A stretch of 42,574 bases of DNA, taken from Candidatus Gottesmanbacteria bacterium RIFCSPHIGHO2_01_FULL_46_14 (lineage in GTDB: Bacteria > Patescibacteriota > Microgenomatia > UBA10105 > UBA927). Positions 1 to 42,574 of the stretch are shown in pieces (the first letter of the stretch is position 1; each line of letters opens with the position of its first letter). The stretch is from positions 1 through 42,574 of the forward strand of contig MFJJ01000048.1 in assembly GCA_001780895.1 (NCBI GenBank), written 5' to 3'. A model generated the notes under the pieces. That model was given only the letters and a program-made list of their open reading frames with translations. It searched no databases and was not told where the DNA came from. Both the position numbers and the translations under genes were made by a program.

Positions 1-2
1 TT

Positions 3-1319
3 ATTTATCTTGTAGACACCGGTAAAATAAAAGCCTTGAAGTTTCCCCAGTTCTGGTTTGAGTCCACGCCACAAGGAAAGTTTATGTTGACGATCGCGTT
101 TGGGCAATCAAAGTACTTCGTGGATTCCCTCGCCGAGAATACACGGCGGGGGTTGCGACAAAAAGTACGGCGTGGCGAATTTCCGGGGTTAGCGCCTCCC
201 GGATATCTCAATGACTCCCGAACCAAAACCATCGTCATCGACAAACGGATAGCCCCCATCATCAAAGAACTGTATGAGAAATTCGCCACCGGCAGGTACA
301 CGCTCTTTGATATGGCCGTCTTTTTGTCGCAACACGGCATGACTACAAGTGGCGGTAAGATCATGCGGGACAAAGCGTCATGGATCTTGTCTAATCCGTT
401 CTACTATGGCCACTTCCGGTATGCCGGGGAAATCCACGAAGGAACCCACGAGCCACTGGTTGCAAAGAAACTGTTTGATCAGGTACAGGAGGTCTGGAAG
501 AAGCGGAGTCACTCATGGCACGAGGAGCGGCCGGTCAAGCCCTACACCGGACTTTTTCGCTGTGGTGAGTGCGGCATGATGATCACGGCAGAGCTGAAGA
601 AAAAGTTTTATCCCACCACCAATCATCATGCCACCTATGTGTATTATCGGTGTACGAAAAAGTCCAAGGATCAGAAGTGCTTCCAGCCCTTCATCAGAGA
701 GGAGGCCCTTGACCGGCAAATCTCAGACCTCCTGCAAACAGCTTCTTTGCCCAAGGATTGGGCAGCAAAGATGTTATTGAAGTTGGATGAAGAAAAAGTG
801 GATGCTGCCCACTCCTATGGTGCGTGTGTTGCAGACAAACAGACAGAGATACGGGTAATCACTACCAAACTCCAGCGTCTTTTGGATTCCTACCTCGATC
901 AGGATATTGACCGTGATGATTACCGATCTCGGAAGGCAAAGTTCCTCTCCGAGAAAAAGACGCTGGAGGAGTCCGTCACCCGTCTGCAACACACGCAAAC
1001 GGCGTGGCTCGAACCCATGCGAGCATGGGTTAAAGAAGCATCAGAAGCGGAGCAAATCGCACGGGGGGAAGACAAAAACGCAAAAAAGGTATTAGCAGGA
1101 AAAATCTTCGGCTCGAACTTAACGCTGTTCCACAAAATAGCGCGCGGTGACGCGCGCGAACCCTGGGCGGCGCTACGCGCCGCCCCGACAAGTCGGAAAA
1201 TGGAGCGGGTGAAGGGAATCGAACCCTCGTCCCATCCTTGGGAAGGACGTATTCTGCCATTGAACCACACCCGCACGGGACAACTGGGATGCCCCATGAA
1301 TTATTTTATCACGATCTAG
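3..1319 (+). CDS. Serine recombinase, C-terminal part (recombinase domain plus zinc ribbon); 5' end outside window; natural C-terminus may be near 1200
   Basis: Frame is open from position 3 (IYLVDTGKIKALKFPQFWFESTPQGKFM..FGQSKYFVDSLAENTRRGLRQKVRRGEFPGLAPPGYLND). Zinc-ribbon CGECGMM...YYRCTKK. The tail RVKGIEPSSHPWEGRILPLNHTR is antisense translation of tRNA-Gly. Confidence 0.85.
   Translation: MYLVDTGKIKALKFPQFWFESTPQGKFMLTIAFGQSKYFVDSLAENTRRGLRQKVRRGEFPGLAPPGYLNDSRTKTIVIDKRIAPIIKELYEKFATGRYTLFDMAVFLSQHGMTTSGGKIMRDKASWILSNPFYYGHFRYAGEIHEGTHEPLVAKKLFDQVQEVWKKRSHSWHEERPVKPYTGLFRCGECGMMITAELKKKFYPTTNHHATYVYYRCTKKSKDQKCFQPFIREEALDRQISDLLQTASLPKDWAAKMLLKLDEEKVDAAHSYGACVADKQTEIRVITTKLQRLLDSYLDQDIDRDDYRSRKAKFLSEKKTLEESVTRLQHTQTAWLEPMRAWVKEASEAEQIARGEDKNAKKVLAGKIFGSNLTLFHKIARGDAREPWAALRAAPTSRKMERVKGIEPSSHPWEGRILPLNHTRTGQLGCPMNYFITI
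1201..1274 (-). tRNA. tRNA-Gly(CCC), CCA encoded
   Basis: Reverse strand GCGGGTGTGGTTCAATGGCAGAATACGTCCTTCCCAAGGATGGGACGAGGGTTCGATTCCCTTCACCCGCTCCA; 7-bp acceptor stem, anticodon loop TTCCCAA, GGTTCGATTC T-arm. Confidence 0.93.
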
Positions 1320-1885
1320 GGCAGGACGAATACGTTGCCGGCGTGGATGAGATTCGGGTTTGCCAGGTTATTGGCTTTGGCTATTTCAACCCATTTGTAC
1401 CCATCGCCATATTGGGCGACGGCGATGTTCCACAAGCTATCACCCCGTACCACCGTATACGTTTTTGCTGTGGCAGCTGGTGTTTCCGTTGCTGTACTTC
1501 CGATTGCTCCCATTGTCGGAGTCGGTGCTTGCGTTTCCGTTTGTGTGATCATCGGTGTTGCGACTGGGATCGTTAACGTCTGACCAACTTCAATATCATC
1601 TGCGCTTGAAAGATTGTTTGCGCCTGCGACATCCGACCAATTATATCCACTGCCATAATATTTTTCCGCAATCATCCAGAGTGTTTCTCCCTGGGCGACG
1701 GTATGGGTAGTCGGAAGGCTGATCTGACCTTGTTTTTGCTGTTCTTGTTCTTTTGCAGTTTGCCCGGCGCGATTGGTAAAGTAATTATAGATAAGGGTTC
1801 CGACGACTAAAACGACCGCGACACCCAGAATCAGAGAAACGAACGAATCGGGAGACTGAAGACGTTTTTGTATTTGTTTCCACAT
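1316..1885 (-). CDS. Membrane-anchored protein with two LysM domains
   Basis: N-terminal TM segment (FVSLILGVAVVLVVGTLIYNYF), then two LysM motifs (HTVAQGETLWMIAEKYYGSGYNWSDVAGANNL; YTVVRGDSLWNIAVAQYGDGYKWVEIAKANNL). GGAGG upstream of ATG. Confidence 0.88.
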   Translation of the reverse strand: MWKQIQKRLQSPDSFVSLILGVAVVLVVGTLIYNYFTNRAGQTAKEQEQQKQGQISLPTTHTVAQGETLWMIAEKYYGSGYNWSDVAGANNLSSADDIEVGQTLTIPVATPMITQTETQAPTPTMGAIGSTATETPAATAKTYTVVRGDSLWNIAVAQYGDGYKWVEIAKANNLANPNLIHAGNVFVLP

Positions 1886-2008
1886 TGTGAGAATGTTGTT
1901 CCTCCATTCTGGGTAGAAGTAATCCTAATAAAAGTATTTATAAGCTACTTTGATCTTCTTGTCTACTAGGCAAATAGGAATGGTCATGGTACCATTGAGG
2001 CTAGAAAA

Positions 2009-2082
2009 GGATCCGTGGTGTAGAGGCCCAACACGCGTCCCTGTCAAGGACGAGATCGGCGGTTCGAATCCGCTCGGATCCG
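2009..2082 (+). tRNA. tRNA-Asp(GTC), CCA not encoded
   Basis: GGATCCG...CGGATCC acceptor, loop CTGTCAA, GGTTCGAATCC T-arm; discriminator G2082 followed by CATG. Confidence 0.93.
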
Positions 2083-2083
2083 C

Positions 2084-3856
2084 ATGAAGCAGTTAACAAA
2101 CCTCGAACTTGCCGAGCTTCTAAGAAAAGTTTCTGCTGCCTACCAAATCCTCAACGAAAATAGGTTTAAAATTATCGCCTACGATCGGGCGGCTGATAGT
2201 ATCGAGCATTTAACCAGTGACGCCAAAGACTTATGGGATGACGGAAAACTCGATGAAATTCCCGGCATTGGGGAGGGTATTTCCCATTACCTCGACGAAC
2301 TGTTTCGTACCGGACACGTAAAGCATTTCGGCGATGTAATGAAACGAGTACCGGAGGCGGTATTTCCCCTGCTTCTTGTTCCCGGTATCGGACCCAAGAA
2401 GTCATATCGTTTGGTAAAAGAATTTGGTTTTACCCGTGCAAAAACAGCTGTTTCTGATTTGGAAAGGGTTGCGAAAGCCGGAAAAATTGCTTCGCTTGAA
2501 GGATTTGGGCAAAAATCAGAAGAAGTTATTCTCTCGTCACTCTCCCTATTTAAAAAAGGAGCAATCAAGGAAAATCGCATGGAATTACCGATAGCAGATG
2601 CAATCGCGCAGGATGTCATGGTGTATCTTCGCAAGTCTCATGACGTAGAGCATGTGGATGCGCTAGGCAGTTTGCGGAGAATGGTATCGACGATCGGGGA
2701 TATCGATATAGCAGTTGCGACCAAAAAACCAGACGTAGTCGTTTCTCATTTTGTAAAGTATCCCCATGAAAAACTCATTGACGAAGGACCGCAAGGGGCG
2801 ACGTTGCTACTTCATTCTGGTAGACAAGTAGATTTGCGCGTGCAAAATCCGGCCAAATACGGCGCAATGCTCCAATACTTTACCGGATCGAAGAATCATA
2901 ATATTAAACTTCGGGAACTGGCGCTTTCAAAGGGGTTGTCGCTCAACGAATACGGAATCAAAAATGTAAAAACCAGAAGGATGCGATCCTTCCATAGTGA
3001 GGTGGAGTTTTATAAGGAGATAGGGTTATCGTGGATTCCTCCGGAACTTCGGGAAGATCAGGGCGAGGTTGAGGCAGCACTTCGGGGTAAATTGCCTAAA
3101 CTGGTGGAGTTATCAGATATGAAAGGCGATCTTCATATGCATACAGATTACGATTTGGAGCCTTCGCACAATTTGGGTAGCGATGCGTTCGTCAAACACC
3201 TGGACAAAGCGGTGTCTCTGGGTTATGAGTACATTGGAATTTCTGACCACAACCCCTCGATGACCAATCACACGAAAGATCAAATTACCCAAATCATGAG
3301 AAAACGTAAAGAAACATATGAACAGATCCATGCTGCCTGGGGCAAGCGAGTTGCCCTGTTTATCATGTGTGAAGTGGATATTTTGCCCGATGGGAAATTA
3401 GCTCTGCCCAAAGAAGCATTTGAGTATGTGGATGCCGTTATCGTATCCATCCACTCAAGCTTTACGCAACCAAGAAGTGAAGTAACAAAGCGGGTTGTCA
3501 ACGCACTGACTGCACACCCGAAGGTGAGATTTTTTGGCCATCCGACGGGCAGGCTTTTAACAAAACGAGAAGGAGTTGATCTTAACTGGAAAGAAATTTT
3601 TGCCGTATGTAAAGACCAAGATATAGCGTTGGAAATTAACGCCTATCCGCAGCGTCTGGATCTTCCAGATACGATCGTCTACGACGCCGTGCGCGAAGGC
3701 ATCAAACTTTGTATCAACACCGATGCCCACGCTGTCGATCAAATGAATATGATGAAATATGGCGTGTCGGTCGCCCGCCGTGGCTGGGCAACAGCCCGTG
3801 ATATTGTGGACACGATGGAGTATAATGGTTTTAAGAAATGGTTAGATAAACTATGA
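2084..3856 (+). CDS. polX: DNA polymerase X family with C-terminal PHP domain
   Basis: PolX N-terminus ([14 protein letters not shown]..), [18 protein letters not shown] nucleotidyltransferase motif, PHP motifs [24 protein letters not shown]. Confidence 0.93.
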
Positions 3857-4407
3857 ACCCTCTCTATATTGTCATCGGATTAATAGTTTTAGTGGGACTG
3901 TACTTTCTTTCTCTCTATAACGGACTGGTTTCTCTCAAAACACGTATTGAGGAAGCATGGAGCCAGATCGATATCCAACTCAAACGCCGCGCAGATTTGA
4001 TCCCCAATCTCGTCGAAACAGTCAAAGGCTACGCAAAACACGAAAAAACGGTATTTTCTGAAGTTACCAAGGCACGAAGCGCGCTTATGGGAGCGCAAAG
4101 TCTTCCGCAAAAGGCCCAAGCCAGTGACATGCTCACTTCTGCATTGGGCAAACTCTTTGCGGTAGCCGAAGCCTATCCCCAACTCAAAGCGAATGAAAAT
4201 TTTGTCCAACTCCAAAAAGAGCTTTCTGATACAGAGGATAAAGTGGCCTATTCGAGGCAGTTCTACAATACGATCGTTAACGAATACAATATAAAAATTC
4301 GTACCTTCCCTAATACGCTCTTTAACGAAATGCTCGGGTTTAGCGAAAAAGAATTCTTCGCCGCTTCGGAAGAAGAGAAAAAAGCCATAAAAGTAAAGTT
4401 CGATTAG
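3853..4407 (+). CDS. lemA: LemA family protein
   Basis: N-terminal TM then [39 protein letters not shown]; overlaps polX stop by ATGA. Confidence 0.95.
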
Positions 4408-4416
4408 CCTTCGGTT

Positions 4417-4777
4417 TGTCATTCCGGGCTTGACCCGGAATCCAGTGTTCATGGTAAGACACTATTTTGTTTATATCCTTGCGAGCAAAAGAAGCGGTAC
4501 ATTATATATTGGAATCACCAATCGCATTACCAGACGCACGTTGGAGCATAAGCTGAATATAGTCGAAGGATTTACAAAGAAATATCAAGTTCACTCGTTG
4601 GTATATTACGAAATATATACGGATGTTAAGGAGGCTATTAAAAGAGAAAAACAGTTAAAATGGTGGAGACGTGACTGGAAAATAAAATTGATAGAAACGG
4701 AAAATCCAAAATGGGAAGATCTCTATAAAAAAATCATTTTCTAAGAACTGGATCCCGGCTCGATGGCCGGGATGACA
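4417..4777. mobile_element. Candidate autonomous element: GIY-YIG gene bracketed by oppositely oriented palindromic termini
   Basis: Left TGTCATTCCGGGCTTGACCCGGAATCCAGT; right ACTGGATCCCGGCTCGATGGCCGGGATGACA. The right end's reverse complement aligns with the left end. Sits between lemA and htpX. Confidence 0.7.
4451..4744 (+). CDS. GIY-YIG nuclease superfamily protein (URI/YhbQ-like)
   Basis: MVRHYFVYILASKRSGTLYIGITNRITRRTLEHK...FTKKYQVHSLVYYE..AIKREKQLKWWRRDWKIKLIE..NP.W.DL. ATG at 4451 follows the left repeat. Confidence 0.92.
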   Translation: MVRHYFVYILASKRSGTLYIGITNRITRRTLEHKLNIVEGFTKKYQVHSLVYYEIYTDVKEAIKREKQLKWWRRDWKIKLIETENPKWEDLYKKIIF

Positions 4778-4787
4778 AGAAAAAAAT

Positions 4788-5687
4788 ATGTCCATCCATT
4801 CCCAAATTCAAAGTAACGTTACCAAGACGTACGTGCTGATGAGCGCGTTTATCGCATTTGTGGTGTTGGCCGGCTACGTCATGGGGCAGGCGTTGGGGTA
4901 TGGCAATAGTTGGATGTGGGTAGCGGTTCTCTTTTCCATTGGATCGAGTTTCATAAGCTACTACTGGGGAGACAAGATCGTCCTTGCGATGAGCAAAGCA
5001 AGACCCGCTGATCGAAAACGTGATTTTGATTTCTTTACGGTTACAGAGAATTTAGCCATAGCTGCGGGTATTCCCAAACCAAAACTCTATGTCATAGATG
5101 ACTCGGCGATGAACGCATTTGCCACCGGTCGCGATCCCCAACATGCCGTTGTGTGCGCGACAACCGGGATTATTGAGCGCCTCGAACGTCGCGAACTCGA
5201 AGGTGTCATTGCCCATGAGCTCTCGCACGTCAAAAACTTTGACACGAGACTCATGGCAGTGGTAGCAGTGCTTGTTGGGACGGTTGCGTTTTTAGCAGAC
5301 ATGTTTATGCGAAGCCTTTGGTGGGGAGGGGGTCGGAGGAGCCGCGACGACAACAACGGTATTGGGCAAATCATGCTGATTGTTGGGATTGTCTTAGCCA
5401 TCATCACACCGATTCTGGCAACACTCATTCAACTTGCCATTTCCCGAAAACGCGAATTTTTAGCTGATGCGTCGAGTGCTGATCTCACGCGCTACCCTGA
5501 AGGATTAGCCCGCGCGCTTGAAAAATTGGGACAAGATAAAGAAGTTCTTGAGGCTGCAACAAACGCCACTGCGCACCTGTATGTGGTCAATCCCTTCAAA
5601 GGTAAACAATTTGCCGCGTGGTTTAGCAATATGTTCAATACGCACCCGCCTTTATCCGAGCGCATAAAGATGTTACGATCGATGTGA
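4788..5687 (+). CDS. htpX: Zinc metalloprotease HtpX homolog
   Basis: VIAHELSHVKNFDTRLM (HExxH), SRKREFLADASSADLTRYPEGLARALEKL, multiple TM segments. Confidence 0.95.
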   Translation: MSIHSQIQSNVTKTYVLMSAFIAFVVLAGYVMGQALGYGNSWMWVAVLFSIGSSFISYYWGDKIVLAMSKARPADRKRDFDFFTVTENLAIAAGIPKPKLYVIDDSAMNAFATGRDPQHAVVCATTGIIERLERRELEGVIAHELSHVKNFDTRLMAVVAVLVGTVAFLADMFMRSLWWGGGRRSRDDNNGIGQIMLIVGIVLAIITPILATLIQLAISRKREFLADASSADLTRYPEGLARALEKLGQDKEVLEAATNATAHLYVVNPFKGKQFAAWFSNMFNTHPPLSERIKMLRSM

Positions 5688-5688
5688 C

Positions 5689-6948
5689 ATGCTCCATATT
5701 GCGATCCTTCTCGGTAAATTAGTCTCCTGGGCAAGTAAAACATTTGGACTTGGTGCCGGGGCGACGTGGCCGGGGGAGATTGCTCTTCGACTAAACCCCA
5801 CTATTCTTTCTTCTCTCGCTTGCAACCTTAAGAAAGGCGTCATTCTCGTTGCCGGTACTAACGGTAAAACCACCACAAGTAAAATGATTCAAATCATTTT
5901 AGAACAAAATGGATTGTCGGTCGTTCATAATTCCAGTGGCGCAAATCTCGACAATGGGATTGTTTCAGCATTGATTGGTAAGTCAAATGCGGATTGGGGT
6001 GTGTTTGAGGTCGATGAGAATACGCTGCCCAGTGTTATTTCTGTATTGTCATTCCGGCCGAAGAGCCGGAATCCAGAAAAAAAACAATGGATCCCGGATC
6101 AAGTCCGGGATGACAAAAGAACAATCATCGTGCTTCTCAATATCTTTCGCGATCAGCTGGATCGGTACGGAGAAGTTGATGTGATTGCGCAGAAGTGGGA
6201 AAAAGCGCTCCGGGGAAGCAAAGCCACGATTATAGCAAATGCGGATGATCCCCTCATTGCACACCTGGGATTATTCGCGAAGGCAACGTTTTTTGGTATT
6301 AACGACAAGACGAAATTTTTTACCACGATGGAACACGCAACAGATTCGACGTTCTGTTTAAACTGTGGCAGTCGTTTGAAGTATGAAGGCATCTATTTTT
6401 CCCATCTCGGCATCTGGGAATGTACAAAGTGCAGAGAGAAACGACCCAAACCGAATATTTCCGACGGGAAATCTCCATTACCCGGGCTTTACAATCTCTA
6501 CAACACTCTGGCGGCGATGAGCGTTGCAAAAATACTCGGCATAAAGGCAGACTTGGCAGGGTTCCACCCTGCATTCGGGAGACAGGAAGAAGTCGGCAAT
6601 GTGAAGATTTTTCTCTCCAAAAATCCTGCTGGTTTTAATCAATCGCTTCGAACGGTTCTCGAGCTCGGAGCAAAAAATCTCCTTTTCGTATTAAACGATC
6701 GTATTCCCGACGGCCGCGACGTTTCCTGGATCTGGGACGTGGATTTTGAAATGATCCCGAAAGATGTATCGGTACGGGTGAGCGGGGATCGTGTCTATGA
6801 TCTTGCGTTACGACTTAAATATGCAGGTATCAAGGCGGACATATATGAAAATCTAGAGGATGCGCTATCTGGTCCACTGTACGTGTTACCAACGTACTCG
6901 GCAATGCTTGAAGTCCGAAAAATTCTGAAAGGTCGGAAGATACTATGA
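5689..6948 (+). CDS. murT: Mur ligase family, lipid II isoglutaminyl synthase subunit MurT
   Basis: VAGTNGKTTTSKMI P-loop, FEVDENTLP, NIFRDQLDRYGE, cysteine zinc cluster CLNCGSRL..CTKC, PAFGRQE..KNPAGFNQ; adjacent gatD. Confidence 0.92.
   Translation: MLHIAILLGKLVSWASKTFGLGAGATWPGEIALRLNPTILSSLACNLKKGVILVAGTNGKTTTSKMIQIILEQNGLSVVHNSSGANLDNGIVSALIGKSNADWGVFEVDENTLPSVISVLSFRPKSRNPEKKQWIPDQVRDDKRTIIVLLNIFRDQLDRYGEVDVIAQKWEKALRGSKATIIANADDPLIAHLGLFAKATFFGINDKTKFFTTMEHATDSTFCLNCGSRLKYEGIYFSHLGIWECTKCREKRPKPNISDGKSPLPGLYNLYNTLAAMSVAKILGIKADLAGFHPAFGRQEEVGNVKIFLSKNPAGFNQSLRTVLELGAKNLLFVLNDRIPDGRDVSWIWDVDFEMIPKDVSVRVSGDRVYDLALRLKYAGIKADIYENLEDALSGPLYVLPTYSAMLEVRKILKGRKIL
6047..6115. repeat. Palindromic element copy 2 (69 bp), in frame inside murT
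   Basis: TGTCATTCCGGCCGAAGAGCCGGAATCCAG-AAAAAAAACAA-TGGATCCCGGATCAAGTCCGGGATGACA; two inverted imperfect palindromes. Confidence 0.88.
6555..6571. repeat. GGCAGGGTTCCACCCTG palindrome inside murT, identical to the RAYT-associated repeat
   Basis: 17-bp identity with 11620-11636 and 11799-11815. Confidence 0.6.
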
Positions 6949-7670
6949 AATTAACAATCGCCTGGCTTTACCCAGATTTAATGTCGACCTATGGAGATCG
7001 TGGAAATATTATCGTTCTCACCAAACGCTGTCAGTGGCGAGGGATAGATGTAGGAGTAAAGGAAATTACACTTGAAACGTCAGTTTCTGAGTTAAAGAAA
7101 AGTGACTTGATTTTCATGGGAGGGGCGCAGGATCGACAACAAAAATTAGCTGGCACTGATTTTCTCAAGCATAAAGGTCCTTTCGTAAAAGAAATGGTGG
7201 AAAAAGGGATCCCGGCGCTATTTGTCTGCGCTGCCTATCAATTCGTCGGCCATTATTACAAGCCCTATCAAGGCGATCCGATTCCGGGTGCTGGGATTTT
7301 TGATCTCTATACCGAGCATCCGAGCGATCAAGCCAAACGCTTGATCGGCAATGTCGTAGCAGAAGTTATCAGTTCAAAAAAGACGATCGTCGGGTTTGAA
7401 AATCACGGAGGCAGGACGTATTTAGGAAAAAATCTTGCCCCGTTTGCCAAAGTCATCAAGGGTTTTGGCAATAATGGTGAGGATGGCTACGAGGGAGCAG
7501 TGTACAAAAACGCCATCGGCAGCTACTTCCACGGCCCGCTCCTTCCTAAAAATCCGCACGTTGCCGATTGGCTCATAGCCAAAGCGCTTGAGGAAAAATA
7601 CGGGAAAAAAATCAAGCTTGTGGAATCAGACGATACACTCGAGTGGCACGCGCATCGTTTTGCGCTATAA
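6945..7670 (+). CDS. gatD: Lipid II isoglutaminyl synthase glutaminase subunit GatD (CobB/CobQ-like amidotransferase)
   Basis: LYPDLMSTYGDRGNI, MGGAQDRQQ, VCAAYQFVGHYY, GFENHGGRTYLG, SYFHGPLLPKNP. Confidence 0.93.
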   Translation: MKLTIAWLYPDLMSTYGDRGNIIVLTKRCQWRGIDVGVKEITLETSVSELKKSDLIFMGGAQDRQQKLAGTDFLKHKGPFVKEMVEKGIPALFVCAAYQFVGHYYKPYQGDPIPGAGIFDLYTEHPSDQAKRLIGNVVAEVISSKKTIVGFENHGGRTYLGKNLAPFAKVIKGFGNNGEDGYEGAVYKNAIGSYFHGPLLPKNPHVADWLIAKALEEKYGKKIKLVESDDTLEWHAHRFAL

Positions 7671-7671
7671 T
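7643..7671 (+). promoter_or_regulatory. Predicted promoter for gatC (-35 GTGGCA, 17-bp spacer, -10 TATAAT)
   Basis: Perfect TATAAT at 7666-7671, 9 nt before the gatC ATG. Confidence 0.55.
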
Positions 7672-7680
7672 GGCAGCACG

Positions 7681-7983
7681 ATGAAAGGTGGTTTGACTCC
7701 CGACCAAGTACATAAAATTGCCCGGCTTGCTAATCTGATTCTTACGAGCGAGGAGGTTGAGAAATTTGCACCGCAACTTTCGGCTATACTCGAATTCGTT
7801 TCAAAACTTCAAAAGATTCCGACGAAAGACGTTATCCCCACTTCTCAAGTCAATGGACTCGAAAATGTTTATCGCGAGGATGAAATAGATAAAAGCCGCA
7901 TGCTTACACAAGAAGATGCGTTAGCTAACGCACCGGCAACGCACAATGGATTTTTCAAAGTAAAAGCGGTTTTTGGAGAGTAA
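7681..7983 (+). CDS. gatC: Asp/Glu-tRNA amidotransferase subunit C
   Basis: LTPDQVHKIARLANLILTSEEVEKFAPQLSAILEFVSKLQ; followed by gatA/gatB. ATG at 7681 is the natural start. Confidence 0.9.
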   Translation: MKGGLTPDQVHKIARLANLILTSEEVEKFAPQLSAILEFVSKLQKIPTKDVIPTSQVNGLENVYREDEIDKSRMLTQEDALANAPATHNGFFKVKAVFGE

Positions 7984-7993
7984 TATATTATGG

Positions 7994-8064
7994 TGTCATC
8001 CCGGCCACCGAGCCGGGATCCAGGGCAGAAAGTGCATGGATTCCGGGTCAAGCCCGGAATGACA
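7994..8064. repeat. Palindromic element copy 3 (71 bp), gatC-gatA intergenic
   Basis: TGTCATCCCGGCCACCGAGCCGGGATCCAG...TGGATTCCGGGTCAAGCCCGGAATGACA. Confidence 0.88.
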
Positions 8065-8074
8065 AAACGAAAAT

Positions 8075-9520
8075 ATGGATATTTTTGCACTCACGATTGA
8101 GCAAGCTCTAGAGGGCTATCGAGCAAAAAAATTTACCGCTGTTGATGTGGTGAAGACGTGTCTCGAAAATGTTAGGAAATATAACAAAGAGTATAACGTT
8201 TTACTAACGGTTCGAGATGAAGATGAACTGATCAAAGAAGCAAAAAGCGTTGACTACTCAAAACCGCTTGCCGGAATCCCGGTGGTTCTCAAAGACCTTT
8301 TTTCAACGAACTTACTGCGTACAACCGGTGGCGCCAAAATTATCGATACGTACGTACCGCGCTATGACGCAACAGTTGTTCGAAAATTAAAGGAATCCGG
8401 TGCAATTATTATCGGCAAAGCCAACGAAGATGCGTGGGGACATGGGAGTAGTGGGGAAAATTCGGATTTCGGCCCGACACGCAACGCTTATAATAAAAAT
8501 CACGTGGCAGGGGGATCATCGAGCGGTTCGGGAGTTGCGGTCGCCTTAGGAATGTGTCTTTTTGGAACGGGCACCGATACCGGAGGCTCAATTCGGATGC
8601 CGGCAGCATACAATAATCTGGTGGGCCTCAAACCCACATACGGTCGGGTATCACGGTACGGTATTTTAGCCATGGCATCGTCACTTGATACAATTGGTCA
8701 TGTAACTAAAACTGTCGGAGATAACGCACTGGTTCTTTCGATAACTGCAGGAAAAGATCCACTTGACGCGACGACCGACACGCAACCCGTTGCCCGCGCG
8801 TCTTTTAAGCGATCTGATTTGAAGGGATTAAAAATAGGAGTTTCTCCGGAATATCTTGCAATTGGCAAACAGGCAACGCCCGGTATGGACGAGAAACTTG
8901 AAGCAGTTACAGAAACAGCTCTCAAGGAACTAGAAAAACTCGGAGCGACCATTGTTACGGTTAATTTGCCAAATACCCAGCCTGCGTTGGCAACCTATTA
9001 CGTGCTCGTCCCCAGTGAAATTTCTTCAAACCTCGGGCGATACGACGGAGTACGGTTCGGACATACGCGGGAAACATTCGGTGGGGAAGCGAAACGCCGG
9101 ATGATGATTGGCACATACGCTCTGTCTTCCGGCTATTACGATGCCTACTATAAGACCGGACAAAAAGTGCGAACGCTCGTTCGAACTGATTTTACCAAAG
9201 CATTCGAGTCCGTTGACGCGATATTTGCTCCGGTCTCTCCATACCCGGCGCCAAAAATCGGAGATTTTTCCCAGGACCCACTCGCAGTATACCTATCAGA
9301 TATATATACCGTACCCATTAATTTAGCAGGAGTGGCAGCATTGGGACTACCGGCCGGTTTTATCGGTGATCTCCCTGTGGGCATTCAACTCATCGGTCCG
9401 CAGTGGAGTGAAGAAAGGCTTTATGAGATTGGCTTTGCGTACGAACAGGAAACACAGTGGTATAAACGGAAACCAAACATAGAAGGATCGCATCCTTCCG
9501 AAGCGCATGGATACATTTAA
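8075..9520 (+). CDS. gatA: Asp/Glu-tRNA amidotransferase subunit A (amidase)
   Basis: Amidase signature GGSSSGSGVAVALGMCLFGTGTDTGGSIRMPAAYNNLVGLKPTYGRVSRYG. Confidence 0.97.
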   Translation: MDIFALTIEQALEGYRAKKFTAVDVVKTCLENVRKYNKEYNVLLTVRDEDELIKEAKSVDYSKPLAGIPVVLKDLFSTNLLRTTGGAKIIDTYVPRYDATVVRKLKESGAIIIGKANEDAWGHGSSGENSDFGPTRNAYNKNHVAGGSSSGSGVAVALGMCLFGTGTDTGGSIRMPAAYNNLVGLKPTYGRVSRYGILAMASSLDTIGHVTKTVGDNALVLSITAGKDPLDATTDTQPVARASFKRSDLKGLKIGVSPEYLAIGKQATPGMDEKLEAVTETALKELEKLGATIVTVNLPNTQPALATYYVLVPSEISSNLGRYDGVRFGHTRETFGGEAKRRMMIGTYALSSGYYDAYYKTGQKVRTLVRTDFTKAFESVDAIFAPVSPYPAPKIGDFSQDPLAVYLSDIYTVPINLAGVAALGLPAGFIGDLPVGIQLIGPQWSEERLYEIGFAYEQETQWYKRKPNIEGSHPSEAHGYI

Positions 9521-10745
9521 ACCGATCATCGGCCTTGAGGTGCATGTAGAATTGGCAACGGCCTCCAAGATGTTTTGCGGCTGCCCCGCAGATCACTTTG
9601 GCAAAGAACCCAATACGCAAACATGTCCAGTATGTCTAGGGTTGCCAGGGGCGCTTCCGGTCCCAAACAAAAAAGCAGTTGAGTGGACAATCATGCTGGG
9701 GCTTGCTTTGGGATGCACGGTCAATGAAGAGTCCAAATTTGACCGAAAGCACTATTTTTACCCTGATCTTCCTAAGGGTTATCAAATATCCCAATATGAC
9801 CAACCGTTGTGCATCGATGGAAAACTTGGGGACATCAGAATACAACGTGTGCATTTAGAAGAAGATACTGGCAAGCTCCAACATGCGGTCGGAGTAAGTC
9901 TCGTCGACTTTAACAGAAGTGGGGTGCCCTTGGTTGAAGTGGTCACCGAGCCGGATTTTCGATCCATTGAAGAGGTCGACGTCTATGTTAAAAAACTCCA
10001 ACAGATCATTCGCTATCTTGGTATTTCCGGTGCGGACATGGAAAAAGGAACCATGCGTATTGAACCTTCGATTTCTCTTTCAACCGACGGGAAAATTCCA
10101 AATTATCGCGTTGAGCTTAAGAATGTCAACTCCTTTCGTTTCGTCCGCAAGGCCCTGGAGTATGAAATAGCTCGTCAACAAAGAGAGGGCCACATACAAC
10201 AAACTCGCGGGTGGAGTGAAGACAAAAACGCAACGGTAGTCCAGCGGGAGAAGGAAGAGGCACATGATTATCGCTACTTTCCTGAACCCGATATCCCACC
10301 CATGCGGTGGTCCGGACGTCAAATATCAGATATCAGAAGTCAGATAGGGGAACTACCGGATGAGAAAAAAGAAAGATTTATGAAAAAATATGGACTTTCC
10401 GACTATGATGCAACACAGCTGACAGAAACTCGACAGCGGGCGGAGTTTTTTGAAGAAGTAGCCAAAGAAGGAACACCAAAGGCGATTGCTAATATACTCA
10501 TCAATAAAAAAGTAACAACAAAAGAAGAATTGATGAAATTTCTTCAAAACGCTCCTTCTATTTCCGCCGATGAGCTCCAAGAAACAGTTGAGAGAATTCT
10601 CAAAGAAAACCCAAAAGCGATCGAGGATTACAGAAACGGCAAAGAGCAGGCGCTCATGTTTCTCGTAGGACAAGCTCTGAGACAGTTGAAAGGAAAAGGA
10701 GATGCTCAAGGTATATCTGCTATAATCAGGCGCTTGATAGTGTAG
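9507..10745 (+). CDS. gatB: Asp/Glu-tRNA amidotransferase subunit B
   Basis: IIGLEVHVELATASKMFCGC, CPVCLGLPGALPVPN, YRYFPEPDIPP, C-terminal GatB/YqeY region. Confidence 0.97.
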   Translation: MDTFKPIIGLEVHVELATASKMFCGCPADHFGKEPNTQTCPVCLGLPGALPVPNKKAVEWTIMLGLALGCTVNEESKFDRKHYFYPDLPKGYQISQYDQPLCIDGKLGDIRIQRVHLEEDTGKLQHAVGVSLVDFNRSGVPLVEVVTEPDFRSIEEVDVYVKKLQQIIRYLGISGADMEKGTMRIEPSISLSTDGKIPNYRVELKNVNSFRFVRKALEYEIARQQREGHIQQTRGWSEDKNATVVQREKEEAHDYRYFPEPDIPPMRWSGRQISDIRSQIGELPDEKKERFMKKYGLSDYDATQLTETRQRAEFFEEVAKEGTPKAIANILINKKVTTKEELMKFLQNAPSISADELQETVERILKENPKAIEDYRNGKEQALMFLVGQALRQLKGKGDAQGISAIIRRLIV

Positions 10746-10782
10746 GTAGTATTATTTTCTGTCCGGATTGGAGGTATCAATT

Positions 10783-11025
10783 ATGACTAGTGGTGAAAGT
10801 TTAGCAGAGAGTCTTCTGAAGGCTTACGGACAAGTGATATATGTTGAAGGTTTAGGCCAAGATTTTGAAGCAAGAGGAGCAGGTACTGATGGATTTACAC
10901 TTTTACATAAACGTTGCTGGAGAGTGGTAGGGCGTTTTGGAGAACAAGCGCAATCTGATGCAATAGCTGCTGCGCAAAAGGGTCACGAGTGTCCAGCACT
11001 AAGCAGCGGAGCAGGAGTTGAATAA
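10783..11025 (+). CDS. Hypothetical small protein
   Basis: ATG at 10783 with GGAGG about 8 nt upstream; its stop overlaps the ATG of the dnaE remnant (TAATG). Confidence 0.55.
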   Translation: MTSGESLAESLLKAYGQVIYVEGLGQDFEARGAGTDGFTLLHKRCWRVVGRFGEQAQSDAIAAAQKGHECPALSSGAGVE

Positions 11026-11111
11026 TGTCAGATTTTGTCCACCTTCATACGCATAGCGAGTATTCCCTGCTTGACTCCGTGTCAGGGTTCCACCCTGCCA
11101 TAGGAGCGTAA
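11025..11111 (+). pseudogene. Remnant of a dnaE 5' end, truncated at a palindromic repeat
   Basis: Encodes MSDFVHLHTHSEYSLLD then SVSGFHPAIGA*; intact dnaE at 11852 begins MADFVHLHTHSEYSLLD. Confidence 0.85.
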
Positions 11112-11783
11112 CAAGGCGCTAGCTTTTTGTACACGCTCTTCAACTTCATCTTCTTCATTTTCCGGTTCAAGAGTGATAAAGGAGAAATCAGATGGAGTTT
11201 CCTCCTTAGTATTGTCAACAAATTCCTGATAATTTTTTTCGCGACTCATACGTTTGCTTTCGAAAAATTCAAGTAGGAGATGAGTATCTAGCCAGTCGGT
11301 TTTGCGTTTACTAAGATAGTCATAATAGCTGCTGTAAGGGTACGTTTGAAAATCAGGAGGGTTTCGATGGATGTAACGCGAAACCCAAAGCAAATACTTT
11401 TCATCCCTAATATCAGTTGCTTTAAAAACGCCCTGGAACAAGGAGCCCACGCGCCGGTATTTTTTATTGAAATACATGGAATACGAAGTTGACAGTGAAC
11501 GGATAAATTCTGTCAATCCGGAAATAGTTTTTTGGCGCAAGAGAAGATGGTAATGATTAGGCATGAGGCAATAGGCCATTAAATCTATTTTGTCATGGAA
11601 TTTTTTCCGCCTGTTCCGTGGCAGGGTTCCACCCTGTATGGGAGAAAGAGCAGTTTTTAAGAAGTGGAAGAAAGCAAGATGGTCGTCTCGATCGAGAAAA
11701 ATGTTTCGTTTTTCCACACCCCGGTTGTATACATGATAAAATGCATTTTCGTAGTAAATTTTTCTCGAGTTTTTCTGCGGCAT
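11082..11783 (-). CDS. REP-associated tyrosine (Y1_Tnp / RAYT-like) transposase
   Basis: MPQKNSRKIYYENAFYHVYNRGVEKRNIFLDRDDHLAFFHFL...IDLMAYCLMPNHYHLLL (HUH-type)...SYSMYFNKKYRRVGSLFQGVFKATDI; Tyr region RYIHRNPP. Confidence 0.93.
   Translation of the reverse strand: MPQKNSRKIYYENAFYHVYNRGVEKRNIFLDRDDHLAFFHFLKTALSPIQGGTLPRNRRKKFHDKIDLMAYCLMPNHYHLLLRQKTISGLTEFIRSLSTSYSMYFNKKYRRVGSLFQGVFKATDIRDEKYLLWVSRYIHRNPPDFQTYPYSSYYDYLSKRKTDWLDTHLLLEFFESKRMSREKNYQEFVDNTKEETPSDFSFITLEPENEEDEVEERVQKASALLRSYGRVEP
11620..11636. repeat. Internal GGCAGGGTTCCACCCTG palindrome inside the transposase CDS
   Basis: Identical 17-mer to 11799-11815 and 6555-6571. Confidence 0.85.
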
Positions 11784-11851
11784 GCATGTAGCGTACATGG
11801 CAGGGTTCCACCCTGTCAAACTTTGCGTTATACTTAAGCAGACCTAATTCT

Positions 11852-14800
11852 ATGGCTGATTTTGTCCACCTACATACCCACAGCGAGTATTCGCTGCTCG
11901 ATGGTTTGGGGAAGCTTGATAAACTCATTGATCGGGCAAAGTCCTTTGATATGGACGCGCTTGCCATCACCGATCACGGAGCCATGTACGGGAGTTTTAA
12001 GTTTTATTTGAAAGCGATTGCAGCCGGAATAAAACCTATTATCGGTGTGGAGACCTACGTTGCCAAACGGAGTAGATTCGACAAAGAAGCAAAAGTAGAT
12101 ACGGATCCCTACCATCTCGTACTACTTGCTAAAAATGAAGTGGGCTATAAGAATCTCATGAAGCTCGTGACGCATGCGCACCTGGAAGGTTATTACTACC
12201 GCCCGCGGATTGATTGGGAACTCTTGCAGCAGCATGCAGACGGGCTCATTTGTCTTTCCGCGTGTCTCCAAGGCCAGGTGTCGAACCTGTTGCGCAATAA
12301 TCAGGACAACGAAGCCGAAACAGTGGCGCGTCAGTATGCCCAGCTTTTTGGTCCGGATCATTATTATATTGAACTTCAGCGCCATCCGGCAATTGCCGAT
12401 TGTGACGTCGTCAACGAAAAGCTCGTGGCGCTTGCCCGCAAACTGGGACTCCCGCTGGTTGCAACCAACGATATTCATTATGTGGATGCTGATGATGCCG
12501 AAGCGCAGGAAATTTTGTTGTGTGTTCAAACCCAGCACACCATACTCGAGAAAAACCGGCCACTTACGATGATTGATTCCCCGGATTTTTATATGCGCTC
12601 TCCCCGGGAGATGCAGGAATTATTTGTTCAATACCCCGAGGCCATAGAAAACACGGTTAAAATTGCCGCGATGTGTAATCTCACGCTCTCGGTAGGTAAA
12701 TGGATTCTTCCCAACTATCCATTGGAAGCCGGCGTCACCCCGGAAGCGTACCTCAAAAAATTGGTGGAAGAGCGAACTCCTGCTCGATACAAAAAACTCG
12801 ATGATGAGGCTGAAAAACGGATTGCCTATGAACTCGATATTATTTGTACCAAAGGGTATGCCACCTATTTTTTGATAGTACAGGATTTTGTCAACTGGGC
12901 CAAGAGTCAGGGTATTTCGGTGGGGCCCGGGCGGGGATCGGCAGCCGGATCGATGGTGACGTATATTCTGGGAATAACCGGTCTTGATCCGCTCTACTTT
13001 AATCTTCCGTTTGAGCGATTTTTAAACCCCTTCCGGCCCTCTGCGCCTGATATAGATCTCGATTTTGCCGATGACAGGAGAGACGAAGTCATCGCCTATG
13101 TGACGAAGCGGTTCGGAGAGGATAAAGTGGCCCAGATCGTCACGTTTGGAACGATGGAGGCCCGCGGCGCCGTCCGCGACGCTGGTCGGGCTCTCGGTAT
13201 GCCCTATGCTGCTCCTGATCGCATTTCCAAAATGATTCCGCCGGGGTTTCAGGGAGGCGCGATGACGATAGAAAAAGCACTGGACCAATCGCCGGAACTT
13301 GCCCGTGCATATCAAACCGAACCCGAGACCAAGCGACTTCTCGACGTCGCGACGAAACTCGAAGGTGTTGCGCGCCACTCATCGGTGCATGCGGCAGGTG
13401 TCGTTATTGCAGATAAGCCCCTTGTTGAATACACACCGCTTCAGCGGGAGTCCAAAGGAGACCGGATTGTTACCCAATATGACATGTACACCGTCGGAGA
13501 AGACGGCGTGGGGCTTCTCAAAATGGACTTTTTGGGACTACGCAATTTGACGATCATGTCCCAGGCGCTTGCTTTTATTAAAAAAGTCAGAGGAGTTACC
13601 ATTGATCTCGATACTATTGCCCTCGACGACAAAAAAACATACGAACTCCTGAGCAGTGGGGAAACCACGGGGATATTTCAGCTTGAATCAAGCGGGATGC
13701 GCCGGTATATAAAGGATCTTCGGCCGACCTCGATTTTTGATGTCATGGCGATGGTTGCATTATTTCGACCAGGTCCCATGCAGGTTATTCCTGAGTTTAT
13801 ACGGCGAAAACAGAATCCTGAATACGTCACCTATCCCGATCCGAGGCTTAAAGATGTCCTCAGGCAATCCTACGGCATCATCTGTTATCAAGACGATGTG
13901 CTTTTAACCGCGATTACCGTGGCCGGCTATTCATGGGGGGATGCCGATAAACTTCGAAAAGCAGTCGGCAAAAAAATTCCGTCGGAAATGAAAAAGCAAA
14001 AAGAGAAATTTATTGACGGATGCGTCAAAAACGGGCTCACCAAATCTAAGGCAGAACACCTATTCACACTTATTGAGCCGTTTGCCGGGTACGGATTTAA
14101 TAAAGCTCATGCCGCCTGTTATGCGATGATTGCCTATCAGACGGGATATCTCAAAGCCAACTTTCAAGTGGAGTTTATGACCGCAGTACTGGCGGCTGAA
14201 TCCCGCTCCAATACCGGGACGGCACGTGACGAAAAGATCGGCGCAATCGTTAACGAGTGTCGCCGTATAAACCTGACGCTCCTTCCTCCGGATATCAACC
14301 GCTCCGGCGTTGAGTTTGAAATTGAAGCAGGCGCAATTCGTTTTGGACTGTCGGCGATTAAAAATGTCGGAACAAGCGCCATTGAAAGTATTATCGCTGC
14401 CCGCCAAAGTGGCGGGTTTACGAGTTTGTCCGACGTCATCAATCGTGTTGATATATCAAAGGCAAATCGAAAAACATTTGAAAGCATGATTAAGGCAGGT
14501 GCATTTGATCAGTTCGGCAATCGCGCCTCCCAACTTGCGGCTCTGCCTACCATGCTCGAACAAATTCATAAGCTCCGCAGGTCAACGGCAGCGGGGCAAG
14601 TAGGGTTATTTGACGGGAGCGGCGAGCAATCCGTATTTGAGAACCCCTTACCAAATATCGAGGAATTGTCTCCCGGGGAGCGTTTATCCTTTGAAAAAGA
14701 ACTCCTTGGATTTTATTTGACCGCCCATCCTCTCCAGCCGGTGCTGGATCAACTTGATCGACTCAACGCAACCAAAATCGAGCACATCACAAAAGATCGG

Positions 14801-15055
14801 GTTGGAGAAAAAGTAGTGCTTGGGGGCATCGTTACGACGGTCAAGCGGATTGTTACCAAGTCAACTAACCAGGAGATGGCATTCGTGCGGCTCGAAGATC
14901 TATCTGGTACGATTGAGATTATTATATTTCCAAAAATTTATGCCCGTACGCTCAATTTTTGGAATAAAGATATGATTATTGTCGTCTCCGGCCGTATTGA
15001 CGAAAAAGAAGATAGACTTCTTATTCTGGTTGACGAAGCGAGAAGTTTGCTTTAG
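11852..15055 (+). CDS. dnaE: DNA polymerase III alpha subunit
   Basis: PHP N-terminus FVHLHTHSEYSLLDG, GPGRGSAAGSMVTYILGIT, APDIDLDFADDRRDEV, FQLESSGMRRYIKDLRP, C-terminal OB fold. Confidence 0.98.
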   Translation: MADFVHLHTHSEYSLLDGLGKLDKLIDRAKSFDMDALAITDHGAMYGSFKFYLKAIAAGIKPIIGVETYVAKRSRFDKEAKVDTDPYHLVLLAKNEVGYKNLMKLVTHAHLEGYYYRPRIDWELLQQHADGLICLSACLQGQVSNLLRNNQDNEAETVARQYAQLFGPDHYYIELQRHPAIADCDVVNEKLVALARKLGLPLVATNDIHYVDADDAEAQEILLCVQTQHTILEKNRPLTMIDSPDFYMRSPREMQELFVQYPEAIENTVKIAAMCNLTLSVGKWILPNYPLEAGVTPEAYLKKLVEERTPARYKKLDDEAEKRIAYELDIICTKGYATYFLIVQDFVNWAKSQGISVGPGRGSAAGSMVTYILGITGLDPLYFNLPFERFLNPFRPSAPDIDLDFADDRRDEVIAYVTKRFGEDKVAQIVTFGTMEARGAVRDAGRALGMPYAAPDRISKMIPPGFQGGAMTIEKALDQSPELARAYQTEPETKRLLDVATKLEGVARHSSVHAAGVVIADKPLVEYTPLQRESKGDRIVTQYDMYTVGEDGVGLLKMDFLGLRNLTIMSQALAFIKKVRGVTIDLDTIALDDKKTYELLSSGETTGIFQLESSGMRRYIKDLRPTSIFDVMAMVALFRPGPMQVIPEFIRRKQNPEYVTYPDPRLKDVLRQSYGIICYQDDVLLTAITVAGYSWGDADKLRKAVGKKIPSEMKKQKEKFIDGCVKNGLTKSKAEHLFTLIEPFAGYGFNKAHAACYAMIAYQTGYLKANFQVEFMTAVLAAESRSNTGTARDEKIGAIVNECRRINLTLLPPDINRSGVEFEIEAGAIRFGLSAIKNVGTSAIESIIAARQSGGFTSLSDVINRVDISKANRKTFESMIKAGAFDQFGNRASQLAALPTMLEQIHKLRRSTAAGQVGLFDGSGEQSVFENPLPNIEELSPGERLSFEKELLGFYLTAHPLQPVLDQLDRLNATKIEHITKDRVGEKVVLGGIVTTVKRIVTKSTNQEMAFVRLEDLSGTIEIIIFPKIYARTLNFWNKDMIIVVSGRIDEKEDRLLILVDEARSLL

Positions 15056-15091
15056 AATAAGTTTGAAACGCGAAAGAAAGGATAGGGAGCG

Positions 15092-15391
15092 ATGCAACAT
15101 TCCAAACGCACCGAAAAATTTAACCTGGTGCTTGAAGATGGTATTGCGGGAACCCATCCAAGAACGTCTCAGAAGAGCCGAGGAACAAGTAGTTCGTGGT
15201 ATTATTTTGGGTTAGTCGGTCAAATAGGGTTTAGTATTGCGGTTCCTATCGCAGGAGGCGCGATCGGTGGTTCTTTTATTGACCAGTACTTCCATACCTA
15301 TCCTCGGTGGACACTCGGGCTTCTGATGCTTGGGGTCGTTGTTTCAGTTGTCACATTTTATCAGACGATTAAGACGCTGTTAAAAAAATAA
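15092..15391 (+). CDS. AtpZ/AtpI-like F0F1 ATPase assembly membrane protein
   Basis: Two TM helices: GLVGQIGFSIAVPIAGGAIGGSFIDQYFHTYPRWTLGLLMLGVVVSVVTFYQTIKTL; first gene of atp operon. Confidence 0.8.
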   Translation: MQHSKRTEKFNLVLEDGIAGTHPRTSQKSRGTSSSWYYFGLVGQIGFSIAVPIAGGAIGGSFIDQYFHTYPRWTLGLLMLGVVVSVVTFYQTIKTLLKK

Positions 15392-15394
15392 CCA

Positions 15395-16168
15395 ATGCCA
15401 CACATATCGCTTGCTGCCGAGAAGTTGTGGATTATCGGGGGAATATTGCCGATAACCAACGCACTCCTTACTACCTGGCTCGTCATGGCAATGCTTTTCC
15501 TGTTTGCCTACAGAGCGAGTTGCCGATTAACCCTGGTTCCTTCCACTATTCAGTCTCTTGCGGAAATGATTATCGGCGGGCTCTACGATTTTTTCCATGG
15601 CGTTATCGGGGATCATATCAAGCTGGTATTTCCCCTGATTGCATCACTATTCCTGTTTATTATTATTGCCAACTGGGTCGGTCTCCTGCCCGGTGTCGGG
15701 ACAATTGGGTTTTTTCACGGGGAGGCCGTGCCTGCCGGCAGGCAGGAGTTTACGCCTCTTCTTCGTGGAGCGACAGCCGATCTCAACACGACGCTCGCTC
15801 TGGCCATCGTTGCCGTCGGGGCCATCCAGTATTTTGGCTTTACGTCTCTGGGTGCCTCCTATGGGGGACGGTTTTTCGACATACGCAGTCCCATATATTT
15901 TTTTGTCGGACTCCTTGAACTCATTTCTGATGTTTCAAAAGTCGTTTCGTTTGCATTCCGGTTATTTGGCAATATATTTGCAGGAGAAGTGCTCTTGGCA
16001 GTCATGGCGTTTCTTATGCCCTTTATCGTTCCGTTGCCGTTTCTTATGTTAGAATTGTTTGTCGGATTTATTCAAGCACTCGTGTTTTCTATGTTGACTG
16101 CAGTATTTTTGAATGTGGCCGTAAGCCACGGGCAAGAAGGGAGTGAGGGGGTGAGTCATAATGGATGA
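15395..16168 (+). CDS. atpB: ATP synthase F0 subunit a
   Basis: FTPLLRGATADLNTTLALAIVA, FRLFGNIFAGEVLL, FVGFIQALVFSMLTAVFLNVAV. Confidence 0.95.
   Translation: MPHISLAAEKLWIIGGILPITNALLTTWLVMAMLFLFAYRASCRLTLVPSTIQSLAEMIIGGLYDFFHGVIGDHIKLVFPLIASLFLFIIIANWVGLLPGVGTIGFFHGEAVPAGRQEFTPLLRGATADLNTTLALAIVAVGAIQYFGFTSLGASYGGRFFDIRSPIYFFVGLLELISDVSKVVSFAFRLFGNIFAGEVLLAVMAFLMPFIVPLPFLMLELFVGFIQALVFSMLTAVFLNVAVSHGQEGSEGVSHNG
15729..15744. repeat. Perfect 16-bp palindrome TGCCTGCCGGCAGGCA inside atpB
   Basis: Self-complementary; encodes ..VPAGRQ.. directly before the conserved FTPLLRGATADLNTT segment. Confidence 0.85.
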
Positions 16169-16388
16169 AGCATCACTGAAATTAGCAATGACCGGAGTCA
16201 CTATTGCCGTGGGAGGAAGTATGCCGGCCTTAGCAATCGGTATGATTACCGCAAAAGCAATGGAAGCAATCGGAAGAAATCCTGAGGCAGCGGGTGAGGT
16301 ACGAACGAGCATGATTTTGGGTCTGGCGTTTGCCGAGGCTATTGCTATTTACGCATTAGTGGCTGGTTTGATTATTAAGTTCGTGTAA
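16161..16388 (+). CDS. atpE: ATP synthase F0 subunit c
   Basis: 75-aa two-helix hairpin with EAIGRNPEAAGEVRTSMILGLAFAEAIAIYALVAGLII. Confidence 0.95.
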   Translation: MDEASLKLAMTGVTIAVGGSMPALAIGMITAKAMEAIGRNPEAAGEVRTSMILGLAFAEAIAIYALVAGLIIKFV

Positions 16389-16396
16389 AAACACCT

Positions 16397-16903
16397 ATGG
16401 AACAGCTAGGCATAGAACCAACATTACTTTTAGCGCAGGTGGTGAATTTTGCCATCATTGTCGTTGTGCTCTCAAAGCTTTTGTATACGCCGATTCTTGG
16501 TATGCTCGAAAAAAGGAAAGCGCAGATTGAAGAAGGGATTGCCGGGGCGGAGAGGATAAAACAGGAAGAAGCCAAACTCGCCTCAAGAAAAGAAAAACTA
16601 TTGCTTGAGGCTCGCAAAGAAGGGCATGTGATTTTGGAAGAAGCACGAAAACTTGCCAAGGAAGAAGAAAAGCAAATAATTGCACAGGCTCATACCGAAG
16701 CAGAAGAAATTATTGCAAAAGGAAGAGTCGAGGTAGAGGCACTGCGGGAAAAACTCATGGTTGAAGTACGCAGGGAGTCAACCGGGCTTGGTGTGGCGAT
16801 TGCAAAGAGGTTACTTGATAAGGCATTAGGAAGCCAGCAGCAGCACGCAATTTTGGGCAGTCACATCAAAAATGCTGAATCTCTTGGTGAAAAGTACCTA
16901 TGA
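16397..16903 (+). CDS. atpF: ATP synthase F0 subunit b
   Basis: N-terminal TM plus long charged coiled coil; operon position. Confidence 0.93.
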   Translation: MEQLGIEPTLLLAQVVNFAIIVVVLSKLLYTPILGMLEKRKAQIEEGIAGAERIKQEEAKLASRKEKLLLEARKEGHVILEEARKLAKEEEKQIIAQAHTEAEEIIAKGRVEVEALREKLMVEVRRESTGLGVAIAKRLLDKALGSQQQHAILGSHIKNAESLGEKYL

Positions 16904-17250
16904 ACGCGTTATCAAAAGATGCACGCGGATTTGTGGACAGTGTCGTCTCGTATTTAGAAGATGAAAAAAAATCCGCTGCGGCCACGCGGGTACGGTCGTT
17001 TCTTTCCCGTGTGACGGCCCAGGCCAAGAGAGAGAAAATGGCGCATGTAGAAACGAGTGTTGTGTTGACTGCTGAGGAAAAAATGCGGGTGGAGCGATTA
17101 CTTGGAAAATTGTTAGGACATGCTATTGAAATATCGTACGAAATACATCCGGCGATTATTGCCGGGATGACGATACGGGTTGCTGACTGGATCCTCGACA
17201 CGAGTTTTGCCGGGCAACTAACTCAAATTCAGGAACAATTAAACGCATAA
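16900..17250 (+). CDS. atpH: ATP synthase F1 subunit delta
   Basis: Position between atpF and atpA; C-terminal [32 protein letters not shown]. Confidence 0.88.
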
Positions 17251-17254
17251 AACA

Positions 17255-18766
17255 ATGAGCGATTTATCTGGACAAATTGCAAAAGATCTTGCACGGAAAC
17301 TCGAGGACTTTGAGCCAAATGTTTCCGCCCGTCGGGTGGGACACATCGTTTCGTTGGGAGACGGGGTAGTCAAAATTCAAGGACTCCCGCAGGCGGCCTA
17401 CATGGAGCGGCTTGAGTGTAAAAACGGAGTTTCTGCAGTTGCTGTTAATCTCGAAGAAGATGCGATCGGCGCGATCGTTCTGGGTGATTATGTAGCGCTT
17501 AAAGAGGGTGATGAGGTGCGTTCGACCGGAGAACTCCTCTCCATACCCGTTGGGGAGGCATTGTTGGGTCGCGTGGTTAATCCTATGGGAGATGCTGTTG
17601 ACGGAAAGGGAGCCATTCCCCGTAAAATGCTCTACCCCATGGAAAAAGTTGCCCCGGGTGTTACAACACGTCGTCCGGTCAATACACCGCTTCAGACTGG
17701 TATTAAAGCAATCGATGCCATGATTCCGGTTGGCCGCGGACAGCGCGAGCTTATTATCGGGGACCGAAATACCGGTAAAACCGCTCTTATCGTCGATACG
17801 ATTATCAATCAAAAGAAAGAAAACGTTCTGTGTATTTATGTGGCAATTGGTCAGAAAATGTCCCGTATCGCCCACGTGATTGCAGATTTGACACGCGCCG
17901 GCGCGATGCCGTATACGGTTGTGGTTTGTGCGGCGGCAAGCGACCCCACTGCATTTCAATATCTGGCGCCGTATGCAGGATCGGCCATCGCAGAATACTT
18001 CATGGACAAAGGAAAAGACGTGCTTATCGCCTACGACGATCTTTCCAAACATGCCTGGGCGTATCGGCAGATTTCGTTGATCCTTAGGCGTCCGTCGGGT
18101 CGAGAGGCATATCCCGGAGACGTCTTTTATCTTCATAGCCGTCTTCTTGAGCGCTCATGCCGGCTTGATGAAAAACACGGTGGCGGTTCAATTACCGCGC
18201 TTCCCGTTATCGAGACGCAAGCCGGAGACATGTCTGCCTATATTCCGACCAACGTCATTTCGATAACCGACGGACAGTTGTATCTTGAGTCGGATCTTTT
18301 TTATGCCGGTCAGCGGCCTGCGGTTAACGTGGGCACGTCGGTATCCCGTGTCGGAGGTGCCGCGCAGATAAAGGGCATGAAGAAAATTGCGGGTAAACTA
18401 AAACTCGATTTGGCCCAATACCGGGAGCTAGCGGCATTTGCACAATTTAGTACGGATCTTGACGAGGCAACCAAAAAGCAAATCGATCGCGGAGCGCGTA
18501 TGATGGAGCTGCTTAAACAGGATCAATTTGCCCCCATGGCGGTGGAAGCGCAAGTTGTCGTCATTTGGGCAGGGACGACGGGAGCGCTTGATGATGTGCC
18601 GGTTAATAAAATTCGGGAATTAGAACGGGAATTTTTAGTCTATCTTGAGCGCGGATACAAGAAAACGTTGGCAACCATTGCAAAAGAAAAAGTCGTGTCG
18701 GAGACAACGGAAGCTGAACTCAAAGAGGCGATAGGAGATTTCAAGAAGACATTTCTGAAAGGCTAA
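17255..18766 (+). CDS. atpA: ATP synthase F1 subunit alpha
   Basis: [15 protein letters not shown] Walker [52 protein letters not shown]. Confidence 0.98.
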
Positions 18767-18768
18767 TC

Positions 18769-21014
<2,246 letters not shown>

Positions 21015-21017
21015 TGT

Positions 21018-21434
21018 ATGGCTTTTCTTCTTGAAATCATCACGCCGGAGCGCAAGGCTTACGAAGAAACAGTGGATGCCGTTACCGTACCCACGACCGA
21101 AGGATATATTGGGGTACTCGCTCACCACATCCCTTTGTTTACCCTCCTTACGGAGGGAGAAATCAAGATTGGTGCTGGTTCCAAGGAATTTTTTTTAGCA
21201 ATCGGCGGCGGGTTTATGGAAATCACCGGAAGTCGTGTTTCGATTTTAGTCACACGAGCGGTTCACGCCGACGAACTCAATGAAGCGGAAATCAAAAAGG
21301 CAGAAACGTCGGCCCGCGATAGTATTGCCAAGCGGGCAAAAGGCGCCGAACTTGCCAGTGCCCAAGCCGTGTTGCGACGGTCTGTCTTGGAGATGAAAAT
21401 ACTTCGCCGGCGTCACCATCGATTGACAGTCTAA
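21018..21434 (+). CDS. atpC: ATP synthase F1 subunit epsilon
   Basis: FLLEIITPERKAYEETVDAVTVPTTEGYIGVLAHHIPLFTLLTEGEI; end of atp operon. Confidence 0.95.
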   Translation: MAFLLEIITPERKAYEETVDAVTVPTTEGYIGVLAHHIPLFTLLTEGEIKIGAGSKEFFLAIGGGFMEITGSRVSILVTRAVHADELNEAEIKKAETSARDSIAKRAKGAELASAQAVLRRSVLEMKILRRRHHRLTV

Positions 21435-21470
21435 AGAGTATACCGTAGACTCCACACAAGGAGAACATCC

Positions 21471-21926
21471 ATGAAAGTCCGAGATGTGATGAGTCGGAAA
21501 ATCATTAGCGTGGGTAGGGATAGCGAACTGCGTGAACTGTGGAAAATCATTTTCAAAATACGTGTCAACGCTATCCCCGTTGTTGATACAAAAGGAAAAT
21601 TATTGGGCATTATTACCAAAGACGACATTTTACACCTTTTCTACCCCGATTACGAAGATCTCGTCGAAGATTTTTTCTCCGTTTCTAATTTTGAAGAAAT
21701 GGAAAACAGGATAGATGAACTTGGAAGTAAGCGAGCGCGCGACATCATGAACAAACGCATCATATTTACCCGTGAAGATTGCCCGATCATGCGGGCGCTT
21801 TCGCGTATGATCGTACGGAATTTTAATCAGCTACCCGTTGTATCTGACGATGACCGGTTGGTTGGGATGGTTACTAAAGGTGATATTTTCTCTGCACTGT
21901 TTCGCGCGCATCTGAAAGGCAAGTAG
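21471..21926 (+). CDS. CBS-domain pair protein
   Basis: Two CBS repeats: VRDVMSRKIISVGRDSELRELW...AIPVVDTKGKLLGIITKDDI and ARDIMNKRIIFTREDCPIMRAL...LPVVSDDDRLVGMVTKGDI. Confidence 0.92.
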   Translation: MKVRDVMSRKIISVGRDSELRELWKIIFKIRVNAIPVVDTKGKLLGIITKDDILHLFYPDYEDLVEDFFSVSNFEEMENRIDELGSKRARDIMNKRIIFTREDCPIMRALSRMIVRNFNQLPVVSDDDRLVGMVTKGDIFSALFRAHLKGK

Positions 21927-22018
21927 TTTGGTCCTTGACAGGATAGAGTTGGCTTAAAGTATGAAATAATAGGATATGCTAGGGAGAGTTCAAAAAGCAA
22001 AGTTTTTTTGCGATCACT

Positions 22019-22138
22019 ATGAACGTCACTGTTGTCCATCATCCCCTCATCGATCACTCGCTGACGGTTATCCGGCGGAAGGAGACAACCACTGAGGAGT
22101 TTCGTCGGCACGCGGGGTCGTTCCTTTTTGAGAGCTAA
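22019..22138 (+). pseudogene. Remnant of an upp 5' end (39 codons then stop)
   Basis: [39 protein letters not shown] versus intact upp [39 protein letters not shown]. Too short for the ORF track. Confidence 0.88.
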
Positions 22139-22156
22139 GTTGCTATACTTCTTCGT

Positions 22157-22477
22157 ATGGAGAACGCAAAACTCCCTACCAGCTTACCCCGGGAGTTTTA
22201 CCGCTATTTTTGGGATGTGAATGCAGAAAAACTCAATCCGGCCGAGCATCCCAAGTACGTCATCAACCGGCTCATGAACATCGGGAACGTGCCGTCGATC
22301 CGCTGGATGCGACAGAGTTTTTCGCAGGAACTCATCGTCGAAACGGTTAAGACGGTACGTGATTTTTCATCAACAACTGCCATGTTTTGGGCCCATTTTT
22401 ATCATATTCCAAGGGAGGAGGTTACATGCATGCAGGAACCCTATCTCTCCATGCGCAGGAAGTTCTGGCACGATTAG
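22157..22477 (+). CDS. DUF6922-like putative antitoxin partner
   Basis: LPREFYRYFWDVNAEKLNPAEHPKYVINRLMNIGNVPSIRWMRQSFSQELIVETV; overlaps a nucleotidyltransferase-like gene. Confidence 0.7.
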   Translation: MENAKLPTSLPREFYRYFWDVNAEKLNPAEHPKYVINRLMNIGNVPSIRWMRQSFSQELIVETVKTVRDFSSTTAMFWAHFYHIPREEVTCMQEPYLSMRRKFWHD

Positions 22478-23055
22478 GCGCGTCAAGCGTATTTACGGAT
22501 GCCTATCTCGTAGGCGGGACGGCGCTTGCCCTGCAGCTGGGACATCGAAAGTCGTATGATTTTGATTTTTGTACGAATAAAAGTCTTAAAGCGGTAGAAG
22601 TTTCAGAGAAACTTTCCAATGTTGGGAAGTTTATTGTAGATATCCTTGCCCCACCGCACACGCTTATCGGCGAGTTTGAGGGCGTGAAGGTCAGTTTATT
22701 TGCATACAATTATCCACTGCTGGATCCGTTTCTGTCGTTTGCCGGAGTAAGCCTTGCGTCGGTGCGAGATATCGCGGCAATGAAGTTGACGGCCATTTGC
22801 GGTCGGGCGAAAAAACGTGATTACATGGATATCTACATCATAGCCCGGAGATACTCGTTTGAGGAGCAGTTTGGCTGGTACGACAAAAAGTTCGGCGTAT
22901 TAGGGAATAATGCGTACACGCTTATCAAGGCCTTAGGGTACTTTGAAGATGCTGAAAATGACGACGTGCCGGAGATGCTCCTTCCGGTCACGTGGGAGCA
23001 GGTCAAAACATTTCTCTTTACCGAATCCATGCGGTTGGCAAAAGCGATGCTATGA
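22426..23055 (+). CDS. AbiEii-type nucleotidyltransferase (putative toxin)
   Basis: YLVGGTALALQLGHRKSYDFDFCTN nucleotidyltransferase motif; MKLTAICGRAKKRDYMDIYIIARRY. GGGAGGAGG SD before ATG 22426. Confidence 0.85.
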   Translation: MHAGTLSLHAQEVLARLGASSVFTDAYLVGGTALALQLGHRKSYDFDFCTNKSLKAVEVSEKLSNVGKFIVDILAPPHTLIGEFEGVKVSLFAYNYPLLDPFLSFAGVSLASVRDIAAMKLTAICGRAKKRDYMDIYIIARRYSFEEQFGWYDKKFGVLGNNAYTLIKALGYFEDAENDDVPEMLLPVTWEQVKTFLFTESMRLAKAML

Positions 23056-23675
23056 AAAACGTTATTGAAGTTCATCATCCTCTCATTGACCACTCACTGA
23101 CGGTCATCCGTCGGAAAGACACAGGGACCGAGGAGTTTCGGCGGCATGCGGGGATAGTGTCAAGGATTCTTTTGGTTGAGGTGATGAAGGATCTTGCTAC
23201 AGCACGTGTGAAGATTGAGACCCCGCTTGCTCCCATGACGGGCAAAAAACTCAAAGACGAAGTCGTTGTCGTGCCGGTGTTGCGGGCAGGGCTAGCGATG
23301 CTCTTTGCCATCCAGGATTTTTTGCCCGCGGTATCCGTCGGGTTTGTGGGTCTGGAACGCGATGAGCAGACTGCCCAGGCGCGGGAGTACTACCGCAAGC
23401 TTCCCAAGCTTTTAGCTTCTCATCACGTGCTCGTCATCGACCCCATGCTGGCAACTGGCGGCTCGTTTGATGATACGGTAACGCTTCTCAAGGAAAAAGG
23501 CGCCAAACGCATTACCATCGTCAGTATCGTATCCGCTCCGGAGGGCATCATACGGGTGCAACGTAATCATCCGGAAGTAAAAATATTTACCGCTGCAATA
23601 GATGACCATCTCAACGACAAAAAATTTATCGTACCTGGACTAGGAGATTTCGGAGATCGGTATTTTGGAACATAA
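23052..23675 (+). CDS. upp: Uracil phosphoribosyltransferase
   Basis: VVVVPVLRAGLAMLFAIQDFLP, VLVIDPMLATGGSFDDTVTLLKEKGAKRI, PGLGDFGDRYFGT. Confidence 0.97.
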   Translation: MKNVIEVHHPLIDHSLTVIRRKDTGTEEFRRHAGIVSRILLVEVMKDLATARVKIETPLAPMTGKKLKDEVVVVPVLRAGLAMLFAIQDFLPAVSVGFVGLERDEQTAQAREYYRKLPKLLASHHVLVIDPMLATGGSFDDTVTLLKEKGAKRITIVSIVSAPEGIIRVQRNHPEVKIFTAAIDDHLNDKKFIVPGLGDFGDRYFGT

Positions 23676-23700
23676 CGAGTATGATTGGAGGTGAAACGAG

Positions 23701-23892
23701 TTGATTACACCGGATACTACTATTGGAAAATATACTGAAGGTGTTGCACCAAGGAGACCCAGCGAACATGATGAGCCGGATCTAAGGAAAGTTTTAGAAC
23801 GCAATAGAGAGACAGTAGAGGAAGCAAAGGCGAGATTTAGAAAAACTCACCCAGGGTGGTATGGTGAGGAGATAGTTGACAAGGAAGGGTAA
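23701..23892 (+). CDS. Hypothetical small protein (63 aa)
   Basis: TTG start preceded by GGAGGTG; charged single-domain ORF between upp and pyrG. Confidence 0.5.
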   Translation: MITPDTTIGKYTEGVAPRRPSEHDEPDLRKVLERNRETVEEAKARFRKTHPGWYGEEIVDKEG

Positions 23893-23902
23893 ATTGGTTC
23901 TA

Positions 23903-23932
23903 TTGACTCCTCACAGGCTTTTTTGTTATCTT
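23903..23932 (+). promoter_or_regulatory. Predicted pyrG promoter (TTGACT, 18 bp, TATCTT)
   Basis: -10 ends 5 nt before the GTG start at 23938. Confidence 0.6.
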
Positions 23933-23937
23933 AGGCT

Positions 23938-25605
23938 GTGCTGAGTAAGAAACCGTGCTACATCTTCGTTTCCGGGGGCGTCCTATCGGGACTGGGTAAA
24001 GGCGTCACCGCTGCTTCCATTGCCTTCCTTCTTCAAAAACGAGGATATACCGTTACCCCGGTTAAATGCGAGAACTATTTGAACATCGACGCCGGGCTCA
24101 TTAACCCCATCGAGCACGGTGATCCGTTTTTGTGCGAAGACGGCACTGAGGCGGATATGGACATGGGGACCTATGAGAAATTCCTGGATAAAAACGTTTT
24201 GCGCCACAACTTTATCACCATGGGCCAGATTTATCAGGAGGTTATTGCCAAAGAGCGCAACTTCGAATACGCCGGCGAAGACGTTGAGGCCATTCCCTAT
24301 ATTACCGATGAAATCATCCGTCGGATTAACGACGCCGGCAAAAAAGAAGATGCTGACATTGTCGTTGTTGAGCTTGGAGGAACGGCCGGAGAGTATCAAA
24401 ATATCCTCTATTACGAAGCATCCCGGATACTCAAAATTGTCAAGAAAGCCCCGGTTGTGCATGTGCATGTCAGTTACTTACCCACCCCCGCGCATTTGGG
24501 CGAACCCAAGACCAAGCCCACGCAGCTTTCCGTCAAATTTCTCCAGTCGATGGGTGTCCAACCCGACTTTATCGTCTGTCGCGGCGAAAAAACGATCGAT
24601 AAAAGGCGCCGCGAACGGCTCGCGATGTTTTGCAGCGTGGATGCAGAAAACGTCATCAATAATCCCGATGACGTGACGGCCTACGCCGTACCCGTAACAT
24701 TTGAAGAGCAGCAATTTGCCCAAAAGATACTCGCAATGTTTGACCTTCCCGATAAGAAACCAGCAATGAACCAATGGGGTAAACTGTTAGAGCGGGTAGT
24801 CGAGTCCCGAAAAAAAACGATTGAAATAGCAATCGTGGGCAAGTATTTTGCTACCGGAGACTATGAACTCCGCGATAGTTACGCCGCGCTTATGGATGCC
24901 CTCGACCACGCCGGTTGGGCGAACGGGGTAGGTGTCAAAACGCGATGGATTAATTCGGCCCGCATCGAAAAGGGTGAGGAGGTCGAGAAGCTTTTCGACG
25001 GTGTTTCTGGTGTGATTGTTCCCATCGGGTGGGGGCCGCGGGGAGTCGAAGGAATGATTACGGCAATCCAATTTGCCAGAGAACAAAAAATTCCCTATCT
25101 CGGATTGTGTTATGGTATGCAGCTGGCCGTCGTCGAATATGCACGGAATGTGGCGGGTCTTGGTGGAGCAAACACGACGGAGTGCGATGAGAAGACACCA
25201 TTTCCTGTCATTCACATGAATCCCATGCAGGAAGATAATCGGAAACGCAGAGCCTACGGGGGAACAATGCGTTTGGGCCGATGGGATTGTCGCGTAGCGG
25301 AAGGGACGATAGCAGATCGGGCATACACCAAAGCAAAAGCCTATGACAAGCCCGAGAGTAACATTGTCGGAGAACGCCATCGCCATAGATATGAGTTTAA
25401 TAACGATTATGGCAAGAAACTCGAGGGAGCCGGTCTCGTTTTATCGGGAAGATCTGTTGTAGAAAATTTAGTAGAAATCGTTGAACTACCTCAGTCTGTG
25501 CACCCGTTCTATCTTGCTACGCAGTATCATCCTGAATACCGGTCGCGGCCATTGTCGCCACATCCGATTTTTGTCGAATTTATCAGAGCCTGTTTCCATG
25601 ATTAA
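23938..25605 (+). CDS. pyrG: CTP synthase
   Basis: YIFVSGGVLSGLGKGVTAASIAFLLQKRGY, GQIYQEVIAKERNFEYAGEDVEAIPYITDEI, GAT domain YLGLCYGMQLAVVEYARNV. Confidence 0.98.
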   Translation: MLSKKPCYIFVSGGVLSGLGKGVTAASIAFLLQKRGYTVTPVKCENYLNIDAGLINPIEHGDPFLCEDGTEADMDMGTYEKFLDKNVLRHNFITMGQIYQEVIAKERNFEYAGEDVEAIPYITDEIIRRINDAGKKEDADIVVVELGGTAGEYQNILYYEASRILKIVKKAPVVHVHVSYLPTPAHLGEPKTKPTQLSVKFLQSMGVQPDFIVCRGEKTIDKRRRERLAMFCSVDAENVINNPDDVTAYAVPVTFEEQQFAQKILAMFDLPDKKPAMNQWGKLLERVVESRKKTIEIAIVGKYFATGDYELRDSYAALMDALDHAGWANGVGVKTRWINSARIEKGEEVEKLFDGVSGVIVPIGWGPRGVEGMITAIQFAREQKIPYLGLCYGMQLAVVEYARNVAGLGGANTTECDEKTPFPVIHMNPMQEDNRKRRAYGGTMRLGRWDCRVAEGTIADRAYTKAKAYDKPESNIVGERHRHRYEFNNDYGKKLEGAGLVLSGRSVVENLVEIVELPQSVHPFYLATQYHPEYRSRPLSPHPIFVEFIRACFHD

Positions 25606-27013
25606 CTGGGAAGAGAACACGCCCCTGGTTGCCCTAACTCACCTGGACGGGAGAAATGCGCACAAGCTCTCGTCTCTCCGACCGTATTTTTCCGAATTTG
25701 CATGGATGAAACTTCGACTTAGGGTGATGGCATCGTATACAAAAGAAATCGCAGCAAGACTGTCCGGAACAAAACTTTCAACGAGCGACACAAGAAGACT
25801 TCAATCACTCATTGACTCATTTTTTCTCAAGGACGCTCGTGCAGTCGTAACAATTGAAAAAAGAGTCAACCACGACCTGAAAGCACTTGAACTCTATTGC
25901 TCCGATAGCCTCGAAAGGCGAGGCCTTTCGAGGCTGATACCCTATCTTAATTTGGGCATTGGGTCAGAAGATATAAATTCCATTGCACTTGCACGTTTAC
26001 TCAAAACCAGTAGGGGAGAAGTGCTTATTCCTGCGTTAAAAAAGGTTTCTTTTTCGCTTAGCGATCTTTGTCAGAAGGAAATAAATACCTCCATGGTCGC
26101 TCGAACCCATGCACAGCCGGCAAATGTCACGACGTTTGGCAAGGAAGTCGCCAATTCCCTTTCAAGATTGTGCGACGAGTTGGAAATATTCTTTTCCCAT
26201 TCTTTCACTGCAAAATGCTCCGGAGAAGTAGGTTCCTACCAAGCATATCTCGGGGTTGATCCGTCCGTTGACTGGATTGCGTTTACTGACCGTTTCATCC
26301 GGTCATTTGGGCTTACCCCGTCGCATCACGCTACTCAAATTGCTCCCTATGACAACATTACTCGATATTTTCAGTCGCTTTTTCGAATCAATACAATTCT
26401 TATAGATTTTTGTAAAAACATGTGGCTCTATGTTCTTTTGGGATATCTTCGGGTTAAAAAGATTGAAAAAGAAGTAGGATCAGCAGGTATGCCGCACAAG
26501 GTCAACCCCATTTATTTTGAAGGTGCAGAGGGAGGTTTAGAGATGGCAAATGGAAGTATCGAAACCTTTGTACGAACGTTACCGATCAACCGTCTCAACC
26601 GTGATTTTTCCGATTCGACCATCAGGAGAAATATCGTTTTGCCTCTTGCATATAGCTTACTGTCGTATCAGAGTATTATCGACGCACTTTGCCGAATAGA
26701 AGTAGATACGGAAGCGATTGCAACTGACCTAAAAAATCATAAGGAAGTGTGGCTTGAGACAGTAAAATCGTATGGAATTACTCATGGGATTTCAGATATG
26801 TATGACCGGTTAAAAAAAGAAACACGAGGCCGCGTACTTTCAGCAGGGGATCTTGAAGAAATAGTTCGTTCTCTTCCTTTAAAACTATCTGATAAACGAG
26901 AACTCTTAACTCTGTGCAATGATTCTCAAAATCCATATCCTGCCAGGATTGTTGAAGAGGCTGTTGGAAAAGCTAAGCGACTTTTGTCATCGGAGAACAG
27001 TACAATATTATGA
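25598..27013 (+). CDS. purB: Adenylosuccinate lyase
   Basis: GIGSEDINSIALA, ARTHAQPANVTTFGKE, GSAGMPHKVNPIYFEGAEGGLEMANG, NRDFSDSTIRRNIV. Confidence 0.95.
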   Translation: MINWEENTPLVALTHLDGRNAHKLSSLRPYFSEFAWMKLRLRVMASYTKEIAARLSGTKLSTSDTRRLQSLIDSFFLKDARAVVTIEKRVNHDLKALELYCSDSLERRGLSRLIPYLNLGIGSEDINSIALARLLKTSRGEVLIPALKKVSFSLSDLCQKEINTSMVARTHAQPANVTTFGKEVANSLSRLCDELEIFFSHSFTAKCSGEVGSYQAYLGVDPSVDWIAFTDRFIRSFGLTPSHHATQIAPYDNITRYFQSLFRINTILIDFCKNMWLYVLLGYLRVKKIEKEVGSAGMPHKVNPIYFEGAEGGLEMANGSIETFVRTLPINRLNRDFSDSTIRRNIVLPLAYSLLSYQSIIDALCRIEVDTEAIATDLKNHKEVWLETVKSYGITHGISDMYDRLKKETRGRVLSAGDLEEIVRSLPLKLSDKRELLTLCNDSQNPYPARIVEEAVGKAKRLLSSENSTIL

Positions 27014-28272
27014 AACAATCGTTAATCGTCGTTGGTCTCCAGTGGGGAGACGAGGGAAAAGGGAAAATTATAGACGCAATTGCACCGTCTTTTGACTACG
27101 TCGTCCGCTGGAACGGCGGCAATAACGCAGGACACACCGTGGTTGTTGACGGGAAACGATTTGCCCTATCGCTTGTTCCGTCCGGAGTACTGCAAAAAAA
27201 GAAACTCCTTATTGCTCAGGGGGTCGTTATTAATCCTACGATACTTTTAGGCGAAATACAGATGCTTGAGGAAGCCGGATACCGTCTGGATCTGACGATT
27301 GATTCGCGTTGCCATATCGTGATGCCCTACCATAGCGCTATGGACGCGGCCAATGAAGCGTGGAAAGGCAAAAACGCGACGGGAAGTCTTCATCTGGGGA
27401 TTGGGTATTGCTATGAGGATCGAAACAATCGGGCAGGAATCAGGCTTGAATTTTTAGTACGACCCGACGAGTTGAAAGAAAAATTAGAGCACATTGTTCC
27501 GTTAAAAAAAGCAATCATCGAAAAAGTCTATGGAGTAAAAACAGACTTTACGGTTCAGTCTATCCTCGATGAATATATTCTTTACGGAAAGAAACTACAC
27601 AAATATATCGGTGATGTTTCCTCTCTCGTTTCCAAACAGATGGATACACATGCCTTTCTCTTTGAACAAGCTCATGGTACGATGCTGGATCCGGTATTCG
27701 GCACATATCCATTCACCGTCGCGCCTCCGACCATCGCCTCGGCGGTATTTCCGAGCGTAGGTATTGCAGCCCGTCCATTGGACGTTATCGGCGTTGTGAA
27801 AGCATACACAACACGCGTGGGAAACGGCCCCTTTCCCACAGAACTTTTTGATAAAACCGGTGAAACGATTCGAAAGGCTGGCCGTGAGTTTGGTACCGTA
27901 TCCAAACGGCCGAGGCGCTGCGGGTGGCTCGACCTGCCGGTCTTGCGCTACGCCGTCCGGATCAATGGGGTTACCCGTTTGGCAATTACCAAGCTTGATG
28001 TGCTAAGCGGGATAAAAAAATTAAAGGTTTGTATCGGGTATCGGTATGGCAGCAAGATGCTTCGGGAATTTCCGTCAGAAATTTCAATCCTAGCTAACAC
28101 GACACCTATCTATGAGATACTGGAGGGCTGGAATGAAGATATTACTCAAGCAAGTACACGCAGTGATTTACCCAAAAAGACCCAACGCTATCTTGCATGT
28201 ATCGAAAAAAACCTTCATATTCCGATTCGATTAGTTTCAGTGGGTGCTGAGCGAAACGCCCTGATCAGATGA
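27010..28272 (+). CDS. purA: Adenylosuccinate synthetase
   Basis: VVGLQWGDEGKGKIIDAIAPSFDYVVRWNGGNNAGHTVV; GTVSKRPRRCGWLDLPVLRYAVRINGVTRLAITKLDVLSG. Confidence 0.97.
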   Translation: MKQSLIVVGLQWGDEGKGKIIDAIAPSFDYVVRWNGGNNAGHTVVVDGKRFALSLVPSGVLQKKKLLIAQGVVINPTILLGEIQMLEEAGYRLDLTIDSRCHIVMPYHSAMDAANEAWKGKNATGSLHLGIGYCYEDRNNRAGIRLEFLVRPDELKEKLEHIVPLKKAIIEKVYGVKTDFTVQSILDEYILYGKKLHKYIGDVSSLVSKQMDTHAFLFEQAHGTMLDPVFGTYPFTVAPPTIASAVFPSVGIAARPLDVIGVVKAYTTRVGNGPFPTELFDKTGETIRKAGREFGTVSKRPRRCGWLDLPVLRYAVRINGVTRLAITKLDVLSGIKKLKVCIGYRYGSKMLREFPSEISILANTTPIYEILEGWNEDITQASTRSDLPKKTQRYLACIEKNLHIPIRLVSVGAERNALIR

Positions 28273-29738
28273 TACATACGATACCATTGGGTTTAACCTA
28301 CGATGATGTCCTTCTCGTGCCGCAGAAATCGCGAATCACGTCACGGTCTATGGTTTCCACACGAACGAGACTCTCGAGGCACATAGATCTTGCAATCCCT
28401 TTTGTTTCAAGTAACGTCGATACCGTTACGGAGGCCGCAATGGCTATTGCGATGGCAAAACTCGGCGGCATAGGAATTATTCATCGCTTTATGTCAATTG
28501 AACGGCAGGTCGAGGAAATTACGCAGGTCAAGCGCTCGGAGGGCTTTGTCATGGGTAAGCCCTTTACGGTGAGGCCGGAGCAAACAGCCAACGACATTAC
28601 GCCGCTTCTTAAACGTCACCACGTCTCAAGTGCCATTGTCGTTGACGGCAAGTCGCGCATATTGGGTCTCGTGACCGAGCGCGATATGTGGTTTCTCCCC
28701 GACGGGAGCGTCAAAGTCAAAACGCTCATGACTCCGGCGGATAAACTCACGACGGCTAAAGTTGGTATAACCCTGCGCGAGGCTCGTGATATATTTCGAA
28801 GGTTCAAGATTGAGAAGCTACCGCTGACCAACGACGACGGGACGCTGGGTGGGCTCATTACCTCCCGGACGGTTTTGAACGAAGATATCTATCCGCTCGC
28901 AACAAAAGACGAAAAAGGCAGGCTTCGCGTAGGAGCTGCAGTCGGCGTCGTGGGTGACTTTCGTGAGCGCGCCAGAGCGTTGGTCAAAGCGGGAGTGGAT
29001 GTACTTGTCGTTGACATCGCCCACGTCCATTCAACGCACGGTCTTGCTGCGATAAAACGACTCCGTACTATTTGTCAGAGTATTGATTTGATCGCCGGAA
29101 ACATAGCAACCCGCGAGGCTGCAGCTGATCTCGTGCGGCTCGACTGTGACGCGGTGAAAGTCGGCATCGGACCGGGAGGCATTTGCATTACGCGTATCGT
29201 TGCGGGAGTGGGTGTGCCGCAATTTACCGCGATTAGGGAATGTGCTCCGGTCGCCCACAAGGGAAACGTGCCTCTCATTGCCGACGGCGGTACGAACTAT
29301 CCGGGTGACATGGCTAAAGCACTTGCAGCCGGAGCATCCAGCGTCATGATTACCGGATGGCTCGCCGGTACGGAGGAGAGTCCCGGCCGCATTATTTTAC
29401 GCAAAGGCCAAAAGTACAAAGTGCACCGGGGAGCCGCTTCTTTTACCGCGGTGGCATCGCGGAAGCTTTCAGCCGTCTCCGGACAGGTCAGAAAGGAGTT
29501 AGCCGAGGCAGAAGTGGAAAAAGAGCTCGACGAATACGTTGCCGAAGGAGTCGAGAGCTTTGTTCCCTACAAAGGCCCTGCAAAAGATGTTGTTTTTCAA
29601 CTGGTGGGCGCTGTTCGTTCCGGGATGAGCTACTGTAATGCCATGACCATTGACGAATTCTGGAAACGGGCGCAGTTTATCCAAATGACCCAAGCGGGAC
29701 TGCGTGAATCTACACAGCATAACATTGAGGAAATGTGA
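28269..29738 (+). CDS. guaB: IMP dehydrogenase
   Basis: [16 protein letters not shown] pair, [62 protein letters not shown]. Confidence 0.97.
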
Positions 29739-29753
29739 GCCAGATGGTACAAT
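29725..29753 (+). promoter_or_regulatory. Predicted rplS promoter (TTGAGG, 17 bp, TACAAT)
   Basis: -10 ends 9 nt before ATG 29763. Confidence 0.5.
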
Positions 29754-29762
29754 TGGGCAACT

Positions 29763-30152
29763 ATGTCAAACGTAACCAATTGGTCCGATGTGAAAATACA
29801 CGTTGGCGACACCATCCGTGTGCACTACAAACTTATCGAGCACGAAAAGATTGCCGGTAAAACCAAGCGTGAGGTTAAAGAAGAAACGCGCGAACGTATT
29901 CAAGTCTTTGAGGGTATACTTTTGGCAATTAAAGGGAGTAGCACCAATGAAATGATCACGGTCCGCCACATGGGTGCGGGTGCCATCGGGGTCGAGCGTA
30001 TTTTCCCTCTCGTTTCTCCGTGGATTAAAAAAATAGAAGTCAAAAAACATGGTGATGTTCGTCGCGCTAAACTCTATTATCTCCGTGGCCGTTCTGGTCG
30101 CGCCGCCACCCGCATCACCGAATCCGCTCCGCGCCCTTCCGTAACTGTGTAA
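29763..30152 (+). CDS. rplS: Ribosomal protein bL19
   Basis: [16 protein letters not shown]...[75 protein letters not shown]. Confidence 0.97.
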
Positions 30153-30172
30153 ATTTGGTATAATTTCTCCAC

Positions 30173-30247
30173 GGGTCCATAGCTCAACGGCAGAGCAGCA
30201 GCCTTTTAAGCTGTTGGTTGATGGTTCGAATCCATCTGGACTCACCA
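30173..30247 (+). tRNA. tRNA-Lys(TTT), CCA encoded
   Basis: GGGTCCATAGCTCAACGGCAGAGCAGCAGCCTTTTAAGCTGTTGGTTGATGGTTCGAATCCATCTGGACTCACCA; TATAAT upstream. Confidence 0.94.
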
Positions 30248-30343
30248 TTTTGGAAATCGAAAGATGGTTGGGGGCAGCGCTGCAAAGGAATATTTTAAGT
30301 CTATCTGAAAAACATTATCACCCCAACTATATCCAAGATTTGG

Positions 30344-31504
30344 TTACTTACCTTTTAAAACATCCACTATCTTTTCGAGGTAATTTTGAGAAGTAACTAT
30401 TTCGGGAATATTAGGAATGGGAAAGATTTTTTTGGCAACACCATTTTTTGATTTAATCTCGATGGTTGTATAGTTCTTTTTATAGTCTTCAATAACTATA
30501 TCGACTTCTTTCCCCCCGTATTCCCTGTAAAAATACATATTTATTTTTGCGTTTTGCAGTTTACGAATTTTTTCAAGCTCTGAAATAATGAAATTCTCAA
30601 ACACTCCACCTTTGTCTTGACGAATGTCTAAATCCCTAAAATCCTGAATCAGAATATTTCGAATACCAAGATCGTAAAAATATAATTTACGATTTTCAGA
30701 AACAGCTTTTCTTATATTGGTTTTAAATGAGGGAAGGGAAATTAAAATGTAGTTTTTAATAAAGATTTCGATATAGTTTGAAACTGTAGAAGGGGATGCT
30801 CCCAATGAATCGGCAATCTCGCGGACAGAAACTTCTGAACCTAATTGCAGGGCAATTTTAGTCAAAATATCCTTAGCTAGTTTGGTATTTTTCAGATCAT
30901 AGATATCAATCACATCTTTTAGTACATATGCGTCCAACATGTGTTGGAGGAGGTCAATTCGCTCTTTCTCGCTCAAATTATCTTTTGCATAAACCTCGGG
31001 ATATGCGCCATAAATTTGCAGTTTCTTTGCCAATTTAGTTTTAAATTCTCCCATCTCTGAAACTTTTGGCCTTATGTTTTCTAAGGCCTCAACGACTGAA
31101 AGGGGTAAACAATAGATTTCGTTAAACCTTCCTGCTAAGGTATCAAACTCTTTAGAAAACTTTTGACGTAGCTCTGAACTTCCCGTAGCAATAACCTTTG
31201 TTTTAAACTCGTCAAAAAGTATTTTAAGCATTACTGTTGCTTCCGGGTAATTTTGAATTTCATCAATCAGGATTACTTTATTCTCTTTTACAATGGTTTC
31301 AAGAACTTCTCTGCGGGAAGAAAATTTTTCCCTATCTGATTGCAGATCAAAATTGAATTTTGTAACTCCTAACTCTTGCGCGAGTTTATTAATTAGGGTC
31401 GTTTTACCGGAACGCCTTGGACCCCAAACAAACAATATTTTATTCTCATTACCTTTTAGGTATTTACTTATAGCGTCTTCGATTGTGCGTTTGAGCATAT
31501 TCAT
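30344..31504 (-). CDS. AAA ATPase with DUF4143-type C-terminus
   Basis: ILFVWGPRRSGKTTLINKLAQE Walker A, VILIDEIQNYPE Walker B, C-terminal VFENFIISELEK...YREYGGKEVDIVIEDYKKNYTTIEIKSK. Confidence 0.92.
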   Translation of the reverse strand: MNMLKRTIEDAISKYLKGNENKILFVWGPRRSGKTTLINKLAQELGVTKFNFDLQSDREKFSSRREVLETIVKENKVILIDEIQNYPEATVMLKILFDEFKTKVIATGSSELRQKFSKEFDTLAGRFNEIYCLPLSVVEALENIRPKVSEMGEFKTKLAKKLQIYGAYPEVYAKDNLSEKERIDLLQHMLDAYVLKDVIDIYDLKNTKLAKDILTKIALQLGSEVSVREIADSLGASPSTVSNYIEIFIKNYILISLPSFKTNIRKAVSENRKLYFYDLGIRNILIQDFRDLDIRQDKGGVFENFIISELEKIRKLQNAKINMYFYREYGGKEVDIVIEDYKKNYTTIEIKSKNGVAKKIFPIPNIPEIVTSQNYLEKIVDVLKGK

Positions 31505-31512
31505 ATATAATC

Positions 31513-31540
31513 ATTTTACTACTAATTTGTAGTTTGTCAA
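31513..31540 (-). promoter_or_regulatory. Predicted promoter for the DUF4143 ATPase (TTGACA, 16 bp, TAAAAT) with a dyad in the spacer
   Basis: ACTACTAATTTGTAGT dyad between -35 and -10; -10 ends 8 nt from ATG 31504. Confidence 0.55.
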
Positions 31541-31780
31541 TACTCATTTTAATACTAATTTGAAGATCGAGCAGATTCAAACCTTTCGCTATTGGTTTTA
31601 TTAAAGGAGCAAAGCAAGGCCAAAATCGCGCGCGCAAAAAAATGAGCGGAGGCGCAACGGATGGGCACATTCGGCAGGCTCAGTGTAAAGGCGCCGCGCA
31701 ACATAGCGAGCCCCGCCACCGCGGGGCGAGCTAACACAATTCTTTGAAATACGTTCGAATTTTTTCGAAAACGTTCACAT

Positions 31781-32017
31781 ATGCCAGATAATCCTACAAC
31801 TCAAAAGACTGAGAAAATTGTAACAAAACTCCTGACCAACACGAGCCGTCAGTACACAGAATCTGCTCATGCGGAAATATTTAACCGTCTCATTCATACG
31901 ATTCGGAATTTTAACCTGAAAGCGGAAAGAACGGAGCGATTTGTGTTGCTGTTGGCAACAGCACAAGTTATTCTTGCAATTGCTCAGATTTATCTGGGAT
32001 TTGTTCAATTTCGTTGA
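31781..32017 (+). CDS. Hypothetical small protein with C-terminal TM helix
   Basis: 78 aa; hydrophobic FVLLLATAQVILAIAQIYLGFVQF terminus. Confidence 0.6.
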   Translation: MPDNPTTQKTEKIVTKLLTNTSRQYTESAHAEIFNRLIHTIRNFNLKAERTERFVLLLATAQVILAIAQIYLGFVQFR

Positions 32018-32565
32018 TAGCTCCTGGAAAGCATCATGGCGGAGAAGATGAGGAGGAATGCCGTCAGGGCCATGAAGGGGATCGTGATGTAGCCGTAGGA
32101 CATGTCGAAGGTTTTTGCACATGATACGGAGTAGCCAACGGTTGAACAGGGAATGAATTCGTTGCCTCCGCGCTGCAGCCAATAGTGATAGGTTGCGATA
32201 ATTGCACCGATCCCCGATAATCCCAAGCAATAATCAATGATATTTTTTTTATCGGTTTTTGCTATGGCAAGCCCTAAGAGAAGTACCATCGGGTACATGA
32301 CGATTCGTTGATACCAGCAAAGCTTGCATGGCTCAAAACCTGCGATATCAGAGTAAAATAAACTCCCAAGCATTGAAACCAGGGCAACGACAAACGCTAA
32401 GATCCGTGCGTTTCGTGCAATTGAGGAAAAAACAGGAAATTTTACTAATTTTGAGAGCTTTCCTCGCGCGACAAAAAGAAAGAGGAGGAGACTCGCGACC
32501 AATGCGATATCAGAGGCAAGGACAAGGATTGCAAGCACCTGCGTGACTGTCTGGGTGAGATTCAT
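32005..32565 (-). CDS. DsbB-family disulfide bond formation protein
   Basis: GFEPCKLCWYQRIVMYPMVLLLG (CxxC), second pair FIPCSTVGYSVSCAKTF; four TM segments. ATG 32565 preferred over 32580. Confidence 0.92.
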   Translation of the reverse strand: MNLTQTVTQVLAILVLASDIALVASLLLFLFVARGKLSKLVKFPVFSSIARNARILAFVVALVSMLGSLFYSDIAGFEPCKLCWYQRIVMYPMVLLLGLAIAKTDKKNIIDYCLGLSGIGAIIATYHYWLQRGGNEFIPCSTVGYSVSCAKTFDMSYGYITIPFMALTAFLLIFSAMMLSRSYQRN

Positions 32566-32582
32566 AGTGCTATTATACACGG

Positions 32583-34793
32583 GTGATCAAATTGGTCGGT
32601 CTACTGCTCATTATTACATGTATTCTCTTTTTCCCGTATTTTGTACTCGGTAAAACACCTTTTCAAGCCAATTTCATGGTCACGTTTTTTGCACCGTGGA
32701 ATACGATGAAATTCCCCGGATGGGAACACGGGATTCCCAATAAACCGATTGGCCTTGATAATCTCAATCTTTTTTACCCGTACAAGCAATTATCTATAGA
32801 TTTGATGAAAATTGGCATCGTGCCGTTTTGGAATCCATACAATTTTACCGGCAGCCCGCTCATGGCTGATTTTCAGTCGGCGATTTTCTATCCCTTAAAT
32901 ATTTTCTATTTACTCCTGCCTATGATCGATGCGTGGTCGGTGATGGTGTTTATTCAGTCTATACTTGCAGGAATATTCACGTTCTTATTTTTGTCGAGTT
33001 TGCCGATTCAAAAGACTGCAGCAATTTTTGGTGCGATCACATTCGCGTTTTCGGGTGAAATGATCGTGTGGATGGGAGATCATCTGGTCGCTTCCCATAC
33101 AATTCTGTGGCTTCCGCTTATTCTCTATGCCATTGAGCGCCGCCGTCTTATTCTGTGCGTTTTGGCGCTTACGTTCGCAATATTTGCCGGATTTGCGCAG
33201 CCTCTGGTGTATGTTTTTGTTGTTAGTTTCGTGTACGCACTGTATCGACGGGCACCTTGGCAAATATATAGCGCGTTTCTATTAAGTATTGGCATCGGGG
33301 CGATTCAACTGCTGCCCACGTTTGAGCTATTTGTGCTTTCTCCCCGACGAACGGGTGACGTTGGATATCTGTTTGACCAATTTCTCATGCCCCTTTCCCA
33401 CCTCATTTCATACCTGGCTCCGGATTACCTTGGCAATCCAGCCACGTATAACTATTTGGGAGGCGGATATCACGAAAGCATGCTCTCTATTGGCGTCGTC
33501 CCTTTCCTTCTTATATTTCTTGTTCGAAGAAATTCAACCGTAAAATTTTTTTGGATAGTTGCTGGCCTAAGTTTACTCCTCGGGTTGAACCTTCCGTTTG
33601 TTCGATGGTTCTACGACCTGGGGATTCCCCTGGTTTCTACCTTTGTCCCCAGTCGTATATTTTTTATAAATTCCTTTGCGCTTTCCGTTCTCGCCGCATT
33701 TGGACTACATGAACTTCTCGCAAAAAAATCTTTCAAACGTCTGGCACTCCTGAGTATTTTGTGTCTTGTTGTTTTAGGTATTTGGTATTTGATAAAGGCG
33801 AAGGAGCCGGTCATGCAGAGAAATCTTATTCTTCCGGGAGTAATTCTTGCGTGTACCGTTATTCTAACGGCAACAAAACGGTGGATTGGTGTTGGTCTAT
33901 TCGTTTTAATGATTGCCGGTCAGCTGTATTTCGGCAATAAATATCTTGCATTTTCGGATCGACAATTTGTCTATCCAAGCCATCCGGTATTTACCTTTCT
34001 ACAGGAACATGCCGGATTTAACCGATTTTGGACGTACGGAGACGGCTACATCAACGCGAATTTTGCGACCCAGTATCGTGTGTACTCTCCCGACGGCACC
34101 GACGCTCTTTTTCCGGCCCGACTCGGCGAATTATTCTATGCAACAGAAACGAAAGGTCAGTACGCGCCGTCTCCGCGGATTGATGCACGTATCGGGCGAG
34201 CTCGTGAGGGAGAATCAATGCTCACCAATCCGTATCGTCTTCGATTGCTATCAATTGTTGGCGCAAAATATATAACTGATTGGTCCGAAGGTGCTTTTCT
34301 GCCGCCTCCGCTATTCACTCCGGTCTGGCAACAAGAGCAGTGGCATATCTATGAATACAGAGACGCATTGCCACGGGCATTTCTGACAAGCGATTTTGTT
34401 GTAGAAAAGGATTCGCAAAAAATTCTTGATAAAATCTTTGAAAATAGCGGCAAGAAAATAGTACTAGAGCAGGATGTAAAAGTAGATACTATTTCAACAG
34501 GTTCGGCGGTGATTAACAAATATTTGCCAAATACAGTTTCTATCGATGTTGATACCCAAGATAACACACTCCTTTATCTTTCGGATACGTATTATCCCGG
34601 TTGGCGGGCGTATGTGGACGGCGCTGAGACAAAAATATATCGGGCAAATTATGCATTCCGTGCCGTCGTGGTTCCAAAAGAGGCCAAACGCGTGGAATTT
34701 TATTATAAACCCAACTCGTTCCGGTGGGGTATAATCATCTCTCTGGCTTCGATCATTATCGGATTTTTTTGGTGGCACAGATATGAAAGATAA
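32583..34793 (+). CDS. YfhO-family polytopic membrane protein
   Basis: Multi-TM protein with NPYNFTGSPLMADFQSAIFYPLNIFY...; C-terminal LLYLSDTYYPGWRAYVDGAETKIYRANYAFRAVVVPKEAKRVEFYYKPNSFRWG. Confidence 0.85.
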   Translation: MIKLVGLLLIITCILFFPYFVLGKTPFQANFMVTFFAPWNTMKFPGWEHGIPNKPIGLDNLNLFYPYKQLSIDLMKIGIVPFWNPYNFTGSPLMADFQSAIFYPLNIFYLLLPMIDAWSVMVFIQSILAGIFTFLFLSSLPIQKTAAIFGAITFAFSGEMIVWMGDHLVASHTILWLPLILYAIERRRLILCVLALTFAIFAGFAQPLVYVFVVSFVYALYRRAPWQIYSAFLLSIGIGAIQLLPTFELFVLSPRRTGDVGYLFDQFLMPLSHLISYLAPDYLGNPATYNYLGGGYHESMLSIGVVPFLLIFLVRRNSTVKFFWIVAGLSLLLGLNLPFVRWFYDLGIPLVSTFVPSRIFFINSFALSVLAAFGLHELLAKKSFKRLALLSILCLVVLGIWYLIKAKEPVMQRNLILPGVILACTVILTATKRWIGVGLFVLMIAGQLYFGNKYLAFSDRQFVYPSHPVFTFLQEHAGFNRFWTYGDGYINANFATQYRVYSPDGTDALFPARLGELFYATETKGQYAPSPRIDARIGRAREGESMLTNPYRLRLLSIVGAKYITDWSEGAFLPPPLFTPVWQQEQWHIYEYRDALPRAFLTSDFVVEKDSQKILDKIFENSGKKIVLEQDVKVDTISTGSAVINKYLPNTVSIDVDTQDNTLLYLSDTYYPGWRAYVDGAETKIYRANYAFRAVVVPKEAKRVEFYYKPNSFRWGIIISLASIIIGFFWWHRYER

Positions 34794-35610
34794 ATATACC
34801 GCCATCTGGGTATCGCATTCCTCAATCGGTGACTATCGTAAATGTCCGCGGGCCTACTACCTCAAAAATGTCTATCGTGATCCCAAAACCAATCACAAAG
34901 TAAGTCTCATGTCACCGGCATTGGCTCTGGGGCAAGCGGTACATGAAGTCATCGAATCACTGGCCGTGTTGCCAGTCGACGAGCGTTTTTCAGTCCCGCT
35001 TGAAACTAAGTTTGAGAACGTCTGGAAAATAGTACACGGCCAATTGGGAGGATTTCGGGACGATGGTGAAGAAGAAAAATTTAAGTCACGGGGCAAACAG
35101 ATGATTGAGCGTGTCGCAAAGCACCCCGGACCGCTTAAGGAAAAAGCCATTCGGATCCGTCAGGATCTCCCTCATTTTTGGTTATCTGACAAAGACAACA
35201 TTATCCTCTGCGGAAAAATCGATTGGCTTGAGTATAACGAATTGACAGATAGCGTCAAAATTCTCGATTTTAAGACCGGAAAATATGATGAGGATCCCGA
35301 TTCCCTCCAGCTGCCGATTTACTATCTCCTGGCCAGTGCGTGTCAAAGCAAGACGGTCTGTGGTATTCACTATTGGTATATTGACCGTGATACCCAACCC
35401 GTGGAAGTGCCGCTGCCCGAAGCTGAAGCAGCCAAGGAGCGCGTGCTAGAGATTGCCAAACGCATTGCACTTGCACGAAAATTGGGTCGGTTTATCTGTA
35501 AAAATGAACAAGATGGTTGCGCAGCCTGCCGGTCGCTTGAAGCTATCGTCGCCGGCCGGGCCAAACTCGTCGGCATCAACGACTTCGGACAGGATGTGTA
35601 TGTACTCTAA
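34783..35610 (+). CDS. PD-(D/E)XK nuclease, Cas4/RecB-like with putative Fe-S cysteines
   Basis: YRKCPRAYYLKNVY, GKIDWLEYNE..VKILDFKTGKYDEDPDSLQLPIYYLLA, C-terminal CKNEQDGCAACRSLEA. Confidence 0.87.
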   Translation: MKDKYTAIWVSHSSIGDYRKCPRAYYLKNVYRDPKTNHKVSLMSPALALGQAVHEVIESLAVLPVDERFSVPLETKFENVWKIVHGQLGGFRDDGEEEKFKSRGKQMIERVAKHPGPLKEKAIRIRQDLPHFWLSDKDNIILCGKIDWLEYNELTDSVKILDFKTGKYDEDPDSLQLPIYYLLASACQSKTVCGIHYWYIDRDTQPVEVPLPEAEAAKERVLEIAKRIALARKLGRFICKNEQDGCAACRSLEAIVAGRAKLVGINDFGQDVYVL

Positions 35611-35616
35611 AAAAAG

Positions 35617-35690
35617 TACCCCGTGTCGGATTCGAACCGACGATTCTCTGGCTGAAAACCAGATGTCCTGGGCCGCTAGACGAACGGGGC
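35617..35690 (-). tRNA. tRNA-Glu(TTC), CCA not encoded
   Basis: Reverse strand GCCCCGTTCGTCTAGCGGCCCAGGACATCTGGTTTTCAGCCAGAGAATCGTCGGTTCGAATCCGACACGGGGTA. Confidence 0.92.
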
Positions 35691-35696
35691 TCTCGG

Positions 35697-36716
35697 CTAT
35701 TTTATCATGTAATAACTTCGTTTGGTAATTCCTTTTTTCTCTACTAATCCTTTATCAACCAAAGCGCGGAGAAGCGCGTGGGCTTGTTGGCGGGAGACAT
35801 GGAGAAGCTCGGCAACTTTTGGTGCGGTGATTTCTTTGTATTCTTCCAAAATTCGGAGAGCTTCGCGTTCTTTGGGAGAGGGTTGTTCTTCAAATCGAAG
35901 GGTCTTCATCGCATCGGTGTATTTAGAAAGAGCAGATTGGAGCGAATACTTCATGCCTTCGGCAAAGTAGGTGAGCCAGCGCGTCAGATTGCCGCTATCG
36001 GCGCTATGGAGCATATCTGAGTAATGATCGCGGTCGATGTCGTAGTAGTCGTCCAGCACAAAGTAGCGATTGATGGCATACCCACGGTTGAGGAAGAGGA
36101 GGGCGATAAGAATCCGGCACACGCGTCCATTGCCGTCTTCAAACGGATGAAGATAGACAAACTGGTGATGAAAAAGACCCGTTTGAATAACAGCCGGTAA
36201 TTCCCAAGCTGTTTGAGTCCAATCCAGGAGCTCCTGGAGGGCTTTTTCGATCTGATCTTTCTTGTGAAACGGCGGATTGTGTTTGACCCTGAGGGACACA
36301 TCGCCTTTTTCATCTTTATAATGTCCAATGACGACGGCAACATCGCGGATATGTCCGGCGATCGTGTCGACGCCACTCATAAGCTGTTTGTGGAGATCGA
36401 TGACAGTTGAGAGGGTAATCGGTCTGTCTTTATACCCGTGGATGTGTTTGAGAATGGTAAAGTAGTTGATGACTTCTTTCTCGTCACGGTTGGTGGGCAC
36501 GCGATCGTTAAGCAGAAGGTTGGTAACTTCGGCTTCGGAAAGGGGATTGCCCTCGATGCGGTTTGATGCATACGAGGATTTGACGAGATTATCCCGCGTC
36601 AAATTGAGTTCGAGTTTGGCTGGAATTTTGAGCGCTTCTATTTGGCCGTAATACCGCTCAATCGTGGTGATAAGGGAAAGAAGCTGCGGGGTGAGTTCGT
36701 ATTTTGGCGTGTACAT
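35697..36716 (-). CDS. Fic family protein with C-terminal winged-helix-like region
   Basis: HPFEDGNGRVCRILIALLFL (Fic HPFxxGNGR motif); C-terminal REALRILEEYKEITAPKVAELLHVSRQQAHALLRALVDKGLVEKKG. Confidence 0.95.
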   Translation of the reverse strand: MYTPKYELTPQLLSLITTIERYYGQIEALKIPAKLELNLTRDNLVKSSYASNRIEGNPLSEAEVTNLLLNDRVPTNRDEKEVINYFTILKHIHGYKDRPITLSTVIDLHKQLMSGVDTIAGHIRDVAVVIGHYKDEKGDVSLRVKHNPPFHKKDQIEKALQELLDWTQTAWELPAVIQTGLFHHQFVYLHPFEDGNGRVCRILIALLFLNRGYAINRYFVLDDYYDIDRDHYSDMLHSADSGNLTRWLTYFAEGMKYSLQSALSKYTDAMKTLRFEEQPSPKEREALRILEEYKEITAPKVAELLHVSRQQAHALLRALVDKGLVEKKGITKRSYYMIK

Positions 36717-36722
36717 GGGATA

Positions 36723-36751
36723 AGTATATCAATTGTAAAGGTATTTGTCAA
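36723..36751 (-). promoter_or_regulatory. Predicted fic promoter (TTGACA, 17 bp, TATACT)
   Basis: -10 ends 6 nt from ATG at 36716. Confidence 0.65.
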
Positions 36752-36794
36752 GTTTATTGTATTTGTAAAGCTAATTGTAAGCATATTGGTCAAC

Positions 36795-36823
36795 TTGACA
36801 AGGGTGTTATTCGGGTATATTTT
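36795..36823 (+). promoter_or_regulatory. Predicted promoter of small ORF-dinB operon (TTGACA, 17 bp, TATTTT)
   Basis: Divergent to the fic promoter; both -35s lie in the same 10-bp sequence AACTTGACAA. Confidence 0.6.
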
Positions 36824-36837
36824 GGTAATAGATCATC

Positions 36838-37095
36838 ATGGCAGAAACAATCAACGAATCCGTTTCGGTAAATTTTCTTTTCAATCATCTCAAAGGAACT
36901 GCCTACCCCTGGGTCATTTTCTGGCGGGGCCGGCGCTACACGATCACCAAAGTCGGTTTACATCACACGGTCCGCGACGGACGAGTGCTCTTTCATTTGT
37001 ACTCCGTCACTGACGGAACAACGTTTTTCCATCTGCGGTTCGATACGGAAAATCTTTCCTGGAAACTTTTGGAAATATCCTATGACAACAACTGA
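36838..37095 (+). CDS. Hypothetical small protein upstream of dinB
   Basis: 85 aa; overlaps the dinB start by 14 bp, suggesting translational coupling. Confidence 0.7.
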   Translation: MAETINESVSVNFLFNHLKGTAYPWVIFWRGRRYTITKVGLHHTVRDGRVLFHLYSVTDGTTFFHLRFDTENLSWKLLEISYDNN

Positions 37096-38365
37096 TTTTA
37101 ATCCTGCCCCTCCCACGGTTATGCATGTAGATCTCAATTCCTGTTTTGCGAGTGTTGAACAGCAGGCAAACCCGTTGCTTCGCGATAAACCGGTTGTAGT
37201 TGCGGCGTATACAACCGGGAATGGCTGTATTTTGGCAGCATCGCGGGAAGCCAAAAAACTCGGTATCAAAACAGGCATGTATGTCCGTGACGGCAAATAT
37301 ATCTACCCGCGCCTGGTGGTCCTCCCTCCTGATCCGGAAAAATACCGGTGGGTCAACAGGAAATTGAAAACTTTGCTTTCTTCTTATACAGCGAATCTCT
37401 CTGTTGAATCGATTGATGAAATGGTCATGGATTTGGCAGGAACGCCGGCTATTGCCCGTCAGACAATGAGTGATATTGGCCATGAAATAAAAGGGTGTAT
37501 TAAAAAAGAGGTCGGCGATTGGTTGACGGTTTCGATCGGCATTGCGCCCAATCGATATCTTGCCAAAGTCGCCTCGGGTCTCCATAAACCGGACGGGTTG
37601 GACGTTATTACCAAAGAGACCATTTTCGATGTATTTGCCACGATACAATTAGAAGATCTCTGTGGTATCAAGGAGGGTGTTGGTAGAAGACTCAGAGTCG
37701 CGGGTATTGGAACACCGGTAGAGTTGTGCCGAGCGTCGGCAACAATGCTTATTCATGCGCTCCACTCAAAAACCGGCTATTCGTGGTGGCAAAGGCTTCA
37801 TGGTTGGGAGGATCCAACCTCCTTTGACGGGTCACAGCAAAAAACGTTTGGCCAATCGTTTGCGTTGGGAAAACCCCGTGTTCCCCAGGATCCCCAGCTT
37901 TGGAAAATTCTCTCGCAACTTATTGTCAAAATGGGCAGGCGCCTCCGGGCTGATGGGTTTGTCGCACGCGGGATACACGTGTCATGTCTTTTCAGAGATT
38001 ATGCTCATTGGGGGAAAGGTCATCTGGCAGAGATTGCCATGTTTGCCGATAGTGATTTTTTTCACTGGGCACATATCCTTCTCGTTGGGGCTCCGGCAAA
38101 ACCCGTGCGTATTCTGGCAGTAACCAGTTACGATCTTTTGCCTGCCGGTACCGGACAAATGACACTCTGGAATACCGATAGTAAAAAGAGAAACATTACC
38201 CAAGCACTCGATTCTATTGCTGACCGCTGGGGAGAATTCACCGTAACCCCTGCCCGCATGCTTTCGATGGAACCCGCTTCGACTCGCCAACCAGGACGAG
38301 TCCAGCGAGGCGAGCAAAAAGTATTGGACCGCATTGCCTTTGGTCGAATAAAAGAGTTAAAATGA
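37082..38365 (+). CDS. dinB: DNA polymerase IV / Y-family polymerase
   Basis: VMHVDLNSCFASVEQQANPLLRDKPVVVAAYTTGNGCILAASREAKKLGIKTGM; YTANLSVESIDEMVMDL; SIGIAPNRYLAKVASGLHKPDGL. Confidence 0.96.
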   Translation: MTTTDFNPAPPTVMHVDLNSCFASVEQQANPLLRDKPVVVAAYTTGNGCILAASREAKKLGIKTGMYVRDGKYIYPRLVVLPPDPEKYRWVNRKLKTLLSSYTANLSVESIDEMVMDLAGTPAIARQTMSDIGHEIKGCIKKEVGDWLTVSIGIAPNRYLAKVASGLHKPDGLDVITKETIFDVFATIQLEDLCGIKEGVGRRLRVAGIGTPVELCRASATMLIHALHSKTGYSWWQRLHGWEDPTSFDGSQQKTFGQSFALGKPRVPQDPQLWKILSQLIVKMGRRLRADGFVARGIHVSCLFRDYAHWGKGHLAEIAMFADSDFFHWAHILLVGAPAKPVRILAVTSYDLLPAGTGQMTLWNTDSKKRNITQALDSIADRWGEFTVTPARMLSMEPASTRQPGRVQRGEQKVLDRIAFGRIKELK

Positions 38366-38369
38366 GTCC

Positions 38370-38642
38370 ATGATACATAAAACATCGTCAATAAAATCAG
38401 AGGTAATCGCTGCGTTAAAAGAAATCGGTGTGTCGACAAAAGACGATGTTCAACAAGCAGAAGCAAGACTAGAAGGGAAAATAGATTCCAGTGTTGGGAA
38501 ACTTGATCGCAGTTTAAAGCGACGGATGGGACAAGATCGGAATAAAATTCTCAGTACAATAGGAAGCCTTGCGACCCATACGCCAACAATTACCGCGTTT
38601 CGTGAGCTAAAATCAAAGGTTGACAAAGCTATCAGTAATTAA
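38370..38642 (+). CDS. Hypothetical coiled-coil-like small protein
   Basis: 90 aa, amphipathic; ATG right after dinB, preceded by TAAAAT. Confidence 0.55.
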   Translation: MIHKTSSIKSEVIAALKEIGVSTKDDVQQAEARLEGKIDSSVGKLDRSLKRRMGQDRNKILSTIGSLATHTPTITAFRELKSKVDKAISN

Positions 38643-38664
38643 GTAGTGTAAGGGTACAAGTTAA

Positions 38665-38783
38665 TATATCAAGAGTGACGGGGAGAAAACTCGTTCGATG
38701 ATCCGTCCAGCAATCCGACTGAGTCGTAGCTTCCTATGACAATAGTGCACGGTGCTAAAACGAGCCCAAAGTGGGAACGATAC
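38665..38783 (+). promoter_or_regulatory. SAM riboswitch (SAM-I clan)
   Basis: TATCAAGAGTGACGG..GATGATCCGTCCAGCAATCC..GGTGCTAAAACGAG..CCCAAAGTGGGAACGATA: P1 TATC/GATA, P2 GACGG/CCGTC, pseudoknot CTCGTT/AACGAG, P4 CCC/GGG; located upstream of metK. Confidence 0.85.
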
Positions 38784-38807
38784 GCCCGTAGATAGTGGGA
38801 AATCAAC

Positions 38808-38832
38808 AAAACTCTCCTTTGGAGAGTTTTTT
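38808..38832 (+). terminator. Rho-independent terminator of the riboswitch
   Basis: AAAACTCTCC-TTT-GGAGAGTTTTTT. Confidence 0.85.
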
Positions 38833-38859
38833 GGTATCTCGCTTTTCTTCAGGAACGTC

Positions 38860-39075
38860 ATGAGTCGCAATATTGTTGAAGCTGGTCATTACTGTAAAAA
38901 AGTCAAAAAGGAGGTGACTTTCCGTGGTCTTACCGGAGGCATGTTAATTTGTCCGGAATGCCACAACGCACTGCAACCTGAACCTAGAACGCTTTTTGAA
39001 TCTAAGTATCCAGATGAAGCTAAAAGAAGATTTATACAAAACTTATTCAATGAAAAAGGGGGAGATGTATTATAA
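38860..39075 (+). CDS. Small cysteine-containing protein in the SAM-riboswitch operon
   Basis: MSRNIVEAGHYCKKVKKEVTFRGLTGGMLICPECHNALQPEPRTLFESKYPDEAKRRFIQNLFNEKGGDVL; ATG after the terminator. Confidence 0.65.
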   Translation: MSRNIVEAGHYCKKVKKEVTFRGLTGGMLICPECHNALQPEPRTLFESKYPDEAKRRFIQNLFNEKGGDVL

Positions 39076-40172
39076 AAACCCAATTCACGTCTGAGTCGGT
39101 GGCCGCAGGACATCCGGATAAAATCTGTGATCAGATTTCCGATGCGATTGTCGATGCGGCCCTTTCCGTTGATTCAAAATCCCGCGTGGCAATCGAGACC
39201 CTCGTGACGACCAATCGTATCGTTTTGGCAGGAGAAGTCACCTGCAGAAAGTCGCTTGAATACGCGCAAATCGCGCGAAACGTTATCAAGTCATTAGGTT
39301 ATACAAATGGTTTGTATAACTTTTCCTACAAATCCCCAATGTCCATTTATATCCACGAGCAATCGCCGGATATCGCCGCAGGAGTGGACACGGGCGGTGC
39401 CGGCGATCAGGGTATGATGTTTGGCTACGCCTGCCGAGAAACTCCCGAGTTCATGCCGTTGCCGATTATATTGGCACACCGGTTGGTCGAGCGTATGGAC
39501 CACGTGCGTGAACAAAATATCCTTCCATATCTTCGCCCCGACGGCAAAAGCGAGGTAAAAGTTGCCTACAAAAACGGCAAGCCCATTGCAGTTGAACATA
39601 TTGTTCTTGCCGTACCACATGACCCGAAAAAAACTAATAGTCAGGTAAAAAGGGATTTAATTAAAAATGTAATTCGTCCTGTACTTGAGTCATACGAATA
39701 CAGTCTCCCGAAAAATGTCGTCCTCAATGGGACCGGAAAATGGGAGATTGGCGGCCCGGCATCAGACACGGGAGTCACCGGGCGCAAGATCATTGTGGAC
39801 ACCTATGGCGCGTACGCGCGCCACGGTGGCGGGTGCTTCTCCGGCAAGGATCCCACGAAGGTAGACCGAAGCGCAGCCTACGCGTGTCGGTACATCGCCA
39901 AAAACATCGTTGCCGCGGGCCTGACAGATCGCTGTGAGGTGCGGGTTGCCTATGTCATCGGCCACCGGGAACCCATTGCAAAGTCCGTCGAGACCTTCGG
40001 AACGGAGAAAAAATCACAAAAAACCATCGATTCATTTGCATGGAACCTTCTGGACCTTTCCGTGTCCGGAATCCTGTCAGGACTCAATCTTCGGCGTCCG
40101 ATCTACCGGGAGACCGCTCGCTACGGCCACTTCGGGCGCAATGGTTTCCCCTGGGAACTCGTGCTACAATAG
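39072..40172 (+). CDS. metK: S-adenosylmethionine synthetase (start uncertain: ATA 39072 or ATT 39069)
   Basis: (I)KTQFTSESVAAGHPDKICDQISDAIVDA; GAGDQGMMFGYACRETPEFMPLPI; GGGCFSGKDPTKVDRSAAYACRYIAKNIVA. Confidence 0.93.
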   Translation: MKTQFTSESVAAGHPDKICDQISDAIVDAALSVDSKSRVAIETLVTTNRIVLAGEVTCRKSLEYAQIARNVIKSLGYTNGLYNFSYKSPMSIYIHEQSPDIAAGVDTGGAGDQGMMFGYACRETPEFMPLPIILAHRLVERMDHVREQNILPYLRPDGKSEVKVAYKNGKPIAVEHIVLAVPHDPKKTNSQVKRDLIKNVIRPVLESYEYSLPKNVVLNGTGKWEIGGPASDTGVTGRKIIVDTYGAYARHGGGCFSGKDPTKVDRSAAYACRYIAKNIVAAGLTDRCEVRVAYVIGHREPIAKSVETFGTEKKSQKTIDSFAWNLLDLSVSGILSGLNLRRPIYRETARYGHFGRNGFPWELVLQ

Positions 40173-40177
40173 GCACG

Positions 40178-41332
40178 ATGATTGATCACCGGCCGCTTGC
40201 AGATATCCTGCGCCCCCAGTCGCTTGATGACGTCGTCGGGCAGGAGCACCTTGTTGGGAAAGGCGGGATTCTGCGAAAACTTTTGGCATCAGGATTTCTC
40301 CCCTCGGTTGTTTTTTGGGGACCGCCGGGATCGGGCAAAACCACACTCGCGCAGCTTTTAGCAAATCTCACGAATTCCCACTTTGTCCATAAATCAGCAG
40401 TGACTGCAACACTTGCTGACGTGCGGGCTGTTATAGCGGAAGCTGAAAATTTCAGCGAGCGCACGATTCTTTTTATCGATGAAATTCATCGGTTTAATAA
40501 AGCACAGCAGGATGCGCTCCTTCCTCATGTCGAGCACGGAACGGTTATTTTTATCGGCGCGACGACTGAAAACCCTTCATTTGAGATTATCTCGCCGCTT
40601 CTTTCCCGTTGCCGTGTATTTGTGTTAAAACAATTAGAAGATAAAGATTTGGATAAAATAATTGATCGAGGACTTTTATACCTCAAAAGGAAAATTTCAG
40701 ACGATAGTAGAGCATTTCTCAAAGAAATCGCCAATGGCGATGCACGAGCGCTTTTAACAATACTTGAAATCGCCTCGCAAATCACACGCGACAAAACATT
40801 GAAAGCCGCCAGCATTGAGGAAGCGGCACAACGAAAAATGCTCCAATACGACCGCGCCGGTGATGAGCACTACAACGCCATTAGCGCCTTCATTAAGTCA
40901 ATGCGTGCAAGCGATGTGGATGCGGCTCTCTACTACCTTGCCCGTATGGTTGCATCGGGCGAGGATCCGTTGTTTATTGCCCGGAGAATGGTGGTATTTG
41001 CCTCTGAAGACGTCCAAACGCCCACCGCCCTTGTCGTGAGTAACGCAGTGTTTGCGGCGTGCCAGCACATCGGATATCCGGAGTGTCAGGAAAATTTAGC
41101 GGCAGGGGCAGTATATCTGGCTCAAGCCAAAAAAGACCGGTCCGCATACGATGCGTATATGAGAGCCTTAGATGATGTCCATAAACTCGGCAATCTCCCC
41201 GTACCGCTTCTGATTCGAAACGCACCAACAAAACTCATGAAAGCGGAGGGTTACGGTAAAGGATACGAGGCGTATACTAAAGAGAGTTTGCTACCAGAAA
41301 AGATTAAAGGGAAAATATACATGAGGAGGTGA
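40178..41332 (+). CDS. rarA: Replication-associated recombination protein A (AAA ATPase, RarA/MgsA)
   Basis: PLADILRPQSLDDVVGQEHLVGKGGILRKLL; WGPPGSGKTTLAQLLA; FIDEIHRFNKAQQDALLPHVEHGTVIFIGATTENPSFEI. Confidence 0.96.
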   Translation: MIDHRPLADILRPQSLDDVVGQEHLVGKGGILRKLLASGFLPSVVFWGPPGSGKTTLAQLLANLTNSHFVHKSAVTATLADVRAVIAEAENFSERTILFIDEIHRFNKAQQDALLPHVEHGTVIFIGATTENPSFEIISPLLSRCRVFVLKQLEDKDLDKIIDRGLLYLKRKISDDSRAFLKEIANGDARALLTILEIASQITRDKTLKAASIEEAAQRKMLQYDRAGDEHYNAISAFIKSMRASDVDAALYYLARMVASGEDPLFIARRMVVFASEDVQTPTALVVSNAVFAACQHIGYPECQENLAAGAVYLAQAKKDRSAYDAYMRALDDVHKLGNLPVPLLIRNAPTKLMKAEGYGKGYEAYTKESLLPEKIKGKIYMRR

Positions 41333-41337
41333 TGAGT

Positions 41338-41592
41338 ATGGACGTTCAAATTGGTAAAATCACGCATTTTTACGATAAGATCGGCGTTGCGGTCGTAGAA
41401 GTGACGAACCAGAGCCTGAGAGTAGGGAACAAGATTAAGATCTCGGGTCATGACAATGAATTTAATCAAATAATAGAGTCGCTTCAGGTGGAACATACGC
41501 AGGTGGCCAAGGTGAAACCCGGAGAGTCCTGCGGGGTAAAAGTCGACCAACCCGTCAGAGCCGGTGACGTATTATTTTTGGTTACAAAATAA
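41338..41592 (+). CDS. EF-Tu domain-II-like small protein (translation elongation factor-like)
   Basis: VQIGKITHFYDKIGVAVVEVTNQSLRVGNKIKISGHDNEFNQIIESLQVEHTQVAKVKPGESCGVKVDQPVRAGDVLFLV; AGGAGG 8 nt upstream. Confidence 0.85.
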   Translation: MDVQIGKITHFYDKIGVAVVEVTNQSLRVGNKIKISGHDNEFNQIIESLQVEHTQVAKVKPGESCGVKVDQPVRAGDVLFLVTK

Positions 41593-41596
41593 ACGC

Positions 41597-41971
41597 ATGG
41601 ATATTGAGCTCGCGCCAGACATACAAACCATAATCAAAAAAGTTTTGCCGCATTTGCCGTTTGACTACATAAACGAATCGCGCATCGTTTGCATGCGTAG
41701 TTTTAAGGCAACGAGCCGGGCACGAGCCAGAATTTGGAGTTTTCCCAAGATCTGGCAAATGGCATTGAATAAACCCGCCCACTACGTCATCGAAGTATTG
41801 TCCCAACATTTCGACCATCTATCCGATGACAACAAAACACGTGTGATTATTCACGAACTCATGCATATCCCCAAAAATTTCTCCGGGGCACTTGTCCCCC
41901 ACCGGGGAAGACACAAACGCATTGACCACCGGACCGTTGAACAGCTATTTCAAATGTATAAAAAACGATGA
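41597..41971 (+). CDS. Putative small metallopeptidase
   Basis: KTRVIIHELMHIPKNFSGALVPHRGRHKRI: HELMH motif with downstream His. Confidence 0.8.
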   Translation: MDIELAPDIQTIIKKVLPHLPFDYINESRIVCMRSFKATSRARARIWSFPKIWQMALNKPAHYVIEVLSQHFDHLSDDNKTRVIIHELMHIPKNFSGALVPHRGRHKRIDHRTVEQLFQMYKKR

Positions 41972-42574
41972 TTATCTTACTCCATGGCGACGACACCGTG
42001 TCTTCCCGAAACGAATTGCACAGATTAAAGGCAGGACGCGAAGTTCGGCAACTCGATGGCAGGGGACTGACGGATACCGCACTCACCCAGGCGCTCGAGT
42101 CTGGCTCGATGTTTGGTGACGATATTCTCGTCATCGTGGAAAACCTGTTTGGCAAGTTAGGGAAAAAACAGAAGTTAATTGCGAGATTAGCTGAAATCAT
42201 CAAGAAATCTCCCGCCGATGTCATAGTCTGGGAAGACAAAGAGGTCGGTGTAACGGTTACGAAAAGCCTCGGTAGCGCAAACGTCCAGTTATTTAAAACA
42301 CCCATTTCTTTATTTCAATTTCTTGATGGTCTTACACCCGGTCATACAAAAAATTCTCTCCTGCTCTTCCAAAAAACCCTGCAAACTCACGCACCGGAAC
42401 TTATTTTTAGCATGATCGTCCGCCGCATTCGCCAGCTTATCCAAGTTGCCGATGGGGTGACACCCGAGGAACTGGCGAGTTGGCAGGTTTCCCGTTTGAC
42501 AAGCCAAGCCCGCTCATTTACGATTGATAGGTTGGTAGAGCTCTATAGAAAGCTTTTGGATATGGAATACTCCA
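41968..42574 (+). CDS. DNA polymerase III delta subunit-like protein, 3' end outside window
   Basis: MIILLHGDDTVSSRNELHRLKAGREVRQLDGRGL..ALESGSMFGDDILVIVENLFG...VIVWEDKEV: HolA-like N-terminal architecture; frame open to window end. Confidence 0.72.
   Translation, partial: MIILLHGDDTVSSRNELHRLKAGREVRQLDGRGLTDTALTQALESGSMFGDDILVIVENLFGKLGKKQKLIARLAEIIKKSPADVIVWEDKEVGVTVTKSLGSANVQLFKTPISLFQFLDGLTPGHTKNSLLLFQKTLQTHAPELIFSMIVRRIRQLIQVADGVTPEELASWQVSRLTSQARSFTIDRLVELYRKLLDMEYS

Follow-up and report, generated by a model that had tools for sequence, protein, structure and literature searches.

Here, we report that the murT gene of a Gottesmanbacteria genome carries, in frame, a 69-bp palindromic element that is probably a solo copy, lacking the nuclease, of a mobile GIY-YIG palindromic element whose arms start with TGTCAT. 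Directly observed are the in-frame insertion, the many copies of the element, the varied arm families at the murT site, a nuclease gene between arms, and one intermediate. The window, the whole 42,574-nucleotide stretch that was analyzed, corresponds to contig C48 in a draft genome of 63 contigs and 0.94 Mb. The original prediction had described the insertion in murT; the GIY-YIG element 1.3 kb away, the murT insertion hotspot, and the dozens of genomic copies go beyond it.

The host gene (positions 5689 to 6948, plus strand; 419 amino acids including the insert) was identified as murT, encoding a subunit of lipid II isoglutaminyl synthase, by a Pfam MurT_C match (5.7e-29) and PDB matches to MurT (7q8e, 6gs2, and 6fqb). 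Its product combines a Mur ligase middle domain with MurT_C, and gatD (6945 to 7670, plus strand; family match), which encodes the partner subunit, overlaps its end. The element (6047 to 6115, plus strand; TGTCAT/ATGACA termini) comprises 23 codons without a stop, and the open reading frame (ORF) stays open across it, as originally predicted. That murT is a pseudogene or the insert an assembly artefact is hardly credible: the window is one contig of a draft genome, but the frame is intact on both sides of the insert, with conserved motifs and an overlapping gatD, and independent assemblies hold other palindromes at the same MurT site. A second murT, to be expected if this one were a pseudogene, was not found in the window genome (90% complete). 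We assume murT to be essential in the source organism.

Alignment to S. aureus MurT moved from query residue 118 to 145 while the template advanced from 119 to 124, and the insert comes after the helix that follows the FEVDEN motif and before the strand leading into NIFRDQLDRYGE. Most MurT relatives lack the segment, their DEN(S/T)LP helix running directly into IVLLNLFRDQLDRYGE, so that homologs differ in length here. The element itself comprises 23 codons; the net gain in the protein is about 16 to 23 residues and varies with the homolog compared, as the length of this site differs even where no palindrome is present. A surface loop is plausible, since seven insertions in the order (see below) converge on two sites beside secondary-structure elements; a single-sequence AlphaFold model of MurT (no alignment) had a pLDDT of 44, too low to bear on the loop. 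An intron or intein was set aside (69 bp, no domain), and viral contigs yielded no MurT relatives.

The 69-bp sequence (TGTCATTCCGGCCGAAGAGCCGGAATCCAGAAAAAAAACAATGGATCCCGGATCAAGTCCGGGATGACA) forms two adjacent hairpins in inverted orientation, TGTCAT-TCCGGC..GCCGGA-ATCC and GGATCCCGGA..TCCGGGATGACA, with a short A-rich spacer between them. The left hairpin, or TTCC arm (6052 to 6071), pairs TTCCGGC (6052 to 6058) with GCCGGAA (6065 to 6071), as judged from sequence, fold, and arm covariation in 22 copies; the right hairpin, or TCCC arm (6091 to 6111), pairs ATCCCGGA (6091 to 6098) with TCCGGGAT (6104 to 6111), as judged from sequence, fold, and copy comparison. The variable spacer (6077 to 6087) is the position at which full-length elements hold the GIY-YIG ORF. 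Folded as single-stranded DNA, the element reached −17.2 kcal/mol, against −7.0 ± 1.9 kcal/mol for shuffles (z = −5.5), and none of 200 shuffles folded as well. Its reading in the murT frame is L-SFRPKSRNPEKKQWIPDQVRDDK.

The palindrome is not a chance structure, because the same genome holds 14 matches to it at E ≤ 1e-3 and 32 solo copies of the pattern TGTCATYS-N30-60-SRATGACA, compared with 0 for the reversed control pattern (a pattern search alone, by which decayed copies are missed). A second solo copy in the window (7994 to 8064, plus strand; 71 bp) is intergenic. In the 22 copies of exactly 71 bp, arm A was 87%, arm B 96%, and the 12-nucleotide spacer 41% identical between copies, and the spacer had diverged in sequence at constant length, a combination that simple neutral decay of old copies does not explain. 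Every one of these copies has one TTCC and one TCCC arm (18 in one orientation, 4 in the other), and arm differences among them are matched by a paired change on the opposite side of the same hairpin; each arm is thus conserved as a hairpin of its own. The flanks of solo copies are T-rich on the left and A-rich on the right. Direct flanking repeats of at least 2 bp were present at 0 of the 32 copies, i.e., target-site duplication is absent, and a miniature inverted-repeat element (MITE) derived from a DDE insertion sequence was rejected on this ground.

For 14 of the 32 copies, a long ORF reads straight through in frame; many of the genes concerned look indispensable. They are murT, tsaD, an M24 peptidase, an RluA-family pseudouridine synthase, ychF, tgt, glmS, radA, an EpmA/LysS-like gene, two family-2 glycosyltransferases (GT2), a probable GT4, a DUF3105 gene, and a membrane protein. 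TsaD, YchF, Tgt, GlmS, RadA, EpmA, and the RluA subfamily passed curated NCBIfam cutoffs, and Pfam agreed where run; the labels GT2 for L271, GT4 for L276, and membrane protein for L038 were read from sequence (no family match). Host ORFs in relatives, likewise named from sequence, are PheS-like and LepA-like (twice) in G011 and PheT-like in G024.

A full-length element of the same arm family as the murT insert (TGTCATTCCGGGCTTGACCCGGAATCCAG ... CTGGATCCCGGCTCGATGGCCGGGATGACA) lies 1.3 kb upstream of it (4417 to 4777, plus strand). Between its arms is a 97-amino-acid GIY-YIG endonuclease ORF (4451 to 4744, plus strand; Pfam PF01541, 4.6e-14), assigned to the superfamily by its domain and its conserved Tyr, Tyr, Arg, Glu, and Asn; residues Y8, Y19, R29, H33, E66, and N85 are invariant in 19 homologs, and the protein has no evident separate DNA-binding domain. 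The genome contains two further loaded elements. L051 holds a second GIY-YIG gene inside GCGAG arms, and L052 holds one cut to its last 32 codons between intact CCCGCG arms, a decayed, half-deleted intermediate that suggests a derivation of short elements by internal deletion. Three distant GIY-YIG genes in the same genome have no such arms.

Among 59 related Patescibacteria genomes, the ORF of 17 of 20 close homologs of the nuclease was preceded by GTCAT and followed by ATGAC within 120 bp, an arrangement shown by none of 14 distant GIY-YIGs and none of 46 control ORFs. All 11 further close GIY-YIG loci had both arms (28/31 for Patescibacteria in total), and at L296 a frameshifted GIY-YIG gene still sits between arms. 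In other bacteria (GTDB scan; 73 loci after taking out seven already counted), both arms were found within 150 bp at 37 loci and one arm at 22; the rates for both arms were 4 of 143 among control ORFs and 1.6% for random placements (Fisher, 6e-17). These arm-enclosed loci include Alpha- and Gammaproteobacteria, Bacteroidetes, Clostridia, Chloroflexi, and Calditrichaeota, and inverted arms exceeded the 99% shuffle level at 45 of 80 loci. A null built from the mixed flanks of different GIY-YIG loci was dropped in favor of the control ORFs and random placements because unrelated loci have TGTCATTGCGAG arms in common. Genome G031 holds three GIY-YIG-bearing palindromic elements (L308 to L310) set among further palindromes, possibly an active family; L309 and L310 share 94% identity over 483 bp, a similarity consistent with recent multiplication.

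The number of solo elements followed the presence of the nuclease. Genomes with a close GIY-YIG (n = 19) held a mean of 6.2 solo elements (at least one in 16/19), and those in which none was detected (n = 40; some assemblies incomplete) a mean of 0.58 (at least one in 11/40; Mann-Whitney p = 1e-6, or 3e-6 minus the window genome, both ignoring shared ancestry). Arm families of loaded and solo elements in the same genome matched weakly (permutation p = 0.04 across 16 genomes, with incomplete sampling of solos); in G016, the murT insert is of CCGG type and the GIY-YIG element of GCGAG type.

It is possible, but rather unlikely, that the palindromes are moved by another enzyme (a RAYT/Y1 transposase) or by host replication slippage, and that the GIY-YIG gene is a passenger for which the palindrome is the homing target. 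Homing endonucleases classically reside inside their own recognition site, solo elements exceed loaded ones 32 to 3 in the window genome, and Y1 transposases occur in 50 of the 59 relatives, with two in the window genome. RAYT number is correlated with solo copies, but less so (rho 0.40) than GIY-YIG (rho 0.62), and the association of GIY-YIG with arms and solo copies is far stronger overall. The RAYTs inspected (G000 included) bear different hairpins of their own (CAGGGTTCCACCCTG; TTTCAAGGCTTAGCCTTGAAA) and 0 of 10 Y1 genes are enclosed by inverted TGTCAT arms, which argues against RAYT as the mobilizer and against classing the elements as REPs or REPINs mobilized by it.

The murT gene was present in all 27 genomes of the order, which together hold seven palindromic insertions, all in frame and at two sites only. 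Site 1 (residue ~121) is occupied by a CCGG-type element in G000, a GCGAG-type element in G005, a CCCGA-type element in G026, and, in another frame, a CCGG-type element in G016; site 2 (residue ~195) is occupied by three further distinct elements in G010, G024, and G026. On the MurT tree, G016, G026, and (for site 2) G010 are separate, and G000 and G005 are sisters, so a single event, with later replacement, may account for the occupied site 1 of these two.

The filling of one MurT site in four genomes by different sequences, all in frame, could also be read as exaptation, with the insert retained because MurT benefits from the extra loop. We regard this as quite improbable, somewhat less so than an artefact or pseudogene: the inserted peptides have no common sequence and use at least two frames (G016 differs), most MurT relatives lack an insert, and the same element sits in at least 13 unrelated genes of the window genome. 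No adaptive benefit is needed, because a tolerant site accounts for the MurT pattern; for MurT the insert most likely makes no difference or carries a slight cost. The hotspot offers a natural experiment that shows where enzymes of essential appearance can take up about 20 random hydrophilic residues. Separately, L003 to L005 and L029, from relatives, have AT-rich tandem repeats at MurT ~121 (AAAATTC, TTTTCAA, AAGTCTAT, and AAGTCTATA), in frame and with no palindrome.

Under the GIY-YIG origin, the nuclease, acting in cis or in trans, would make its cut at the hairpin arms or next to them, after which the element would be copied by repair or replication into T-rich/A-rich sites without target-site duplication. 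Internal deletion of the GIY-YIG ORF would leave short solo elements, related to their parents as REPs and REPINs are to RAYTs, and these may be moved in trans. Selection would remove frame-breaking insertions, and intragenic copies would persist only where the frame is kept and the protein can accommodate about 20 hydrophilic residues. The tolerant spot in MurT would be the joint at which the helix that follows FEVDEN meets the next strand, and the murT copy would have survived because it is in frame there.

Rickettsia palindromic elements (RPEs) and Wolbachia palindromic elements, described by Ogata, Claverie, and colleagues, are short palindromic repeats of several families; RPEs lie in intergenic regions and in frame in conserved genes, where they add a short peptide without stopping the gene (PMC2229807, PMC10969869). 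The parallel with RPEs drawn in the original prediction was borne out by dispersed palindromes in multiple copies and families (32 in the window genome; several arm families in relatives), by in-frame insertion in conserved genes (14/32 copies; seven in murT) whose relatives lack the segment, and by target-site duplication being established in neither RPEs nor our elements. The elements differ in length (~105 to 150 bp in Rickettsia, 53 to 76 bp here), in phylum, and in their TGTCAT arm starts; a full-length form with a nuclease was seen here, as was repeated insertion at a single site within a gene. By this comparison of descriptions, the murT element, whose host is Patescibacteria-like, would be RPE-like but not an RPE.

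The resemblance to REP/REPIN-RAYT systems lies in two inverted hairpins with a spacer, an enzyme gene enclosed by inverted repeat copies, and a copy number that tracks the presence of the enzyme gene (PMC2817692, PMC3116915); the differences are that the enzyme here is a GIY-YIG nuclease and not a Y1/HUH tyrosine transposase, that there is no GTAG head, and that in-frame intragenic copies are frequent. Prokaryotic MITEs are likewise short, non-autonomous inverted-repeat elements derivable by internal deletion (compare L052; PMC10969869), whereas no DDE transposase parent and no target-site duplication were seen here. In rRNA insertions of the candidate phyla radiation (CPR), all GIY-YIG ORFs lie in sequences that match no intron, and short ORF-less insertions are unexplained (PMC11270868); both kinds may be elements of the present type.

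The chances are evenly balanced, in our judgment, that GTCAT-type palindromes in many bacterial phyla are the solo forms of a single class of mobile element that has no transposase and depends for its movement on a GIY-YIG nuclease of about 95 amino acids between two inverted hairpins. If so, the class would be an independent parallel to the RAYT/REP system and would supply the missing mobilizer for RPE-like protein-coding palindromes. How in-frame palindromes such as RPEs spread has been an open question since their discovery, and it becomes testable in the laboratory through a candidate enzyme between arms, a copy number that tracks the enzyme, and a half-deleted intermediate. No paper joining GIY-YIG with RPE- or REP-type palindromes was found in the open-access literature, which leaves most subscription journals outside and priority uncertain.

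Three further features of the window were recorded. A Y1 RAYT-type transposase gene (11082 to 11819, minus strand) is bounded by its own hairpin CAGGGTTCCACCCTG at 11084 to 11098 and 11801 to 11815, with a third copy inside the gene at 11622. It lies between two 50-bp copies of the dnaE start (11025 to 11074 and 11852 to 11901) that are 86% identical to each other, an arrangement (11025 to 11901) that represents an insertion near the dnaE start with the first dnaE codons duplicated. The RAYT hairpin sequence TGGCAGGGTTCCACCCTG also occurs within murT (6554 to 6571), where it encodes the conserved AGFHPA; the sister genome G005 has near-identical bases there (CTGGCAGGGTTCCACCCTGC), and other relatives have F.PAFG and no hairpin. 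Finally, a 96-bp stretch (22022 to 22117) recurs at 23058 to 23153 with 80% identity and looks like a partial gene duplication.
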